Made by a program: the position numbers and the translations under genes. A DNA stretch of 64,000 bases. Source: Bradyrhizobium canariense. Lineage in GTDB: Bacteria > Pseudomonadota > Alphaproteobacteria > Rhizobiales > Xanthobacteraceae. The stretch covers positions 2,542,001 to 2,606,000 of the forward strand of contig NZ_LT629750.1 of assembly GCF_900105125.1 (NCBI RefSeq), written 5' to 3'. Below are positions 1-64,000 of the stretch, piece after piece; position 1 is the stretch's first letter; the number at the start of each line of letters is the position of its first letter. The notes beneath the pieces were generated by a model. That model saw only the letters and a list, made by a program, of their open reading frames with translations. It ran no database searches and was not told the DNA's origin.

Positions 1-322
1 GCGGACGATGCCAGAGATTGAGCGGATCGACCGGCTGCACATCATAGTGCCCATAAAACAGCACATGCGGCCGCCCATCCTTGCTGCCATTCGCTTTGGC
101 GACGATAGCGGGGTGACCGGCCGTTGGCCTGACCTCGGTCGCAAAACCGAGCGTTGCGATATCCCTGGCGAGATGATCAGCCGCCGCCTTGCAGTCGCCG
201 GCAAAGGCGGGATCGGCCGAGATCGATTTGATCCGCAGCAGCGCGAAAAGCCGCTCCAGGCTGTTATCAAAATCAGCATCGATGCGGTCGAGGACCGGTT
301 GCAGTTGCGCGGTGCTGGACAT
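1..322 (-). CDS. M20-family metallopeptidase (N-terminal part, cut by window edge)
   Basis: Only the first 107 codons are present; the gene runs off the left edge. The ATG at 320-322 follows a purine-rich AGGGGAAC. The translated N-terminus contains an early LLRIKSISADPAF segment and then HVLFYGHYDVQPVDPL. This is the first metal-binding stretch (HxD) of the M20 dipeptidase/ArgE/DapE clan, in which the His and Asp ligand a co-catalytic zinc pair. The wording GHYDVQPVDP is typical of the cytosolic dipeptidase branch (CNDP-like Xaa-His dipeptidases). The remaining ligands and the lid domain lie outside the window, so substrate cannot be judged. It is transcribed leftward, 28 bp downstream of the glycosyltransferase gene. 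Confidence 0.85.
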   Translation of the reverse strand, partial: MSSTAQLQPVLDRIDADFDNSLERLFALLRIKSISADPAFAGDCKAAADHLARDIATLGFATEVRPTAGHPAIVAKANGSKDGRPHVLFYGHYDVQPVDPLNLWHRP

Positions 323-349
323 TTCCGATGTTCCCCTGGTGAGCCGGAG

Positions 350-1702
350 CTACGCTTTCATATCTGGTTGTAGCGCGCCTGATGCCGGAGACAAAGAGCT
401 CGGCACGACGTCCGAGGGCGGATGCAGGATGTGCCAGACCAATCCTGCGGCAATCACTGCAGTTGCAGCGAGGTTGTTCCCGAACGCCTGCAGGTCATCC
501 GGGAAAATGGGAAGCGACAGGCATAGCAGCAATCCCGCGACCGCCAGCGCCGCCCAGGTCCCTGCCCGGACCGCAACCCGTGTGTCGTAGGCTGCACGGT
601 GGATCAGGATGGTCATCGGAAAGAACAGCCACATGAAATAATATTGCCTGGCCAGCGGCGACGCCACCGTCATCAGGCAGAACAGAAGCCCGAGTTCTTC
701 GGCATCCGAGCGAGCGGTCCGGCGCGCCCGAGGCGGCATCACTGCGATGTATCCAAGCCCGATCAGGAGCGATATCGCGACCACAATCCAGTTTGCGGTC
801 TTGAAATCAAGATCGACGAAGTTCATGAAGCGCGGCGGCTTGGCGGGATCATCCTGATTGTAGTTGACCGGGCGCGTCAGCCGATGCGTCATTGCGATGA
901 TGGACTGATTGACCCACGACCAGTTCTGCTCATCGCGCTGCCCGAACCCCTTCTCCGAGCTCGTTCCAACCATGCCCTGATACCAGGTCTTCAGCTCGGA
1001 GATATTGTGCTGGAAACCGCGTACGGGAGCCGGAACCAGGAACAGAAACGCTCCGGTCAAGACGACCATGCTCGCCGCCGCGGTCCAGTGCCTTCGCCAA
1101 ACAAGATAGGGAAACACCGCCACGGGGAAAACCTTGATCGCGGTCGCCAGCGCAAACATGCCGCCCGCCATCCAGGGACGCTCATGCTGCAGCAGCCAGA
1201 ACCCGTACAACATCATCGCAAGCAGCATGAGGTTGGGCTGGCCGAGATCAAACATGTCGAAGACAAAGGACACCGTAACGAAGCCCGGCAACGCAAAAAG
1301 CCACGGACTGGGTATCCGCCCCGATCCCGTCATCGCATTGGAGAGCTGGGACGTCATCCACCATGCGACTGCGTTCACGAACGAGAGACAGGTGTAGAGC
1401 GGGAGCTTGCCGAAATAACTGGGTATCGCGAGCAGGACCGCAGGCAGCGGCGGATAGATGAATTCGAAATAGGCCTTGGGGTCGCTGGGATAGAGGTTCT
1501 TTCCCTGCAACACCTGCTGCCCGGCCCAGAACCAGAGCGGGTAATCCTTTGTCTTGCCATGCCCCCAGATCTCAGGAGCGAGAACGTCGGCGGTCAGCGC
1601 GATACAGCAGACCAGGAACAGAATATCGAGCGGCGCTCGCAACGAGGGATATCTCAGCACACTCGACTTTCCGGAAAACAGGGGATGATCACGCTGCGGC
1701 AA
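350..1702 (-). CDS. Glycosyltransferase family 87 (DUF2029) integral membrane protein
   Basis: 450-residue polytopic membrane protein with about ten hydrophobic segments. An early periplasmic loop carries WGHGKTKDYPLWFWAGQQV followed by LYPSDPKAYFEFIYPPLPA. The acidic Asp in the first loop and the FxYPPL motif are hallmarks of the GT87/DUF2029 family, whose characterised members are polyprenol-phosphate-mannose-dependent mannosyltransferases with a GT-C fold. The acceptor here is unknown. The stop lies at 350-352. Start choice: ATG at 1700-1702 gives a short cytoplasmic tail before the first membrane helix. It sits only 8 bp downstream of the HerA-like gene on the same strand, so the two are probably co-transcribed, though their functions show no obvious link. 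Confidence 0.8.
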   Translation of the reverse strand: MPQRDHPLFSGKSSVLRYPSLRAPLDILFLVCCIALTADVLAPEIWGHGKTKDYPLWFWAGQQVLQGKNLYPSDPKAYFEFIYPPLPAVLLAIPSYFGKLPLYTCLSFVNAVAWWMTSQLSNAMTGSGRIPSPWLFALPGFVTVSFVFDMFDLGQPNLMLLAMMLYGFWLLQHERPWMAGGMFALATAIKVFPVAVFPYLVWRRHWTAAASMVVLTGAFLFLVPAPVRGFQHNISELKTWYQGMVGTSSEKGFGQRDEQNWSWVNQSIIAMTHRLTRPVNYNQDDPAKPPRFMNFVDLDFKTANWIVVAISLLIGLGYIAVMPPRARRTARSDAEELGLLFCLMTVASPLARQYYFMWLFFPMTILIHRAAYDTRVAVRAGTWAALAVAGLLLCLSLPIFPDDLQAFGNNLAATAVIAAGLVWHILHPPSDVVPSSLSPASGALQPDMKA

Positions 1703-1710
1703 AACAATGA

Positions 1711-3315
1711 CTATCGTCGCAGCAGGCCGCCGAGCGCGCCGCGCACCAGCGCGCGGCCGACCGAACCGCCAATCGAACCGCCGACCGATTTGCCGAGACC
1801 GGCGACGGCCCCACCAACGACCTGGTTGGTAACAGAGCGCGTAACATTGCGCGCGATGAGCTGACCGGTCGACAATCTGCCGCGTGATACGTTGGTGCCG
1901 AAGATCGAGCCGACGATCGCGCCGAGATGTCCAAGCATCCCGCCCCCGCCGGCCGACCCGTCCGCTGTGGTTGCGGTTCCGGCGACGCGCTTTTGCAATA
2001 TCTCATAGGCGGACTCGGCGTCGATGGCCGTGTCGTATTTACCCTTCACCGGGCTATTGTCGATAATCGCCTTGCGCTCCTCCGGCGTGATCGGCCCGAT
2101 CCGCGCCGAGGGTGGCCGGATCATGACGCGCTCGACCATCGCCGGTGTACCGTTGCCTTCGAGAAACGATACCAGCGCTTCGCCCTTGCCCAATTCCATG
2201 ATGACCTGGGCGGTGTTGAGCTTCGGATTGGGCCGGAACGTCTGCGCCGCCGCCGCGACGGCCTTCTGGTCGCGCGGCGTAAAGGCCCTCAACGCGTGCT
2301 GCACGCGGTTGCCCAATTGGCCGAGCACCTTGTCGGGCACGTCGACCGGATTCTGGGTCACGAAGTAGACGCCGACACCCTTGGAACGTATCAGCCGCAC
2401 CACCTGCTCGATCTTGTCCATCAGCGCCTTGGGCGCATCGTTGAACAACAGATGAGCCTCGTCGAAGAAGAACACCAGCTTGGGCTTCGGCGGATCGCCG
2501 ACCTCCGGCAATTCCTCAAACAGCTCTGATAGCATCCACAGCAGGAAGGTCGCGTATAGCCGCGGGCTCTGCATCAGCTTGTCGGCGACCAGGATGTTCA
2601 CCATGCCGCGGCCATCGCGGTCGGTGCGCATGAAATCCTTCAACGATAGTGCCGGTTCCCCGAAGAATTTCGTTCCGCCCTGGTTTTCCAACACCAGAAG
2701 CTGGCGTTGGATGGTTCCAACTGTCGCCCGCGTAACATTGCCGAAGCCCTGCGCGGCCTTGCGGATCGCGGCCAGCGGATCGTTGTCCTTTTTGCCGGCG
2801 TCCGGAACGATCGCATCCAGGAGAGCACGAAGATCCTTCATATCGATCAGTGCAAGACCGTTATCGTCGGCAACGCGGAACGCAACGTTCAAAACGCCCT
2901 CTTGAACATCGTTCAGATCCAGCATCCGCGACAGCAACAACGGTCCCATTTCCGTCACCGTCGCACGCACCGGATGGCCCTGCTCGCCGAACACGTCCCA
3001 AAACACCGTCGAAAACTGGTCGGGCTGAAATGTGAGGCCCATATCGCTGGCGCGCTTGACCAGAAAATCCTTGGCCTCCCCGACTTCTGAAATACCCGAA
3101 AGGTCACCCTTTATATCTGCCGCGAAAACCGGAACACCGGCACGCGCAAATCCTTCAGCCATCACCTGTAACGACACGGTCTTGCCGGTTCCGGTCGCGC
3201 CAGTGACAAGGCCATGCCGATTGCCGAGCGCCAACGTCAACCAGGCCGGCTGTTCACCCTTGCCAATGAAAATCTTCTCGTCGGTATCGGTCATCTTGCT
3301 GTCGGACGTCACCAT
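1711..3315 (-). CDS. HerA-like ATPase, DUF853 (YjgR type)
   Basis: 534 aa. Near the N-terminus is a Walker A GATGTGKT within [20 protein letters not shown]. Around the middle is a Walker B of the DEAH form ([12 protein letters not shown]), followed by the arginine-finger-type segment [18 protein letters not shown]. This arrangement is that of DUF853/YjgR, a stand-alone relative of the HerA/FtsK hexameric translocases; the cellular role is not established. The C-terminal about 70 residues are rich in Gly/Ser/Val ([20 protein letters not shown]) and look like a flexible or membrane-seeking tail, as in other members. ATG at 3313-3315 is used; a second ATG seven codons in (MTDTDEKIF) is equally plausible. 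The upstream 3316-3603 stretch separates it from the divergent gene at 3604 and must hold both promoters. Confidence 0.88.
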
Positions 3316-3603
3316 TGCATCGCCTCTACGCGCGCTTCACGATTTCCGCGCTGCCGGCATAACTATACTGCAACTTGGAAATGGATTGAAACTTTCGGCG
3401 GATATAAACGTGACTTCGCCTCCAAAACGAAGTGCGCCGTGCGACAACATAGCGCTAGCGTCGCGTCAACTCTTGCATTGCTGCAACACTTGCCACTCGA
3501 TCGGCTTTCCGACGGCGCTGATCGCTTGTAATTCGCAGTGCAGAAGATCAAGATAAAAACACAATCAAGGATCCGGCAAGCAACCGGTTGAGGGCGGGGT
3601 CAT

Positions 3604-3969
3604 ATGGACGAATTGGTAGGACAGCTGGCTGTCAAAGCCGGCATTGATGGCGTCGTCGCCGAAAAAACCGTCGGCATCATCCTGGGTTTCCTTCGTAATG
3701 AGGGGCCTTCCGACAAAGTTCAGGCCTTGATCGACAACATTCCCGGCGCAGAAGCCGCCATCGCGGCCTCGATCAGTGGCGGCGGGCTTGGCAGATTGAT
3801 GGGCGGTGGCCTGATGGCGGTCGGCACCAAGCTGATGGGGCTTGGCTTGGGCATGAGCGACATTCAGAACATCGCGCGTGAACTTTTCCGGTTCGGCCGC
3901 GACAAAATCGGGGCCGATGAGATGGGCAAGATCATCGCGGGGACGCCGGGCCTTAGCCAATTCGCTTGA
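3604..3969 (+). CDS. Small conserved protein, DUF2267-like
   Basis: 121 aa, acidic, no signal peptide. The sequence has an amphipathic helical N-terminus (VAEKTVGIILGFLRNEGP), a Gly-rich centre with Met and Leu (GGGLGRLMGGGLMAVGTKLMGL) and a C-terminal helix ending TPGLSQFA. The overall pattern resembles DUF2267/DUF2780-type small helical proteins of rhizobia. I recognise it only as a conserved hypothetical, and the family assignment is tentative. A strong GGGCGGGG precedes the ATG. The next gene (DUF4332) begins 24 bp downstream on the same strand, so the two likely form a small operon. Function unknown. Confidence 0.7.
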   Translation: MDELVGQLAVKAGIDGVVAEKTVGIILGFLRNEGPSDKVQALIDNIPGAEAAIAASISGGGLGRLMGGGLMAVGTKLMGLGLGMSDIQNIARELFRFGRDKIGADEMGKIIAGTPGLSQFA

Positions 3970-3993
3970 AGCACCTTTTTCATATCGAGTACC

Positions 3994-4401
3994 ATGACAT
4001 ATTCCATTTCCGAGATTGACGGCCTGACCGCCTTTACCGCTGCGAAGCTGAAATCGCTTGGCATCCGCACCACGGACGCGCTGCTCGAGGCCACCCGTAC
4101 CGTCAAAGGGCGCAAGGCGCTTGCCGCGAAGACGGGCATCAGCGAACAACAATTGCTCGAATGGGCCAACGTCTCCGACTACATGCGGATTCCCGGCATG
4201 GGCAAGGCCAAGGTCGGACTGGTGCGCGCCGCCGGCGTCACCACGGTTCGTGAGTTGGCGCTGCGCAACCCGGCACGGCTGGCGCAGAACATGAGAGAAG
4301 TGAATACCAAGCGCAAACTCGTGCGCGTTTTGCCTTCGGAAAGGTCAGTCGAGCAACTGATCGCGCAGGCTCGCAAGCTTCAGCCCAAAATCACCTATTA
4401 A
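3994..4401 (+). CDS. DUF4332 domain protein with helix-hairpin-helix repeats
   Basis: 135 aa, basic. Two helix-hairpin-helix-like units are visible: IDGLTAFTAAKLKSLGI at the N-terminus and MRIPGMGKAKVGLVRAAGV in the middle, both with the h-x-G-h-G/t-K turn typical of non-specific DNA binding or of protein-protein modules. This matches the DUF4332 family. The C-terminus is Arg/Lys rich (NTKRKLVRVLPSERS). It lies 24 bp after the 3604 gene and ends 121 bp before folP. A nucleic-acid related role is an inference from the fold only. Confidence 0.78.
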   Translation: MTYSISEIDGLTAFTAAKLKSLGIRTTDALLEATRTVKGRKALAAKTGISEQQLLEWANVSDYMRIPGMGKAKVGLVRAAGVTTVRELALRNPARLAQNMREVNTKRKLVRVLPSERSVEQLIAQARKLQPKITY

Positions 4402-4522
4402 AAGTTTACTTATTGGACAGGACCAGCCTGTAGATCAGGCCGGTTCAAACGGTTTGGCCGGCGCGGTTACAGCCGCGCCGTGGCGTCTTGACTCCCAAGC
4501 ACGGACCGCGCAAAGCGACAAT

Positions 4523-5380
4523 ATGATCGCGACCACGTCCAGACCCGTGCCTCCGGCCAGCCCGGCAGATCATCCGGTGCTGCAGACCCTGCTGTCGCGG
4601 CCATATCCGGCGGTCATGGGTGTGTTGAACGTGACCCCGGATTCATTTTCCGATGGCGGACAATTCATCGCACCAGAGCGCGCCCTGGCACAGGCTCGGC
4701 GGATGGTCGCCGAGGGCGCGGATATCATCGATATCGGCGCGGAATCCACCCGGCCCTACGGCTCGCAACCGGTCTCGGCCGAAGAAGAACTGAAACGCCT
4801 GCGACCGGTGTTGGCTGAGGTCGTCACGCTCGGAATTCCCGTATCGATCGACAGCATGAAATCGTCGGTGGTCGCCTGGGCGCTCGATGCAGGAGCGGTA
4901 ATCGCCAACGACATCTGGGGACTGCAGCGCGATCCAGGCATGGCCGGGCTGGTGGCTTCGCGCAATTCACCTGTTATCATCATGCATAATCGCGACAGCG
5001 CCGACGCCGGCCTCGACATCATGAAGGACATCGCCTCGTTCTTTGAACGCTCGCTCGACATCGCCGCGAAGGCCGGCATTTCGGCCGATCACATCGTGCT
5101 CGATCCCGGCATCGGCTTTGGCAAGACCCACGAGCAGAGCATGATTGCGCTGGCGCGGCTGAGCGAGCTCAAAGTGTTCAACCTGCCGCTTCTGGTCGGC
5201 GCTTCGCGCAAACGTTTCATCGATCAGATCACCCCGTCGGAGCCGCATCAACGGCTCGGCGGCTCGCTTGCGGCGCACCTGATCGCGGCCAAGGGCGGCG
5301 CGCGGATGATTCGGACCCATGATGTGGCCGAAACAGTGCAATCGCTGCGCGTGACCGCGGCGATCGAGGACAAGCGATGA
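4523..5380 (+). CDS. folP: Dihydropteroate synthase
   Basis: 285 aa from the ATG at 4523. It condenses 6-hydroxymethyl-dihydropterin pyrophosphate with p-aminobenzoate to give dihydropteroate in folate synthesis; it is the sulfonamide target. Diagnostic motifs are present: MGVLNVTPDSFSDGG (pyrophosphate loop 1), ADIIDIGAESTRP (loop 2), VSIDSMKSSV, VLDPGIGFGKT and LLVGASRKRFI, plus the C-terminal RTHDV. Length is normal. A TTG at 4454 in the same frame would add 23 residues with no family resemblance, so it is not favoured. The stop overlaps the folB start by 4 bases (ATGA), indicating translational coupling in a folP-folB-folK operon. Confidence 0.95.
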   Translation: MIATTSRPVPPASPADHPVLQTLLSRPYPAVMGVLNVTPDSFSDGGQFIAPERALAQARRMVAEGADIIDIGAESTRPYGSQPVSAEEELKRLRPVLAEVVTLGIPVSIDSMKSSVVAWALDAGAVIANDIWGLQRDPGMAGLVASRNSPVIIMHNRDSADAGLDIMKDIASFFERSLDIAAKAGISADHIVLDPGIGFGKTHEQSMIALARLSELKVFNLPLLVGASRKRFIDQITPSEPHQRLGGSLAAHLIAAKGGARMIRTHDVAETVQSLRVTAAIEDKR

Positions 5381-5748
5381 CCGATACGATCTTCATCACC
5401 GGCGTTGTCATCCATGCCCGCCATGGCGTGATGGAGCACGAGACGGAGGTTGGGCAGCGCTTCGTGATCGATCTCGAACTTTCGGCCGATCTGTCGGAAT
5501 CCTCGCGCACCGATCGGCTCGCCGACACCGTCTCCTATTCCAATGTGGTGGCAACCGCGACGGCAGCCTTCAAGGACGCCAATTACAAGCTGCTCGAACG
5601 CGCCGCCGGCGCCGTCGCCGACGCGATCCTGGCCGCCTTTACCCGCATCAACACGGTCAAGGTCACCGTTCACAAGCCGCACGCCCCGATCGCGGCGATT
5701 TTCGACGATGTCGGCGTGATCCTGACCCGCACGCGGCAATCATCCTGA
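5377..5748 (+). CDS. folB: Dihydroneopterin aldolase
   Basis: 123 aa. It converts 7,8-dihydroneopterin to 6-hydroxymethyl-dihydropterin and glycolaldehyde. Family signatures: an N-terminal strand with HARHGVMEHETEVGQRFVIDLE (the conserved catalytic Glu after HG-V), DTVSYSNVV, and the C-terminal VTVHKPHAPI with the catalytic Lys. It starts inside the folP stop codon and is followed after one base by folK, so the three steps around pterin activation are encoded as one unit. Typical length for an octameric FolB. Confidence 0.93.
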   Translation: MTDTIFITGVVIHARHGVMEHETEVGQRFVIDLELSADLSESSRTDRLADTVSYSNVVATATAAFKDANYKLLERAAGAVADAILAAFTRINTVKVTVHKPHAPIAAIFDDVGVILTRTRQSS

Positions 5749-5749
5749 C

Positions 5750-6256
5750 ATGGCGGACGTCCTGATCGCGCTTGGCGGCAATGTCGGGGACGTCCGCGCG
5801 ACATTTCAAAAGGCAATTGCCAATATCTGCGGCATGGCTCAGGCCGCGCTGCTGGCTCGCTCGTCCGACTATGCCACGCCGCCATGGGGCGATGAGCAGC
5901 AAGCCCGCTTCATCAATGCCTGCATCGAAATCGAAACCAGCCTCGATCCCCACGCGCTGCTGTTTACGCTGCACAAGATCGAACAGAAATTCGGCCGCGA
6001 CCGCGCCAAAGAGACGCGCTGGGGCCCCCGCACCCTCGACCTCGACCTGATCGCCTATGACGACATTTCGCTCGAGAAGCCGGAACTGACGCTGCCGCAT
6101 CCTCGGCTATTCGAACGCGCCTTCGTGCTTGTGCCGCTGGCAGAAATCGTGCCCGATCGCCTGATCGGCGGCCGTCATGTGAGAGCGGCGCTGGCGGAGC
6201 TATCAACCGAGGGCATCGAGCGATTGCCGGATCCTGCAACCAACGCCTCGGGTTAA
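5750..6256 (+). CDS. folK: 2-amino-4-hydroxy-6-hydroxymethyldihydropteridine pyrophosphokinase
   Basis: 168 aa HPPK. It transfers pyrophosphate from ATP to 6-hydroxymethyl-dihydropterin, supplying FolP. Signatures: N-terminal IALGGNVGD, YATPPWG, FINACIEIET, the signature stretch RWGPRTLDLDLIAYD (two Asp that bind magnesium), and LPHPRLFERAFVLVPLAEI. The start is one base after the folB stop. After this gene 90 bases separate the folate operon from the methylmalonyl-CoA mutase genes, and no clear terminator is seen in that gap. Confidence 0.95.
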   Translation: MADVLIALGGNVGDVRATFQKAIANICGMAQAALLARSSDYATPPWGDEQQARFINACIEIETSLDPHALLFTLHKIEQKFGRDRAKETRWGPRTLDLDLIAYDDISLEKPELTLPHPRLFERAFVLVPLAEIVPDRLIGGRHVRAALAELSTEGIERLPDPATNASG

Positions 6257-6346
6257 CCGGGCTCAAAACAACCGTTTGGCTTGGCCGCCCCGACGTGGCA
6301 ATTTCCGCCCAATTATAAGAACGGCCGGAAGGGAGCCCCCTGCCGA

Positions 6347-8215
6347 ATGACATCCGAGACTGACGACCTGCGGCTGGCCGCGGATTTTGCGCCGGCGAAC
6401 TACGACGACTGGCGCAAGCTGGTCGATGGCGTGCTGAAGGGCGCGCCGTTCGAGAAGCTGGTCGGCAAAACCCGTGACGGCCTGAGGATCGAACCGATCT
6501 ATCGGCGCAGCCGCGACGCCGCGCCAATCGCTGCCCGCGCCGCCGCCGCGCCGTGGCGGATCATGCAGCGGATCGATCATCCGGACGCGGCGCGGGCCAA
6601 TGCGCAGGCGCTACAGGATCTGGAAAACGGCGCTACCGGCCTCGAGGTCGAGTTCGCCGGTGGGCCGGGCGCGCGCGGCTTCGGCATTGCGGATGCATCT
6701 GCCGAAACAATCGCGCACGTATTTGACGGCGTCGTCCTCGACGCTGGAATCATGATCGCGCTCAACCCGGTGCTTGGACGCCAAAATGCCGGTGAGAACC
6801 TGGCCGACCTTGTTATGGCCGGTGGCTTCGATCCCACAAAAGTAGACATTCACTTCAACTACCAACCGCTGACGACCATCGCCACGCGTGGCGCGGCAGT
6901 GGCCTCATGGTCCGAGATGGAGAAGCCGCTCGCCAAGATGATCCGCGGCCTTATCGGCCGCGGCTTCAAGGGCCCGTTCGTGCTCGCGGATGGCCGCCCG
7001 GTGCACGATGCCGGCGGATCGGAAGCCCAGGAATTGGCCTTTACGCTCGCGGTCGCGGTCGCCTATCTGCGCACGCTGGAAGCTGGCGGCATCGAGCTGG
7101 ACACCGCCCGCTCCGCTTTGTCGTTCCGGCTCAGTGCCGACGCCGACCAGTTCCTGACAATGGCGAAATTCCGCGCGCTGCGGTTGCTATGGGCGCGGAT
7201 CGAACAAGCCTGCGGGCTGGCGCCCAAGCCGATCTTCGTCAACGCGCAGACCGCATGGCGAATGCTGACCCAGCGCGATCCTTACGTGAACATGCTGCGC
7301 GCGACGATGGCGACGTTCTCGGCCGGCCTCGGCGGCGCCAACGCCATCACCGTCTTGCCACACACGCTGGCGCTGGGATTACCTGACCCGTTCGCGCGTC
7401 GCGTGGCGCGCAACACGCAACTGGTGCTGCTGGAAGAATCCAATCTCGCCAAGGTATCCGACCCCGCGGCCGGCTCCGGCGGTATCGAAACCCTGACACA
7501 ACAATTGTGCGAAGCGGCCTGGCTGTTGTTTCAGGAAATCGAGCAAGCGGGCGGCGTGTTCGCAAGCCTTGAACAAGGCCTGATCCAGCGCAAGGTGGCT
7601 GCGACACGGGCGGCGCGCGAGACCGATATCGCCAAACGCAAGACGGTGCTGACCGGCGCCAGCGAATTTCCCAACCTGCACGAGACCGATGTCACGGTGC
7701 TCGACGCGAAGCCAGCCGCGCTTGCGCCGGATGGCGAGACCAACATCAAATTCGACGCGTTGGCGCCGATGCGGCTCGCGGAGCCGTTCGAAGCGTTGCG
7801 GGACAAGTCGGACGCCAGGCTGAAGCGCAGCGGTGCGCGGCCAAGGGTCTTTCTCGCCAATCTGGGGACGGCCGCCGACTTCACCGCACGGGCGACGTTT
7901 GCCAAAAGCTTCTTTGAGACCGGCGGGATCGAGGCGGTCGGCAGCGACGGATTTACCGATCCGGCTGCCCTCGCCGCATCGTTCTCGTCTTCCGGCGCGG
8001 CATTGGTGTGCCTCTGTTCATCCGACAAGCTGTACGCCGACAAGGCCGCTGCGGCCGCAAAAGCCCTTCAAGCGGCCGGCGCGAAACATATCTATCTGGC
8101 AGGCCGGCCCGGCGAGCAGGAAACCGCGATGCGCGGCGCCGGTGTCAGCGATTTCATCTTCGCCGGCGGCGATGCACTGGCGACGCTTCGGGAAGCCTAT
8201 CGGCGGATGGAGTGA
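6347..8215 (+). CDS. mutA: Methylmalonyl-CoA mutase small (beta) subunit
   Basis: 622 aa from the ATG at 6347, which is preceded by GGAAGGGAG; a TTG 66 bases upstream is in frame but has no ribosome site. The protein has the (beta/alpha)8 mutase barrel (PWRIMQRIDHPD, NTQLVLLEESNLAKVSDPAAGSGGIE) and a degenerate C-terminal flavodoxin-like domain (RVFLANLGTAADFTARATFA). It lacks the DxHxxG cobalamin ligand motif found in the large subunit. This is the expected state of the non-catalytic partner in heterodimeric mutases (as in Propionibacterium MutA). It would pair with the 718-residue subunit encoded at 8725 to interconvert (R)-methylmalonyl-CoA and succinyl-CoA in propionate metabolism. Confidence 0.92.
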   Translation: MTSETDDLRLAADFAPANYDDWRKLVDGVLKGAPFEKLVGKTRDGLRIEPIYRRSRDAAPIAARAAAAPWRIMQRIDHPDAARANAQALQDLENGATGLEVEFAGGPGARGFGIADASAETIAHVFDGVVLDAGIMIALNPVLGRQNAGENLADLVMAGGFDPTKVDIHFNYQPLTTIATRGAAVASWSEMEKPLAKMIRGLIGRGFKGPFVLADGRPVHDAGGSEAQELAFTLAVAVAYLRTLEAGGIELDTARSALSFRLSADADQFLTMAKFRALRLLWARIEQACGLAPKPIFVNAQTAWRMLTQRDPYVNMLRATMATFSAGLGGANAITVLPHTLALGLPDPFARRVARNTQLVLLEESNLAKVSDPAAGSGGIETLTQQLCEAAWLLFQEIEQAGGVFASLEQGLIQRKVAATRAARETDIAKRKTVLTGASEFPNLHETDVTVLDAKPAALAPDGETNIKFDALAPMRLAEPFEALRDKSDARLKRSGARPRVFLANLGTAADFTARATFAKSFFETGGIEAVGSDGFTDPAALAASFSSSGAALVCLCSSDKLYADKAAAAAKALQAAGAKHIYLAGRPGEQETAMRGAGVSDFIFAGGDALATLREAYRRME

Positions 8216-8217
8216 AC

Positions 8218-8682
8218 ATGACCGCGGCGAGCAAACCCGTTCTGACCGGCGGCTGCCAATGCGGCGCCGTTCGCTTTGCACTATCGGCGCCGCCGGTGAA
8301 GATCAGCATCTGCCATTGCCGGATGTGCCAGAAGGCATCCGGCGCACCGTTTGCCTCTTTCGCCGAGATTGAACGCGCCGACTTCGCCTGGACCCGGGGC
8401 AAGCCGTCAGCATTCCGCTCATCGTCGCTCGCCGAGCGCGATTTCTGCGCCGCCTGCGGCACGCCCCTGACCTTTCGCCGGATCGACGGCCCCAAGATCG
8501 AGATCATGACCGGCACCTTCGACCGTCCCGACCGGTTGGTGCCGACGCGGCAATATGGAACCGAAGCCCGGCTTGGCTGGGTCGTTGCGATCGCCAATCT
8601 GCCGAGCCAGACCACGCTGCAGAACTATGGGCCGGACAAAGTTAACGACATCGTCAGCCACCAGCATCCGGACCACGACTGA
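8218..8682 (+). CDS. GFA/CENP-V family zinc protein
   Basis: 154 aa. Starts 2 bases after the mutA stop (ATG 8218). The Cys pattern is that of the glutathione-dependent formaldehyde-activating (GFA) fold: TGGCQCGAVRF, then ICHCRMCQKASGAPF, then CAACGTPLTF. These provide a structural and a second zinc site. Family members include Gfa, proposed to accelerate S-hydroxymethylglutathione formation, but most are uncharacterised. Its place between the two mutase subunit genes suggests co-expression; no metabolic link to methylmalonyl-CoA is known to me. Confidence 0.85.
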   Translation: MTAASKPVLTGGCQCGAVRFALSAPPVKISICHCRMCQKASGAPFASFAEIERADFAWTRGKPSAFRSSSLAERDFCAACGTPLTFRRIDGPKIEIMTGTFDRPDRLVPTRQYGTEARLGWVVAIANLPSQTTLQNYGPDKVNDIVSHQHPDHD

Positions 8683-8683
8683 G

Positions 8684-8705
8684 GGTGGCGCCTGCTCGCG
8701 CCACC
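8684..8705 (+). other. Hairpin between GFA gene and scpA
   Basis: Perfect 8-bp inverted repeat GGTGGCGC / GCGCCACC with a 6-base loop, starting right after the GFA stop codon and ending 19 bases before the mutB/scpA ATG. There is no following T-run, so it is not a standard terminator. It may protect or tune the ratio of mRNA segments for the two mutase subunits. Confidence 0.5.
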
Positions 8706-8724
8706 TGTGCTATGATGGAAAGCC

Positions 8725-10881
<2,157 letters not shown>

Positions 10882-10917
10882 CCCATACCCGACGGCAATT
10901 ATTTCAAAGGATTTTCC

Positions 10918-11706
10918 GTGCACCGCGCCGCATTCACGTCTGCTCGCAGAATATGTTTCGTTGCCGCGGTCGCCTGCTGGATATTACCAGCCGCAGCGCT
11001 TGCCGCCGATGCCACGATCAAGAACAGGACTGTCGAGGCCAGCGTGTTCCTCGATGACAAGATCAAGGCGGATGCGGCCTTGGCGGCAGATTGCCTGGCC
11101 GAGGGCAAAAAGTGGATCGACAAGAATGCCGCGGAGGCTGCGGCTTCGCGCAAGGAAGACCCGCAATTGTTTCGGGACGGCGGCTGGGATTTTGAGCGCA
11201 AATACGGCGTCCGCTCGGTTGTCGGCGATCGCTATGTCAGCATCATCCGGTCCGACTACATGGATACCCACGGCGCGCACCCGAATAGAGATGTTGACAC
11301 CATCCTGTGGGACACCACGATAAAGAAGCGCATCAGCATCCGGCCGTTCTTCACTGAAACCGCCGATAACGGCCCGACCATGAACGCAATGCTGAAAGCC
11401 GTGATTGCGTCGCTGAATGCCGAAAAGAAGAAACGCGAAGCCACCGAGACCGCCACGGCCGAGTGGTACAAGGGCCTCGAACCCAAACTGCTGAAGATCG
11501 GCGCGGTGACGTTTGCGCCCTCGACCGAGGCAGGCAAAAGCTCGGGCCTGACGTTTCACTATCCGCCCTACGCGGTCGGTCCCTATGTGGAAGGCGAATA
11601 TGTCGCGTTCGTGCCGTGGGCAACCCTGAAGCCGTATCTCACCCCGGAAGGCGAGAGGATTTTCGGCGGTGAACGGGCCAAGGCCGACGATGACGACCAG
11701 CAATGA
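10918..11706 (+). CDS. Exported DUF3298 (RsiV-type) protein
   Basis: 262 aa from GTG 10918. The first about 29 residues form a Sec signal peptide (positive start, hydrophobic core, cleavage near ALAA-DA). The mature part shows the DUF3298 pattern: YVSIIRSDYMDTHGAHPN, a mid region with DTTIKKRISIRPFF, and the C-terminal FHYPPYAVGPYVEGEYVAFVPW. The same domain forms the periplasmic half of the lysozyme-sensing anti-sigma RsiV, but here there is no membrane anchor after it. Its stop overlaps the meaB start by 4 bases, so it is locked into the mutase operon. Role unknown. Confidence 0.82.
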   Translation: MHRAAFTSARRICFVAAVACWILPAAALAADATIKNRTVEASVFLDDKIKADAALAADCLAEGKKWIDKNAAEAAASRKEDPQLFRDGGWDFERKYGVRSVVGDRYVSIIRSDYMDTHGAHPNRDVDTILWDTTIKKRISIRPFFTETADNGPTMNAMLKAVIASLNAEKKKREATETATAEWYKGLEPKLLKIGAVTFAPSTEAGKSSGLTFHYPPYAVGPYVEGEYVAFVPWATLKPYLTPEGERIFGGERAKADDDDQQ

Positions 11707-12689
11707 CTGATCGCAACCCACTCGATATCAGCAAACTGACAAAAGAGCTGCGCGCCGGCAACCGCGCGGCGCTGGCGCGTGCGATCACGCTGATCGAGAG
11801 CAGGCGTGGCGATCATCAGGCCGCGGCGCGCAATCTCGTACAGGCGCTGCTGCCCGACACCGGCAAGGCGATACGGGTCGGCATCACCGGCTCGCCCGGG
11901 GTCGGCAAATCCACCACCATCGACGCGCTCGGGATGTTCCTGATCGAACGCGGCCACAAGGTCGCCGTGCTCGCAGTGGACCCCTCCTCCGCCCGCACTG
12001 GCGGCTCGATCCTCGGCGACAAGACGCGGATGGCGCGGCTCTCGGCTTCCGACAACGCCTATATCCGGCCCTCGCCGGCCTCAGGCACGCTCGGCGGCGT
12101 CGCGGCGAAAACCCGAGAGGGCATGCTGCTGTGCGAGGCGGCCGGTTTCGACGTGGTGCTGGTCGAGACCGTCGGCATCGGGCAATCCGAGACCGCCGTC
12201 TGCGACATGACGGATTTTTTCCTGGCGCTGATGCTGCCGGGCGCGGGCGACGAGTTGCAGGGCATCAAGAAGGGCCTGGTCGAACTCGCCGACATGATCG
12301 CGGTCAACAAGGCCGACGGTGACAACATCAAGCGCGCCAATGCCGCGGCGGGCGAGTATCGCAGCGCGCTGCACATCCTCAGCGCCCGCTCCGAGCACTG
12401 GCACCCGCCGGTCGTGACCTATTCGGCGTTGACCGGTACTGGTATCGCCGAGCTCTGGCACAAAATCCTCGATCACCGCACCGCGATGAATGCATCCGGC
12501 GATTTCGCCGCGCGGCGGCGGCAGCAACAGGTGAAGTGGATGTGGTCGATGCTGGAGCAGCGGATGATGGCGCGGCTGCGCGCCGATCCGGCGATCCGCG
12601 CCAAAGTGAAAAAAACCGAAACAGAAGTCGCTGACGGCCGCATCGCGCCGGCGGTCGCGGCGGAGCAGATCGCGGAGATGCTGAAGTGA
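11703..12689 (+). CDS. meaB: Methylmalonyl-CoA mutase-associated GTPase MeaB (ArgK family)
   Basis: 328 aa G3E-class P-loop GTPase. Walker A GSPGVGKS at residues 63-70, switch regions VDPSSARTGGSILGDKTRM and VETVGIGQSETAV, and the guanine-specificity motif NKADG. MeaB gates cofactor loading and protects adenosylcobalamin mutase from inactivation. The location directly downstream of both mutase subunits confirms the role. It starts 4 bases inside the DUF3298 gene and its own stop overlaps the next start by 4 bases, showing tight coupling through three consecutive genes. Confidence 0.95.
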   Translation: MTDRNPLDISKLTKELRAGNRAALARAITLIESRRGDHQAAARNLVQALLPDTGKAIRVGITGSPGVGKSTTIDALGMFLIERGHKVAVLAVDPSSARTGGSILGDKTRMARLSASDNAYIRPSPASGTLGGVAAKTREGMLLCEAAGFDVVLVETVGIGQSETAVCDMTDFFLALMLPGAGDELQGIKKGLVELADMIAVNKADGDNIKRANAAAGEYRSALHILSARSEHWHPPVVTYSALTGTGIAELWHKILDHRTAMNASGDFAARRRQQQVKWMWSMLEQRMMARLRADPAIRAKVKKTETEVADGRIAPAVAAEQIAEMLK

Positions 12690-13342
12690 ACGAAAAGCTG
12701 CGCATTCTCTTGACCGGCTTCGGTCCGTTTCCCGGTGCGCCATTCAATCCAACGATGCCACTGGTGAAGCGGCTCACTCAACTCCGTCGCCCCGCTTTTA
12801 GCAGCGTCCAACTGACAAGTCATATTTTTCACGTCACCTATGACACGGTTGACCGCGAGTTGCCCAAGCTGATCGCTCAACTTCGCCCGCAGGCGCTGTT
12901 GATGTTCGGCCTCGCCGACCGCACAGCCCATGTCCGGATCGAAACCCGAGCCCGCAACGCCGTCACGACGCTATTCCCCGATGCGGACCGCAACCGTGCG
13001 CGAAAAGGCGCGATCGTCGGCGGCGCGGACGCCATGATGTTCGGCCCGCATACCGCGAAACTGCTGCGGGCGGCCGTGGGCACCGGGATCGACGCGCGCG
13101 TATCGCGCGATGCCGGCAGCTACCTCTGCAATTATCTGAGCTGGCGCGCGATCGAGGCCGTCCATGCCGATGGCGGGCTGCGCCTGGCTTCGTTCGTTCA
13201 CGTCCCCCTGCTCGCGCGCGACGAGACTTCACGGCAAAAAGGCACCTCCCGCATCACGCTCGACGAATTGGTCGATGCCGGCGAAGCGATGTTGATGGAA
13301 ATGGTGAAGCTGACGCGTGAGGCGGTCCGCGAGGCTGCGTGA
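12686..13342 (+). CDS. Pyroglutamyl-peptidase I-like (C15) protein
   Basis: 218 aa. Fold signatures of peptidase family C15: N-terminal ILLTGFGPFPGAPFNPT, the Glu region (VRIETRARN), the Cys nucleophile region SRDAGSYLCNYLSW and the His region ASFVHVPLL. All three members of the Glu-Cys-His triad therefore appear retained, although the sequence is divergent from classic Pcp. It would remove N-terminal pyroglutamate from peptides in the cytoplasm. It overlaps meaB by 4 bases as the last gene of the mutase operon. Confidence 0.82.
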   Translation: MNEKLRILLTGFGPFPGAPFNPTMPLVKRLTQLRRPAFSSVQLTSHIFHVTYDTVDRELPKLIAQLRPQALLMFGLADRTAHVRIETRARNAVTTLFPDADRNRARKGAIVGGADAMMFGPHTAKLLRAAVGTGIDARVSRDAGSYLCNYLSWRAIEAVHADGGLRLASFVHVPLLARDETSRQKGTSRITLDELVDAGEAMLMEMVKLTREAVREAA

Positions 13343-13498
13343 TTTCCGCCTCTCGCGGCTTGCTGGAACAGGTAAAAATTTAACCCTACCCTCAACAATC
13401 CGCCTTTCCTGCCCTCGCCTTTACGACGCCAGGCCGCATTTCTGCGTTACTTCAACGTCACGGCCACGCCTCTCGCGTCGCCGCCGGAAAGCGCGATC

Positions 13499-14869
13499 AT
13501 GGACGTCAACCGCCGCCATCTCATCGGGGCATCCGTTACCGGCGTCGCGGGCGCGTTAGCGATCTCGCCGGATGCCGCGCACGCAGCGCCGCTGACATCT
13601 GTGCTTGGACGTGACGCCACCCAGTATGGCGTCCGGCCCGGTAATCCCGACGATCAGACCCGCACCTTGCAGCGCGCGATCGATGAAGCCACGCGCGCGC
13701 AGATGCCGCTCGCATTGCCGCCGGGCGTCTATCGCACCGGCATGCTCCATCTTCAGAACGGCACCCAGCTTGTCGGCGTGCGCGGCGCCACCAAGCTCGT
13801 CTTCAACGGCGGCGCGTCGATGCTTTTGGGCGAAGGCGCTGGAAGTGTAGGCCTGACCGGCCTGACACTCGATGGCGGCGGCGTTCCGCTGCCGCCCCGG
13901 CGCGGCCTGGTGCATTGCCTCGGCGGACGCGACATCCGCATTGTCGATTGCGAGATCACAGGCAGCGGCGGAGCCGGCGTCTGGTTCGAGCAGGTTTCGG
14001 GCGACGTCAGCGGCAATATCATCACCCATACAGCCTCCACCGCCATCGTCTCATTCGACGCGCAGGGACTCTCGGTTTCGCGCAACACCATTGTCGGTAC
14101 CAGCGACAACGGCATCGAAATTCTGCGTACCGCCATTGGAGACGACGGCACGCTGGTGGCGGACAACCGCATCGAGGACATCAAGGCCGGCCCCGGCGGC
14201 TCCGGACAATACGGCAATGCCATCAACGCATTTCGCGCCGGCAACGTCATCGTGCGCGGCAATCGCATCCGCAACTGCGACTATTCGGCCGTGCGCGGCA
14301 ATTCGGCTTCCAACATCCAGATCACGGGCAACAGCGTCAGCGACGTTCGCGAAGTGGCGCTGTATTCCGAATTTTCGTTCGAGGGTGCCGTGATCGCCAA
14401 CAACACCGTGGATGGCGCAGCGTTCGGCGTCTCCGTCTGCAATTTCAACGAGGGCGGACGCCTTGCGGTGGTCCAGGGCAATCTCATCCGCAATCTGTTG
14501 CCGAAGCGGCCGATCGGCACCGCGCCCGATGATGACGCTGGCGTCGGTATCTATGTCGAGGCCGACAGTTCGGTCACCGGCAATGTAATCGAGAATGCGC
14601 CGTCATTCGGGATCATCACCGGCTGGGGCAAATATCTGCGCGACGTCGTGATATCCGGCAACGTGATCCGCAAAGCCTTCGTCGGCATCGGCGTATCCGT
14701 GGCCTCGGGCGCGGGCACGGTGCTCGTGAACACCAATGTGATTTCAGAAACCCCGCGGGGAGCCGTAGTGGGACTCGATCGCGCGCGTCCGATCACTCCC
14801 GATCTCGCCGCCGACGGCGCACCACGCTTTGCGCAGGTCGTGATCGGCACCAACGCGGTGAGAAGCTAG
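13499..14869 (+). CDS. Tat-exported parallel beta-helix protein, TIGR03808 family
   Basis: 456 aa. The N-terminus MDVNRRHLIGASVTGVAGAL is a twin-arginine signal with an A-x-A site near residue 28 (AHAAPL). The rest is an array of Asn/Gly-rich short repeats (SVSRNTIVGTSDNGIEIL, VISGNVIRKAFVGIGV), the pattern of right-handed parallel beta-helix (pectate-lyase-like) proteins. The opening DATQYGVRPGNPDDQTRTLQRAID is pectin-lyase-like. It matches the TIGR03808 twin-arginine repeat family, known from Bradyrhizobium and Rhodopseudomonas. No enzymatic activity is assigned. The stop codon TAG is shared with the left end of the IS630 element: T and A are the target dinucleotide, G is the first base of the element. 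The 156-bp gap upstream holds nothing recognisable. Confidence 0.88.
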   Translation: MDVNRRHLIGASVTGVAGALAISPDAAHAAPLTSVLGRDATQYGVRPGNPDDQTRTLQRAIDEATRAQMPLALPPGVYRTGMLHLQNGTQLVGVRGATKLVFNGGASMLLGEGAGSVGLTGLTLDGGGVPLPPRRGLVHCLGGRDIRIVDCEITGSGGAGVWFEQVSGDVSGNIITHTASTAIVSFDAQGLSVSRNTIVGTSDNGIEILRTAIGDDGTLVADNRIEDIKAGPGGSGQYGNAINAFRAGNVIVRGNRIRNCDYSAVRGNSASNIQITGNSVSDVREVALYSEFSFEGAVIANNTVDGAAFGVSVCNFNEGGRLAVVQGNLIRNLLPKRPIGTAPDDDAGVGIYVEADSSVTGNVIENAPSFGIITGWGKYLRDVVISGNVIRKAFVGIGVSVASGAGTVLVNTNVISETPRGAVVGLDRARPITPDLAADGAPRFAQVVIGTNAVRS

Positions 14870-16058
14870 TGTCCTGAACCAAAAGTTCGTGGCATTTTAG
14901 ACCTTAGCCGGCGAATTGTAAGCGCAGAAGCGTTCGATCGAGCTGAGAATGTCGTCGGCTGATTTGGTCCATCGGAACGGCCTCGGGTCGGCATTGTGAT
15001 GTTCGATGAATGACGTGATCTCGGCACGTAGCGCCGCCACGCTGCGATAGATGCCGCGCCTGATCTTGCGCTCGGTGATGAGTGCGAAGAAGCGTTCGAG
15101 CTGATTGAGCCAGGATGAACTGGTCGGCGTCAGGTGAACGTGCCAGCGCGGCCTCTTGGCCAACCAGTTGCGGATCAGCGGCGTTTTGTGGGTTGCGTAA
15201 TTGTCCATGACGAGATGAACGTCCAGATCGTCTGGAACAGCGGCTTCGATCTCATCGAGAAACTTGCGGAACTCCTTGGCGCGATGGCGTCCATAGCACT
15301 TGCCGATGATCCGGCCGGTTGCGATGTCGAGGGCGGCAAACAGGGATGTGGTGCCATGGCGCTTGTAGTCGTGACTATGGCGCGCCGGCTGGCCGGGTCG
15401 CATGGGCAGCATGGGCTGGCTACGATCCAGGGCCTGGATCTGCGACTTCTCATCGACGCACAGCACGATGGCGCGCTCGGGCGGCGCCACGTAGAGGCCG
15501 ACGACATCGCGAACCTTGGCGACGAAATCAGGGTCGGTTGAGAGTTTGAAAGTCTCCAGCCGGTGCGGTTGCAGGCCGAAGGCGCGCCATATCCGCTGTA
15601 CCGTGGAGACTGACAGCCCACAGGCCCGAGCCATGCCGCGCGAACTCCAATGGGTGGCGTCGGCGGGCTTGGTCTCAAGGGTGCGGACGATCACCGCCTC
15701 GATCCGGGTATCCTCGATGGTGCGCGGCGTCCCCGATCGCGGCTCGTCCCAAAGACCTTCAAGCCGATGCTCGGCGAAGCGCCGCCGCCACTTGCCAACC
15801 GTGTCGGGATCAACACCCAGGCGGGCCGCCACAACCTTACTCTGCTCGCCGTCGGCACAGGCCAAGACGATCCGGGCTCGTAGCGCCAAGGCCTGCGCCG
15901 TGCTTCGGCGTGAGGCCAGCGACGTCAACTCAGCGCGTTCCACCTCATCCAACTCCAGCGGAGCAAAGCGTCGACCCATCGCCAATCCTCCCCAAAATCT
16001 GGAGAGTCCGCTATCATCGAGTCGATTTAGAGTCCGCCGAACTTCTGATTCAGGACAC
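14869..16058. mobile_element. IS630-family insertion sequence, complete
   Basis: 1190-bp element with one transposase gene. Ends: left GTGTCCTGAACCAAAAGTTC, right (reverse complement) GTGTCCTGAATCAGAAGTTC; the first 21 bases match at 19 positions. A TA dinucleotide flanks both ends (14867-14868 and 16059-16060), the target duplication expected for IS630/Tc1-mariner elements. The transposase is full length, so the element looks intact and recent. It sits between the converging TIGR03808 and TIGR03809 genes. Confidence 0.95.
14897..15985 (-). CDS. IS630 transposase
   Basis: 362 aa. N-terminal helix-turn-helix region ([22 protein letters not shown], then winged helix [21 protein letters not shown]). 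The DDE catalytic core follows: [11 protein letters not shown] (first Asp), [11 protein letters not shown] (second Asp) and [17 protein letters not shown] (Glu). All catalytic acids are present and no frameshift is seen, so the enzyme should be active. It inserts the element at TA sites. Confidence 0.95.
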
Positions 16059-16066
16059 TAGCCTCG

Positions 16067-16615
16067 TTACAGCGTATGGCGCAGCAACGGATAGCGTTCC
16101 TGTATTCGGGCGATATCGAGCAAGACCTGCGATGCGGTGTCCAGGGCAACGTCTGAGGTCGGAGACAGGTCCGGTTCGAAGGCCGCCAGATCAATCGCTG
16201 GCACGGAAGGCGCTTCGTTCGAAGAAGCATGCAGCGAAACGCCGATGGCTTGAGAAACCGCGGCAAGAACCGATCGTGATATCTCGGCTGAAACGGGCGC
16301 GGGCTGCGGCGAGAGCGCGCGAATCCGGCGCGACAGTCCATCGGCGCGCGGCAGCGGCGTCACTCTGGTGCGGCCAAGCCAGGAGATGTCGATCTCGATA
16401 TTTTCCCGCGAAGCCTCCCGTCGGAGCAAATCGCGCCACGTTTCCACGGCGGCCTTCGCTTCCTGAATGTTTTCGAGAAAAGCGCGTTCGCTGTGATAAC
16501 GGCGCCAGCGGCCGGTTTCGAACAATTCCGTGAGATGTTCCAGCCGCTTCTCGGCCAGGTTGCACCAGCGCGCGACAATCTCGCGGCCCCGTGCCACGTC
16601 CGGTCGGTGTGTCAT
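16067..16615 (-). CDS. TIGR03809 family protein
   Basis: 182 aa, no signal peptide. The N-terminus MTHRPDVARGREIVARWC and the segment LTELFETGRWRRYHSE match what I recall of the TIGR03809 family, a short conserved hypothetical of Bradyrhizobium/Rhodopseudomonas usually found beside TIGR03808. The N-terminal half is predicted helical and Arg/Glu rich; the C-terminal half is a low-complexity linker and a helix. It is convergent with TIGR03808 and now separated from it by the IS630 element, which ends 8 bases beyond its stop. Function unknown. Confidence 0.78.
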   Translation of the reverse strand: MTHRPDVARGREIVARWCNLAEKRLEHLTELFETGRWRRYHSERAFLENIQEAKAAVETWRDLLRREASRENIEIDISWLGRTRVTPLPRADGLSRRIRALSPQPAPVSAEISRSVLAAVSQAIGVSLHASSNEAPSVPAIDLAAFEPDLSPTSDVALDTASQVLLDIARIQERYPLLRHTL

Positions 16616-16873
16616 ACATTAGCCCGTAAGAGGAGAACGGACGCAGACGCAACCGAACCGAATCAATTGGACGTGACAGGTATATTCTGTGGAAAACTTT
16701 TCCTTTGTCCAGTGAGTGACATTGGTCCGCGTCGGCGATCGGCAAAAAGTCGGGGAAATGCGGAGGTTGCCCGCGCGTTCACGGTCAAGCCGCCCCGGCC
16801 GCATGGCGGTCCCGCGTCCGGCCCTACCGAAAATCGTAGTCTGATTTTGCGGTAAACGGCCACCAAAATGAAA

Positions 16874-16903
16874 GACCCGTCCGGGGGGACAACCGGACGG
16901 GTC
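16874..16903 (-). terminator. Rho-independent terminator for the subtilase operon
   Basis: Perfect 11-bp inverted repeat GACCCGTCCGG / CCGGACGGGTC with an 8-base loop. Read leftward, the stem is followed by TTTCATTTT. It lies about 155 bases past the stop of the subtilase gene and before the TIGR03809 start. The rest of 16616-17059 holds no gene. Confidence 0.7.
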
Positions 16904-17059
16904 AAGCTATATGGGCGCTGGGGTGGATGGGCGCTCGCGCCGGATACAGCCTATGGGGAGGGATTACCGCTCCCACATAATTTGTGTCGCGGGAGGCTGC
17001 CGGCACGTTCAAAGGTTCAGCGGATTTTTTTCTCCCTGGCAGGGAGCTTCGCCGGCCAA

Positions 17060-18787
17060 TTATTGCGCCGCAGGACGACCGGCTTCGCCGACCGCCGGCT
17101 TGTCCGCCGCTATCGCTGGCTGATTCAGCGCCCTGGTCGCGGGAACACTTTGTGGGTCCAAGGTTTTTTCCGTGGTGACTTTTTCGGTGGCGGGTTTATC
17201 GGAAGCCGCCGCAACCGACGGCGCCTGCGTATTCGCCACAGCGATGACTGCCGCATAGGCATCAGCCTCGCCGGCGCCGAACAGGTCATCCCGCCCTGGT
17301 GTGCCCAGATCGTGTGCGGTTTTCGTCAGGATCCCGCGCACTTCTTCCGGCTTCAAGGCCGGGTTCCGTTCCAGCACCAAGGCTGCGAGGCCGCTGATAT
17401 AAGCGGCGGAGAACGAGGTGCCTGACGTCATCTGATATTTGTCATCGGGCGCCGGCAGGAAGATATCGACGCCGGGAGCCGCAACCGCGATATAGCCGCC
17501 GCGGTTCGACGCCGAAAAAAGCTTGTCCTGGGCATCGGTGGCGCTGACGGCAATCACGTCTGCATTGGCGGCCGGGTAAAGCGGCGGAGATTTCGGTCCT
17601 GCGTTGCCGGCGGCGGCAACCATCACAATGCCCTTTGCCGCCACTGCTGCGATGCCACGCTCGATCAGCGCGTCCTTCGGACCGGCAAAACTCATATTGA
17701 TGATCTGCGCGCCATGTCCAGCCGCATAGTCGAGGCCCTTCAGGATGATGAAGGAAGTACTCTCCGCACCATTCGCGGCCACGCCGAAAGCACGGATCGC
17801 CAAAATCTTCGCGGCCGGCGCGCTTCCCATCAACCGCGCATGCGCAACGATCGCCCCCGCAATGCCGGTGCCGTGGGGGTGCGGGCCTTCCTTGCTGCCG
17901 AGGGCATCGAAGGAGTCCGCGATCGCGTTTGTCAGTTCAGGATGTTTGACGTCGATTCCGGAATCGATCACGGCGACCCTGACATTGGCGCCGTGCACGA
18001 GCGTATGCGCCTCGGGCAACCGGAGTTTCGCCAGCGCGTATTGCGCGGGATCGCCCTCGGTCAGTGCTGCCTTTTGGTCCTGCAGGACATAACGGAAATT
18101 CGGCTGTACCGAGCGAACGCTCGCGTCGGTGGCGAGTTCGCGGCTCGCGGTCTCAACCGAGCGGCGATCGGTGACGCGGAACAGGCCGATGGTGCCGCCG
18201 ATCAACGGGAAATTCTGCGATTGCAGGCGCGCCAGACCGTGACGCCGTGCCAGCTCATCGGCCTGCGCATCGGATAGCGTCCCGTCGATCTCGGCCACGA
18301 TTTGATTGGGGATGGTACGCAAATTGAGCGCCGCTTGCGGCGCACCGCGGCGAGGATCGCCTCCCCTCCCTCTCGCCGTCGCACCTGCGCCGCCATCGGC
18401 CAGCGAAACCGGCTGATCCCAGCACGCCGCATCGCCGCCGACGTCGTCGCAAACCGGATAAAGGTTGGGCGAATAGTGCAGATACGGAAGCGTCGATCGC
18501 ACGCCGATCCGCGGCACCGATCTCATTGAGGAGATCCTTGCACCGGCGCCGGGCGTGCCCCTGCCGACATTTGTCACCACTCTGCCGGCGATGTTGGGGT
18601 TGACCCGCGGCGCAATGTTCGAATTGATCCTCGGAAGCCGTGGTCCGATATTGAGGTTCGGCGAGCGCATGATGCTTTGCGCGTGAACCATCGAACCGCC
18701 GAGACACGCTAACAGCACTACTGCAGAAGCCGTCAGCGCCGCGACGGCACGCGCCTTCATCCGCCAATTGGCACAATTGTGCGTCAT
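17060..18787 (-). CDS. Secreted subtilisin-like serine protease (S8)
   Basis: 575 aa. Signal peptide to about residue 36 (ends MVHAQ), then a linker with Asn/Pro/Arg-rich repeats (NIGPRLPRINSNIAPRVNPN). A prodomain-like segment follows around residues 155-235 (NQIVAEIDGTLSDAQADELA ... VRSVQPNFRYVLQ), then the S8 catalytic domain. The triad is complete: D275 in VAVIDSGID, H305 in PHPHGTGIAG, S458 in TSGTSFSAA. The oxyanion Asn lies in MVAAAGNAG. The C-terminal 60 residues are Ala/Thr/Pro rich. It is the third gene after an ECF sigma factor and its anti-sigma, 49 bp downstream, so it is probably under that sigma factor's control. Confidence 0.92.
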   Translation of the reverse strand: MTHNCANWRMKARAVAALTASAVVLLACLGGSMVHAQSIMRSPNLNIGPRLPRINSNIAPRVNPNIAGRVVTNVGRGTPGAGARISSMRSVPRIGVRSTLPYLHYSPNLYPVCDDVGGDAACWDQPVSLADGGAGATARGRGGDPRRGAPQAALNLRTIPNQIVAEIDGTLSDAQADELARRHGLARLQSQNFPLIGGTIGLFRVTDRRSVETASRELATDASVRSVQPNFRYVLQDQKAALTEGDPAQYALAKLRLPEAHTLVHGANVRVAVIDSGIDVKHPELTNAIADSFDALGSKEGPHPHGTGIAGAIVAHARLMGSAPAAKILAIRAFGVAANGAESTSFIILKGLDYAAGHGAQIINMSFAGPKDALIERGIAAVAAKGIVMVAAAGNAGPKSPPLYPAANADVIAVSATDAQDKLFSASNRGGYIAVAAPGVDIFLPAPDDKYQMTSGTSFSAAYISGLAALVLERNPALKPEEVRGILTKTAHDLGTPGRDDLFGAGEADAYAAVIAVANTQAPSVAAASDKPATEKVTTEKTLDPQSVPATRALNQPAIAADKPAVGEAGRPAAQ

Positions 18788-18836
18788 GAGACCTCGGTAT
18801 GCGTCAGTGAAATGTTCTGGCGCGAAACCGTCGTGG

Positions 18837-19541
18837 CTACGGTGTAGCCACCGCGAGACCGACGATCTTTTCGCCTTGCAGTCTGCTCATCAGACCGGCA
18901 ACTTCCTGCTTCGACATCGCCCGATTGCCGAATTGCAACCGAAACAGGCCGCCCGGCGTGTCGATGATCGACGCATGATAGCTGTCGAGCAGTGCCGTGA
19001 TATCGGCGACCCGGGCATCCGGCGCGAACCGCACCAGCGCGCGCGGCGGCGTCTCCGGCCCCACTGACCGGATGATGGGTTCGTTCTGGCTCAGCGACGC
19101 GGTCTGGAAAGACGCCTGCTGCTGGTTCTTCACCAGCACCGCGCCGATCACACCCGCCTGCAGCAATAGCGCCAGCGCACCGAGACCGGCCGACCAGGCC
19201 AGCGTACGTGGCGAGAGCCGGGCGAAAAACCCGGCGATCCTGGCCGAGAGATTGAGCGACATCGACGGTTTGCGTGGCGGCTCGCCGTCGATGGCGACAA
19301 AAAGCTTCTGCATGGCGCGCGCGGACGGTGCGCCGAGGCTTTCATTGAGACCGATGGTCTCGGCATATTCTTCCTGGATCGCGGCATATTGCTTCGCGAG
19401 TCCGGGATCGCGCGCGAGCGCTTCTTCCACGCGCTTGGCGTCGCGCGCGTTCAGCGTGCCGGCTGCATGCCATGGCAACAGCATTTCTGTTTCACCGGGC
19501 TCATGGGGCTCTTGCTGCAGCATTTTTTTCATTGCCATCAT
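18837..19541 (-). CDS. Membrane anti-sigma factor with prodomain-like periplasmic domain
   Basis: 234 aa. The N-terminal about 75 residues (ETEMLLPWHAAGTLNARDAK) have the helical layout of anti-sigma domains but lack a clear Cys-based zinc motif. One membrane helix lies at about residues 114-135 (LAWSAGLGALALLLQAGVIG). The C-terminal about 70 residues (RALVRFAPDARVADITALLD ... SIIDTPGGLFRLQF) look like the fervidolysin/I9-type prodomain seen in subtilases. Its start overlaps the sigma stop by 4 bases. Known logic: the cytoplasmic part sequesters the sigma factor and the outer part senses a signal. The resemblance to the downstream protease's own prodomain is an inference from pattern, not alignment. 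Confidence 0.8.
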   Translation of the reverse strand: MMAMKKMLQQEPHEPGETEMLLPWHAAGTLNARDAKRVEEALARDPGLAKQYAAIQEEYAETIGLNESLGAPSARAMQKLFVAIDGEPPRKPSMSLNLSARIAGFFARLSPRTLAWSAGLGALALLLQAGVIGAVLVKNQQQASFQTASLSQNEPIIRSVGPETPPRALVRFAPDARVADITALLDSYHASIIDTPGGLFRLQFGNRAMSKQEVAGLMSRLQGEKIVGLAVATP

Positions 19542-20107
19542 GGCCAGCCTCGTTCCACGCCGGCTGCCTTCAGCAGTTCGGCAAGTTTTTTGCGTGCATA
19601 AAACAGGCGCGTCTTCACGGTGTTTTCCGGAATGCCGACGATTTCAGCCACCTCTTCCACTGATTTCTCGTGGTAGTAGACAAGATCGACGATCTCCCGG
19701 TGATCCGGCGAAAGTGAGCTCAGGCACTTGCGCAACGCTTGACTGGTATCCTTCTTCTGCACCGTCACTTCGGGATCGTCGGACGTATCCTCGATCGCGT
19801 TGGCGGCTTCGTCTTCCAGCTCAAGGTCCTTCCTGCGGCGTAGCGCGGAAAGGGCCTTGAATCGCGTAATCGCCAGCAACCAGGTGGAAACGGCGGATCG
19901 GCCTTCGAACTTGCCGGCCTGGCGCCACACATCAAGAAAGACCTCGCTGATGAGGTCCTCCGCGATCTGTTCGTCCCGCACGAGACGAATCCCAAAGCGG
20001 AACACCCTGACATGGTGCCTTCCGTACAGCACCTGCATGGCGAGCCGGTCGCCTTGAGCGATCCGAGCGATCAGGACGTCATCCGAAGCCGCCTGTGTCG
20101 CACTCAA
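19538..20107 (-). CDS. ECF RNA polymerase sigma factor
   Basis: 189 aa. Sigma region 2 (LYGRHHVRVFRFGIRLVRDE, AEDLISEVFLDVWRQAGKFE, STWLLAITRFKALSALRRRK) and region 4 (LSPDHREIVDLVYYHEKSVE, IPENTVKTRLFYARKKL) are joined by a short acidic linker, with no region 1 or 3. The only start consistent with the family is a TTG at 20105-20107, since the next ATG is inside region 2. It is the first gene of the sigma/anti-sigma/subtilase operon. The target promoter sequence could not be recognised upstream. Confidence 0.9.
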   Translation of the reverse strand: MSATQAASDDVLIARIAQGDRLAMQVLYGRHHVRVFRFGIRLVRDEQIAEDLISEVFLDVWRQAGKFEGRSAVSTWLLAITRFKALSALRRRKDLELEDEAANAIEDTSDDPEVTVQKKDTSQALRKCLSSLSPDHREIVDLVYYHEKSVEEVAEIVGIPENTVKTRLFYARKKLAELLKAAGVERGWP

Positions 20108-20562
20108 TGGCCGTCTCGCAAGGTTGGTCGGAGTGGGCTGCCGGGTGGTTCGATGGAAAAGGCAAGATTCTTGAAATTATCGCAACAGCGCGACTTCACC
20201 TGTGAGGTACCGCACAAGAGGCAGGAAAAAAGCGCCCGCCGAAGCCTCGAGTCCGATCGCAATGCAAAATCCGGTATCATAATACAGTATTACTTTCTTT
20301 ACGTCTCGGCAATTCATGGCCGACCTTACCAAGGGTTCCTTACCAAGGCTTGGTCCGCAACACAGCATTTGCACGGCGCGACCGCCTGGACCGGCCCGCG
20401 CCAGGCGAACCTCCCCCTCCGCGCGACCCTGATCCGGCAAATTTCCATTATGAAACAAGGGTAATTACGGACTCTTAGCCGGGAATTTGGGGCCCAAAGA
20501 TACCAAACCTAAAGGCTTTACCTTTTAGATTTTGGAACTTGAGTTCCATCAACGGCAAGGTC
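20108..20562. other. Intergenic region between divergent ECF operon and diguanylate cyclase
   Basis: 455 bases without a convincing gene; several short open frames show no family resemblance and no ribosome sites. It must contain the promoters of both flanking transcription units. A 6-bp palindrome GGAACT-TG-AGTTCC lies at 20533-20546, directly before the diguanylate cyclase start, and could be an operator. Confidence 0.5.
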
Positions 20563-21714
20563 ATGGGCACCGCTGCGTCCGCGTTCCTGAATCCAATTTC
20601 GGCCGAACTGGACGGCGTCGGCCCCACAAAGCCGACGGCAGAGGCACTGTCGCGCCGCGCCAGGCAGCGCCGGCAAATTCTGGGAATGGTCGGCGTCAGC
20701 TATGTCATCGATGCCATTGTCCTGCTGATCTACAGCCAGGCCGGCACAATCCCGGCGGCGATCGGCCCGGCCTATGCCGCGTGCGGTCTCTTCACCGTCG
20801 CATGCAATATCGTGCTGTCGGAAGCCGGATTCACCGAGCGCTTCAAGGATCATTATTTCGTCACGCCGCAGGCCATCGTCGGCATGACAATCCTGCTGGC
20901 CTTCACCTACATCGCGCCGCAGGTCGGGGTGATGTTTCTCTGCAGCCTGTTCGTCGTCTTCAACTTCTCCTCGCTGTGCTCGACGCCGCGGCAGATGGCC
21001 GTGGTCTGGACCACGATGGCGTTCGGCGTCGCCGGGCTGTTCCTGCTCACCGACAAGCCGATCTCGATGCCGCACGGCAGCTATCTGGAGCGCGTTGCGA
21101 CGATGTCGGTATTCGTCCTTACCGTCGGGCGCTGCATGTTTCTCGGGATGTTCTCGAACTCGATGCGCCAATCGCTTTACAAGAGCGGCCTCAAGCTCAA
21201 GGAAGCCTACCGGCGCATCGAAGAGCTTGCCGAACTCGACGAACTCACAGGTTCGTACAACCGCCGTTGCATCATGCGGATGCTGGATGAAGAGATTTCC
21301 CGCGCCCGCCGCCTCAAGACGCCCTGCTCGATCGCGTTGATCGATCTCGACTGGTTCAAGCGCATCAACGATGCCTACGGCCATCCCACCGGCGATGAAG
21401 TTCTGCGAACGTTCGCGATCACCATGTTCGCGAACATCCGCAGCATCGACAGGTTCGGCCGTTATGGTGGCGAGGAATTCCTGCTGGTGCTTCCCGATAC
21501 GCACACCGAAGGCGCCGTGCACAATCTCGAAAGGCTGCGCGAGATCATTGCCGATCTCGACTGGAGCGCATTCTCGCCCGGCATGCAGGTGACGATTTCC
21601 GCGGGCGTCACAACGCTCAAACCGGACGAGACGTCGGATACATTTCTCGCGCGCGCCGACAGCGCGCTCTACATAGCCAAGGCACGGGGACGCGACCGCA
21701 TCGCCAGCGCCTGA
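20563..21714 (+). CDS. Membrane-bound diguanylate cyclase (GGDEF)
   Basis: 383 aa from ATG 20563 (AAGG ahead); a TTG at 20539 would add 8 residues. Six hydrophobic segments fill residues 40-205, then a short coiled linker (LKLKEAYRRIEELAEL) leads to the GGDEF domain starting DELTGSYNRR. The active site is GGEEF at residues 302-306, with the magnesium-binding ALIDLDWFKRIND. The allosteric I-site RSID is present at 293-296, five residues before GGEEF, so product inhibition by c-di-GMP is expected. No EAL domain, so it should make rather than degrade c-di-GMP. The sensory signal for the membrane domain is unknown. Confidence 0.9.
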   Translation: MGTAASAFLNPISAELDGVGPTKPTAEALSRRARQRRQILGMVGVSYVIDAIVLLIYSQAGTIPAAIGPAYAACGLFTVACNIVLSEAGFTERFKDHYFVTPQAIVGMTILLAFTYIAPQVGVMFLCSLFVVFNFSSLCSTPRQMAVVWTTMAFGVAGLFLLTDKPISMPHGSYLERVATMSVFVLTVGRCMFLGMFSNSMRQSLYKSGLKLKEAYRRIEELAELDELTGSYNRRCIMRMLDEEISRARRLKTPCSIALIDLDWFKRINDAYGHPTGDEVLRTFAITMFANIRSIDRFGRYGGEEFLLVLPDTHTEGAVHNLERLREIIADLDWSAFSPGMQVTISAGVTTLKPDETSDTFLARADSALYIAKARGRDRIASA

Positions 21715-21781
21715 TTCAACTATTTCTATTTCGGAACGAAGAAACCGTTGCCGGCCAATATGAATACTCCAGGATAGAGTC

Positions 21782-22888
21782 ATGAATTTGAAAATCGCCT
21801 CCAGTCCCGAAAACCTGCTCGACGAGCTGCAGGCCACGCTCGCACACGGGACCGTTGCGCGCCGGGTCGAGACCCTGCGTCGTGTGACCGACCTTTTTAT
21901 CAACGGCGCGGTCGATTATTCGGATGAACAGATCGGACTGTTCGACGACGTCTTCCAATGCCTGATCCTGCACATCGAGACTTCAGCCAAGGCACTGCTC
22001 GCCAACCGCCTCGCTCCGATCGACACCGCGCCGCCGCGGATCATTCGCACCCTGGCGTTCGACGACCTCATCGAGGTCGCGGCTCCCGTGCTGACGCAAT
22101 CGGAGCGGCTCGACGACGAAACGTTGATCGAGACCGCGCGCACCAAAAGCCAGGCGCATCTGATGGCGATTTCGAAACGAAGGGTGTTGAGTGACGCGGT
22201 GACCGACGTGCTGGTGCTGCGCGGCAACGACGAGGTAATCCAGAGCACCGTCAACAATCCGGGCGCGGAATTCTCCGAGCGCGGCTTTACCCGGCTGGTC
22301 AACCGTGCCGAGGGAGACGACAACCTCGCGACCTGCCTCGGCCTGCGACCGGCCATTCCGAGGCACCTTTATCTCAAGCTGCTCGCAAAGGCCTCGGACA
22401 CGGTGCGCGCGCGTCTTGAGTCGGCAAACCCGCAACAGGCCGGCGAGGTGCCGACTGCGGTGCGCGAGGCAACGCGACGGGCGCGCTCAGCCTCTGCAGC
22501 CATGAGCCAGGAAACCGCCATCGCGCACGCGCTCGTCAAATCCCTCTACGAGGAAGGCCGGCTCGACGAGCACCAAGTGGAGGCGTTTGCCGCGGCCGGC
22601 AAATTCGACGAGGCTAACGCCGCAATCGCAGCGCTCGCCAATGTTTCGGTGTTGGTCGCGGAAAACATGATGGTCGAAACCCGCGCCGAGGGCGTGATGA
22701 TCCTGGCAAAAGTCTCGGGAATGTCGTGGGCGACCGTCAGGGCGATCATCAACATGCGCGACGATCTGTCGGGCATGGATCCGACCGATCTCGAGGCTTG
22801 CAAGGCGACCTACGAACGGCTGCGGCCTTCAACGGCGCAGCAGGTGCTGCGTTTCCACCGCATGCAGCAAACGGCGCCGGCGGCATAG
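21782..22888 (+). CDS. DUF2336 domain protein
   Basis: 368 aa, all-helical, no signal peptide or membrane segment. It matches the DUF2336 family of alphaproteobacteria: the N-terminal RVETLRRVTDLFINGAVDYS, the HEAT-like repeats AFDDLIEVAAPVLTQSERLD and AISKRRVLSDAVTDVLVLRG, and the C-terminal VLVAENMMVETRAEG. Family members recur beside signalling genes, but their function is not established to my knowledge. It is 67 bp downstream of the diguanylate cyclase on the same strand and may act with it. Confidence 0.85.
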   Translation: MNLKIASSPENLLDELQATLAHGTVARRVETLRRVTDLFINGAVDYSDEQIGLFDDVFQCLILHIETSAKALLANRLAPIDTAPPRIIRTLAFDDLIEVAAPVLTQSERLDDETLIETARTKSQAHLMAISKRRVLSDAVTDVLVLRGNDEVIQSTVNNPGAEFSERGFTRLVNRAEGDDNLATCLGLRPAIPRHLYLKLLAKASDTVRARLESANPQQAGEVPTAVREATRRARSASAAMSQETAIAHALVKSLYEEGRLDEHQVEAFAAAGKFDEANAAIAALANVSVLVAENMMVETRAEGVMILAKVSGMSWATVRAIINMRDDLSGMDPTDLEACKATYERLRPSTAQQVLRFHRMQQTAPAA

Positions 22889-22925
22889 GCCTTCCACTCC
22901 CGCAGGGAAAGGTGAATCCACGGCG

Positions 22926-23564
22926 TTAAAACCGCAGCACGCGCGAGCCCGCGAACGCACCGACGGCCGCGACCAGCGCGGTCGCGATGCTGTACCAGGT
23001 CGCGACGAACAGCGGCGAATCGTCGGTGCAGTGCGACGCGTAGAGCGTCGCCGCCAATCCCGCCGACAACATTCCGGCGATCGCGCCCGCGAGTGCCGGC
23101 CGTGTCGGCGCACCGTGACGCAGGCCGACCAGCGCTCCCGCCAGCAACGGCAACGAGATCAGCGGAATCGCCGTCATGCAAACCCGCGAATTGTGGCCGA
23201 CCAATCGCGTCATCATCGGCAACCGTTGCGGCAACATCATCTCGCCCCCGATCCCGGCGACAAGAATTCCGGCCGGAATCAACAGCAGTAACGCCCAGCC
23301 GCGCAGCGAGGCTTCCGGCCGCGACAAATGCAGACTGACGGTGATCGCCGAGATCGCCAGCGCCAGCGTCACCACAAACTTCAGGTCGAAGAACGGATTA
23401 TGCATTGCGGTCCTGACGTCCGGCCGCACCCCGAGTATTGCGAGAAATATCGCGATCGATACCGGCGCCGCGGCGAGCAACGTCAACGCCAGCACAGATC
23501 CAACAGGCTGCGCGCGTTGCGCGTTGTCGGCGGCGAGGGTTCGAATGAGCTGGTCGGTTTCCAT
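22926..23564 (-). CDS. nrsF: NrsF-type (DUF1109) membrane anti-sigma factor
   Basis: 212 aa with six predicted membrane helices. N-terminal METDQLIRTLAADNAQRAQP and an NPFFDLKFVVTLAL loop are typical of DUF1109, named NrsF in Caulobacter, where it holds SigF inactive at the membrane. Two conserved Cys sit in the periplasmic loops (SRVCMTAIP and YASHCTDDSP), which in Caulobacter NrsF mediate the response to heavy metal and oxidants. The gene starts 2 bases after the sigma stop, so the two are translated together. Basis: sequence pattern plus known family biology. Confidence 0.88.
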   Translation of the reverse strand: METDQLIRTLAADNAQRAQPVGSVLALTLLAAAPVSIAIFLAILGVRPDVRTAMHNPFFDLKFVVTLALAISAITVSLHLSRPEASLRGWALLLLIPAGILVAGIGGEMMLPQRLPMMTRLVGHNSRVCMTAIPLISLPLLAGALVGLRHGAPTRPALAGAIAGMLSAGLAATLYASHCTDDSPLFVATWYSIATALVAAVGAFAGSRVLRF

Positions 23565-23566
23565 GG

Positions 23567-24112
23567 TTATTGTTCCCGCAATTTGGCGGTAAGGCTGGTC
23601 AGCCCGCGATGCAGCGCGACACGCACCGCGCCCTCGCTCATCGCGAATTTTGCCGCCGTATCCTTGATCGATGCGCTGTCGACGGCGATCGACTGCAGAA
23701 CCTCGCGCTGACGGGCCGGAAGAGATTGAAGCTGAACAGCGACCTCATTTGCCGGAACGGTCTCGGCTGCGGGCTCGCTTGGGATCGTCTCGGCGAAATC
23801 GTCGATGTTGACGAAAATCCGCCGGCCACGGCGGCGCAGTGCATCGATCAGCTTGTTGCGGGCAATCGCAAACAGCCATGGCGCGAACGGCGCGCCGGCA
23901 TCCCAGGTATGCCGCTTCAGGTGCACCGCGAGCAAAATGTCCTGCACGATATCCTCGGATTGGTCGACCGGCTGCCCAGCCCGGGCCAGACCGCGGCGCG
24001 CCGCAGCCCTCAACACCGGCGTCACGGCCTTGAGCAGACGATGATACGCAGCACTGTCGCCTGAAATGGCCAGCCGCATCAGGCCGGTCCATTCGTCTTC
24101 ACGTTCGCGCAC
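23567..24112 (-). CDS. sigF: ECF sigma factor SigF-type (NrsF partner)
   Basis: 181 aa from a GTG at 24110-24112, preceded by GGGAG at 5 bases. An in-frame ATG 63 bases further upstream would lie ahead of the candidate promoter, so it is rejected. Region 2: SEDIVQDILLAVHLKRHTW and FAPWLFAIARNKLIDALRRR. Region 4: LPARQREVLQSIAVDSASI, MSEGAVRVALHRGL. This is the layout of the ECF16-like SigF of Caulobacter, which controls a periplasmic oxidant/metal response, typically including methionine sulfoxide reductase. Those targets are not in this window. Confidence 0.88.
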   Translation of the reverse strand: MREREDEWTGLMRLAISGDSAAYHRLLKAVTPVLRAAARRGLARAGQPVDQSEDIVQDILLAVHLKRHTWDAGAPFAPWLFAIARNKLIDALRRRGRRIFVNIDDFAETIPSEPAAETVPANEVAVQLQSLPARQREVLQSIAVDSASIKDTAAKFAMSEGAVRVALHRGLTSLTAKLREQ

Positions 24113-24132
24113 GTGCGCTCCCACACTGCAAT

Positions 24133-24157
24133 TCGGTCGATCTTTCAATTTGTTACG
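24133..24157 (-). promoter_or_regulatory. Candidate SigF autoregulatory promoter
   Basis: Reading leftward: GTAACA, 15 bases, CGAA (24152-24157 and 24133-24136). The known Caulobacter SigF consensus is about GTAACC-N16-CGAA; counted from the core GTAAC the spacing here is 16. Transcription would begin about 10-15 bases before the GTG start of sigF, leaving a very short leader. Confidence 0.55.
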
Positions 24158-24479
24158 CCCGCAGACGCCAATCACGAAGTCGTGATGATCGTCATCGGAA
24201 GCCCGCGGGGATCGTCGGCTTCACTCAGGGAATCGCGGCCAGGAAGTTCTGTCGCCGAAGGCTCATAACATCGAACGGTCCGGCTGGCACCCTTGGCGGC
24301 ACCGCACGAGGTTTTGCGGAGAGATTCCGTGAACGGCTCCGCTCAAAATGCCCGCCGGGCAAAGGGGTCGCCCTGTTTTCGCCCGGACTCGCGCGAAGAT
24401 TCCCTTTTTTTGCCCCGCTGCGGACATGCCATGGGGTCTCTTTTCGCCGCCAAGGGCTGGCAATCGGGGAGATAGCCAC

Positions 24480-25121
24480 ATGACCATCAAAGCCAGCGGG
24501 CGCTCGGCATTGATCCTCGCAACAGGGTTCTGGATTTGCTTCGCCGGGCCGTCGCAAGCCGCGAGCGCCGACGATGCGGACAATACAGCGGCGCCTGTTG
24601 CCAAACACAGCTCGCATCACGGGAAAAAATACGCGCATCAAAGTTCCGACAAGGCGTCGCTGAAATCCTCCGACAGCAAAAAATCTGCCGATTCCGATGA
24701 CAGCGACAATTCGACCGCGGTCCAGTCTTCGCAAATGCCGGCATCCGTCGCCAACGCCAACGCGCAATTGGCGGCCGACACCCCGGTGGCCGGCAGCGCC
24801 AAGGCGATGACCGAACGCGCCAACAACATCGTGCAGGCTGCGCCGGATGCAACGGCCGATATACAGGCCGCGGCAGGAACGCCAGTCGTTGCCGCCGACC
24901 AGCTCAATGATGTCGACCGCGCCCTGCACGAAGCCGCGCCGCCCGCGACGCCGGTAGCGATGGCCGCCGCTGACGCGCCTGTAACGCCTGCAACCGCCCC
25001 TGTCGCGGCAGCGAGCAATGAAAGTTCCGCCTGGGATCAGACCTCGCTGATCGGGAAGATCTTCATCGGCTTTGGTGCGCTGCTGACCGTGGCCTCCGCC
25101 GCGCGCATGTTCATAGCCTGA
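24480..25121 (+). CDS. Exported low-complexity protein with C-terminal membrane helix
   Basis: 213 aa from ATG 24480, with GGGGAG 9 bases ahead. Signal peptide to about residue 29 (GPSQAASADD). The mature protein begins with a His/Lys/Ser/Asp-rich stretch (KHSSHHGKKYAHQSSDK, then DSKKSADSDDSDNS), continues through Ala/Pro/Val-rich disordered sequence, and ends in one hydrophobic segment (IGKIFIGFGALLTVASAARM). No family recognised. The His/Asp-rich patch could bind metal ions, which would fit the neighbouring metal-responsive SigF-NrsF system, but this is speculation. It is divergent from sigF; the 24158-24479 interval has no other gene. Confidence 0.7.
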   Translation: MTIKASGRSALILATGFWICFAGPSQAASADDADNTAAPVAKHSSHHGKKYAHQSSDKASLKSSDSKKSADSDDSDNSTAVQSSQMPASVANANAQLAADTPVAGSAKAMTERANNIVQAAPDATADIQAAAGTPVVAADQLNDVDRALHEAAPPATPVAMAAADAPVTPATAPVAAASNESSAWDQTSLIGKIFIGFGALLTVASAARMFIA

Positions 25122-25257
25122 CATATAAGCATCATCCGAGGACGCGCGCCCGATCGGGTGCGTGCCTCCGGGTGACGATCTGCTCAAATCCCCCCACTTG
25201 AAGCCCATCCCGCCAGCGGGCACAGTGCCCGCAAGGTAAGGCTGCGCGGGGTGGATC

Positions 25258-26037
25258 ATGAGCACTTTTGAACACATCATTGTCGAGAGCCAAGGCGCGG
25301 TCGGCCTTATCAAGCTCAATCGCCCGAAAATGCTCAATGCGCTGTCCTTTGGCGTATTCAGGGAGATCGCCGCCGCGATCGACGATCTCGAGGCGGACGA
25401 CAAAATCGGCTGCATCGTGCTGACCGGCAGCGAAAAAGCTTTCGCCGCGGGCGCCGACATCAAGGAAATGCAGCCGAAGACCTTCATCGATATGTTCTCC
25501 AGCGATTTCACCGCGATCGGCGGCGATCGCGTCGCCAACTGCCGGAAACCGACCATCGCCGCCGTCAGCGGCTATGCGCTGGGCGGCGGCTGCGAACTGG
25601 CGATGATGTGCGACATCATTATCGCCGCCGACACGGCGAAATTCGGCCAGCCTGAAATCACGCTCGGCACCATTCCCGGCATCGGCGGAACCCAGCGACT
25701 GACGCGCGCGATCGGCAAATCCAAGGCGATGGACCTGTGCCTGACCGGCCGGATGATGGACGCCGCCGAGGCGGAGCGATCGGGGCTTGTGAGCCGCGTT
25801 GTGCCTGCGGACAAGCTGATGGAAGAAGCGCTGGCCGCGGCGGAAAAAATCGCCGCGATGTCGCATCCCGCAGCCGCGATGGCAAAAGAAGCCATCAACC
25901 GCGCCTTTGAGACACCGCTGTCGGAGGGCATGAACGTCGAACGCAATTTGTTTCATTCCACCTTTGCGCTCGAGGATCGCTCCGAAGGCATGGCGGCGTT
26001 CATCGAGAAGCGCAAACCGGTGAACAAGAACAGGTAG
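25258..26037 (+). CDS. Enoyl-CoA hydratase
   Basis: 259 aa crotonase. Oxyanion-hole and active-site motifs: [28 protein letters not shown] (first catalytic Glu), [20 protein letters not shown] (second catalytic Glu). It hydrates trans-2-enoyl-CoA in fatty acid beta-oxidation; both Glu are retained, so true hydratase activity is likely. Length equals the mitochondrial/short-chain type (ECHS1-like). GGTGGATC precedes the ATG. The 136 bases upstream contain no gene. It is convergent with the acetyl-CoA hydrolase/transferase gene, whose stop is 17 bases away. Confidence 0.92.
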
Positions 26038-26053
26038 ATCAAGCGGTCTTTCG

Positions 26054-27916
26054 TTAGCTCGCCTTGCTCCTCGCCAGCGCGGCGCTGACCAGCGCGCGAT
26101 AGGCGCGCTCGGACCACGTCGCGGGTCGATCGAGCCCGAGCCTCGCCAGGCACTCCTGATCGGAAGCATCCACCGTGCGGGTCAATCCCTGCCACAACAA
26201 TCCGGGCAGACTTTTTGGCGTGCGTTGCGCATCCTGGAGAACCTGCAAAGCCGGAATCAACCGCTGCTCGACGTCGGTGAAATCGCTGCCGAATGGAAAC
26301 GATGGCAGCAAACCGGCCTCACGCGCGGGCTTTAGCGCAGCTGCGATTTTCTCGGGGCGATTGTCGCGATAGGCGACCGGGATTTCAAAATTCTTCGGCA
26401 GCTTGCCGGCATCCTTGGCCTGGCGCATCAGACCGTCTTGAAAGCGGGAATCGGTCACCTGCAGCATCGCCGCGATCACCTCGGCGTCGGATTTTCCCCT
26501 GATATCGGCAACACCGTATTCGGTGACGACGACGTCGCGCAGATGCCGGGGAATGGTCTCGTGACCATAGGTCCAGCGGATGTTCGATTGGGTTTTGGCG
26601 CCGGCCTGCCGCGTTGCTTCCACCGTGAGAATCGAGCGCGCACCCGGCAACGCGAAGGCCTGCGCCACGAAATTATACTGGCCACCGACGCCACTGACGA
26701 CCTGGCCGTCCTCGAGGCCGTCGGAAATCGCAGCGCCCATCAAGGTGGCCATCATCGCATTGTTGACGAAACGGGCGTCGACGCGGGCGCGCCGCTTGGT
26801 GTCTTCGTCGCCATAGAGCTCGTTGGTGAAGGATACCGGCATCATCTGGATTCGCGCGATCTGGTCAGGCGTCATCTCGCGCAGCGCGCGGTAGAATGAC
26901 TTTGGCCCGAGAAAAAATGCGCCGTGCAGCACCACGCCGTCGACCTCGCGCTTGAGCACGCCGGCGTCGATCAGGCCGAGAAACGCCTCGAACAACATTT
27001 CGCTGACGCCGTAGAGGCCCTTTTCAAAGGAGCCGGTTTGCGGATCCGACGGCTGGTCCGCGGCGGGCGCGAGCCGTTTCATGATCGTGTGAAACTGGGC
27101 GTTGTCGTGATGACGGACGATCAATCCCTGCGCCAGCGCGTCGCCGACCTGCCCGATGCCGATCTGAAGCGTGCCGCCGTCACGCACGAGGCCAGCGGTG
27201 TGAAGACCGATGGCGTATTTGGTGTCGGTGATCGGCTCGGAGGGCGGCGCAAACAGGGGAAATTCGTTCGCCGGCCCCTCGAGCACCGCACTGAATTGCT
27301 CCGCCGGCACATCACCCGCACCCGGCATGAACGGCAGTTCGGAATTGACCTGGCCGATCAGTCTGAACGAGGCGCGCCCTTCCGAGCGGGCGCGCAAAAC
27401 GTCGAGCGTAGTGTCGGTGTTACAGCTCAGACTGTAGTGCGTGACGCCGTCAACCACGCGCTTCGCCACCAGTTGCGTGACGACATTGAGCCCTCGCGCC
27501 AGCAGATAGGACGAGGCGTGGGTATAGTTCGCGGAAATGTAATGTTGCTGCGCAAACGGCACATGCAGCCATTTTCCCGCCAGAAAGAAAAACTCGATCA
27601 CCTGGACATTGGGTGGCAGCTCGCCCGCATGCAGCGCATCGGCATAGGCAAGATCAGGATAGCCGCCGAACAGGCGATCAATCACCGGGGTAATGAAACG
27701 TCGCTCCAGCAGGTTTGCCGGCTTCGGCTTTTCCAGCGTCAGTGCGGAAAAGAAGGTCAGGTTGATTCTGCGGTCGGCGACGGCGCGCGCGTAGAGCGCA
27801 TTGACGATGTGATTTGCCTTGCCGAGCCCGAGCGGCAGCCCGACCACCAGATTGTTGCCGACGTCACGGACGATATCCTCCGCGATGAGGTCGGGGTCGG
27901 AAAATATTTTCGGCAT
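26054..27916 (-). CDS. Acetyl-CoA hydrolase/transferase-family protein
   Basis: 620 aa from ATG 27914-27916; an upstream in-frame start at 27949 is possible. The C-terminal half carries the family motifs DGLEDGQVVSGVGGQYNFV and the catalytic-loop stretch SILTVEATRQAGAKTQSNI, then HLRDVVVTEYGVADIRGKSD. The N-terminal half has the glycine-rich NNLVVGLPLGLGKANHIVNALY. Such proteins transfer CoA between acetyl-CoA and another acyl group, or hydrolyse it, via a glutamyl-CoA intermediate. The 620-residue form is longer than classical acetate CoA-transferases (about 500) and is common in rhizobia. Substrate not determined. Confidence 0.82.
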   Translation of the reverse strand: MPKIFSDPDLIAEDIVRDVGNNLVVGLPLGLGKANHIVNALYARAVADRRINLTFFSALTLEKPKPANLLERRFITPVIDRLFGGYPDLAYADALHAGELPPNVQVIEFFFLAGKWLHVPFAQQHYISANYTHASSYLLARGLNVVTQLVAKRVVDGVTHYSLSCNTDTTLDVLRARSEGRASFRLIGQVNSELPFMPGAGDVPAEQFSAVLEGPANEFPLFAPPSEPITDTKYAIGLHTAGLVRDGGTLQIGIGQVGDALAQGLIVRHHDNAQFHTIMKRLAPAADQPSDPQTGSFEKGLYGVSEMLFEAFLGLIDAGVLKREVDGVVLHGAFFLGPKSFYRALREMTPDQIARIQMMPVSFTNELYGDEDTKRRARVDARFVNNAMMATLMGAAISDGLEDGQVVSGVGGQYNFVAQAFALPGARSILTVEATRQAGAKTQSNIRWTYGHETIPRHLRDVVVTEYGVADIRGKSDAEVIAAMLQVTDSRFQDGLMRQAKDAGKLPKNFEIPVAYRDNRPEKIAAALKPAREAGLLPSFPFGSDFTDVEQRLIPALQVLQDAQRTPKSLPGLLWQGLTRTVDASDQECLARLGLDRPATWSERAYRALVSAALARSKAS

Positions 27917-28196
27917 TAAATGCAAGCCCGGGCGAAATGGGACAGGCAACGCCCGGAATCGGACGCCAATCGCCGGCAGCTATAGCTTATTTTCGCCAGA
28001 TATTCGTCTGTGACGAACCGGCAACAGCACAAGACGGAATTCACAGGCTTTTTTGTCGCCGGCGGTTTGCCAGTGGCGGTCACGCCCTCTAAACGGGTAA
28101 ACCTGTCGGTGGCTGTCGGCGGGGGCGGACGGCCGGGGTTGGTTACGGAATCAGATGGTTGGGCGTGCCGCTACAGTAGGCCACGTGGGAAGGCGC

Positions 28197-29591
28197 ATGC
28201 TTCGATCGGGCATCTGCCTTGGCGTCGTCACCTGCCTTGCAACCTGCCTCGGCCTCCCCGCGTCCACAGCCCAGGCCGAAAGCCTCGCTGAGGCTTTGGT
28301 GAAAGCCTATCAGACCAATCCGCAGCTCAGTGCCGAACGGGCGCGGCAGCGCGCCACTGACGAGAACGTGCCGCAGGCGATGGCGGGCTATCGGCCCCAG
28401 ATCATTGCCAGCCTGAGCGTCGGCCTGCAGGCGGTGCGCAACCTGCTGCCGGATAACACGATTCAATCCGCGACCCTGAAGCCCTGGGTCATCGGGGTGA
28501 CGGTAACCCAGACATTGTTCAACGGCTTCAAGACCGCAAACAGCGTTCGCGTGGCGGAATTGCAGGTGCAATCCGGCCGCGAGGCCCTGCGCAATGTCGG
28601 TCAGGGCGTGCTGCTCGACGCCGTCACCGCTTATAGCAATGTGCTCGCCAATCAATCGCTGGTCGAGGCGCAACGCACCAACGTCGCATTCCTGCGCGAG
28701 ACATTGGAAATCACCCAAAGACGTCTCAAGGCCGGCGATGTGACGCCGACCGATACCGCGCAGGCGGAGGCCCGCCTGAGCCGGGGACTTGCCGATCTCA
28801 ACGCCGCCGAAGTCAATCTTGCGGTCAGCCAGGCGACCTACACCCAGGTTATCGGTAATCCTCCCGCTCAGTTGCGGCCGGCCGAAACCGTAGACCGGTA
28901 TCTGCCGCACAGTCGCGATGAGGCTACCACGTTTGCGACCAAGGAGAATCCCGCGGTTGTCGCCGCCGGCTTCGATGTCGACGTCGCCTCGACCAGCATT
29001 CGCGTCGCCGAGAGCAGCCTGATGCCGACCGTTACCCTGCAAGGTAACGTCAGCCACAGCGCCGACGACGATTCGACGCTGAGCACCTTCAGGACCGATC
29101 AGGCATCGGTGGTCGGCCAGATCAACGCGCCGATTTACGATGGTGGCACCGGAGCGTCGCAGACCCGGCAGGCCAAGGAAGTGGCGGCCCAAAGCCGGCT
29201 GGTGCTCGATCAGGTCCGCAGCCAGGCGCGGACCGCCGCCGTTGGCGCCTGGGTCGCCAATGAAGGCGCCAAGATCGCGGTGACGGCATCGGAATCCGAA
29301 GTGCGCGCGGCAACAGTGGCGCTGCAGGGCGTGCAGAAGGAAGCACAGGGCGGACAGCGCACCACCGTCGATGTCTTGAACTCGGAAGCGGACCTGATCT
29401 CGGCAAAAGCGCGGCTGATCGGCGCCCAGCGCGATCGGGTGATCGCATCCTATACCCTGCTCAGCGCGATCGGCCGGCTCGACGTCAAGACGCTCGGGTT
29501 GAATACCCCGGATTATCTGCCCGAAGTGCACTACCATCAGGTGCGCGATGCGTGGGAAGGACTTCGCACGCGCACACCGTCCGGTCAGTAG
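28197..29591 (+). CDS. TolC-family outer membrane efflux protein
   Basis: 464 aa from ATG 28197 (GGGAAGG ahead); ATG 28155 adds 14 residues. Signal peptide ends near AQAES. The mature protein shows the two tandem TolC/OEP repeats: SLAEALVKAYQTNPQL at the N-terminus, the strand VTQTLFNGFKTANSVRVAEL, and the second-half equivalents NAPIYDGGTGASQTRQAKE and YTLLSAIGRLDVKTLGL. It forms a trimeric channel for type I or RND exporters. The RND pump genes at 31.2-35.6 kb lie nearby but on the other strand and separated by two genes, so pairing is only a possibility. Confidence 0.9.
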   Translation: MLRSGICLGVVTCLATCLGLPASTAQAESLAEALVKAYQTNPQLSAERARQRATDENVPQAMAGYRPQIIASLSVGLQAVRNLLPDNTIQSATLKPWVIGVTVTQTLFNGFKTANSVRVAELQVQSGREALRNVGQGVLLDAVTAYSNVLANQSLVEAQRTNVAFLRETLEITQRRLKAGDVTPTDTAQAEARLSRGLADLNAAEVNLAVSQATYTQVIGNPPAQLRPAETVDRYLPHSRDEATTFATKENPAVVAAGFDVDVASTSIRVAESSLMPTVTLQGNVSHSADDDSTLSTFRTDQASVVGQINAPIYDGGTGASQTRQAKEVAAQSRLVLDQVRSQARTAAVGAWVANEGAKIAVTASESEVRAATVALQGVQKEAQGGQRTTVDVLNSEADLISAKARLIGAQRDRVIASYTLLSAIGRLDVKTLGLNTPDYLPEVHYHQVRDAWEGLRTRTPSGQ

Positions 29592-29611
29592 CCTGCGGAG
29601 GGCGGGATGCG

Positions 29612-30160
29612 ATGAAGTTCTGCCGCATTCACATCATGGGAGCCTCGGGATCTGGCGTCACGAGTCTTGGCCGCGCGTCGGCCGATATCTTGGCGACCCC
29701 GCATCACGATACGGATGACTATTTCTGGCAGCCCACAACACCGCCCTATCGCGACAAGCGCGAAATCGCCGATCGCCTGCGGCTGATGCACGAGATGTTT
29801 TTGGCGCGCGCGGATTGGGTGCTGAGCGGATCGCTCGAAGGCTGGGGCGATCCAATCGTCCCCTATTTCGACCTCGTGGTTTTCATTGCGACACCGTGGC
29901 CGGTACGCCTGCAGCGCTTGCGCGCCCGCGAAGCCACGCACTTCGGCGCTGAGTCAGTGGCACCAGGCGGATGGCGGCACACCGAGACCGAAGAATTCAT
30001 TGAATGGGCATCGCACTATGACGACGGCGATCGCGAGGGCCGCAGCCTGGCAAAACATCAGGCATGGCTTGCCGCCCTGCCCTGTCGTATTCTCCGTCTC
30101 GATGGATCGCGACCGTTAGCCGAACTGGTCGCGGAAGTCCGCGGCGTTATACTCACCTAG
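29612..30160 (+). CDS. P-loop NTPase-like protein, adenylate kinase-related
   Basis: 182 aa from ATG 29612, with GGAGGGCGGG ahead. The N-terminus MKFCRIHIMGASGSGVTSLG has a P-loop-like shape, but the Walker A lysine is replaced by Val (GASGSGVTSL). The following DTDDYFW, a lid-like YRDKREIADRL and the C-terminal RLRAREATHFG fit small kinase-type P-loop proteins. I recall this GSGxT form as usual in this bacterial family, so it is not a one-off mutation. Substrate unknown. It starts 20 bases after the TolC gene on the same strand. Confidence 0.75.
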   Translation: MKFCRIHIMGASGSGVTSLGRASADILATPHHDTDDYFWQPTTPPYRDKREIADRLRLMHEMFLARADWVLSGSLEGWGDPIVPYFDLVVFIATPWPVRLQRLRAREATHFGAESVAPGGWRHTETEEFIEWASHYDDGDREGRSLAKHQAWLAALPCRILRLDGSRPLAELVAEVRGVILT

Positions 30161-30205
30161 GACGCACGCGGTGAAAACAATAATAGAAAACCAGGGAGTG
30201 AGCCG

Positions 30206-31171
30206 ATGTTCACCAGACGCAGTGTTGTTCTCGCCTCCGTCGCGGCCAGCGTGATGATGTCGAACCGAAACGCACGCGCCACGGCGTCGCAGCCGTCAAC
30301 CCCGGTGAATTTCGACGTTCCCGCCGGGGCCACCGACTGCCACACCCACATCCACGGCGACCCCACGAAGTTTCCGTTCTTTCCGGGCCGCGTCTATACG
30401 CCGGAACTGGCATCACCGGAGGAAATGTCGGCGCTGCATAAGGCACTGCATATCGAGCGCGTGGTCATCGTCACGCCGAGCGTCTATGGCCCCGACAATT
30501 CCGCCACGCTGTTCGGCATGAAGGCGCGGGGCGCGACCGCGCGCGGGGTTGCGGTGATCGACGACAAGACGCCCGAAAGCGACCTCGATGCGATGAACCA
30601 GGCGGGCTTTCGCGGCATCCGGCTCAACCTCGCAACCGGCGGCACCAGCGACCCGAACGTCGGTCGGCAGCGTTTTCAGACCGCGGTCGACCGCGTCAAG
30701 AGCCGTAACTGGCACGTCCAGATGTTCACGAGTCTGGCGATGATCAGCGCGATCAAGGATCTCGTTGCGGCTTCGCCGGTGCCGGTTGTGTTCGATCATT
30801 TCGGCGGCGCGCTTGGCGAGCTTGGCCCGGAGCAGCCGGGCTTTGCGGACCTGCTCGAACTGGTGCGCTCGGGCAAGGCCTATGTGAAAATCTCCGGGGC
30901 CTATCGGGCTTCAAAACTGGCGCCCGATTATCCCGACGTGGTGCCGCTGGCCCGTGCGCTGATCGCCGCGAATTCCGATCGGATCGTCTGGGGAAGCGAT
31001 TGGCCGCACCCCAATTCGACCACGCCACCCGGCAAGAAGCCGACCGATCTCACGCCGCTGTTCCAGATCGATGACGGCCGGCTGTTCAATCAGCTTCCGG
31101 TATGGGCGCCCGATGCCGCGATCCGCAAGAAGATCCTGGTCGACAATCCGGCAGGACTTTACGGGTTCTGA
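30206..31171 (+). CDS. Exported amidohydrolase (2-pyrone-4,6-dicarboxylate lactonase-like)
   Basis: 321 aa. Begins MFTRRSVVLASVAASVMM, a signal-like start with an Arg pair that may be a degenerate Tat signal. The TIM-barrel amidohydrolase-2 motifs are present: GATDCHTHIHGDP (first HxH), VVFDHFGGALG, and RIVWGSDWPHPNS (the Asp at the end of strand 8). This matches the LigI/TIM-barrel dihydrolase group that hydrolyses cyclic lactones. Actual substrate unknown. RBS AGGGAGTGAG just before the ATG. It is convergent with the RND pump gene (14 bases between stops). Confidence 0.85.
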   Translation: MFTRRSVVLASVAASVMMSNRNARATASQPSTPVNFDVPAGATDCHTHIHGDPTKFPFFPGRVYTPELASPEEMSALHKALHIERVVIVTPSVYGPDNSATLFGMKARGATARGVAVIDDKTPESDLDAMNQAGFRGIRLNLATGGTSDPNVGRQRFQTAVDRVKSRNWHVQMFTSLAMISAIKDLVAASPVPVVFDHFGGALGELGPEQPGFADLLELVRSGKAYVKISGAYRASKLAPDYPDVVPLARALIAANSDRIVWGSDWPHPNSTTPPGKKPTDLTPLFQIDDGRLFNQLPVWAPDAAIRKKILVDNPAGLYGF

Positions 31172-31185
31172 GCGACCTCGCCGCG

Positions 31186-34100
31186 CTATCGCGCCCGGCG
31201 CGAGAACAACGAGATCAGCACCGGCAGCGTCACCAGGATGACCAGCGGCGCCAGCATCATGCCGGTCACCACCACGACCGCGAGCGGTTTTTGCACCTGC
31301 GATCCGATGCCGGCCGACAGCGCCGCGGGCAACAGTCCGACGCCTGCAACCACGCAGGTCATCAGCACCGGGCGAAGCTGCAGTTCGCCGGTGCGGATCA
31401 CGGCGCTGATGCGGTCGAAACCTTCGTCGATCAGTTGATTGTACTGCGACAGGATGATGATGCCGTCCATCACGGCGATACCAAACAGCGCGATAAACCC
31501 GATCGCGGCGGAAACGCTGAAGGGAATACCGGTCAGCAATAGTCCAAGCACGCCGCCGAAGATCGCCATCGGAATCACGCTCATGGCGAGCAGCGTGTCG
31601 ACCATCGAGCCGAAATTGAACCACAGCAATATCGCGATCAGCGCAAGGCTGATCGGCACCACGATCGACAGCCGCTTGATAGCATCCTGCAAATTGCCGA
31701 ATTCGCCGACCCATTCGATCCGCGATCCCGGCGGCAGCTTGACCTGCTCGGCGACTTTTTCCTGCGCTTCCCTGATCGCGCCGCCGAGGTCACGCTCGCG
31801 CACCGAGAACTTGATCGGCAGATAGCGCTCCTGCTGCTCGCGATAAATATAGGCCGCGCCTGAAACCAGCTTGATCGAGGCTACTTCGCTCAGCGGCACC
31901 TGCGTAATGGTCCCGTTCGGCCCGGGTGCACCGATCCGCAAGTTCTGGATCGCTTCGGCACTCTTGCGATATTCCGGAGACAGCCGGACGATGATCGGAA
32001 AATGCCGGTCGCTGCCGGGCTCGTAGAGATCGCCCGCGGTGTCGCCACCGATCGCGACCTTGATGGTGGCGTTGATATCGCCGGGAGCCAGCCCATATCG
32101 GGCGGCCTTGGCGCGATCAATGTCGATCTGGATGGTGGGTTGACCAAGCGACGTGAACACCGCGAGATCGGTAATGCCCTGCACGGTGGCAAGAACCGCC
32201 TTGATCTTGTTGGCGGTGTCGGTGAGCGTCTGCAGATCATTGCCGTAGAGCTTGATCGAGTTCTCACCCTTCACGCCCGACACCGCTTCGGAGACGTTGT
32301 CCTGCAGGTACTGCGAGAAATTGAACTCGACGCCGGGAAACTTGTCCTGCAATTTCGCCAGCATCTGGCCGGTGAGTTCATCCTTGTCGTGGGTCCCCGG
32401 CCACTCACTGGCCGGCTTCAGCGGCGCAAAGAATTCCGCGTTGAAAAATCCGGCCGCGTCGGTGCCGTCGTCGGGACGGCCGTGCTGCGACACGACGGAT
32501 TCAACCTCGGGGAAACTGCGGATCAGCTTGCGCATCTCGTTGACATAGGCGTTGCCCGTCTCCAGCGAGATGGTCGGCGGCAGCGTTGCGCGGATCCAGA
32601 GATTGCCCTCCTCGAGCTTGGGCAGAAACTCCAGCCCCAGCAATCGGCCGAATACAACGGTCATGACGACGAGCCCGATCGCGCCGGCCACGACCAGCTT
32701 CCGATTGCCAACGGCCCAGTTCAACACCGGCACGTAAAGCCGATGCAGGACCGCCATGATCCAGGTCTCGGTTTCATGCACATGCGACGGCAAGACGATC
32801 GCACTCAGCGCCGGCGTGACCGTAAACGTCGCAAGCAGACCGCCCGCGAGTGCATAGGCATAGGTGCGGGCCATCGGGCCGAAAATATTGCCTTCGACGC
32901 CGCTCAGCGTGAACAGCGGCAGGAACGCTGCGATGATGATCGCTGCGGCAAAGAAGATCGACCGTGACACGTCAGCGGCGGCCGAGAGGATGGCGTGGCT
33001 CTTCATGCCCATCGCGGTGTCGGTCGAGATATGGCTTTGCTCGGCCTCCGAAAGGGCCGTGGTCTGCGTCAGCCTGCGGAAGATCGCTTCCACCATGATC
33101 ACGGTGGCGTCCACGATCAGTCCGAAGTCGATGGCGCCGACCGATAATAGATTGGCGGATTCGCCGCGCAGCACCAGGATGATGACGGCGAAGAACAGCG
33201 CGAACGGAATCGTGGCGCCTACGATCAGCGCGCTGCGCAGATCGCCGAGGAAAATCCACTGCAGGAGCACGATCAGCAGAATGCCGACCACCATGTTGTG
33301 CAGCACGGTCGCGGTCGTGATGTCGATCAGGTCCTTGCGGTCGTAGATGCGCTCGATCCGCACACCCGGCGGCAGGATGCTGGAATTGTTGATCGTGGCG
33401 ACCACGTCCTCGACGCGACGAATGGTCGGTGAGCTTTGCTCGCCGCGCCGCATCAGCACGATGCCTTGGACGATGTCATCGTCGTTATCGAGGCCTGCAA
33501 TGCCGAGCCGCGGCCGTTCGCCAACGGTCACCGTTGCGACGTCCTTGACCAGAACGGGATTGCCCCCGCTCTGCGACACCATGGTGTTGGCGAGATCGTC
33601 GATCGAGCGGATCAGACCGACGCCGCGCACGACCGCGGATTGCGTGCCGATATTGACGGTATTGCCGCCGACATTGATGTTGGAGTTGCTGACGGCCTGC
33701 AACAATTGCGGCAGCGTCAGGCCGTTGGCGACCAGCTTGTTGAAATCGACCTGTATCTCGTAGGTCTTGGTCTTGCCGCCCCAGCCGGTCACGTCGATAA
33801 CGCCCGGCACCGCGCGAAAGCGGCGCTCCAGCACCCAATCCTGCAGCGTCTTCAGGTCGAGCACGCTGTAATTCGGCGGCCCCTTCAGCCGGTAGCGGTA
33901 GATTTCACCGATGGCGCTCAGCGGTGAAATCTGGGGCTGCACGTTGCCGGGCAGCGGCGCCAGTTGCGACAGGCGGTTCAACACCTGCTGCAATGCTTCG
34001 TCATAGGTGTAATCAAACGAAAATTGTAGTTTGACGTCCGACAGGCCGTACAGCGAAATGGTGCGGATCGTTTGCAGGTTCTTGATGCCCGAGACCTGGG

Positions 34101-34308
34101 TCTCGAGCGGGATGGTGATATAGCGCTCGATCTCTTCCGCCGACAAACCCGGGCTTTGCGTCACGACGTCGACCATCGGCGGCGTCGGATCGGGATAGGC
34201 TTCGATGTTGAGCTGCTTGAACGCGATCAGGCCACCGACGATCACGGCGACGAACAGGCCCACCATCAAATAGCGGCGGTTGACTGCAATGGCGACGAGA
34301 CGATCCAT
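31186..34308 (-). CDS. RND efflux permease, CusA/CzcA-type
   Basis: 1040 aa, the full length of an RND inner-membrane pump. First membrane helix at residues 10-30, the pore/docking region (ISLYGLSDVKLQFSFDY), and the TM4 segment VGAIDFGLIVDATVIMVEAIF in which the charged proton-relay Asp lie. The second half repeats the fold (EWVGEFGNLQDAIKRL, IALFGIAVMDGIIILSQYNQ). The helix-4 pattern DFGxIVD is typical of the heavy-metal (HME) branch rather than the drug (HAE) branch, so metal export is likely but the metal is not defined. The adaptor gene lies 65 bp upstream on the same strand. Confidence 0.9.
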   Translation of the reverse strand: MDRLVAIAVNRRYLMVGLFVAVIVGGLIAFKQLNIEAYPDPTPPMVDVVTQSPGLSAEEIERYITIPLETQVSGIKNLQTIRTISLYGLSDVKLQFSFDYTYDEALQQVLNRLSQLAPLPGNVQPQISPLSAIGEIYRYRLKGPPNYSVLDLKTLQDWVLERRFRAVPGVIDVTGWGGKTKTYEIQVDFNKLVANGLTLPQLLQAVSNSNINVGGNTVNIGTQSAVVRGVGLIRSIDDLANTMVSQSGGNPVLVKDVATVTVGERPRLGIAGLDNDDDIVQGIVLMRRGEQSSPTIRRVEDVVATINNSSILPPGVRIERIYDRKDLIDITTATVLHNMVVGILLIVLLQWIFLGDLRSALIVGATIPFALFFAVIILVLRGESANLLSVGAIDFGLIVDATVIMVEAIFRRLTQTTALSEAEQSHISTDTAMGMKSHAILSAAADVSRSIFFAAAIIIAAFLPLFTLSGVEGNIFGPMARTYAYALAGGLLATFTVTPALSAIVLPSHVHETETWIMAVLHRLYVPVLNWAVGNRKLVVAGAIGLVVMTVVFGRLLGLEFLPKLEEGNLWIRATLPPTISLETGNAYVNEMRKLIRSFPEVESVVSQHGRPDDGTDAAGFFNAEFFAPLKPASEWPGTHDKDELTGQMLAKLQDKFPGVEFNFSQYLQDNVSEAVSGVKGENSIKLYGNDLQTLTDTANKIKAVLATVQGITDLAVFTSLGQPTIQIDIDRAKAARYGLAPGDINATIKVAIGGDTAGDLYEPGSDRHFPIIVRLSPEYRKSAEAIQNLRIGAPGPNGTITQVPLSEVASIKLVSGAAYIYREQQERYLPIKFSVRERDLGGAIREAQEKVAEQVKLPPGSRIEWVGEFGNLQDAIKRLSIVVPISLALIAILLWFNFGSMVDTLLAMSVIPMAIFGGVLGLLLTGIPFSVSAAIGFIALFGIAVMDGIIILSQYNQLIDEGFDRISAVIRTGELQLRPVLMTCVVAGVGLLPAALSAGIGSQVQKPLAVVVVTGMMLAPLVILVTLPVLISLFSRRAR

Positions 34309-34373
34309 TCAGACCGGGGCTTTCAATGCGCTGCGGGGAGGACTGGCGTTCCGAATGCGAGGCGGATCATGCT

Positions 34374-35618
34374 CTAGGTACCCGACGCTGCGCGGTCAAT
34401 GAACAGGCTGCCCTTTGTAACAATCTGCTCACCGGGCTTCAAATTACCTTCGACCTCCACGAGATCACCATTAGTAAGGCCGGTCTTGATCTGGCGGAGC
34501 TCGATCGACTTGTCCTCGTGCGCGACCCAGACCCGGACCTGATCGCCCTCGTAGATCAGCGCCTGCTTGGGCACGCCGACGGCGGAACGATCGCCGCCCG
34601 AATAGATCGTCACATTCGCAAACATTTCCGGCTTCAATAGACCGTCCTTGTTGTCCACCGTCGCACGAACCAGCAACCGGCGGGTCGAGGGATCGATGGC
34701 GGCGGACACATAATCGACGTGCGCCACGAAGGGATGCGCCGGCAGCGCCAGGACGCTGAAGGAGAGCTCCTGCCCCACGGAGACGATCGAGGCATCGGTT
34801 TCGCGGACAAAGGCGATCAGCCAGACCGTGGAGAGATCGCCGATCACATAGACCGGATCGCTGGCGCCGGAGTTGATGTATTGGCCGGGTCCGATCTTCC
34901 GCTGCACCACCGTGCCCGCGATCGGCGAGAACACGGTGGTGTTCGGATCGATGCTGCCCTTCTCCTGAAAGGCTGCAATGGCGGCGTCACTGAGTCCCAG
35001 AATTTTCAATTTATTGCGCGCGGCCTCAAGTGCCGTTTGCGACGAACGCAGATCGTTCTGCGCCTGGATCAGCGTGGCCTGCGACTGCTGATAATCCTTC
35101 AGCGGAACCGCCTTGCCCTCGAACAAATCCTTGGCCCGCGTGTCCTGCAGTTGCGCAAGATCGAGCGCCGATTTTGCCTTGTTCAGGCCGGTCATGGCCG
35201 TGATGAAATCGTTCTGCGCCTGCACGGTATCGGCGGCTTCGATCACGAACAAAGGCTGCCTTTGGGTGACATGGTCGCCCGCCTTGGCCAAGAGCCTGAT
35301 GACCCGGCCGGTGTAAGGCGAGAACACCGGCGTCGAGCGATCCTCATCGACGGCGATCTTGCCTTCGGTGGCGTGCTCCGCCCGGAAGATACGCTCCGTC
35401 ACGGGCTCGATCGTCAGGGTCGCCCACTCGGCCGGAGTCGGCGTATAGCGTGACGCCCCCTTGCGGGATTGGCTCGACATCTCGGAATTCTGCTTCGCTG
35501 CCCCGCCGATATGCATAAAGCCGTAAAGAGCGCCGCCGACGAGCACCAGCAAGGCCGCGCCAACGACCAGCGGTTTTCGGTTAAGCGGCTGTAATTGCTT
35601 GTCAAATTCTGGCGGCAT
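34374..35618 (-). CDS. RND periplasmic adaptor (CusB/CzcB-type membrane fusion protein)
   Basis: 414 aa. N-terminal membrane anchor at about residues 17-35 (LVVGAALLVLVGGALYGFM), a lipoyl-like half-motif (FSPYTGRVIRLLAKAGDHV), a helical hairpin rich in Gln/Ala (QQSQATLIQAQNDLRSSQT), the second lipoyl half (FSPIAGTVVQRKIGPGQYIN), then beta-barrel and membrane-proximal domains (KPEMFANVTIYSG). It links the permease at 31186 to an outer membrane channel. No His/Met-rich metal chaperone segment is seen at the N-terminus. It precedes the permease by 65 bases, so both are co-transcribed. Confidence 0.9.
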   Translation of the reverse strand: MPPEFDKQLQPLNRKPLVVGAALLVLVGGALYGFMHIGGAAKQNSEMSSQSRKGASRYTPTPAEWATLTIEPVTERIFRAEHATEGKIAVDEDRSTPVFSPYTGRVIRLLAKAGDHVTQRQPLFVIEAADTVQAQNDFITAMTGLNKAKSALDLAQLQDTRAKDLFEGKAVPLKDYQQSQATLIQAQNDLRSSQTALEAARNKLKILGLSDAAIAAFQEKGSIDPNTTVFSPIAGTVVQRKIGPGQYINSGASDPVYVIGDLSTVWLIAFVRETDASIVSVGQELSFSVLALPAHPFVAHVDYVSAAIDPSTRRLLVRATVDNKDGLLKPEMFANVTIYSGGDRSAVGVPKQALIYEGDQVRVWVAHEDKSIELRQIKTGLTNGDLVEVEGNLKPGEQIVTKGSLFIDRAASGT

Positions 35619-35937
35619 GGATCCGGGTCATATCAGCGATGATTCTGGCAGCGACGGCCTCATCGCTACGCTAATAGTGCCCATTTGATGTTTCAAACAA
35701 ACTAAAAACGCCGATGCCTCAGCGTTTTGCGTTAAAATTTCGAAAGGCAGCGCGACCTCGGCGGCCTTCCACTGTCTCTGAGAACGCCCCCAAAGACCTT
35801 CGCCCACAAGAGCTTCCCCCACAAGACCTTGGCTACGACGGAAGCGCCATCTTGCCACCGACATTCCGGCCACTAATCAGCCGGCTTGAAATGAGACGCT
35901 GCTGAGGATGAACGGCTCCTCGTCAACCATTGGACCG

Positions 35938-36180
35938 ATGGCCATGCGCAAGACCACGATTTTAGCAACCGCCGCGACGCTGCTGCTGTCACTGACATCG
36001 GCACCGGTGGTCGCGCAGGAGATCAATATATTGGGACCAGGAAAGGGCTGGAAGCTGCAGTCACAGCGCGGTCCGGAGGGACAGAACGTATATAGTTATG
36101 ACTGCGCTGCGGATTTCGGGCGCGTCCCTCGTCATCGCGCCTCGCATGCAGCGAGACGAACGCGGATCGTCGGACGATAG
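35938..36180 (+). CDS. Possible small secreted protein (doubtful)
   Basis: 80 codons from ATG 35938. The start looks like a signal peptide (MAMRKTTILATAATLLLSLT, cleavage near VVAQE), followed by NILGPGKGWKLQSQRGPEGQ and a basic tail. The tail after about residue 60 does not resemble folded sequence and could be read-through after a frameshift. No homolog recognised. It lies in the 590-bp gap between the RND adaptor and the CoA transferase (divergent/convergent), where nothing else is visible. Could be a fragment or a real small periplasmic protein. Confidence 0.35.
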   Translation: MAMRKTTILATAATLLLSLTSAPVVAQEINILGPGKGWKLQSQRGPEGQNVYSYDCAADFGRVPRHRASHAARRTRIVGR

Positions 36181-36204
36181 CAACAGCCGGTGCGATGGTG
36201 ATGG

Positions 36205-37611
36205 TCATCCTCGCGCCGGCCATTGCGGGGGGTGGCTACCGAGCGGCATCGCCGGACGGGCCCAGAAGGCCGGCGTTTTCGATAGCACCGCCGAGTGACG
36301 GACCGAGCGCAACGGACCGAAGCCCGACGGGATTTCTTCGATAAAGCGCTGCACCGTGTCGTCCTTCAAGTCAGGGGTTTTGAGGCCATCAACCACACGG
36401 CCCAGATTCCATAACCATCGTCCGGTCTGCGCCAGCGACACCCGAACATGCCAGCTACCGCCTTCGCGCGACTGGCGCGCCCGCGCCATCATCGCACCGA
36501 ACGCCATCAGGTAGCCGGAGGCGTGATCGAGCAACTGTGCCGGCAATTCCTTCGGCCCATCGAGGCCAGCGGCCTGGCCTTCGGCGTGATTGAAACCGGT
36601 CGCGGTCTGCACCAGTGAATCGAACCCGCGGCGTTCCGCCCACGGCCCGGCATGGCCGTAAGCCGACAGCGACACGTAGACGATGCCGGGGCTGATACGC
36701 GCCGCGTCCTCCGGCGAAAAACCAAGCGCGGCGATCGAACGCGGACGATAGCCTTGCGAGAAAATATCGGCCTGCGCCAGCAGATCGCGAAGCACGCCCC
36801 GCCCCTGCTCGCTCTTGAGCTCGACAAAGCTTGTCAGCTTGCCGCGGCCGGTATCGATCGTGAGCCAGGGAATCGCCGGCAGATCCGGACCGGAGATCAG
36901 CATGACATCCGCGCCATGGGCGGCGAGCGTGCGGCCCGCAACGGGACCGGCGATCACGCGCGACAAATCCAGCACACGAATGCCTGCGAGCGGACGATCG
37001 CCCGCGGGCCAGGGCTTTGGCGCGGCCTCGCCGATTTTTTCGATCGAAAACGAAGGCAATTCCGCCAGCGCCTTGGCGTGCGGCAAAGCCGACCATTCGT
37101 CATGCGAGCGCATCATCGCGACCACGCAGCCGCCGGCATAGGCCGCGGTCTCGAATGCCTCGGCGTCCCATTGCATCAGCGCGGCCTGAACCTCGTCGCG
37201 CTCCGGCTTGCAGTTCAATACCTTGCAGACAGCGTCGCGGTGGTGCCTGAAATTGGTGTGCAGCCGCACAAAGCGCCGGTCGCGGGTCCTGTAGATACCG
37301 GCGATGGCATCCCACGTCGGGCCCGGAGGTTGACCATCGACGCGCAGATAGCGCTCGCTGCGGCATTCGACGAGAGCGTGACTCATGTCGACGGCGACAT
37401 TCTGCGATTGCCCGCTGCGCGATTTCCAGATTTGCGCGGCAGCCAACCCCGTCGCGGCAATGCTGGCTTGCGCCCCGGCACCGACGCGAAACGTCGAGGG
37501 CAGTTGCGGCTCTTGCCCCGTCAGCGTGACGTCATCGAGCGCGGAGGAATCGCCTCCCGCGGAGGTCCAGATATCCGTGAGAATTTCCCTGGTATTTCGC
37601 GTCATCCTCAC
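36205..37611 (-). CDS. CoA-transferase family III (CaiB/BaiF)
   Basis: 468 aa. Family III motifs: RPLAGIRVLDLSRVIAGPVA (substrate/CoA binding with catalytic Asp region), LTIDTGRGKLTSFVELKSEQ, DIFSQGYRPRSIAALGF, IVYVSLSAYGHAGPWAERRG, and the C-terminal PAMPLGSHPPQWP. The N-terminal 200 residues form a second, half-length CaiB-like domain (GLAAAQIWKSRSGQSQNVAV), as in fused rhizobial members. It transfers CoA between carboxylic acids; the substrate cannot be named. Usual active-site Asp of the family could not be placed with certainty by eye. Runs leftward; its start is 108 bases from the next divergent gene. Confidence 0.82.
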   Translation of the reverse strand: MRMTRNTREILTDIWTSAGGDSSALDDVTLTGQEPQLPSTFRVGAGAQASIAATGLAAAQIWKSRSGQSQNVAVDMSHALVECRSERYLRVDGQPPGPTWDAIAGIYRTRDRRFVRLHTNFRHHRDAVCKVLNCKPERDEVQAALMQWDAEAFETAAYAGGCVVAMMRSHDEWSALPHAKALAELPSFSIEKIGEAAPKPWPAGDRPLAGIRVLDLSRVIAGPVAGRTLAAHGADVMLISGPDLPAIPWLTIDTGRGKLTSFVELKSEQGRGVLRDLLAQADIFSQGYRPRSIAALGFSPEDAARISPGIVYVSLSAYGHAGPWAERRGFDSLVQTATGFNHAEGQAAGLDGPKELPAQLLDHASGYLMAFGAMMARARQSREGGSWHVRVSLAQTGRWLWNLGRVVDGLKTPDLKDDTVQRFIEEIPSGFGPLRSVRHSAVLSKTPAFWARPAMPLGSHPPQWPARG

Positions 37612-37618
37612 TCCTTGC

Positions 37619-37682
37619 CTAGAGCCTTTTGTTCTGACGTATTTTCTTTACGCGAAGCGGCAACACTTTGTTCGCAAACACG
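37619..37682. repeat. Degenerate copy of a dispersed intergenic repeat
   Basis: The sequence around TAGAGCCTTTTGTTCTGACG and TTTACGCGAAGCGGCAACAC closely resembles, from memory, a short palindromic repeat scattered in Bradyrhizobium intergenic DNA (form AGAGC...TTTTGACGCG...TTCACGCGAACCGG...). This copy has diverged. It occupies most of the spacer between the CoA transferase and the membrane protein at 37720. Confidence 0.4.
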
Positions 37683-37719
37683 ATAACCTAAGCTCTGCCC
37701 GACCATGAAAGGACTTGCA

Positions 37720-38007
37720 ATGGCTGCGATCGATCCACTGACCGCCGGAGGCGTCTTGCTGGCGACGGCCGCGACCGACGCGGTCTACGTCATGTTCACT
37801 TCAGCCGTGGTCGCGCGCAAGCGCGTTCCCGCAGCGACGTGGAGCAGCGTATGGTACCTGCTCTCTTCCTATGCCGTGATCAGCTACACGGAAAACTGGG
37901 TCTATGTGGCCTTTGCGGCGATCGGTTCGTGGCTCGGCGCGTATGCATCGATCACATTCCTGCACCGGCCGCCCGGCGGCCCGCCGGTCGGGGCAGCGCC
38001 GGAGTAA
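37720..38007 (+). CDS. Small conserved membrane protein
   Basis: 95 aa from ATG 37720, which has AAAGGA 6 bases ahead; the ATG at 37705 has no ribosome site. Three hydrophobic segments: GGVLLATAATDAVYVMFTSA, WYLLSSYAVISYTENWVYVA and AAIGSWLGAYASITFL, ending in a Pro/Gly-rich tail. I recognise it as a type of conserved hypothetical common in rhizobia but cannot name a family. Function unknown. Confidence 0.7.
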   Translation: MAAIDPLTAGGVLLATAATDAVYVMFTSAVVARKRVPAATWSSVWYLLSSYAVISYTENWVYVAFAAIGSWLGAYASITFLHRPPGGPPVGAAPE

Positions 38008-38866
38008 CGAAACTATTTTCAAAGAGCTGAGGATACGCGTCCGCACTCCCGCGGCGCGAAGCGCCCGAGTTGTGCAGGAAGCATGGCCCTCCGGTAGCAG
38101 AGGGCGCAGGGAATGCCGGGCGTCCGATGCACCCGCAGCCTCGCGTGCAATGAAAAAAGCACACGAGTGTAATCACCACAGGTTCACCGGTTTCATCCGG
38201 CATTCCCTGCGCGATGGTTTTAACGGCTTATTTCGCGCTCTCCCCGGTGACCGGGCTTTCTTGCCACCGTCATCGGTGTGATGCGAAGCGACATCACTTG
38301 CGTGATGCGCAGGCATCATCACCAACTTGACGCCAGCGTCGGGGCGTCAGGACCACACGACTTCGCCGTCCGCGTTAACACCGTCGTCAGCCCGCCGGTT
38401 CATCGCTCACGAGGTCAATGACGACCCGCCCTGCGTTGCCGTTGCGCGCCTGATGCTGCCGCGTCCACCGCATCCCGCGCCCTACGTCCGTGACGATCGC
38501 GATACGCCCCTCTGGCGGGTACGAGATGCGCGGGACATAGAGGTGATTTTACTTGAGACGAAAGCAAAAAATCTTGTGAAAGAGGGCTGGACACCCGACT
38601 CACCGGTTTGTGGAAAGTCGTTGATCCAGTCTGGCGTAGAGGGTGAACCAGTAAATTCAGAGTGGTCGGTGAACGTCCACTTTGGCGCGAATTCCCAGAA
38701 AGGTGCCAGGAACGGACTTTACGCCTTGAAAAATACGCTGCTGGCGCCTCGAAGCACAAAGTGACACGTCTTTAGGGGGATTGGGTGTCTTTGATGGTTT
38801 GCTGATTGCGCGTTGCCTCGTCCAGAGCTAGCTTATCCACCATAGGTTGCGGAGCAGATCGGCATC
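38008..38866. repeat. Non-coding stretch dominated by dispersed-repeat sequence
   Basis: 859 bases without a credible gene. The segment about 38045-38330 (GAAGCATGGCCCTCCGGTAG, GGGAATGCCGGGCGTCCGAT, TTCACCGGTTTCATCCGGCA) recalls a repeat family that occurs many times in Bradyrhizobium genomes and is often mis-annotated as small hypothetical proteins. It contains paired stems, for example GCATTCCCTGCG at 38207 against its complement near 38105. The second part, 38330-38860, contains open frames without family resemblance. Recollection only; BLASTN is needed. Confidence 0.5.
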
Positions 38867-39802
38867 GTGTTCCACGGACATCTGTTTTTCAGGAATAGAA
38901 GCGGTGGGATTGGGATCGTGTCAGCGTTTCTTCGGTGGCTATTCTATATCTTCGAGTACCTCAAGGAGCGACCAGCTTCTTTGGTCGTGTATCTTTCGTT
39001 TGCAGTATTTCTGATACTGTGGCCAGCGGGATTTCTCGTACCCTACGGAGTCACAGTTGGGACGATCCTTGGCAGCGTTGCAATCGCCCTTTCAAGTATC
39101 GGTTCGGGACATATCCTCGATAAATGGATCATTGCCGGCATAGGAACGGCAGTCGTGGGGCTCTGCACAGCCACTGACACATCGGAGCAATTGCGGGCTC
39201 AAAAGCTGAGAAGCGAGCTCGAAAAAGATATTCAGGCATATGCCACGCTGGCGGACGTAAAGCATGGGTTTGTCCTGTTCGTAACTCACCGCCTCGGAGA
39301 CTGTGTGAAGGCCCCCCCGGTGGACGCGGATCACTGTGATGACCTGGAATCTTTGTTAGAACACGTTGACGAACTCAACGGCAGTGTCCCCTACTACAAA
39401 GCGGAAATCTTGCGTATTCGGGGACGCATCCGCGACAGCGACGACCACCTTTACAACTACCTGGAAGCGGATGATCGCCTGCGTCCCGTCGGTGACGACG
39501 ACGGAAGCATTTCTGCATGTGCAACCAACGGAACCGGTTATTGTCGTCAAAGGACGGCGTGGGTGTGCCACACTCTGGCGAATGACCTCTTTCGTCGTGG
39601 TTGTGAAACCATAGAAATTTCGCAGCGCCGCGATTTGTTCGATCGCGCACAGAAGCAATTGGTGTGTGTCAGTAAATGGTTTGAAGGCGGCTTCGAACAG
39701 CGTCTGAGAACTCGACCGTTAGACACAGTCGGTCTAAGCGCAGCACTGGAGATGCAGCTCAAAAATCCTTCGCGACCCTGCGTCCCGCCGCCAAAGACTT
39801 GA
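38867..39802 (+). CDS. Hypothetical membrane protein, atypical composition
   Basis: 311 aa from GTG 38867; a GTG at 38918 is an alternative. Two to three hydrophobic segments in the first 110 residues (VVYLSFAVFLILWPAGFLVP, GTILGSVAIALSSIGSG), then a soluble Cys-containing domain (HRLGDCVKAPPVDADHCDD, GYCRQRTAWVCHTL). No homolog recognised. Base composition is visibly lower in GC than neighbours, and codons such as TTT, ATA and AAA are frequent, suggesting acquired DNA. It is flanked by repeat-rich non-coding DNA on both sides. Confidence 0.65.
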   Translation: MFHGHLFFRNRSGGIGIVSAFLRWLFYIFEYLKERPASLVVYLSFAVFLILWPAGFLVPYGVTVGTILGSVAIALSSIGSGHILDKWIIAGIGTAVVGLCTATDTSEQLRAQKLRSELEKDIQAYATLADVKHGFVLFVTHRLGDCVKAPPVDADHCDDLESLLEHVDELNGSVPYYKAEILRIRGRIRDSDDHLYNYLEADDRLRPVGDDDGSISACATNGTGYCRQRTAWVCHTLANDLFRRGCETIEISQRRDLFDRAQKQLVCVSKWFEGGFEQRLRTRPLDTVGLSAALEMQLKNPSRPCVPPPKT

Positions 39803-39950
39803 ACTCGTCGGTCTTGGATGGGTCACGGGTTACTTCCCCTTCGCGCGGTGCGAAGGCACACCACCTCGGGTAACGAGGACGAAGCGCCTTGGTGCCTCTG
39901 CCCGAGGGAAACGGTGACACTCAAAAGTCCGTTCAGGGTCATTTGCGTCG

Positions 39951-39970
39951 ATGTCCGCGTCACGTCCGGT
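39951..39970 (+). repeat. Direct repeat copy 1 (20 bp)
   Basis: ATGTCCGCGTCACGTCCGGT, identical at 42472-42491 in the same orientation. The preceding bases are also similar (GGGTCATTTGCGTCG here, GGGTCATTCGTGTCG there). The two copies bracket the 40050 and 40955 genes. This motif belongs, from memory, to dispersed rhizobial repeats. Confidence 0.7.
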
Positions 39971-40049
39971 TAGGGCCTCCGCGAACTCGCGGTAACGGTA
40001 GATAGCGGGAAAACGCAGCCGGGACGCGACCACACGGCGCCGATGACAA

Positions 40050-40850
40050 CTACTGTTGTTTGGGCTGCGACTGCGTTGGGGCCTGCGGATGCGCTCTTGC
40101 TTGCGGCGACTGAAGCGTCGGCGCAGGCTTACGCAATGGGGGAGCAATCGGCCGTGGCGGAGGCGCTGGTGTGTTGGGCCGCAGGTTCTGCTCGGAAGCC
40201 CTGGCGATAAGACGTGTCATTTGTTCCTGGCTCGCCTTGAGCTGCTCGACGGCCTTTGCATTGTCGCTGGCCATTTGCGCCTGGTTCACCTTGAGCTGCT
40301 CGACTCCTTGCTCCACGCGTGCGAGATCGTTTGCCATCGTCTGGAGCAACTGCGCCAGTTCGGGAGACACTGTGGTGGCTGCCGGCGCGCCGTCTTGCGG
40401 CGCGGCCTGGGCCGAAGGCGTTGGTTGCGTAGGTACTGACTCCGCCCCGGCCACCTGAACGGCAGATGAGCTCAGCTGCGCGGGCGGCCCCGATTTTTCC
40501 AGCGGGAGCGATGAAGTTGGAATGAGCTGCGGCACCCACCGCCCGATCGTCAGCCTGGCCGCGTCGCCGTAGGACGACTGCGAAACGAAAGCAGCGACAA
40601 AGATACACGCTGCCAACAGCAAGCCGATGAGGCCACGTAGCGCCGGCCTGACGCGCGATGTCCGGCGGCCCGGGACAGCCCAAGGATGGCGCGGGGCATC
40701 GTGCTCCAGCTTCGAAAGCTGTTCATTGACACGCGCGAGCTGTTCATCCGCGCGCGCGATCTGTCCGTAAGCGTGGGCCAGCCGTTCATCCGCGAGCGCG
40801 ACCAAGACATCGTTGGGTTCAGTTGTTTTCGGTTTCGGTGTGGGATCCAT
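40050..40850 (-). CDS. Coiled-coil protein with one membrane helix
   Basis: 266 aa. N-terminal coiled coil with a heptad-like run (ALADERLAHAYGQIARADEQ, LARVNEQLSKLEHD), a single membrane helix at about residues 72-92 (GLIGLLLAACIFVAAFVSQS), a Pro/Ala/Ser linker, a second coiled coil (LARVEQGVEQLKVNQAQMAS, AVEQLKASQEQMTRLIARAS), and a Pro/Gln/Lys-rich tail. I recall near-identical proteins in several copies in Bradyrhizobium genomes. No function is known to me. The N-in topology is predicted by the RR-rich flank before the helix. Confidence 0.75.
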   Translation of the reverse strand: MDPTPKPKTTEPNDVLVALADERLAHAYGQIARADEQLARVNEQLSKLEHDAPRHPWAVPGRRTSRVRPALRGLIGLLLAACIFVAAFVSQSSYGDAARLTIGRWVPQLIPTSSLPLEKSGPPAQLSSSAVQVAGAESVPTQPTPSAQAAPQDGAPAATTVSPELAQLLQTMANDLARVEQGVEQLKVNQAQMASDNAKAVEQLKASQEQMTRLIARASEQNLRPNTPAPPPRPIAPPLRKPAPTLQSPQARAHPQAPTQSQPKQQ

Positions 40851-40954
40851 TCGCGCACCCTCCCCAATGTCACACTCAATGCAGTTTTGGCCAAAGCATG
40901 ACCGTACGATGGAAAGTATAGGGCTCCTAACGGCGACGGGCCTTCGGGAACTCG

Positions 40955-42322
40955 CTAGTGCCCGTCGCTCGCGGATTGCCCCACCGGTCCCGAGCCCGGT
41001 TTCAAGGGAAGCGGTTGGTCGCCGAGCATCGCCTTGACGATGACGCTGCGGGCGTTGCCGGCGTCAAGCGAGTGCTTTGTGATCAGGTCGCTGCATTCCG
41101 CGACGATCTGGTCGGCATCCTGCATGATCTTGAGCTGCTTGTAGCGATCGTGCCGGTGCAGCCCCATACTCTCGCCGACCACCTCGAGGAGGTTGACGAT
41201 GCGGAATGGCCAGTCGCGTTCGTGCGCGCACAGCTCGCGATGATCGGAGTGATAGACCGCGACCAGAGCATCGAGGCCCGCGTCACGCGCCGCCTCGAGT
41301 TCGTTAAGTTGCAGCTCGCGCTTGAACGCGGGAAGCACACCGACATTAACACTCTGCAAGCCGACCGCAGGCTGCTTCAGATCGACAAGTTCAACGCCGG
41401 GGATAGCCTTCAGGATTTCAGCCGCGGCTTCCATGACGCCGACTACGCCGGGATGTCGGTGCAGCGCGACCCGCATTTCGACCCGTCGCTGTAGTTGCGG
41501 TTTTAATTGAGCGAGCCGGCCATCGAGAAACCGCATGAATGGCGTCATCTCGAACGGTCGCGAGCCGTGCTGTCGTTCAATCGTTGGCAGTGTCAATTCC
41601 GTAAACTGAACGTAGCAGCTCGGGCACCAGGAGATCACCTGGCCGGACTTGGAATGCGACAGCTTCTCCATCGTGCTCGAGGCCATACGCCCGGACATCT
41701 CGAGGTCGCCAGTACGCAGCTGCATGACGCCGCAACAATGACTCGGCCCACCCATCACCTGGTAAGTGACGCCAAGCGCATCCATGATATCGAGGGCAAG
41801 TAACGCGATATGCGGCGTCTTGAGCACGTTGCAGCCAGTATAGAAAATGAAGTCAGGCGCCTCGGCGGGCTTTGATACCGTCGCCGATTTCTGGCCAAGC
41901 CGCTCCAGTACCTCGCTATCGAGCTGCAAACGCGACAGCACCGTCACGTCGCGGCCGAGATCGCGGTATCTCTCCAAGCCTTGGCGTCGCCGTTCAGGCA
42001 GCCCGCTGTCGGCCTTTGCGATGCCGAGGCGGGCCATCGCAAGCAGAAAGCGCGGATTGACGCCATAATCGCACGCCTTGATGCATTCCCCGCTGAGCAT
42101 GCAGGACGCCGCCCATTGGCGCGCCGCCTCGGGACCATCGCCGGTGCGTACAAGGTCGAGTACGCCGCTGATGATGTCTTCGGACCTCGTGGCCGAGATG
42201 CCGGCGGGTCTCACGCTCGGACAAACCTCGACGCACTTGCCGCATCGCGTGCAGGCGTCGAGCATCTCATCGACGCGTTCGCCCAGAGCCGTCTCGAAAG
42301 AGATGTCGGTCATCGGCTGCAT
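40955..42322 (-). CDS. Fe-S binding oxidoreductase, heterodisulfide-reductase-like (CCG domain)
   Basis: 455 aa. Two ferredoxin-type clusters at the N-terminus: CTRCGKCVEVCP near residue 24 and CMLSGECIKACDYG near 74 (the latter with degenerate spacing). Cys-rich CCG domain segments follow: FIFYTGCNVLKTPHIA, GGPSHCCGVMQLRTGD and SWCPSCYVQF. This is the architecture of GlpC/HdrB-like subunits that pass electrons to or from a flavoprotein. No flavoprotein partner gene adjoins it here. The substrate is unknown. Transcribed leftward, framed by the two 20-bp repeats. Confidence 0.82.
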   Translation of the reverse strand: MQPMTDISFETALGERVDEMLDACTRCGKCVEVCPSVRPAGISATRSEDIISGVLDLVRTGDGPEAARQWAASCMLSGECIKACDYGVNPRFLLAMARLGIAKADSGLPERRRQGLERYRDLGRDVTVLSRLQLDSEVLERLGQKSATVSKPAEAPDFIFYTGCNVLKTPHIALLALDIMDALGVTYQVMGGPSHCCGVMQLRTGDLEMSGRMASSTMEKLSHSKSGQVISWCPSCYVQFTELTLPTIERQHGSRPFEMTPFMRFLDGRLAQLKPQLQRRVEMRVALHRHPGVVGVMEAAAEILKAIPGVELVDLKQPAVGLQSVNVGVLPAFKRELQLNELEAARDAGLDALVAVYHSDHRELCAHERDWPFRIVNLLEVVGESMGLHRHDRYKQLKIMQDADQIVAECSDLITKHSLDAGNARSVIVKAMLGDQPLPLKPGSGPVGQSASDGH

Positions 42323-42471
42323 ATCCAGCTCTCAGCCTGCGGACAAATCAGCCACGCACGGCTCATGATGCCCGCTGGAACTTAACGCACAAGCACTGAC
42401 GCGTAAATGGGAGGGCCGCAAGCGGCAAGGTCGGGGAATTTCTCCTTCGGGTCATTCGTGTCGATTTTGGC

Positions 42472-42491
42472 ATGTCCGCGTCACGTCCGGT
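42472..42491 (+). repeat. Direct repeat copy 2 (20 bp)
   Basis: Second identical copy of ATGTCCGCGTCACGTCCGGT (first at 39951-39970). It lies in the 220-bp spacer between the Fe-S gene start and the dnaE2 stop, which contains no gene. Confidence 0.7.
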
Positions 42492-42542
42492 CGGGGGGAA
42501 TCTCGGAAGTGCCGGTTGTCCGGTTTTGCCGCTGCGGCAGGC

Positions 42543-45500
42543 CTAATGAAAATCCCGCGAGCGCGGCAGGATACGCACGTTGCGCGGATGGCGGATCTTC
42601 TGCGCCGGATTATCCGGGTGCTCGCGCCGGTCATCATTGACCGCTTCGATCAGCGCAGGCCCTACCGGCAAAGCGTGTTTGCGGGCCCGCGCATCATTGG
42701 CCAGGCCGATCAGATCATGCGAGCGGTCGAACATACGCTGGGCGACCAGATGCGTCACTTCTTCCGGGCTGCTCTGGATGTAGCCTTCGATCAGGATGAG
42801 CCGTGAACCCATCACTTCCTTGCGGAAATGCTCCATCACTTTCGGCCACACCACGATGTTGGCGATGCCGGTTTCGTCCTCCAAAGTCATGAAGACGACG
42901 CCCTTGGAACTGCCCGGACGCTGCCGCACCAGTACGACGCCGGCACAGCGCACACGCTTTTTATCGTTGGCATGGCAAACCTCCGCGCAGGCGATGACGT
43001 GCTCGCGCGAAAACGTCGGCCGCAGAAACTGCATCGGGTGGCCCTTCAGCGACAGGCGGATGGTCTGATAATCGGCGACCACCTGCTCCGGCAGCGGCAT
43101 CAGCGGCAACGGTTTTGCGTTTTCGTCGGGCTGCTCGCGCGCGGTGGCGATTTCGAACAGCGGCAGCGGCACATCGTCCGGTAATCGCCGCACCGCCCAA
43201 AGTGCCGCACGCCGATCAAGCCCAATGGAGCGAAACGCATCGGCATCCGCCAGCAGGATCAGCGCCCGCTTGGGCAAGCCGGTGTCGCGGGCAAAATCCT
43301 CCAGCGAGGTGAAGGGACGGCGGTTACGTGCCGCGATAATGCACTCGGCCCAGTCGTCTGCTTTCTCATCGCCATTCCGGGGCGTCACCACAACATCGTC
43401 ATTCCGGGGCGATGCGACAGCATCGAACCCGGAATCTCGCGATACAACCTCGAGATTCCGGGTCTGGTCCTTTGGACCATCCCGGAATGACGGTGTGGAG
43501 GCATCATCCCGGAATGACGCCTGAATTTTCTTCAACCGCTCATCATCCGGATCGGCCCATTTGAAGCCATCGATCTGGCGGAAGCCGAGCCGCACGGCGT
43601 GATGGTCGCCGTTTTTCTCCTCTAATGTATTCTGGGCAAAACTATAGGAAACATCGATCTCACGCACCTTGACGCCGTTGTTGCGGGCATCGCCGACGAT
43701 CTGCGCCGGCGCGTAAAAGCCCATCGGTTGCGAGTTCAAAAGCCCGCAGCAAAACGCGTCCGGGTGATAATGCTTCAGCCATGACGAGACATAGACGAGC
43801 TGCGCAAAGCTCGCCGCATGGCTCTCCGGGAAACCGTAACTGCCGAAACCTTTGATCTGCTCGAAGCAATTATTGGCAAATGCAGGATCGTAGCCACGCG
43901 CGATCATGTTGCCGATCATCTTGTCGCCGAATTTGCCGATCGTACCGAGATTACGAAAGGTCGCCATCGAGCGGCGCAATCCGTTGGCTTCCTCGGACGT
44001 GAACTTTGCCGCCTCGATGGCAATGCGCATCGCCTGCTCCTGGAACAGCGGCACGCCGAGGGTCTTGTGCAGGACGTTGCGGAGTTCATCCTTGTTGCCG
44101 CCCTTGGGATACGGATATTCGATATCCTCGGGCTTCATTTTCCGGCGCTTCAGGTAAGGATGCACCATGTCGCCCTGGATCGGCCCCGGCCGCACGATCG
44201 CGACCTCGATGACGAGATCATAGAATGTCTTTGGCTTCAGGCGCGGCAGCATGTTCATCTGCGCGCGGCTCTCGACCTGGAATACGCCGAGCGACTCGCC
44301 TCGTTGCAGCATTTGATAAACTTCGTCGTTGTCTACTGATTTGATATCGGCCAGTTCGTAACGCGCGCCCTTATGATCGGCGATCAGATCAAAACATTTG
44401 CGGATGCAGGTAAGCATGCCCAGCGCCAGCACATCGACCTTCATCATGTTCAGCGCGTCGACATCGTCCTTGTCCCATTCGATGAAGGTACGGTCATCCA
44501 TCGCGGCATTTCCGATCGGCACATAGGTATCGAGCCGATCCTGCGTCAGCACATAGCCGCCGACATGCTGGGACAGATGCCGGGGGAATTCGATCAGCTC
44601 GGTGGCAAGCTCGACGGCGAGCTCGATCATCGCATTCTGGGGATCGAGCCCGGCCTGTTTCACCTGCATCTCGCTGAGACCCTTGCCCCAGCTTCCCCAC
44701 ACGGTATCGGCCAATGCCGCGGTGACATCCTCCGTCAGCCCCAGCGCCTTGCCGACATCGCGGATCGCGCTGCGCGGACGATAGTGAATGACGGTTGCGA
44801 TGATCGCGGCACGGTGCCGGCCATAGCGCCGATAGACATATTGCATCACTTCCTCGCGCCGCGAGTGTTCGAAATCGACGTCGATGTCGGGCGGCTCGAG
44901 CCGCTCCTTGGAAATGAAACGCTCGAACAACAGATCGACCTTGGTCGGATCGACGGAGGTGATACCGAGCACGTAGCAGACGGCCGAGTTCGCCGCCGAT
45001 CCCCTGCCCTGGCAAAGGATGTCCTGGCTGCGTGCGTAATGAACGATGTCGTGCACGGTGAGGAAATAATGCGCGTATTTGAGCTCGGCGATGAGATCGA
45101 GCTCCTTCTTCAAGGTCGCACGGAGCGTATCGTCAATCTTGCCGTCAAAATATTGCTTCACACCCGCCCATGTCAGGTCTTCCAGATGCTGTTGTGCGGT
45201 TTTGCCGGGCGGCACCGGCTCGTCCGGATATTGGTATTTGAGCTGATCCATTGAAAACACGATGCGATCGGCAAACCGCATGGTTTCCGCGATCGCCTCC
45301 GGAAGATCGCGAAACAGCCGCGCCATTTCACCCGGCGGCTTCAGATAGCGCTCGGCATTGGCCTCAAGCCGCCTGCCGATGGCATCGATCGTCGTCTTCT
45401 CGCGGATACAGGTGAGCACATCCTGCAGCGGTCGGCGCGCGGGATGATGGTACAGCACCTCGTTGGTCGCGAGCAGCGGCACCCCCGCCGTCGCAGCCAG

Positions 45501-46082
45501 GTGATGCAGCCGTGCCAGACGGCGCCGGTCATCGCCGCGATACAGCAGGCTCGCCGCCAGCCACACGCCATCGGCGCTACTCTCCTGCAACCGTTCCAGA
45601 ATTTTCAAGGCGCTGGCCGCCTCATAGCGGTGCGGCAGCGTCAACACCAGAAGCTGGCCTTCGGAAAATTCCAGGAGATCATCGAGCCTTAAATGGCATT
45701 CGCCCTTCTCGATCTTCTCGGTATCGTTTCCCCGCTTGCCGCGGGTGAGGAGCTGGCACAGCCGGCCATAGGCGGCGCGATCGCGCGGATAGACCAGAAT
45801 ATCCGGCGTGCCGTCGATGAAGACAAGGCGCGAGCCGATCAGAAGTTTCGGCTTGTGCATGACGTCGGGATTGTCGAGTTCCTTGTAAGCCTGCACCACG
45901 CCGGCCAGGGTGTTGTGGTCGGCAATGCCGATCACGGGAAGGCCGAGCTCGCTCGCCTGGTGCACATAAGCCCGCGGATCCGATCCGCCGCGCAGGAATG
46001 AAAAATTCGTGGTGATGCCGATCTCGGCATAACCGGGCGTTGGGGCAATACCGCCTGACTTGGTCATGCGAACAGCCGTCAT
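42543..46082 (-). CDS. dnaE2: Error-prone DNA polymerase III alpha (ImuC/DnaE2)
   Basis: 1179 aa, somewhat longer than the usual about 1080-1150. PHP domain at the N-terminus (EIGITTNFSFLRGGSDP, GIADHNTLAGVV). Polymerase palm with catalytic Asp in PPDIDVDFEHSRREEV (about residues 394-409) and MMKVDVLALGM (about 545). Helix-hairpin-helix near ARDTGLPKRALILL, and a C-terminal OB fold (TLEDETGIANIVVW). The mutasome polymerase performs translesion synthesis with ImuA and ImuB during SOS. Residues about 854-906 are encoded by an inserted palindromic repeat (see repeat at 43364). Its ATG overlaps the imuB stop by 4 bases. Confidence 0.95.
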   Translation of the reverse strand: MTAVRMTKSGGIAPTPGYAEIGITTNFSFLRGGSDPRAYVHQASELGLPVIGIADHNTLAGVVQAYKELDNPDVMHKPKLLIGSRLVFIDGTPDILVYPRDRAAYGRLCQLLTRGKRGNDTEKIEKGECHLRLDDLLEFSEGQLLVLTLPHRYEAASALKILERLQESSADGVWLAASLLYRGDDRRRLARLHHLAATAGVPLLATNEVLYHHPARRPLQDVLTCIREKTTIDAIGRRLEANAERYLKPPGEMARLFRDLPEAIAETMRFADRIVFSMDQLKYQYPDEPVPPGKTAQQHLEDLTWAGVKQYFDGKIDDTLRATLKKELDLIAELKYAHYFLTVHDIVHYARSQDILCQGRGSAANSAVCYVLGITSVDPTKVDLLFERFISKERLEPPDIDVDFEHSRREEVMQYVYRRYGRHRAAIIATVIHYRPRSAIRDVGKALGLTEDVTAALADTVWGSWGKGLSEMQVKQAGLDPQNAMIELAVELATELIEFPRHLSQHVGGYVLTQDRLDTYVPIGNAAMDDRTFIEWDKDDVDALNMMKVDVLALGMLTCIRKCFDLIADHKGARYELADIKSVDNDEVYQMLQRGESLGVFQVESRAQMNMLPRLKPKTFYDLVIEVAIVRPGPIQGDMVHPYLKRRKMKPEDIEYPYPKGGNKDELRNVLHKTLGVPLFQEQAMRIAIEAAKFTSEEANGLRRSMATFRNLGTIGKFGDKMIGNMIARGYDPAFANNCFEQIKGFGSYGFPESHAASFAQLVYVSSWLKHYHPDAFCCGLLNSQPMGFYAPAQIVGDARNNGVKVREIDVSYSFAQNTLEEKNGDHHAVRLGFRQIDGFKWADPDDERLKKIQASFRDDASTPSFRDGPKDQTRNLEVVSRDSGFDAVASPRNDDVVVTPRNGDEKADDWAECIIAARNRRPFTSLEDFARDTGLPKRALILLADADAFRSIGLDRRAALWAVRRLPDDVPLPLFEIATAREQPDENAKPLPLMPLPEQVVADYQTIRLSLKGHPMQFLRPTFSREHVIACAEVCHANDKKRVRCAGVVLVRQRPGSSKGVVFMTLEDETGIANIVVWPKVMEHFRKEVMGSRLILIEGYIQSSPEEVTHLVAQRMFDRSHDLIGLANDARARKHALPVGPALIEAVNDDRREHPDNPAQKIRHPRNVRILPRSRDFH
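43364..43521 (-). repeat. Palindromic repeat element inserted in frame within dnaE2
   Basis: Nested inverted repeats. Left arms CATCGCCATTCCGGGG (about 43366) and CATCGTCATTCCGGGG (43395-43410); right arms CATCCCGGAATGACG (43478-43492) and CATCCCGGAATGACG (43505-43519). Internal CGAGATTCCGGGT pairs with ACCCGGAATCTCG. From memory this is a widespread Bradyrhizobium intergenic repeat. Here it stays open, adding about 51 residues with a repeated FRDD/PRND flavour (SFRDDASTPSFRDGPKD, SPRNDD, TPRNGDE) between the DERLKKIQ and ADDWAECI segments. Confidence 0.8.
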
Positions 46083-47893
46083 GCGAACAATCCATGCACG
46101 AACCAGTTGGCAGGCGTGGGTTTCCCCTCACCGTCCATGAGTTCGCTGCCATAAAGGCCATCGCGAAAAATCCAGAAACGCAGTCCGGCTTCATCCTCGA
46201 TGCGGAAATAATCGCGCGTCAGCACCTCGGCGTTCTGCTTCCACCATTCCATGGCGATGCGCTCGGGCCCCTCCACGCGGACCACCGCATGGGTGGCGCG
46301 GCGCCAGGTGAAATGATGCGGAGGTCCATCCGGCACCGTTGCGAACGGCACCTTGATCGGCTCCGGTCTTTCAAACAGCCGCAGCGGCCGTAATGGAGGC
46401 TCGCTCTCCACACGAGCCGGCCACGCCGCCTGCATCGCTGCGGCCAAATGATGCTGCGCCGGCGCGGCCAGCACCGCGCGCTCCGGAATATGCGTATCCT
46501 GCGGCAAGTACACGACCACGCGCTTGCCGCCGATGCGCGCGGCAATACGGTCGATCAACGCCGCCAGTTCGTCATTGTCATGCACATTGGCATCGAGATC
46601 GCGCTGCTGCTGCACCACGATTTCGGTACGGCTCGCCGACAGGCGAATGAGATCGAAGCCGAAACCGGGATCGAGCGGATCGTTTAACGCATCGAGCCGC
46701 TCGCGAAACAGCCGATCGATGATCTCGCTCCGGGTCACGGGCCGCCCGGTATCCACCACGATCGAGCGCACCGCGCCATCGGTACGGAAGAAGCTCGCTT
46801 CCAGCCGCCGTGCCCCCTTGCCTTGCTTGTCCATTGCCGCGACCAGCATTTGCGCCAGACGGGACAAGGTCACGGAGATCACCTGATCGGTCGCCACCGG
46901 CTCGGCAAAGCGTTTCTCCACGATATAATCCGGCGGCGGCTTTCGGGGACTGATCGGCGCATCGCCCTGCCCTAACGCCTGTTCCAGCAGGGCCGTGAAA
47001 CCAGCGCCAAACCGCGCGGTGATTTCGTGGCGCGCCCGCGAGGCTACATCGCCGATGGTTTTAAGCCCGGCGCGGCGCAGGCCCCGGGTGATGGCGTCAT
47101 CGGCGCCGAGGGCAAACACCGGCAGCGGATCGACCGCGCCGGCCTCCTCGCCATCCGCAACGATGCGGCCATGGACATGACTTCGCATGGTCCGCGCACA
47201 GACGGGGGTACCGGCAATCCCGGCGCTGACGGTAAAGCCTTGCGCGGTCAACACCTCGCACACCAGACGCATCAACGCGGCTTCGCCACCGAACAGATGG
47301 GCACAACCGGTGATGTCGAGAAACAAGCCATGTGGCGGGTCAAGCGCCACCAGCGGCGTGAAGCGGTCGCACCAGTCGGCGATGTCATTCAATGTTTTGA
47401 CGTCGGCAACTTCATCGGCATCGAATACTTTTAATTGCGGAGAGATCGCGCGGGCGTTGGCGAGCGGCAGGCCGATCTCAAGGCCGAGACGGGCGGCGGC
47501 ATCATCCAGCGCGTAAATCTGCAGCGCGTTGTTTTGCTTGGCGACGACGATGCTGGGGGCGTCATCTGAACCATCTCGCGATTTGGTGTCGTTCTCTCCC
47601 CCCTTGCGGGGGCCGAGGCGAGCAAAGCTCGCTCTCGAGGTTAGGGAGGGGGGTCCCGCAAGCTCCGGCGTTTGCGGCTTACCCCCCTCTCCAACTCTCC
47701 CCCGCAAGGGGGGAGAGAGCCGACCATCCGAGTCGTGAGAAATTTCACGCGAACCGATACCCACCTCACGCTGAAACGATTCAGCCGGCGCGGCGCTGTT
47801 GTTGCACCCGAGCTGGCGTTTGATGCGATCGATGGGCAGGCGCGGCAGCCACAGGCTGAGGATACGCCGCCGGTTCGCTGAAAAGGCACTCAT
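46079..47893 (-). CDS. imuB: ImuB, Y-family polymerase-like mutasome subunit
   Basis: 604 aa from ATG 47891-47893 (MSAFSANRRRILSLWLPRLP). Y-family fold features: LWLPRLPIDRIKR at the start, YALDDAAARLGLEIGLPLAN, FDADEVADVKTLNDIADWCD, ITGCAHLFGG, and a C-terminal tail. The catalytic carboxylates of active Y polymerases are not preserved in the expected places, consistent with ImuB being a non-catalytic hub. It links the beta clamp and ImuC/DnaE2. Residues about 59-100 come from an inserted repeat (47594-47717). The start overlaps the imuA end by about 113 bases, and the stop overlaps dnaE2 by 4. Confidence 0.9.
   Translation of the reverse strand: MSAFSANRRRILSLWLPRLPIDRIKRQLGCNNSAAPAESFQREVGIGSREISHDSDGRLSPPLRGRVGEGGKPQTPELAGPPSLTSRASFARLGPRKGGENDTKSRDGSDDAPSIVVAKQNNALQIYALDDAAARLGLEIGLPLANARAISPQLKVFDADEVADVKTLNDIADWCDRFTPLVALDPPHGLFLDITGCAHLFGGEAALMRLVCEVLTAQGFTVSAGIAGTPVCARTMRSHVHGRIVADGEEAGAVDPLPVFALGADDAITRGLRRAGLKTIGDVASRARHEITARFGAGFTALLEQALGQGDAPISPRKPPPDYIVEKRFAEPVATDQVISVTLSRLAQMLVAAMDKQGKGARRLEASFFRTDGAVRSIVVDTGRPVTRSEIIDRLFRERLDALNDPLDPGFGFDLIRLSASRTEIVVQQQRDLDANVHDNDELAALIDRIAARIGGKRVVVYLPQDTHIPERAVLAAPAQHHLAAAMQAAWPARVESEPPLRPLRLFERPEPIKVPFATVPDGPPHHFTWRRATHAVVRVEGPERIAMEWWKQNAEVLTRDYFRIEDEAGLRFWIFRDGLYGSELMDGEGKPTPANWFVHGLFA
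47594..47717 (-). repeat. Palindromic repeat element inserted in frame within imuB
   Basis: A perfect 19-bp inverted repeat closes the element: CTCTCCCCCCTTGCGGGGG (47594-47612) and its complement (47699-47717), with a partly palindromic interior. It is translated as a Pro/Gly/Arg-rich insert (RLSPPLRGRVGEGGKPQT, ASFARLGPRKGGEND), the typical translation of such repeats. It lies between the DRIKRQLG region and the VVAKQNNALQIYALDD region, which are adjacent or separated by a short loop in other ImuB proteins (from memory). No stop codon results. Confidence 0.82.
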
Positions 47894-48614
47894 CACATTT
47901 CCATTCCATGATCCATCGCCCAACAAGGCCATGACGATTTCGAATGAGCTGCGCGTCGAACACAGGCGCACCCCATGTGCTCCAGGGCGCCGCAGGCAGT
48001 GAAGGCGCCGCGCGCACGATCCATCTTGTCTCCGCGGTTGAAGGCGACGGCTCTGCTGCCACGCGCAGCAGCAGACAGGTGACGCCAGAGGCTTGTGCGG
48101 TCAGCGTCAGCTTGCGGCTGGCGACGAGGTCGAGTTGACGTGCCTCGCCCCAGACTTCCAGCACCACAGCGCCCACCGCATCGCAGGCAAGCGCATCGGC
48201 CGCCGTTCGCAACGCGCCGTCGACATCAGCCGCGCGCACGGTCACCAATTGCCGCGGATCGAGGCCAAGCTCGGCCAACCCGCTCATCGACAGCGCGCCT
48301 GATTCAATTTCGGTGAAATCCTGCCGCACCCACACCAAAGGCCGGCGTGATGACACCCGCCCCGCGAGCCCTGCGATGAACCCGGTGGCCGCACCACTTT
48401 GGTGTCCCTCGGCGAACACCTCGTGCACGGCAGCTCTGGCGAGGCCGCCCTGCAGCGTCGCATCCGCCTCGGCATGGCCGAGCGGCACCCTGTTGAGCGC
48501 GTACGCAGCGCCAGGCGTTTCGATGCGCTCGATGCTGCCGCGTAAAGTCGCAAGCGTGCTGGTGCGTGCGGCGCATGATCCGCCAAAGTGTGAGCGGTTT
48601 GGCGACAAGATCAT
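47781..48614 (-). CDS. imuA: ImuA, RecA-like mutasome accessory protein
   Basis: 277 aa. RecA-superfamily-like core without a clear Walker A: GLARAAVHEVFAEGHQSGAA, PLVWVRQDFTEIESGALSMS, GLDPRQLVTVRAADVDGAL, AVVLEVWGEARQLDL, and a C-terminal GRWIMEWKCDE. This is the ImuA form found upstream of imuB-dnaE2 in alphaproteobacteria. It opens the SOS operon and is required for ImuB/DnaE2 mutagenesis. AAGAGGGG precedes the ATG at 48612-48614. The LexA-type box is about 140 bases upstream. Confidence 0.88.
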   Translation of the reverse strand: MILSPNRSHFGGSCAARTSTLATLRGSIERIETPGAAYALNRVPLGHAEADATLQGGLARAAVHEVFAEGHQSGAATGFIAGLAGRVSSRRPLVWVRQDFTEIESGALSMSGLAELGLDPRQLVTVRAADVDGALRTAADALACDAVGAVVLEVWGEARQLDLVASRKLTLTAQASGVTCLLLRVAAEPSPSTAETRWIVRAAPSLPAAPWSTWGAPVFDAQLIRNRHGLVGRWIMEWKCDECLFSEPAAYPQPVAAAPAHRSHQTPARVQQQRRAG

Positions 48615-48634
48615 GCGCCCCTCTTAAAAAAAGT

Positions 48635-48682
48635 GAGCGCGATCGGACGCAAAACCGGCGACCACTTTTGCTGATCGCGCTC
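48635..48682. repeat. Short palindromic dispersed repeat in the imuA leader
   Basis: Perfect 10-bp inverted repeat GAGCGCGATC (48635-48644) / GATCGCGCTC (48673-48682) around ACGCAAAACCGGCGACCACT. This is the common rhizobial form with an AAACCGG...CACTTTTG core (recollection). It sits between the LexA box and imuA, so it would be transcribed in the imuA 5' leader. Confidence 0.6.
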
Positions 48683-48753
48683 GCACATGCGCCGCTCCTC
48701 GAAAATATTGGACTGCCAGTGGTTCTTTGCATGAACCCGAAGCTGGCTCATTT

Positions 48754-48768
48754 GTTCATGATATGTTC
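48754..48768. promoter_or_regulatory. LexA (SOS) box, GTTC-N7-GTTC
   Basis: GTTCATGATATGTTC exactly fits the alphaproteobacterial LexA consensus GTTCN7GTTC. It lies in the 236-bp space between divergent imuA (140 bp to its ATG) and the radical SAM gene (83 bp to its ATG). A TAATAT follows immediately on the plus strand (48769-48774) and could be a -10 element for rightward transcription. LexA bound here would block both operons. Confidence 0.8.
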
Positions 48769-48850
48769 TAATATAAAGCTAACAGGGCCCGCGGAGTCAA
48801 TCGAATTGGCGCTTCAGGCGATTCATGAATGGAATCAAGAGGATTCAGCG

Positions 48851-50089
48851 ATGGATGTGCAACGCAAGCTGGAAATCCTGGCGGATGCAGCCAAATACGA
48901 CGCTTCCTGCGCCTCCAGCGGCACCGAGCGGCGGGATAGCAGCGACGGCAAGGGCATGGGTTCGACCGCCCCCGGCATGGGCATCTGCCATTCCTACGCG
49001 CCGGATGGACGCTGCATCTCGCTGTTGAAAGTCCTTTTGACCAATGCCTGCAATTACGACTGCCTTTATTGCGTCAATCGCACCTCGAGCAACGTACCGC
49101 GCGCGCGTTTCACAACGGATGAAGTGGTGAAGCTGACGCTCGACTTCTATCGCCGCAATTACATCGAGGGATTGTTTCTCTCCTCCGGCATTATCCGCAG
49201 CGCCGACTACACCATGGAGCAGGTGGTGGGCGTCGCGCGCAAATTGCGCGAAGAACATCACTTCCGCGGCTACATCCATCTGAAAACCATTCCGGAAGCC
49301 GACGACGCGCTGATCGCGCAGGCCGGCAAATACGCCGATCGCCTCAGCATCAACATCGAAGTCCCGGAAGAGACGAGTCTGGCGAAACTGGCGCCGGAGA
49401 AAGATGTGCGCGCAATCCGCCGCACCATGGGCCGGCTGCGATTGAAACTCGATGAAGCGCAGGAGAACAGCAAGACCCCGACGAGAACAAAACCGCCGCG
49501 CTTTGCACCGGCCGGCCAGAGCACGCAGATGATCGTCGGCGCGGATGCCGCCAACGACCAGACCATCCTCGACACGTCAGCCAATCTCTATGGCTCCTAC
49601 AAGCTCAAGCGGGTTTATTACTCGGCGTTCAGCCCGATCCCCGATGCCAGCCGCGCCCTGCCCTTAGCCGCGCCGCCGCTGGTTCGCGAACACCGGCTCT
49701 ACCAGGCCGACTGGCTGATACGGTTTTACGGTTTCGATGTCGGCGAAATCGTCGACCAGGCGGAAGGCATGCTGCCGCTCGACATCGATCCAAAGCTCGC
49801 CTGGGCGCTGCGGCACCGCGACCGCTTCCCGCTCGATATCGCCCGCGCCAGCCGCGAAGAATTGCTGCGCGTGCCCGGCTTCGGCACCAAGGCGGTCGAC
49901 CGCATCATCGCCACCCGCCGCGTCACATCCATTCGCGTCGCCGATCTGGCCCGGCTGCACATCCCCCGAAACAAGGCTTTGCCCTTCGTCGTTCTCAGCG
50001 ATCACCGGCCGCCACCGCATCTTTTGGACGATGCGCGGCTGGCGGAGCGGTTCAAGCCGAAGGCGAAACAGCTCGGATTTGGCTTCTGA
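48851..50089 (+). CDS. Radical SAM protein, putative DNA repair/modification (TIGR03916-type)
   Basis: 412 aa from ATG 48851. The reading frame is open far upstream, but the N-terminus MDVQRKLEILADAAKYDASC is the typical family start. The [4Fe-4S] motif is CX3CX2C at C67, C71 and C74 (NACNYDCLYCVN). The C-terminus holds a helix-hairpin-helix (LLRVPGFGTKAVDRIIATRR), which suggests DNA contact, plus LGFGF. This is the uncharacterised rSAM family named for its invariable linkage to a uracil-DNA glycosylase gene, which follows here with a 1-base overlap. Substrate unknown. Confidence 0.88.
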   Translation: MDVQRKLEILADAAKYDASCASSGTERRDSSDGKGMGSTAPGMGICHSYAPDGRCISLLKVLLTNACNYDCLYCVNRTSSNVPRARFTTDEVVKLTLDFYRRNYIEGLFLSSGIIRSADYTMEQVVGVARKLREEHHFRGYIHLKTIPEADDALIAQAGKYADRLSINIEVPEETSLAKLAPEKDVRAIRRTMGRLRLKLDEAQENSKTPTRTKPPRFAPAGQSTQMIVGADAANDQTILDTSANLYGSYKLKRVYYSAFSPIPDASRALPLAAPPLVREHRLYQADWLIRFYGFDVGEIVDQAEGMLPLDIDPKLAWALRHRDRFPLDIARASREELLRVPGFGTKAVDRIIATRRVTSIRVADLARLHIPRNKALPFVVLSDHRPPPHLLDDARLAERFKPKAKQLGFGF

Positions 50090-51534
50090 TGCACCTCATA
50101 ACCCTCGACAACGAAACAGATTTCGATGGCTGGCGTAAAGCTGCGCGGGCATTGGCGCTGAACCATGTGAACCCGTCCGACGTGACATGGACGCTGCGCG
50201 GCAGCGAGCCCGAACTGTTCGAACAAGCCGCCGAAGCTCCACCGTTTGAACCGGCGTCAGGCACTTTCAACGTGTCAGCCAAATTCGTCGAACTGGCGCA
50301 ATCCGCGATCCTGCACCGCGATCCCCAGCGCTTTGCGATCCTCTATCGCCTGCTGTGGCGGTTGCGCAGCAACCACGATCTGCTTGACGTCGCGACCGAT
50401 CCCGATGTCGCGCAGGTCACGGCAATGGCCAGGGCCGTGCGCCGCGATGAACACAAGATGCACGCCTTCGTCCGCTTTCGCGAAGTCGGGCGCGAACAGA
50501 AATCGCATTTCGTGGCCTGGTTCGAACCTGAGCATCACATCGTCGAGGCGGCCGCGCCGTTCTTCGCGCGGCGTTTCGCCGACATGCCCTGGTCGATCCT
50601 GACCCCTGACGTCTGCGCCCATTGGGACGGCCATGCGGTCTCCATGACATCCGGCGTCGGCAAGGCTGACGCGCCGAGCGAGGACCGGCTGGAGGAAACC
50701 TGGCGGCGGTACTACGCCAGCATCTTCAATCCGGCCCGGCTGAAGGTGAAAGCCATGCAAACCGAGATGCCCAGGAAATACTGGAGGAACCTGCCGGAAG
50801 CCTCGATCATTAAACCCTTGATCGCCGATGCCGAACGCCTGGCCGGTGCCATGATCGCCAAAGCCGCAACCGAACCGCATAAGTCCCAGAAACGGCCGGA
50901 GCCACCCATGAAACCCCCGCATGCAGGATCCGGCACTATCGAAGCGTTGCGCGAGGAAGCAGCCGATTGCCGCGCCTGCCCGCTCTGGAAAGATGCGACG
51001 CAAACCGTGTTCGGCGAAGGTCCGCAGCACGCGCAAGTGATGCTGGTCGGCGAGCAGCCCGGCGACAAGGAAGACCTCGCCGGCAAGCCCTTTGTCGGAC
51101 CGGCGGGACAGATGCTCGACCGGGCGCTGCAAGAAGCCGGCATTGATCGCACAAAGACTTATGTCACCAACGCGGTAAAGCACTTCAAGTTTGTGCCGCG
51201 CGGCAAAATCCGCCTGCATCAGAAACCGAACACGCCGGAGATCAGGGCATGCCGGCCATGGTACGAGCGCGAACTGGCCTCAATCCAACCCGCGCTGGTG
51301 GTCGCGATGGGCGCAACCGCGGCGCAAAGCGTGTTCGGAAAAATCACACCGATCAACAAGCACCGTGGGCGCCTGATTGACCTCCAGGACGGCATCAAGG
51401 CGCTGGTGACAGTGCATCCATCCTATCTGCTGCGATTGCCGGACGAAGACGCCAAGGCGCGGGAATATCAGCGCTTTGTCGATGATCTCCGGATTGCCGC
51501 CGATTTGTTGAAAAAAGCCGCGCACGCGGCCTGA
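50089..51534 (+). CDS. UdgX-type uracil-DNA glycosylase fused to TIGR03915 domain
   Basis: 481 aa. N-terminal about 270 residues (DFDGWRKAARALALNHVNPS, RFREVGREQKSHFVAWFEPE, YYASIFNPARLKVKAMQTEM) match the TIGR03915 domain. The C-terminal half is a family 4-like UDG with GEQPGDKEDLAGKPF at about residue 321, and the UdgX loop K373-I-R-L-H377 inside KFVPRGKIRLHQKPN. H377 corresponds to the His that forms a covalent bond with uracil-DNA in mycobacterial UdgX (KRRIH there). TVHPSYLLR contains H443. It is probably SOS-induced with the upstream rSAM gene. Confidence 0.88.
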   Translation: MHLITLDNETDFDGWRKAARALALNHVNPSDVTWTLRGSEPELFEQAAEAPPFEPASGTFNVSAKFVELAQSAILHRDPQRFAILYRLLWRLRSNHDLLDVATDPDVAQVTAMARAVRRDEHKMHAFVRFREVGREQKSHFVAWFEPEHHIVEAAAPFFARRFADMPWSILTPDVCAHWDGHAVSMTSGVGKADAPSEDRLEETWRRYYASIFNPARLKVKAMQTEMPRKYWRNLPEASIIKPLIADAERLAGAMIAKAATEPHKSQKRPEPPMKPPHAGSGTIEALREEAADCRACPLWKDATQTVFGEGPQHAQVMLVGEQPGDKEDLAGKPFVGPAGQMLDRALQEAGIDRTKTYVTNAVKHFKFVPRGKIRLHQKPNTPEIRACRPWYERELASIQPALVVAMGATAAQSVFGKITPINKHRGRLIDLQDGIKALVTVHPSYLLRLPDEDAKAREYQRFVDDLRIAADLLKKAAHAA

Positions 51535-51561
51535 ATCTTCCTGGAAACGCCGGTCGATCGA

Positions 51562-51594
51562 CCGTCATGCCCGGCTTTTCGCCGGGCATGACGG
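51562..51594. terminator. Palindrome between convergent genes, bidirectional terminator or REP-like repeat
   Basis: Perfect 14-bp stem CCGTCATGCCCGGC / GCCGGGCATGACGG with a TTTTC loop, between the UdgX stop (51534) and the ferritin-like stop (51610). It has no poly-T tail. It resembles the CGTCATGCCCGG palindromes common in Bradyrhizobium intergenic DNA (recollection). Confidence 0.65.
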
Positions 51595-51609
51595 GTTCGA
51601 CGCCTGATC

Positions 51610-52107
51610 TCAGGCTGCCGCGGCAAGATTGACTGCGGCTTCCGCGAGCGTCGTCAGGCTCTGGTCGGTTTTCTTCTCTTCCTGCAAGGTCTGATCCAGC
51701 AACCGGACCACGTCCTTCATGCCGAGCTGCTGCGCCCACTGCTTCAGCGTGCCATAGCGGGAGATTTCGTAGTGCTCGACGGCCTGGGCCGCGGCAAGCA
51801 TGCCGGCGTCGAGCGCCTCGCAGCCCTTGTACTCGTCCATGATCTCCTTGCCCTCATCGAGGATGCCCTGGATCGCGTCGCAGGTCTTGCCGCGCGCCGG
51901 CTTGTCGATCAGCTCGAATATCTGCTCGAGGCGTTCGACCTGGCCTTCGGTCTCGCCGTGATGCTTTTCGAACGCCGCGCGGAGTTTGTCGGAACTGGCA
52001 GCTTTGGCCATCTTCGGCAACGCCTTCAAAATCTGCTTTTCGGCGTAATAAATATCCTTGAGCGTATCGAGAAACAGGTCGTTGAGGTCTTTGTCCTTGG
52101 CGGTCAT
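51610..52107 (-). CDS. YciE/YciF-type ferritin-like protein (DUF892)
   Basis: 165 aa from ATG 52105-52107, with AAGGAG 6 bases ahead; an in-frame start 66 bases upstream is less likely. Four-helix-bundle pattern with iron-ligand Glu/His: FLDTLKDIYYAEKQILKAL, EKHHGETEGQVERLEQIFEL, and AAQAVEHYEISRYGTLKQWA. This matches YciE/YciF of the ferritin-like superfamily, often induced by stationary phase or general stress. Role: probable iron/peroxide protection. Confidence 0.88.
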   Translation of the reverse strand: MTAKDKDLNDLFLDTLKDIYYAEKQILKALPKMAKAASSDKLRAAFEKHHGETEGQVERLEQIFELIDKPARGKTCDAIQGILDEGKEIMDEYKGCEALDAGMLAAAQAVEHYEISRYGTLKQWAQQLGMKDVVRLLDQTLQEEKKTDQSLTTLAEAAVNLAAAA

Positions 52108-52340
52108 GGCACGCTCCTTCTGAGACGTCACTGAAATGCGGGGTCTACCCGGCAGCTCAACGTCACCTCCCAAGCAATGTTCCTATCATTTCAAAAGGAA
52201 AGCCGCGGAGACGCCTGGCGCGGCCGACCGGACCGAAGCTCGATTTGACGGCATCTCAACACAGGACTTTCGTGGCCATTTCACGTGGCTGTCACATCGA
52301 TCGCGCAAAGTCCGGGCACCGGATTTTGGAGAAATTTACC

Positions 52341-53963
52341 ATGAGCGACGTTGCATTACCTGGTTCGATTGAGCCCGCCGCTAAAAAAGGCCCCAACCTC
52401 GATGGCGGGATTAATCCGCTGCAGGGCATCATCTACATGGGGGTGGTTGCGGCTGCGCTCCTGTTCGTCGCCTACAGCATCTATTCCGACGTCGACGCGA
52501 CCGGTACGCGGGTCACATCGTACCTGCCCTACCTTATGCTCTTTGTCGCGCTGCTGATTGCGCTCGGCTTCGAATTCGTCAACGGCTTCCACGACACCGC
52601 AAACGCCGTCGCCACGGTGATTTATACCCGCTCGCTGCCTGCCAACGCCGCCGTGGTCTGGTCGGGCATGTTCAACCTGTTCGGGGTGTTGCTCTCAAGC
52701 GGCGCGGTCGCCTTCGGCATCGTGTCGCTGCTCCCCGTCGAACTGATCTTGCAGGTCGGCAGCAGCGCCGGCTTCGCCATGGTCTTCGCCCTCTTGATCG
52801 CAGCGATCATCTGGAACGTCGGCACCTGGTATTTCGGCCTGCCGGCGTCGAGCTCGCACACCCTGATCGGATCGATCATGGGCGTCGGTATCACCAATGC
52901 CTTGCTGCGCGGCCGTAACGGCACCTCCGGCGTGGATTGGTCGCAGGCGGCCGGTATCGCCAAGGCGCTGCTGCTGTCGCCGCTGTTCGGCTTCGTGCTG
53001 GCGGCTGTGCTTCTTTTCGTCCTCAAGGCGGTATTGCTGCGTGTTACGCCGGCCTTGTTCGGCGAACCGGTGGGCGATCAGCCGCCGCCATGGTGGATTC
53101 GCGGCATTCTGATCCTGACCTGTACGCTGGTCAGCTTCTTCCATGGATCCAACGACGGCCAGAAGGGCATGGGCCTGATCATGCTCATTCTGATCGGAAC
53201 GGTGCCGACGGCCTATGCACTGAACCGCGCCTTGCCCGAAAGCCAGATCGAGCAGTTCAGCACGAATTCAATCGCTGCCAGCAAGATCATCGACAGCAAG
53301 GCCGCCGGCTTCAACGTGATCGGCAATCCGCGGCCGGCTGTGACCAACTATGTTGCGGAACATGAGATCAACGAGGGCACCTATCCGTCGCTGGCCGTGC
53401 TTGTCTGCGACATCAGCGACCAGGTCCATCAGTACGGAACGCTGGCAAAGGTCCCCGCCGATCTCGTCGGCAACACCCGTAACGACATGTACCTGGTTTC
53501 CGAAGCCCTTCGCTTCCTGATGAAGGACAAGGAAAGTGAACTCAGCAGCGCTGACGTTGCGACCCTCAACAGCTACAAGGGATCGCTCGACAGCGCGACG
53601 AAGTTCATTCCGACCTGGGTGAAAATCGCCGTCGCCATCGCGCTCGGTCTGGGCACGATGATCGGCTGGAAGCGCATCGTCGTCACCGTCGGTGAGAAGA
53701 TCGGTAAAACCCACCTCACCTACGCGCAGGGCGCCTGCGCCGAAATCACGGCAGCCGCCACGATCGCGGCGGCCGATGGGTACGGCCTGCCGGTTTCGAC
53801 CACTCACGTGTTGTCGTCGGGTATCGCCGGTTCGATGGCGGCGAATGGGTCGGGGTTGCAATGGTCGACGATCCGCAACATCGCGCTCGCCTGGGTGCTG
53901 ACGTTGCCGGCCGCGATGATCCTCTCGGGCTTCCTGTATTTGATCTTCTCGAAGCTGTTCTAA
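52341..53963 (+). CDS. pit: Inorganic phosphate transporter, Pit family
   Basis: 540 aa from ATG 52341, with GGAG ahead. The PiT signature appears twice: FVNGFHDTANAVATVIYTRS in the N-terminal half and FFHGSNDGQKGMGLIM in the middle, plus AEITAAATIAAADGYGLPVS near the end. About ten membrane helices with a large hydrophilic loop (residues about 300-450). It is a low-affinity metal-phosphate:proton symporter. The N-terminus has an unusual extra 50-residue hydrophilic/TM extension. Divergent from the ferritin-like gene. The transporter's stop is followed by a strong terminator. Confidence 0.93.
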   Translation: MSDVALPGSIEPAAKKGPNLDGGINPLQGIIYMGVVAAALLFVAYSIYSDVDATGTRVTSYLPYLMLFVALLIALGFEFVNGFHDTANAVATVIYTRSLPANAAVVWSGMFNLFGVLLSSGAVAFGIVSLLPVELILQVGSSAGFAMVFALLIAAIIWNVGTWYFGLPASSSHTLIGSIMGVGITNALLRGRNGTSGVDWSQAAGIAKALLLSPLFGFVLAAVLLFVLKAVLLRVTPALFGEPVGDQPPPWWIRGILILTCTLVSFFHGSNDGQKGMGLIMLILIGTVPTAYALNRALPESQIEQFSTNSIAASKIIDSKAAGFNVIGNPRPAVTNYVAEHEINEGTYPSLAVLVCDISDQVHQYGTLAKVPADLVGNTRNDMYLVSEALRFLMKDKESELSSADVATLNSYKGSLDSATKFIPTWVKIAVAIALGLGTMIGWKRIVVTVGEKIGKTHLTYAQGACAEITAAATIAAADGYGLPVSTTHVLSSGIAGSMAANGSGLQWSTIRNIALAWVLTLPAAMILSGFLYLIFSKLF

Positions 53964-54004
53964 CCGAACCATTCGCCGCAGCCAGCGGCGGACCGAGAAC
54001 CAAC

Positions 54005-54036
54005 AAAAAGGCCCGCGTGACAGCGCGGGCCTTTTT
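54005..54036. terminator. Bidirectional rho-independent terminator
   Basis: Perfect 13-bp stem AAAAAGGCCCGCG / CGCGGGCCTTTTT with loop TGACAG. T-runs follow on both strands, so it stops the rightward phosphate transporter and the leftward amidohydrolase gene (54082). Confidence 0.92.
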
Positions 54037-54081
54037 CTTATCGATGCTTCTTTGTGGACCTCACCGGGCCGGTGACCGGCC

Positions 54082-55254
54082 TCACGCCGCCAGCGTGTTC
54101 TCGACCAGCTTGATCCAGTACGACGTGCCATACACGATAGCCTCGTCGTTAAAATTATAAGCGGGATGATGCAGCCCGGCGCTGTTGCCATTGCCGCAGA
54201 AGATGAACGCGCCCGGCCGGGCCTCCAGCATGTAGGCGAAATCCTCCGCCCCCATCAGCGGCGGCATCTCGTGAACGTTGGCATCTCCGGCGACTTCCTT
54301 CGCTACCTGCGTCGCGAGGTCCGTCTGCGAGGAATGGTTGACCACGACCGGATAGCCGCGTTCGTAAACCAGGTCGATTTTCGCGCCCGTCATCTGCGCC
54401 ACGCCGGCGACGACTTCGCGCACCCGCTTCTCGACCAATTCCCGCACTTCCGCCGTCAGCGTGCGGACCGTGCCTTTCAGCTCGGCGGTTTGCGGAATGA
54501 CGTTGCGCGCATTGCCGGCGTGGAATTCGCACATCGAAATGACGGCCGAATCCAGCGGGTCCACGGTGCGCGACACGATCGATTGCAAGGCGGTGATCAA
54601 CTGCGCGCCGACCAGAACGGAATCGATGCATTTGTGCGGACGCGCCGCGTGGCCGCCCAGCCCTTCGATGCTGATGTCGATGGCATCGGTCGCGGCCATG
54701 ATCGGACCGGGCCGGATCGCGAACGAGCCGATCGGAAGCCCCGGACCGTTATGCATGCCGTAGACCTGATCGATGCCGAAGCGATCCATCAGGCCGTCCT
54801 TGATCATCGCGGCGGCGCCGGCGCCGCCCTCTTCGGCCGGCTGGAAGATCACGACCGCGTCACCGGCGAAATTGCGGGTCTCGGCGAGATAGCGCGCCGC
54901 ACCGAGCAGCATGGCGGTGTGTCCGTCATGACCGCAGGCGTGCATTTTGCCCGGCGTCCTGGAGGCATAAGCGAGATTGGTCTCCTCCTCGATCGGAAGG
55001 GCATCCATGTCGGCGCGAAGCCCGATCACTTTGACGTCGCCCTTGCCGGCAGGCTTGCGACCCTTGATGACACCGACCACGCCGGTGCGGCCGAGACCGG
55101 TGGCGACTTCGTCGCAGCCGAACTCCCGCAGCCGGTCGGCTACGAATGCTGCAGTGCGATGGACGTCGTACAGCAGTTCGGGGTGTTGGTGGATATCCCG
55201 GCGCCAGGCCTGAATATCCGGTTGCAGATCGGCGACACGATTGATGATGGGCAT
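54082..55254 (-). CDS. M20 aminoacylase/amidohydrolase (hippurate hydrolase-like)
   Basis: 390 aa from ATG 55252-55254; a TTG start 39 bases upstream is unlikely. M20D motifs: WRRDIHQHPELLYDVHRTA, the metal ligands in MHACGHDGHTAMLLGAARYL, FQPAEEGGAGAAAMIKDG (catalytic Glu pair), and the C-terminal PPLMGAEDFAYML. The dimerisation domain is present (PHKCIDSVLVGAQLITALQS). This branch (AmhX/HipO/ILL) hydrolyses N-acyl amino acids such as hippurate or indole-acetyl amino acids. Substrate not fixed. No operon partner. Confidence 0.9.
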   Translation of the reverse strand: MPIINRVADLQPDIQAWRRDIHQHPELLYDVHRTAAFVADRLREFGCDEVATGLGRTGVVGVIKGRKPAGKGDVKVIGLRADMDALPIEEETNLAYASRTPGKMHACGHDGHTAMLLGAARYLAETRNFAGDAVVIFQPAEEGGAGAAAMIKDGLMDRFGIDQVYGMHNGPGLPIGSFAIRPGPIMAATDAIDISIEGLGGHAARPHKCIDSVLVGAQLITALQSIVSRTVDPLDSAVISMCEFHAGNARNVIPQTAELKGTVRTLTAEVRELVEKRVREVVAGVAQMTGAKIDLVYERGYPVVVNHSSQTDLATQVAKEVAGDANVHEMPPLMGAEDFAYMLEARPGAFIFCGNGNSAGLHHPAYNFNDEAIVYGTSYWIKLVENTLAA

Positions 55255-55424
55255 GAAAGGTCTCGGGTAAAGGGCCAAATGTGCAGGGACCAAGTGTGAC
55301 CGCTTAGTCTAGCACGCCGTTGCGTTCGGCCCAACATTCTCGGCGCCGCCCCCTGCGCTGTACAGCGGGCGACAGCAACGCTATGGCCTATAAATTGCCC
55401 AAAGCGGCTGCACGGTGGTGACTT

Positions 55425-57041
55425 ATGAAGCGGTTAGAAGGTGATTTCGACTACATCGTCGTCGGTGCGGGCACCGCGGGCTGCATCGTCGCCAACCGAT
55501 TGTCGGCCAATTCCGCCAATCGCGTCCTGATCCTGGAGGCCGGCGGCAATGACAACTGGATCTGGTTCCACATCCCGGTCGGCTACCTCTTCGCGATCGG
55601 CAATCCCCGCTCGGACTGGATGTTCAAGACCGAACCGGAAGCAGGTCTCAACGGCCGCTCGCTGGCCTATCCGCGCGGCAAGGTGATCGGCGGCTCGTCT
55701 GCGATCAACGCCATGATCTCGATGCGCGGGCAAGCGGCCGACTATGATCACTGGCGTCAGCTCGGCCTCACCGGCTGGGGCTGGAATGATGTGTTGCCCG
55801 CGTTCCGGCGGCTGGAGGATCATTTTCTCGGAGACAGCGAATATCACGGCACCGGCGGCGGCTGGAGGATCGAGGCGCCACGGCTGTCCTGGGCCGTTCT
55901 GGACGCCGTCGGCGAGGCCGCGGAAGAAATGGGGATTCGCAAAATCCCGGATTTCAATACCGGCGACAATGAGGGCGTCGGCTATTTCCACGTCAACCAG
56001 AAGCGCGGGCGCCGCTGGTCCTCCGCACGGGGCTTCCTGAAGCCGGTTTTGAATCGCCCCAATCTGCGCCTGGAAAAGGACGTGCTGGTCGATCGCCTGA
56101 TTGTCGAGAACGGCCGCGCGGTCGGCGTGCGCTTCATGCAAGGCGGCGAAATGGTCGAAGCCCGCGCCAAGGGCGAAGTCATCCTGTGCGCCGGCGCGAT
56201 CGGATCGATCCAGGTGCTGCATCGCTCCGGGATTGGCCCGGCGGACTGGCTGGCGCCGCTGGGGATCGAAACCGTGCTCGATCGCCAGGGCGTCGGACGC
56301 AACCTGCAGGACCATTTGCAGCAACGCGCGATCTACAAGGTCGAAGGCATTCGCACCCTCAACGAGACCTATTACTCGCTGGTGCGGCGCGGCTTGATGG
56401 GCCTCGACTATGCCTTCCGCCGCCGCGGCCCATTGACCATGGCGCCGTCCCAGCTCGGAATTTTTACGCGTTCGGATCCGCACCGCGAACGCGCTAACAT
56501 CCAGTTCCACGTGCAGCCACTGTCGCTCGACAAGTTCGGCGATCCCCTGCACCGCTTCCCGGCGATCACCGTCAGCGCCTGCAACCTGCAACCGACGTCG
56601 CGAGGCACCGTGCGCGTTCGCTCCGCGCAGGCCGATCAGGCGCCCTCGATCGCGCCAAACTATCTGTCGACGGTTGAAGATCGCCAGGTTGCCGCCGATG
56701 CGATCCGCACCACGCGGCGGCTGATGCAACAGCCCGCGCTCGCGCCCTATCATCCCAGCGAATTTCTGCCGGGCCCATCGGTCGGCGACGACGATGCGTC
56801 GCTCGCGAAGGCCGCCGGCGATATCGGCACCACGATTTTTCACCCCGTCGGCACCGCGAAGATGGGCAAGACCAGCGACCCCACCGCCGTCGTCGACGAA
56901 CGTCTGCGTTTTCTTGGGCTCGCGGGCCTGCGCGTCATCGACGCCTCCGTCATGCCGACGATCACCTCGGGCAATACCAACACCCCGACCGCGATGATCG
57001 CCGACAAGGGCGCCGCAATGATCCTTGAGGATGCGCGGTAG
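55425..57041 (+). CDS. GMC-family FAD oxidoreductase (choline dehydrogenase-like)
   Basis: 538 aa. Rossmann FAD motif YIVVGAGTAGCIVANRLS at the N-terminus, the GMC signature 1 YPRGKVIGGSSAINAMISMRG, signature 2 GEVILCAGAIGSIQVLHRSG, and the C-terminal catalytic His/His-Asn region (FHPVGTAKMG, SGNTNTPTAMIADKGA). It oxidises a primary or secondary alcohol with FAD. No betB or BetI gene adjoins, so it is not assigned to choline specifically. Standalone gene preceded by a 170-bp spacer and followed by a palindromic repeat. Confidence 0.9.
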   Translation: MKRLEGDFDYIVVGAGTAGCIVANRLSANSANRVLILEAGGNDNWIWFHIPVGYLFAIGNPRSDWMFKTEPEAGLNGRSLAYPRGKVIGGSSAINAMISMRGQAADYDHWRQLGLTGWGWNDVLPAFRRLEDHFLGDSEYHGTGGGWRIEAPRLSWAVLDAVGEAAEEMGIRKIPDFNTGDNEGVGYFHVNQKRGRRWSSARGFLKPVLNRPNLRLEKDVLVDRLIVENGRAVGVRFMQGGEMVEARAKGEVILCAGAIGSIQVLHRSGIGPADWLAPLGIETVLDRQGVGRNLQDHLQQRAIYKVEGIRTLNETYYSLVRRGLMGLDYAFRRRGPLTMAPSQLGIFTRSDPHRERANIQFHVQPLSLDKFGDPLHRFPAITVSACNLQPTSRGTVRVRSAQADQAPSIAPNYLSTVEDRQVAADAIRTTRRLMQQPALAPYHPSEFLPGPSVGDDDASLAKAAGDIGTTIFHPVGTAKMGKTSDPTAVVDERLRFLGLAGLRVIDASVMPTITSGNTNTPTAMIADKGAAMILEDAR

Positions 57042-57103
57042 CGCCCGCCGCCGATTTCTAAAACGTGATGAGATTGGGTTGAGTTAGATCGTCAGCGGAA
57101 GTC

Positions 57104-57204
57104 TGTCTCCCCCTCTCCCATGGGGAGAGGGGGTACGGTCTATCGTGGTCCATAACCCCTCACCCGGATTGCTTCGCAATCCGACCTCTCCCCATGGGAG
57201 AGGT
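57104..57204. repeat. Palindromic repeat element between convergent genes
   Basis: CCCCCTCTCCCATGGGGAGAGGGGG (about 57109-57133) is self-complementary. An inner stem CGGATTGC-TTC-GCAATCCG (57165-57183) and an outer arm ACCTCTCCCCATGGGAGAGG (57184-57204) complete it. It is the intergenic counterpart of the repeat type that interrupts imuB. Lying between the stops of the GMC and acyltransferase genes it can act as a bidirectional terminator. Confidence 0.75.
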
Positions 57205-57250
57205 GAAGGAAAACTTCGGACAGACCGATCCAACTAAAAGTCATCATGCT

Positions 57251-58486
57251 TTAGATCAGACGCGCCAGGACAGGAATTTTTCGCAACAGGACGGTAAGCC
57301 CCCAGCTTGTTGAAAGCGTGCCGGCGAACACGATCGCGAATTTGACGAAGGCCGGGAAGGCCGGATCGTAAACGAGGTACTGCAGCCAGATCAGCGGAAT
57401 GAAGTGCAGGAGATAAATGCCGTAAGCCGAGGGCTGCATCGTGTCGAGCAGCCGAAGCGGGGATCCTGCAAAGCGCAAGAAAACCGCAGGGATCGTCAGC
57501 GTCATCGACGCGCAGAACATCGCAAACGAAACACCGTAAGCCGTGTGCCACCAAAGCGGCGGCGACCTGAAATCCACGATCCAATTGTGGTGCGCATAAA
57601 CCAGAACCAGGATCGCGCCATAGAAGGCAAGCGCAAAGGCAAACCACACCATCCAGTGCTTTACGATTTCGCCTTTCTCCGCGAGCGGTCCGCTTCTCAA
57701 CCCGGCGGCGCCAATGCCTACGCCGGCAAAGAAATAGCCGGCATAGAGCAGGATACGGCTGGTCTGAATGATGAGCGGATAATGGCCGGGCACGAACCAG
57801 GAGGAATCGCCGAACTCCAGGCGCAGCGGCAGATAGATGATGATCGAGAAGACCAGGAACGCGGCGAAGGCGGTCATCGGCCGGTCACGCAAGGTATCAA
57901 TGCGCCGCCCGAGCGCTTCGATCGCGCGCGGTACTACCGCCCATAGCAGGGCCGCGATTGCATCGAGCGTCAACAATACCCACAGGAACCAGGCTGGCCC
58001 CGGCGGCCAGGGACCGGTCGTCAGCGTGCGCCACCAGAAATGAAAGAAATTGATGTCCGCCGCGTCCGGAAACTGGTAGCGAAAATAGGCAATCGGCATC
58101 AGGACGAAGATGGACCCCAGATAGGGTATGCCCAGGCGCCAGCCGCGATTTGACAGAAAATTTGCCGACCCCCTGCGCGCCAGGCTGTCGGATACGAACA
58201 GTCCGGAAATGAAAAACATGCAGGCCATGAAGAAGCTGTCTTCGAACAGCACGATCAGGTCGAAACCAAGCCAGCGCATGCGGTCGCCGCCAATCCCGAA
58301 ATGCGTGTAGTTGATCACCGAGTGGTACAGCACCACCAAGAACGTAACAAAGGTGCGAGCCCGATCGAGCGGAATAATACGCTGCGCCACCATGACGGTC
58401 GGGCCGCTATGGGGTCTTTGCCGTATCGATTCCCGAATACGTCGCGCCCACCCCTGACGGAAATCCGGCATCTCGACGAAATTCAT
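57251..58486 (-). CDS. Acyltransferase 3 family membrane protein
   Basis: 411 aa with about ten membrane helices. It opens with a hydrophilic N-terminus, then IPLDRARTFVTFLVVLYHSVINYTHFG, which contains the Arg and His motif of acyltransferase-3 enzymes (RxFxxxxVVxxH-type). WFLWVLLTLDAIAAL and the C-terminal YGIYLLHFIPLIWLQYLVY follow. Such enzymes (OafA/OpgC-like) transfer acyl groups to periplasmic glycans or lipids. The acceptor is unknown. Start choice uncertain: internal ATG at codon 32 would also give a complete first helix. Confidence 0.83.
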   Translation of the reverse strand: MNFVEMPDFRQGWARRIRESIRQRPHSGPTVMVAQRIIPLDRARTFVTFLVVLYHSVINYTHFGIGGDRMRWLGFDLIVLFEDSFFMACMFFISGLFVSDSLARRGSANFLSNRGWRLGIPYLGSIFVLMPIAYFRYQFPDAADINFFHFWWRTLTTGPWPPGPAWFLWVLLTLDAIAALLWAVVPRAIEALGRRIDTLRDRPMTAFAAFLVFSIIIYLPLRLEFGDSSWFVPGHYPLIIQTSRILLYAGYFFAGVGIGAAGLRSGPLAEKGEIVKHWMVWFAFALAFYGAILVLVYAHHNWIVDFRSPPLWWHTAYGVSFAMFCASMTLTIPAVFLRFAGSPLRLLDTMQPSAYGIYLLHFIPLIWLQYLVYDPAFPAFVKFAIVFAGTLSTSWGLTVLLRKIPVLARLI

Positions 58487-58716
58487 GCTCGCACCATGAA
58501 GTCGATGCTGAGGACGTAGGGACGCCTCGCTAATTCAGAAAGGAGGTTAGCACAACTCCGTCGCAGCCGATTTTCAACCATCCGGATATTTGCAGGCCTG
58601 ATCGATCGCCTTGCCGACGGCCGCAAGCAGAGTGGGCGGGATGATCGCAGGCCTGCCCGGTCACGGAAACGTCATTGCCCCCTGCGTCGGCTTTTTCGTC
58701 TGCTGCGGAAATTTCC

Positions 58717-58748
58717 GGGAATAAACCGCCCCCTCTCCCAATCATGTC
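58717..58748 (+). promoter_or_regulatory. Candidate ECF promoter for the metallophosphoesterase cluster
   Basis: GGGAATAAAC (58717-58726), 16 bases, then CATGTC (58743-58748), about 36 bases ahead of the ATG at 58784. The form (GGAAT-like -35, TGTC-like -10) is typical of ECF sigma factors, and an ECF gene is third in the cluster. Assignment by eye only. Confidence 0.35.
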
Positions 58749-58783
58749 GCCGAAGCCCAATCAGGGGCTCATGGAGAGTGGCA

Positions 58784-59734
58784 ATGAGCGGGTTTGATCA
58801 CGACCACAACAATGAAGATCGGGGCGTCAGTCGCCGCCGGGTGCTGGAATGCATGACCTGGGCTGGCACCGGCGTGCTTTGGACGATTTCAGGCGGCGTG
58901 CCTCGTTCGCTCGGGCTCGTCGGCTCGGCGATGGCCGCGGAGCCCGCCGGCATGACGTTCCTGCAAATCAGCGACAGCCATGTCGGCTTCGACAAGCCGG
59001 CCAATCCAAACGCGCTTGGCACGCTGGAAGAAGCAATCGCCAAGATCAACACCATGCCGGTGAAGCCTTCGTTCATGATTCACACCGGCGATATCAGCCA
59101 TCTGTCGAAGGCGTCCGAGTTCGATGACGCCGAGCGCATCATCTCGCAAGCCAAGCTCGACGTGCACTATGTGCCGGGCGAGCACGACTTCCTCGACGAA
59201 GAGGTGAAGTTCTATCGCGATCGTTACGGCCGCGGCACGAAAGGCGCGGGCTATTACTCATTCGATGCCAGCGGCGTTCACTTCATCGGCCTCGTCAACG
59301 TCGTTAATCTCAAGGCTGGCGGTCTCGGTAATCTCGGCGACGAGCAGCTCGAATGGCTGGAGCAAGATCTGAAAGGCCGCTCGAAATCGACGCCGATCGT
59401 CGTATTCGCCCATATCCCGCTGTGGACGGTCTATCCGCAGTGGGGCTGGGGCACCGAGGACGGCGCGCGCGTGCTGGATTACCTCAAAGGGTTCGGCTCG
59501 GTGACGGTGCTCAACGGCCACATTCACCAGGTGATGCAGAAGATCGAAGGCAACGTCACCTTCCACACCGCGCGCTCGACCGCTTTCCCGCAGCCGGCGC
59601 CGGGCGCGGCCCCCTCGCCCGGCCCGATGAAAGTTGCCGACGACAAGCTCCGCAGCATGCTCGGTGTCGCCAGCATCAACTTCAAGCGTGGCGACCAGCG
59701 CCTCGCGATCATCGACACCCCGCTGCAAGGCTAA
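58784..59734 (+). CDS. Tat-exported metallophosphoesterase
   Basis: 316 aa from ATG 58784, with GGAG 8 bases ahead; GTG at 58778 adds two residues. The N-terminus has the twin-arginine motif SRRRVLECMTWAGTGVLWTI and a site near AMAAEP. Calcineurin-like metal ligands: FLQISDSHVGF (D-x-H), IHTGDISHL (GD), VPGEHDFLD (GxHD in place of the usual GNH), and VLNGHIHQVMQ (GHxH). It is expected to use a dinuclear metal centre on a phosphoester in the periplasm. It is the first of four co-oriented genes with cupredoxin, ECF and anti-sigma. Confidence 0.88.
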   Translation: MSGFDHDHNNEDRGVSRRRVLECMTWAGTGVLWTISGGVPRSLGLVGSAMAAEPAGMTFLQISDSHVGFDKPANPNALGTLEEAIAKINTMPVKPSFMIHTGDISHLSKASEFDDAERIISQAKLDVHYVPGEHDFLDEEVKFYRDRYGRGTKGAGYYSFDASGVHFIGLVNVVNLKAGGLGNLGDEQLEWLEQDLKGRSKSTPIVVFAHIPLWTVYPQWGWGTEDGARVLDYLKGFGSVTVLNGHIHQVMQKIEGNVTFHTARSTAFPQPAPGAAPSPGPMKVADDKLRSMLGVASINFKRGDQRLAIIDTPLQG

Positions 59735-59746
59735 AGGAAATCCAAG

Positions 59747-60076
59747 ATGATTTCGGCAACTCTCCGCACCTTCGGCATTCGCCTGGCCGTCGCTGCGTTA
59801 CTATCCTCGCATCCCGGCGGTGCGTTTGCCGCCGAAACGAAGGTGACAATCGATAATTTCACCTTCACGCCGGCTGAGCTGAAGGTGAAGGTCGGCGACA
59901 CCGTCACCTGGAGCAACCACGATGACATTCCGCACACCATCGTCTCCGCGGGTAAATTCAGGTCGAAGGCGCTGGATACCGACGACAGCTTCTCTTTCAC
60001 GTTCACGGCGGCAGGCGATTACAAGTATTTTTGCTCGCTGCACCCGCACATGACCGGGACGATCAAGGTTGAATAG
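59747..60076 (+). CDS. Periplasmic cupredoxin (amicyanin/pseudoazurin-like)
   Basis: 109 aa. Signal peptide to about residue 29 (GGAFAAETK). Blue-copper ligand set: H63 (DIPHTIVS), C96 (YFCSLHPHM), H99 and M102. The single domain has the short amicyanin-like Cys-to-His spacing. It would carry electrons or chaperone copper in the periplasm. 12 bases separate it from the metallophosphoesterase gene. It precedes the ECF gene by 91 bases. Confidence 0.9.
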   Translation: MISATLRTFGIRLAVAALLSSHPGGAFAAETKVTIDNFTFTPAELKVKVGDTVTWSNHDDIPHTIVSAGKFRSKALDTDDSFSFTFTAAGDYKYFCSLHPHMTGTIKVE

Positions 60077-60167
60077 CGGTCAAAACCAAGGCATCACAAT
60101 GATGTCCGGCCGGCGCATCGAAGCCGGCCGGACATACACATTTTCAGCAAAAGCCGGGCAAGAGGCG

Positions 60168-60728
60168 ATGCCGGTCACCACTTCGGACAATGATGCCGAC
60201 AAAGCGCGGCGGTTTCGCGATGCGGCGCTTCCGCATCTCGACGATGTCTATACGCTCGCGCGCCATTTGCTGCGCGACGCGACCGACGCCGAGGATGCGG
60301 TGCAGGAATGCTATTTGCGCGCATTGAAGCATTTCGACAGCTATCGCGGGCCGGCGATGAAGCCCTGGCTGTTCGCCATCCTGCGCAATGTCTGTCGCGC
60401 CGAATTTGCGCGGCGCGCGAGTTCGCCGACCGGCGCGGTCAACGATGTGGCCGATAGCGAGGAGCAGACGCCGCTGTGGCACGAAGCGGAAGAGACGCCG
60501 GAGACGCAGATGTTGCGCCGCCGCGACGCGTCAACGATCCAGCAGCTCGTGACCGCGCTCGCCGAACCGTTTCGCGAGACGTTCGTGCTGCGCGAAATTC
60601 ACAATCTTTCGTACCGCGAAATTGCCGACATCGTTGCTGCGCCGGTTGGCACGGTGATGTCCCGTCTCGCGCGCGCCCGCTCCATGCTGCGATCGGCATG
60701 GATGGCGGCAGAGGAGCAACCGAAATGA
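60168..60728 (+). CDS. ECF RNA polymerase sigma factor
   Basis: 186 aa from ATG 60168, with AAGAGG ahead. The frame is open from 60069, where an ATG would start inside the cupredoxin gene. Region 2: DVYTLARHLLRDATDAEDAV, QECYLRALKHFDSYRGP, KPWLFAILRNVCRAEFARRA. Region 4: LAEPFRETFVLREIHNLSYR, AAPVGTVMSRLARARSML. It likely controls its own cluster. The anti-sigma start overlaps its stop by 4 bases, the standard coupled layout. Confidence 0.9.
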   Translation: MPVTTSDNDADKARRFRDAALPHLDDVYTLARHLLRDATDAEDAVQECYLRALKHFDSYRGPAMKPWLFAILRNVCRAEFARRASSPTGAVNDVADSEEQTPLWHEAEETPETQMLRRRDASTIQQLVTALAEPFRETFVLREIHNLSYREIADIVAAPVGTVMSRLARARSMLRSAWMAAEEQPK

Positions 60729-61489
60729 CTTGCGATGAAGCAGAGATCCTTCTTCACGCGCTGATCGACGGCGAACTCGACGCCGGACATGCACGCGACG
60801 TCGAAGCCCATATCGCCGACTGCCCGCGCTGCGCCGCGCAGCTTGCCGCCTATCGCGAGATGAGCAAGGCCGTTGCAGACGCCGATCTGCATTATACGGC
60901 CCCGCTGGCGCTGCGCCGGCGTATCGAAGCATCGCTGCCGCAAACACGAGCATTACCGAACCGTCGTTCGGTGCTCAGAGGCTTCGCCATGGGCTCGGCG
61001 GTGTCGGCGATCGCGGCCACCGGTCTCGTCGCCATCGTGCTGCGTAACGATGACGACCAGCGCGTTGTCTCGGAGGTCGTCTCGGCGCATCTGCGATCGC
61101 TGCAGGCAGGTCATCTCATCGACGTGGTCTCCACCGACCAGCACACCGTGAAACCCTGGTTCAATGGCAAATTGGATGTTTCTCCGCCGGTGATCGATCT
61201 CACCGCGCAGGGCTTCACGCTGATCGGCGGCCGGCTCGATTATGTCGATGCCCGGGCGATCGGTGCCGTGGTCTATCGCCGGCGTCAGCACATCATCAAC
61301 CTGTTCGTGGCCCAGACCGCCAGCACCGAGCACCGCGCCGCAAAAATGGAAACCATGCAGGGGTTCAACGTCCGACGCTGGAGCGAGCAAGGAATGAACT
61401 TCTGGGCGGTCAGCGATATCGCTCCCGACGAACTCGCCGAATTCGGCGAGAAGTTCGAGACGTCGCTGCGGACCAATTCCGTGGGCTAG
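60725..61489 (+). CDS. Membrane anti-sigma factor with zinc-finger domain
   Basis: 254 aa from ATG 60725 inside the sigma stop region. The N-terminal zf-HC2 domain has H29, C33 and C36 (VEAHIADCPRCAAQL) with C3 as a likely fourth ligand. One membrane helix lies at about residues 83-104 (GFAMGSAVSAIAATGLVAIV). The periplasmic domain (residues 115-254: VVSEVVSAHLRSLQAGHLID, QGFTLIGGRLDYVDARAIGA, NFWAVSDIAPDELAEFGE) is typical of rhizobial/Caulobacter anti-sigma factors. It should release the sigma factor on a periplasmic signal. Confidence 0.9.
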   Translation: MTCDEAEILLHALIDGELDAGHARDVEAHIADCPRCAAQLAAYREMSKAVADADLHYTAPLALRRRIEASLPQTRALPNRRSVLRGFAMGSAVSAIAATGLVAIVLRNDDDQRVVSEVVSAHLRSLQAGHLIDVVSTDQHTVKPWFNGKLDVSPPVIDLTAQGFTLIGGRLDYVDARAIGAVVYRRRQHIINLFVAQTASTEHRAAKMETMQGFNVRRWSEQGMNFWAVSDIAPDELAEFGEKFETSLRTNSVG

Positions 61490-61535
61490 CTCCAGGAACC
61501 GGCGAGATTGCAGATCGTGCTGTTACATCGTGCCG

Positions 61536-62927
61536 TTACGCCGTCTTGCGGACGGCGTTGTCGACGAGGGTTTTCCCGAGCGACCATATCGCACCGGGAA
61601 CCTTGTGACTGGACGCGATGACGATATCGAACGCCGTCTCGATCCATTTGCAATCTTCTTCGGTGATGGTCAGCGATGGCAGCAGCTTGATGGTGTGGCT
61701 GCCATGGCCGGAGACCTGCGTGAGGACCTTGTGATCCTTGAACAGCGGCACGGTGATGAGCTGGCAGAACAGGCCCTTGTTGGCGGTCTCCAGCACGTTC
61801 CACGACGCCTTCAGTCGCAAGGACTTCGGCGGACCAAATTCGACGCCGATCATCAATCCCTTGCCGCGAACGTCCTTCAGCAATTCATAGCCGGGAACCA
61901 TCCGCGTCAGCGCCAGCCGGAGCTCGGCGCCGCGCTTGGCGGCTGCTTCAACCAGCTTTTCCGACTTGATCACTTCCAGCGTTGCGATGCCCGCCGCCAT
62001 CGCCAGATCGTTTTTCGCAAACGTCGATCCGTGCACAACCGCACGGTCCATGCGGTTGAATATCTTGTCGAAGATGTTCTTGCGGGTGAGCAGCGCGCCG
62101 ACCGGGACATGACCGCCCGACAACGCCTTGGAGAGCAACACGATGTCAGGTTCGACATTCCAGTGTTCGACGGCGAGGAATCGTCCGGTCCGGCCCATTC
62201 CGGTCTGGATCTCGTCGGCGACCATCAACGTCCCGTACTTCTTGCACAGCGCCGCCGCACCCGGCAGGAACTCATCCGTGGGCATATTGACGCCCTTGCC
62301 CTGGATCGGCTCGACGATAAAGGCGGCAACCTGACGCGACGACAGCGCCTGTTCCAGCGCAGCAAGATCGTTGAACGGAATCGATGTGCATCCGGGCAGC
62401 AGCGGCTCGAATCCGCCGCGAAAGTTCGAATCATCGGTCAGCGAAAGCGCGCCGTAGGTTAATCCGTGATAGGAATGCGCGCAGTGTACGATGCCGGGGC
62501 GATCGGTGGCGCCGCGTGCGAATTTGATCGCAGCTTCGACACATTCCGCGCCTGAATTGGCAAAAAAGACCTTATCCAGATACGGCACATGCTCCAGCAA
62601 ACGTTCCGCGAGCACCCCTGCGAGCGTCGAAACGTCGAGTTGCACGAGATTGGGCAGGTCGCTGTCGAGCACGCTCTTCAACGCCGTGCGCAGTGCCGGA
62701 TGATTCCGGCCAATCGCAAAAACGCCAAAACCGCTCAGCAGATCGAGATAGCGAACGCCATCTCGATCGAACAGGTATTGGCCTTGCCCCTTTTGAAAGC
62801 CGACGTCGTAGCCGATCGTCTTGAGGACCCGAACAAGCTGTTCGTTCAGATGGCGGGTATGCATGGAACCGCGCTGTGACTGGCGGTCCACAAACATCTC
62901 GGAAACGTCTAGATTTGAATATAGCAT
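61536..62927 (-). CDS. hpnO: Class III aminotransferase, hopanoid aminotransferase HpnO
   Basis: 463 aa from ATG 62925-62927; ATGs at codons 11 and 22 are alternatives. PLP-dependent fold type I: GFGVFAIGRNHPAL, VFFANSGAECVEAAIKFARG, HSYHGLTYGALSLT, VADEIQTGMGRTGRFLA, and K267 in LLSKALSGGHVPVGAL as the Schiff-base lysine. The overall sequence and the neighbouring hpnN indicate HpnO, the enzyme that makes aminobacteriohopanetriol from the C35 hopanoid side chain. Diagnosis rests on context and recollection of the HpnO sequence. Confidence 0.82.
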   Translation of the reverse strand: MLYSNLDVSEMFVDRQSQRGSMHTRHLNEQLVRVLKTIGYDVGFQKGQGQYLFDRDGVRYLDLLSGFGVFAIGRNHPALRTALKSVLDSDLPNLVQLDVSTLAGVLAERLLEHVPYLDKVFFANSGAECVEAAIKFARGATDRPGIVHCAHSYHGLTYGALSLTDDSNFRGGFEPLLPGCTSIPFNDLAALEQALSSRQVAAFIVEPIQGKGVNMPTDEFLPGAAALCKKYGTLMVADEIQTGMGRTGRFLAVEHWNVEPDIVLLSKALSGGHVPVGALLTRKNIFDKIFNRMDRAVVHGSTFAKNDLAMAAGIATLEVIKSEKLVEAAAKRGAELRLALTRMVPGYELLKDVRGKGLMIGVEFGPPKSLRLKASWNVLETANKGLFCQLITVPLFKDHKVLTQVSGHGSHTIKLLPSLTITEEDCKWIETAFDIVIASSHKVPGAIWSLGKTLVDNAVRKTA

Positions 62928-63023
62928 TAGCTACATACTTCGGTTGATGGCTGCTTCGTCAACTGAAAACACTCAATGCGGCGTTTTGCCCACGATTTGA
63001 CCAGCTCTTTGAGGTTTCAACAA

Positions 63024-63689
63024 ATGTTGCACTGCCCGCGAACCGTCATCCGCACCCTAGCATATTCCGGAATTTTTTTGGCAACAGGTCTTGCGTCAGC
63101 TTTAGCGGCAGATCCGACCGGCGACTGGAGAGTGGCGGACGGAGTTGCCGACATCCGGGTGGCAGAGTGTAACGGAAGCATGTGGGGCGTGGTGGCGTGG
63201 GAGAAAATTCCGGGCGGCCATGACAAGAACAATCCCGATGTCTCAAAGCAGAATAGGTTAACGCTGGGGATGCCAATCCTGCTTGACATGAAGAAAAAGC
63301 CTGGCGCCGATGAGTGGGAAGGCCAAGTCTATAACGCCAAGGATGGACAAACCTACAGCTCCACGATCAAGCCAGCCGGCCCCGACCAGCTTGAAATCCG
63401 CGGCTGCGTGCTAGGCTTTCTCTGTGGCGGCGAAACCTGGACCCGCGTCGCGGGCTCGATTCCCAGCAGCCCGGTCAACAGCATGGCGAAGGGCGCAGCA
63501 CCGAAGACGACGGGCGCGCCGCCTAAAACCGCGGCAACAGTCCCCCCAACCGCAGCTCCCCCGAAGACCACCGGGTCGGCCAATCCGGCTCCGAAAACGC
63601 AGGGTCAAAAATTGGCAACCGCTGCGAAGCCGAACGATCCGGTCGGCGATATCTGCCTAATCCCTGACATCGCGCGGTTTGCCCATTAA
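63024..63689 (+). CDS. Exported DUF2147-type protein
   Basis: 221 aa from ATG 63024, with GAGG 9 bases ahead; the ATG at 62976 gives a non-canonical signal. Signal peptide to about residue 27 ([11 protein letters not shown]). DUF2147 region: [55 protein letters not shown]. The C-terminal 60 residues are a Pro/Ala/Thr/Lys tail ([17 protein letters not shown]). It overlaps the 3' end of hpnN on the opposite strand by 33 bases. Function unknown; possibly an envelope protein. Confidence 0.83.
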
Positions 63690-64000
63690 GGCAGGCTGAA
63701 ACAACAACACCGCGGCAAGCGTCGTGACCAGCGAGAGCGCGAGCAGTTTGCCCATGCTCGCCGTGCCGGGATGACTCGACAGCCAGAGGCTGCCGAACGC
63801 CGTGGCCGTGGTTAGCGCGCTGAAAAAGATTGCTCGCGTCAGGCTCGACTGCAGTAGATTCGTTCTGCCCGCCCGCCAGGCCGTCACATAATAGATCTTG
63901 AATGCGACGCCGACGCCCAGCAGCAAGGGCAGTGCGACGATGTTGGCGAAGTTGAGCGGCAGCCCGATCAGCACGCAGATCTCGAGCGTGACAGCGCCGG
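63657..64000 (-). CDS. hpnN: HpnN hopanoid-transporting RND protein (C-terminal end)
   Basis: Only the last about 114 codons are present; the gene runs off the right edge. [20 protein letters not shown], then [20 protein letters not shown] and [20 protein letters not shown], are the last membrane helices of an RND/MMPL exporter. They match HpnN, which carries hopanoids to the outer membrane in Rhodopseudomonas. The stop is TAG at 63657-63659. Convergent with the DUF2147 gene. Confidence 0.87.

Follow-up and report, generated by a model that had tools for sequence, protein, structure and literature searches.

A single LexA-type operator lies between two divergent operons of Bradyrhizobium canariense, imuA-imuB-dnaE2 on the minus strand and the genes of a radical SAM protein (rSAM) and a DUF4130-UdgX fusion on the plus strand, at positions 48754-48768 of the window (the whole 64,000-nucleotide stretch analysed here). 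Dual SOS control of both operons from this one box, with LexA binding predicted, is very likely, because each side mostly has its own box elsewhere and the shared box is conserved. We put a probability of about 70% on the whole reading, in which this LexA operator would be a shared SOS switch and the rSAM operon a clamp-docked lesion-processing arm of the mutasome. The operator, its conservation, the operon structure, the catalytic residues and the tail motif are the parts supported by the sequence; LexA binding, clamp binding, the substrate and the order of events are the parts that we infer. The features are listed below by position.

42543..46082, minus strand: dnaE2, error-prone polymerase (PRK05672, 1537 bits, over cut-off)
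46079..47971, minus strand: imuB, Y-family polymerase-like (IMS domains)
47781..48614, minus strand: imuA (NF033429, E 1.2e-11)
48742..48783, no strand: strongly conserved block around the operator (47-locus alignment)
48754..48768, plus strand: LexA-type operator GTTCATGATATGTTC, of the form GTTC-N7-GTTC (sequence match and same-genus conservation)
48794..48846, no strand: four conserved GANTC (CcrM-type) sites in the rSAM leader, at 48794, 48820, 48832 and 48842
48851..50089, plus strand: radical SAM protein TIGR03916 (rSAM_link_UDG), 412 aa, with a C-terminal helix-hairpin-helix (564.3 bits against a cut-off of 343.5)
49049..49072, plus strand: CX3CX2C radical SAM motif CNYDCLYC, residues 67-74 (from sequence)
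50069..50086, plus strand: C-terminal QLGFGF, residues 407-412, a hexapeptide-like beta-clamp motif form (from sequence)
50089..51534, plus strand: DUF4130-UdgX fusion, 481 aa (TIGR03915, 233 bits; TIGR03914, 351 bits; both over cut-off)
51217..51219, plus strand: codon of His377, the equivalent of covalent His109 of MsmUdgX (KIRLH vs KRRIH; from alignment)

The operator and its surroundings

An earlier note had described a perfect GTTC-N7-GTTC site between divergent operons, with the mutasome on one side and a radical SAM enzyme and a UdgX fusion on the other. Its sequence and coordinates were correct, and profile matches (TIGR03916, TIGR03915, TIGR03914, PRK05672 and IMS) identified both sides; the three mutasome genes stand in order, with ImuA below its cut-off (44.9 bits against 150 for NF033429). 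The motif count by itself is unremarkable, as the window holds two matches against 1.74 expected, which is within chance, and the genome 227 against 196 for a reversed control. The operator is significant because of its position and its conservation in relatives. The divergent layout with its box, which the same note had proposed to look for across the genus, recurred in 26 of 27 same-genus rSAM loci, the single locus without a box there (L009) having an interrupted promoter, and the box was also in place in all 21 same-genus loci without rSAM. With L009 left out, 44 of 47 same-genus loci share the exact operator 15-mer, and mean identity across these 47 reaches 89% over the 16 bases preceding the operator and 98% over the 15 following it, compared with 54% at 17-60 bases before it. 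The conserved block probably overlaps both divergent promoters, and a conserved GTTC-N7-GTTC in a promoter is the mark of the alphaproteobacterial LexA regulon; as a positive control, GTTCGATATGTGTTC stands approximately 110-115 bases upstream of this genome's own lexA gene. A consensus scan of 48560-48900 gave no sigma-70-like promoter, and no terminators were found in that interval.

The distances fit imuA better than rSAM. The operator starts at -97 relative to the rSAM start, and rSAM's own boxes in class loci lie at -16 to -53 (L044 aside). It is about -154 from the present imuA start; the first ~15 residues of this imuA, judged by eye against relatives, fall inside an inserted palindromic element (an inverted-repeat finder returned nothing at the settings used). 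From the presumed ancestral imuA start at 48688, placed by eye, the operator is at about -80, inside the range of -4 to -84 seen in solo imuA loci where the box is upstream of the assigned start. The box could thus serve imuA alone, with rSAM-udgX a mere neighbour whose promoter, constitutive or under cell-cycle (GcrA/CcrM) control, would lie immediately downstream of the box. Consistent with this, G047 keeps the box despite the loss of UdgX and of rSAM save a remnant, and therefore box conservation by itself is no proof of rSAM control; moreover, the rSAM leader carries the conserved GANTC cluster, and gcrA-type and CcrM-type genes are present in the genome. We nevertheless consider an imuA-only box unlikely, given that elsewhere most rSAM loci come with a box of their own, in Betaproteobacteria one of a different LexA motif, that the conserved block runs beyond the box toward rSAM, to 48783, and that UdgX remains behind the box once rSAM is lost.

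A second dense GANTC cluster, also of four sites, occurs in the window at 16004-16051. The GATTC/GAATC repeats of the leader were read as DNA (GANTC) sites because RNAalifold gave no covariation support for an RNA hairpin (covariation term +0.06 kcal/mol over 9 leaders), which was rejected. Box orientation was also rejected as a pointer to the donor operon, being opposite in some solo rSAM and imuA loci.

Loci beyond the genus and losses within it

Comparison with relatives supported one conserved LexA-type box lying between two operons, each of which usually carries a separate box in other loci. Outside the genus, a box was detected at rSAM in 26 of 29 class loci (none in L033, L038 and L042), and imuA had its own box in 22 of 23 anchored loci, three more not being anchorable. 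Among 80 named loci of mixed layouts, 59 of the 62 alphaproteobacterial ones had a box near rSAM (none in L154, L159 and L205). A family sample added 28 loci out of 82 genomes over cut-off, seven of them same-genus; 25 were divergent with the box in between, and in the remaining three imuA did not adjoin rSAM and an own box was present. In Betaproteobacteria, CTGT-N8-ACAG replaced GTTC-N7-GTTC at -15 to -38 of rSAM in 7 of 11 loci; across 18 non-alphaproteobacterial loci the overall rate of this motif, true sites included, was 0.013 per 280 bases. The other four betaproteobacterial loci and seven gammaproteobacterial and verrucomicrobial loci matched none of the tested motifs exactly.

Within the genus, rSAM is absent from 21 of 48 genomes and was lost in place (8 changes on the ImuA tree, at least 5 of them forced), and a UdgX frame with its motifs and capture histidine was kept behind the box in 19 of 20 rSAM-less loci. 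Adjacency of the rSAM operon to the mutasome requires five changes on the rSAM tree, with four forced by starred branches, and these may comprise losses as well as gains; the majority of scored rSAM rows (60/72) do not adjoin the mutasome. In six loci dnaE2 comes immediately after UdgX in the same orientation, an arrangement of some Sphingomonadales/Erythrobacteraceae genomes, and no box separates the two genes in the five that were checked. These patterns suggest that rSAM-DUF4130(-UdgX) is a widespread, old proteobacterial SOS operon, mostly with its own box, which was repeatedly brought beside mutagenesis genes.

The radical SAM protein and the DUF4130-UdgX fusion

The TIGR03916 protein, which by its name we take to be of the COG4277 type, belongs to the radical SAM superfamily, with all three cysteines of CX3CX2C conserved in 81/81 rows. 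Three further cysteines (20, 46 and 55) are invariant in the same 81 rows and leave room for another chemistry. Against solved structures, the rSAM profile found nothing stronger than weak partial matches, led by a ComEA-like helix-hairpin-helix protein at E 0.016, the single rSAM sequence reached a best E of 0.41, and the DUF4130 profile produced nothing notable (best E 0.71). NCBIfam presumably includes SPL models, and no SPL family was among the 20 NCBIfam matches of rSAM up to E = 1. This bears on the proposal that the rSAM is a SplB-like (spore-photoproduct-lyase-like) enzyme that, during the SOS response, reverses a pyrimidine photoproduct. In its favour, the available part of PMC3765255 ties DUF4130 to a SplB-like rSAM and UDG, with modification of thymine as its suggestion, SOS-controlled splB has been predicted in alpha- and betaproteobacteria (PMC3323433, available part), and the helix-hairpin-helix domain suits DNA. 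We regard it as doubtful, given the missing SPL match, the extra invariant cysteines, which permit a different chemistry, and the separation of splB (COG1533) from COG4277 among the SOS genes in the part of PMC8565304 available.

The C-terminal tail of rSAM looks like a replication-clamp hook. The beta-clamp-binding consensus is a Q-x-x-L-F-type motif in a terminal tail, and Q[LM]xL[FLW] occurs within the last 15 residues of 55/80 rSAM proteins (75/80 in a loose form), compared with none in 32,088 rSAM residues outside the tail and none in 78 partner proteins. Q407 is invariant (81/81 rows). The motif takes a weaker form in the window's own rSAM tail, QLGFGF, and the window's ImuB and DnaE2 carry only weak look-alikes; docking of rSAM on the clamp is predicted from its tail. 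The ImuB motif is given as QLPLWG in PMC10421592 (available part). The literature searched contained no report of a radical SAM protein with a clamp-binding motif and no joint mention of radical SAM, sliding clamp and uracil-DNA glycosylase.

The rSAM stop and the fusion start overlap (TGATG). All UdgX hallmarks are present in the fusion (motif A GEQPG, the R-loop His and motif B HPS...R), its UdgX domain matches MsmUdgX at E 7.7e-60, and the R-loop His recurs in 67/67 UdgX domains of the named loci. Alignment of His377 with His109 gives this domain the covalent-capture histidine, in line with the covalent capture of uracil-DNA put forward in the earlier note, and capture via this residue is predicted. 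One paper reports UdgX activity from B. diazoefficiens, which is not known to come from the counterpart of the window fusion, and calls the cellular role of UdgX largely unknown (PMC10359453, available part). The tight operon and the family name rSAM_link_UDG might point to rSAM as a partner of UdgX dedicated to resolving or activating its crosslinks with DNA. Gene content weakens this reading, which we consider highly improbable: 10 of 77 complete DUF4130 partners lack a UdgX domain, with no separate UdgX within the flanks examined, and nearly all rSAM-less same-genus loci retain UdgX with its capture histidine.

Proposed mechanism and relation to known systems

Under the preferred reading of a shared SOS switch, the rSAM-DUF4130(-UdgX) operon would have come under one operator with the mutasome in the Nitrobacteraceae lineage. 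LexA at 48754-48768 would keep both operons shut, and DNA damage, through RecA-stimulated LexA cleavage, would open both. The helix-hairpin-helix of rSAM would bind DNA, its tail would dock on the sliding clamp, the same clamp as used by mycobacterial ImuB (PMC10421592, available part), and its radical chemistry may act on a damaged base or sugar where the fork has stalled. UdgX would cap uracil or abasic sites covalently and so keep them from being cut into breaks, as has already been proposed for UdgX (PMC10359453, available part), and DnaE2 would fill in meanwhile. Tentatively, and at less than even odds, TIGR03916 might more generally be a clamp-docked lesion enzyme that works alongside ImuAB-DnaE2 where forks have stalled, DUF4130 and UdgX serving as accessories; in Bradyrhizobium one LexA operator, together with CcrM methylation of the rSAM leader, would then gate the system.

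The earlier note's view of this as the strongest candidate for an undescribed system holds only in part. SOS control of the UDG/rSAM pair is already published: the available part of PMC8565304 predicts LexA-type control of the COG1573-COG4277 operon for Bacteroidetes and cites it for Verrucomicrobia and Alphaproteobacteria, and that of PMC3765255 places DUF4130 with rSAM and UDG in an SOS network. The window pair represents the same two gene families under SOS-type control, but has its operator in common with imuA-imuB-dnaE2 and DUF4130 fused to UdgX, and neither a divergent or embedded mutasome layout nor a clamp motif is given in that part of PMC8565304. The minus-strand operon is the known ImuA-ImuB-DnaE2 cassette, for which the available part of PMC10421592 mentions no rSAM or UdgX component, whereas both are on the mutasome's switch in the window. 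The window UdgX domain shares GEQPG, the R-loop His and HPS with MsmUdgX (PDB 6AJO and others), but forms the C-terminal half of a fusion in an rSAM operon. Spore photoproduct lyase (SplB, COG1533) resembles the window rSAM in being a radical SAM protein with a DNA repair context and predicted SOS control in some bacteria; the latter differs in its lack of an SPL profile match, its helix-hairpin-helix domain and its clamp-like tail. In the literature searched we found neither the shared operator and recurrent mutasome adjacency (including dnaE2 behind UdgX) nor the clamp-like rSAM C-terminus, the repeated rSAM loss with UdgX kept or the GANTC cluster, and no joint mention of UdgX with radical SAM or with imuB.

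If the shared-switch reading is true, SOS mutagenesis in many Proteobacteria would bring its own lesion-chemistry module. UdgX is a tool in genome-wide uracil methods, and the NCBIfam name of its rSAM partner gives no reaction. One switch with the mutasome, together with a testable clamp motif in rSAM, would make the roles of UdgX and rSAM open to direct experiment.

A predicted operator shared by two divergent operons

The earlier note had proposed that a single LexA box drives both the ImuA-ImuB-DnaE2 mutasome and a radical SAM (rSAM)/UdgX pair, and the window sequence bears out its placement of the box between the imuA and rSAM starts. The features concerned are as follows.

42543-46082, minus strand: dnaE2, in the imuA-imuB-dnaE2 operon
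46079-47971, minus strand: imuB, same operon
47781-48614, minus strand: imuA, same operon (start at 48614)
48754-48768: LexA-type box, GTTCATGATATGTTC, between the imuA start and the rSAM ATG at 48851
48794-48846: four GANTC (CcrM-type) sites in the rSAM leader, next to the box without overlapping it, conserved across the genus
48851-50089, plus strand: TIGR03916 rSAM_link_UDG
50089-51534, plus strand: TIGR03915 (DUF4130)-TIGR03914 (UdgX) fusion

The start of the UdgX fusion overlaps the rSAM stop (TGATG, 50087-50091). Its UdgX half matched solved UdgX chains (6AJO, E 7.7e-60) and contains GEQPG, with KIRLH in place of KRRIH and the covalent-bond histidine retained. By eye, a palindromic-looking insert (about 48570-48685) was seen at the imuA start, where it is now the source of the start codon; it is not in most relatives compared, is present in L064 and L065, and a core pattern of it has one further match elsewhere in the genome, at 2 mismatches.

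The GTTC-N7-GTTC motif alone proves nothing, since the window holds 2 copies versus 1.74 expected and the genome 227 versus 196 for the reversed control. In the same genome, lexA is preceded by such a box at a distance of about 110-115 bases. An identical 15-base box (G000:C1:1797976-1797990; L084:977-991) precedes what may be an SOS-controlled toxin-antitoxin pair: two small genes that, by eye, resemble an AbrB/MazE-type antitoxin and a PIN-type toxin. Two facing LexA-type boxes (G000:C1:1076967-1076999; L085:968-1000) were also seen upstream of a frame whose beginning, by eye, resembles DNA polymerase III alpha.

We compared 47 same-genus genomes together with the window's own, the genus being judged to be Bradyrhizobium by its nearest named neighbours in an rSAM tree, and found rSAM over the cut-off in 27. 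In 26 of the 27, rSAM diverges from imuA and is preceded by a box whose distance from the rSAM start is 95-108 bases. The exception, L009, has rSAM-UdgX with unrelated sequence where the box should be, in an 80% complete draft in which a search for imuA found none. The box also precedes imuA in all 21 rSAM-less genomes. Across the 47 loci other than L009, the 15-mer was identical in 44, and mean flank identity was 89% over the 16 bases before the box and 98% over the 15 after, versus 54% at 17-60 bases before. We consider it very likely that one LexA operator is common to the mutasome and rSAM-UdgX operons.

GANTC sites averaged 3.8 per box-to-ATG segment in 26 loci, versus 0.30 in base shuffles, and 19 segments had four sites at near-fixed positions. 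Among the 106 GANTC sites of the window, four fall within 82 bases at just two places, the rSAM leader and 16004-16051 (four sites in 48 bases). The genome encodes GcrA-type (3 matches) and CcrM-type RAMA proteins. PMC7987155 counts SOS genes such as imuA among those whose GANTC sites are conserved in relatives of Caulobacter, and explains this by overlap with LexA sites; the four sites here fall outside the box.

Probable loss of rSAM and persistence of its partners

Longer flanks were compared for 20 of the 21 rSAM-less loci (G040, at a contig end, was excluded). Behind the box, 19 of these have a UdgX frame in which the GEQPG, K-x-R-x-H and HPS motifs are all present, so UdgX is retained there more stubbornly than rSAM. 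Where its start could be placed, this frame lies no more than about 420 bases from the box (the longest frame in L239 begins before the box); DUF4130 is retained in 17 of the 19 loci and UdgX is alone in two. In G047 (L232), nothing but an rSAM remnant is left behind the box and UdgX is gone. An ImuA tree, built from 47 same-genus rows and 7 outgroup rows (L009, with no imuA, is absent), requires eight changes in rSAM presence, at least five of them forced by well supported branches. The tree itself cannot separate loss from gain, and rSAM remnants in place at L060, L064 and L066 argue for loss.

A DUF4130 partner frame accompanies rSAM in 78 of 80 named loci (the exceptions are L184 and L218), these 80 being the top scorers among at least 591 relatives. 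Of the 78 frames, 77 are complete; UdgX is present in 67 of these and absent in 10. The R-loop histidine occurs in all 67 UdgX domains (64 by pattern, three by eye). In L249:7867-10329 (G515), about 1.1 kb separates the DUF4130 and UdgX matches, unlike the usual fusion. Between genera, rSAM-DUF4130 is thus the steadier pair, and in Bradyrhizobium UdgX outlives rSAM; for both reasons, a dedicated crosslink reaction linking rSAM and UdgX is unlikely.

Operators and mutasome linkage beyond the genus

Outside the genus, 29 alphaproteobacterial rSAM loci were examined (sets of 3 and 26, leaving out G051, with no locus obtained, and L059, under the cut-off). In 26 of them the rSAM start has a box close by (-16 to -53), and none was found in L033, L038 and L042; in L044 the start of the assigned frame is probably placed too far upstream, leaving the box 30 bases within it. 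None of these 29 loci showed a divergent imuA next to rSAM; two of them, L036 and L039, have the tandem rSAM/mutasome layouts described further on. ImuA was found in 22 of the 29 genomes, and 22 of 23 anchored imuA loci had their own box (L142 did not; L143, L145 and L146, of 26 in total, were not anchorable).

Within the GTDB family, rSAM was over the cut-off in 82 of 244 genomes. From these, 28 loci were newly examined (7 same-genus), of which 25 are divergent from imuA with a box between, and three without adjacent imuA (L099, L101, L117) each have their own box at rSAM. In other genera of the family, two rSAM genes look broken, one in two stretches (G473:C350:3897-5074) and one by an internal TAG (G523:C35:96671-97852).

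The titles assign 62 of the 80 top-scoring loci to the Alphaproteobacteria (for L206 the rSAM-tree position was used), and 59 of these have the box (absent in L154, L159 and L205). Exact CTGT-N8-ACAG stands 15-38 bases before the rSAM start in 7 of the 11 betaproteobacterial loci among those 80, with a rate of 0.013 per 280 bases across 18 non-alphaproteobacterial loci, true sites included. Four gammaproteobacterial and three verrucomicrobial loci had no exact match to the LexA motifs tried. That the operator motif differs between host groups is, in our view, the strongest sign that rSAM belongs to a genuine SOS operon. All three Xanthomonadaceae rSAM genes (L162, L164, L208) have, by eye, an upstream palindrome, GTCTCA-N5-TGAGAC, that differs from the motifs tried.

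A quick-method rSAM tree of 81 rows was scored for layout in 72 (nine had short flanks), and rSAM was not adjacent to the mutasome in 60. The layouts require five changes, four forced by starred branches. rSAM is divergent from imuABC in the Nitrobacteraceae rows, Methylopila (L153, three boxes between the operons) and Henriciella (L195, two), and rSAM, DUF4130-UdgX and mutasome genes share one strand in a Sphingomonadales/Erythrobacteraceae group. We read this as adjacency gained about four times, although the changes may instead be losses, and the Nitrobacteraceae and Methylopila arrangements may have one origin.

In six loci (L193, L199, L213, L219, L247, L248), UdgX is followed at no more than about 0.4 kb by dnaE2 in the same orientation, and no box was found between them in the five re-examined (all but L213), so dnaE2 there is probably controlled by the rSAM operator. 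Five of the six also carry imuA-imuB upstream on this strand (the L193 flank does not include them), and these genes have a box of their own in 4 of 4 loci checked. Opposite-strand open frames lie between imuB and rSAM in L247, from a single-contig genome, and L248.

A clamp-like tail and earlier SOS links

The beta-clamp consensus is QL(S/D)LF, and we take the window rSAM tail, QLGFGF, to resemble its hexapeptide form. The C-terminal 15 residues contain Q[LM]xL[FLW] in 55 of 80 rSAM proteins, with no match elsewhere in 32,088 residues. QL[SDE]LF is found in 30 of the 80 and a looser penta/hexapeptide form in 75, the most frequent tails being QLSLF (16) and QLELF (12); none of the 78 DUF4130(-UdgX) partners has such a motif. 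Q407 (window numbering) is present in all 81 aligned rows and a still looser tail in 80 (exception L184). Cys 20, 46, 55, 67, 71 and 74 and His47 are invariant in the same 81 rows; Cys 20, 46 and 55, outside CX3CX2C, might speculatively be second cluster ligands or hydrogen donors. In mycobacterial ImuB the clamp motif is QLPLWG, and its mutants phenocopy imuB loss, according to PMC10421592.

In PMC8565304, LexA-type control is predicted for COG1573-COG4277 in Bacteroidetes, and the same control is cited for Verrucomicrobia and Alphaproteobacteria (Erill 2016; Paes da Rocha 2008); PMC3765255 assigns DUF4130 to an SOS network together with UDG and an SplB-like rSAM. Given these predictions of SOS control of the pair, the earlier note's "undescribed system" is too strong. 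No description of the shared operator, the mutasome embedding, the clamp motif or the rSAM loss pattern was found in the literature searched. Of the readings compatible with the evidence, the most interesting would be a joint module for lesion processing, in which the mutasome works with a radical SAM enzyme docked on the clamp.
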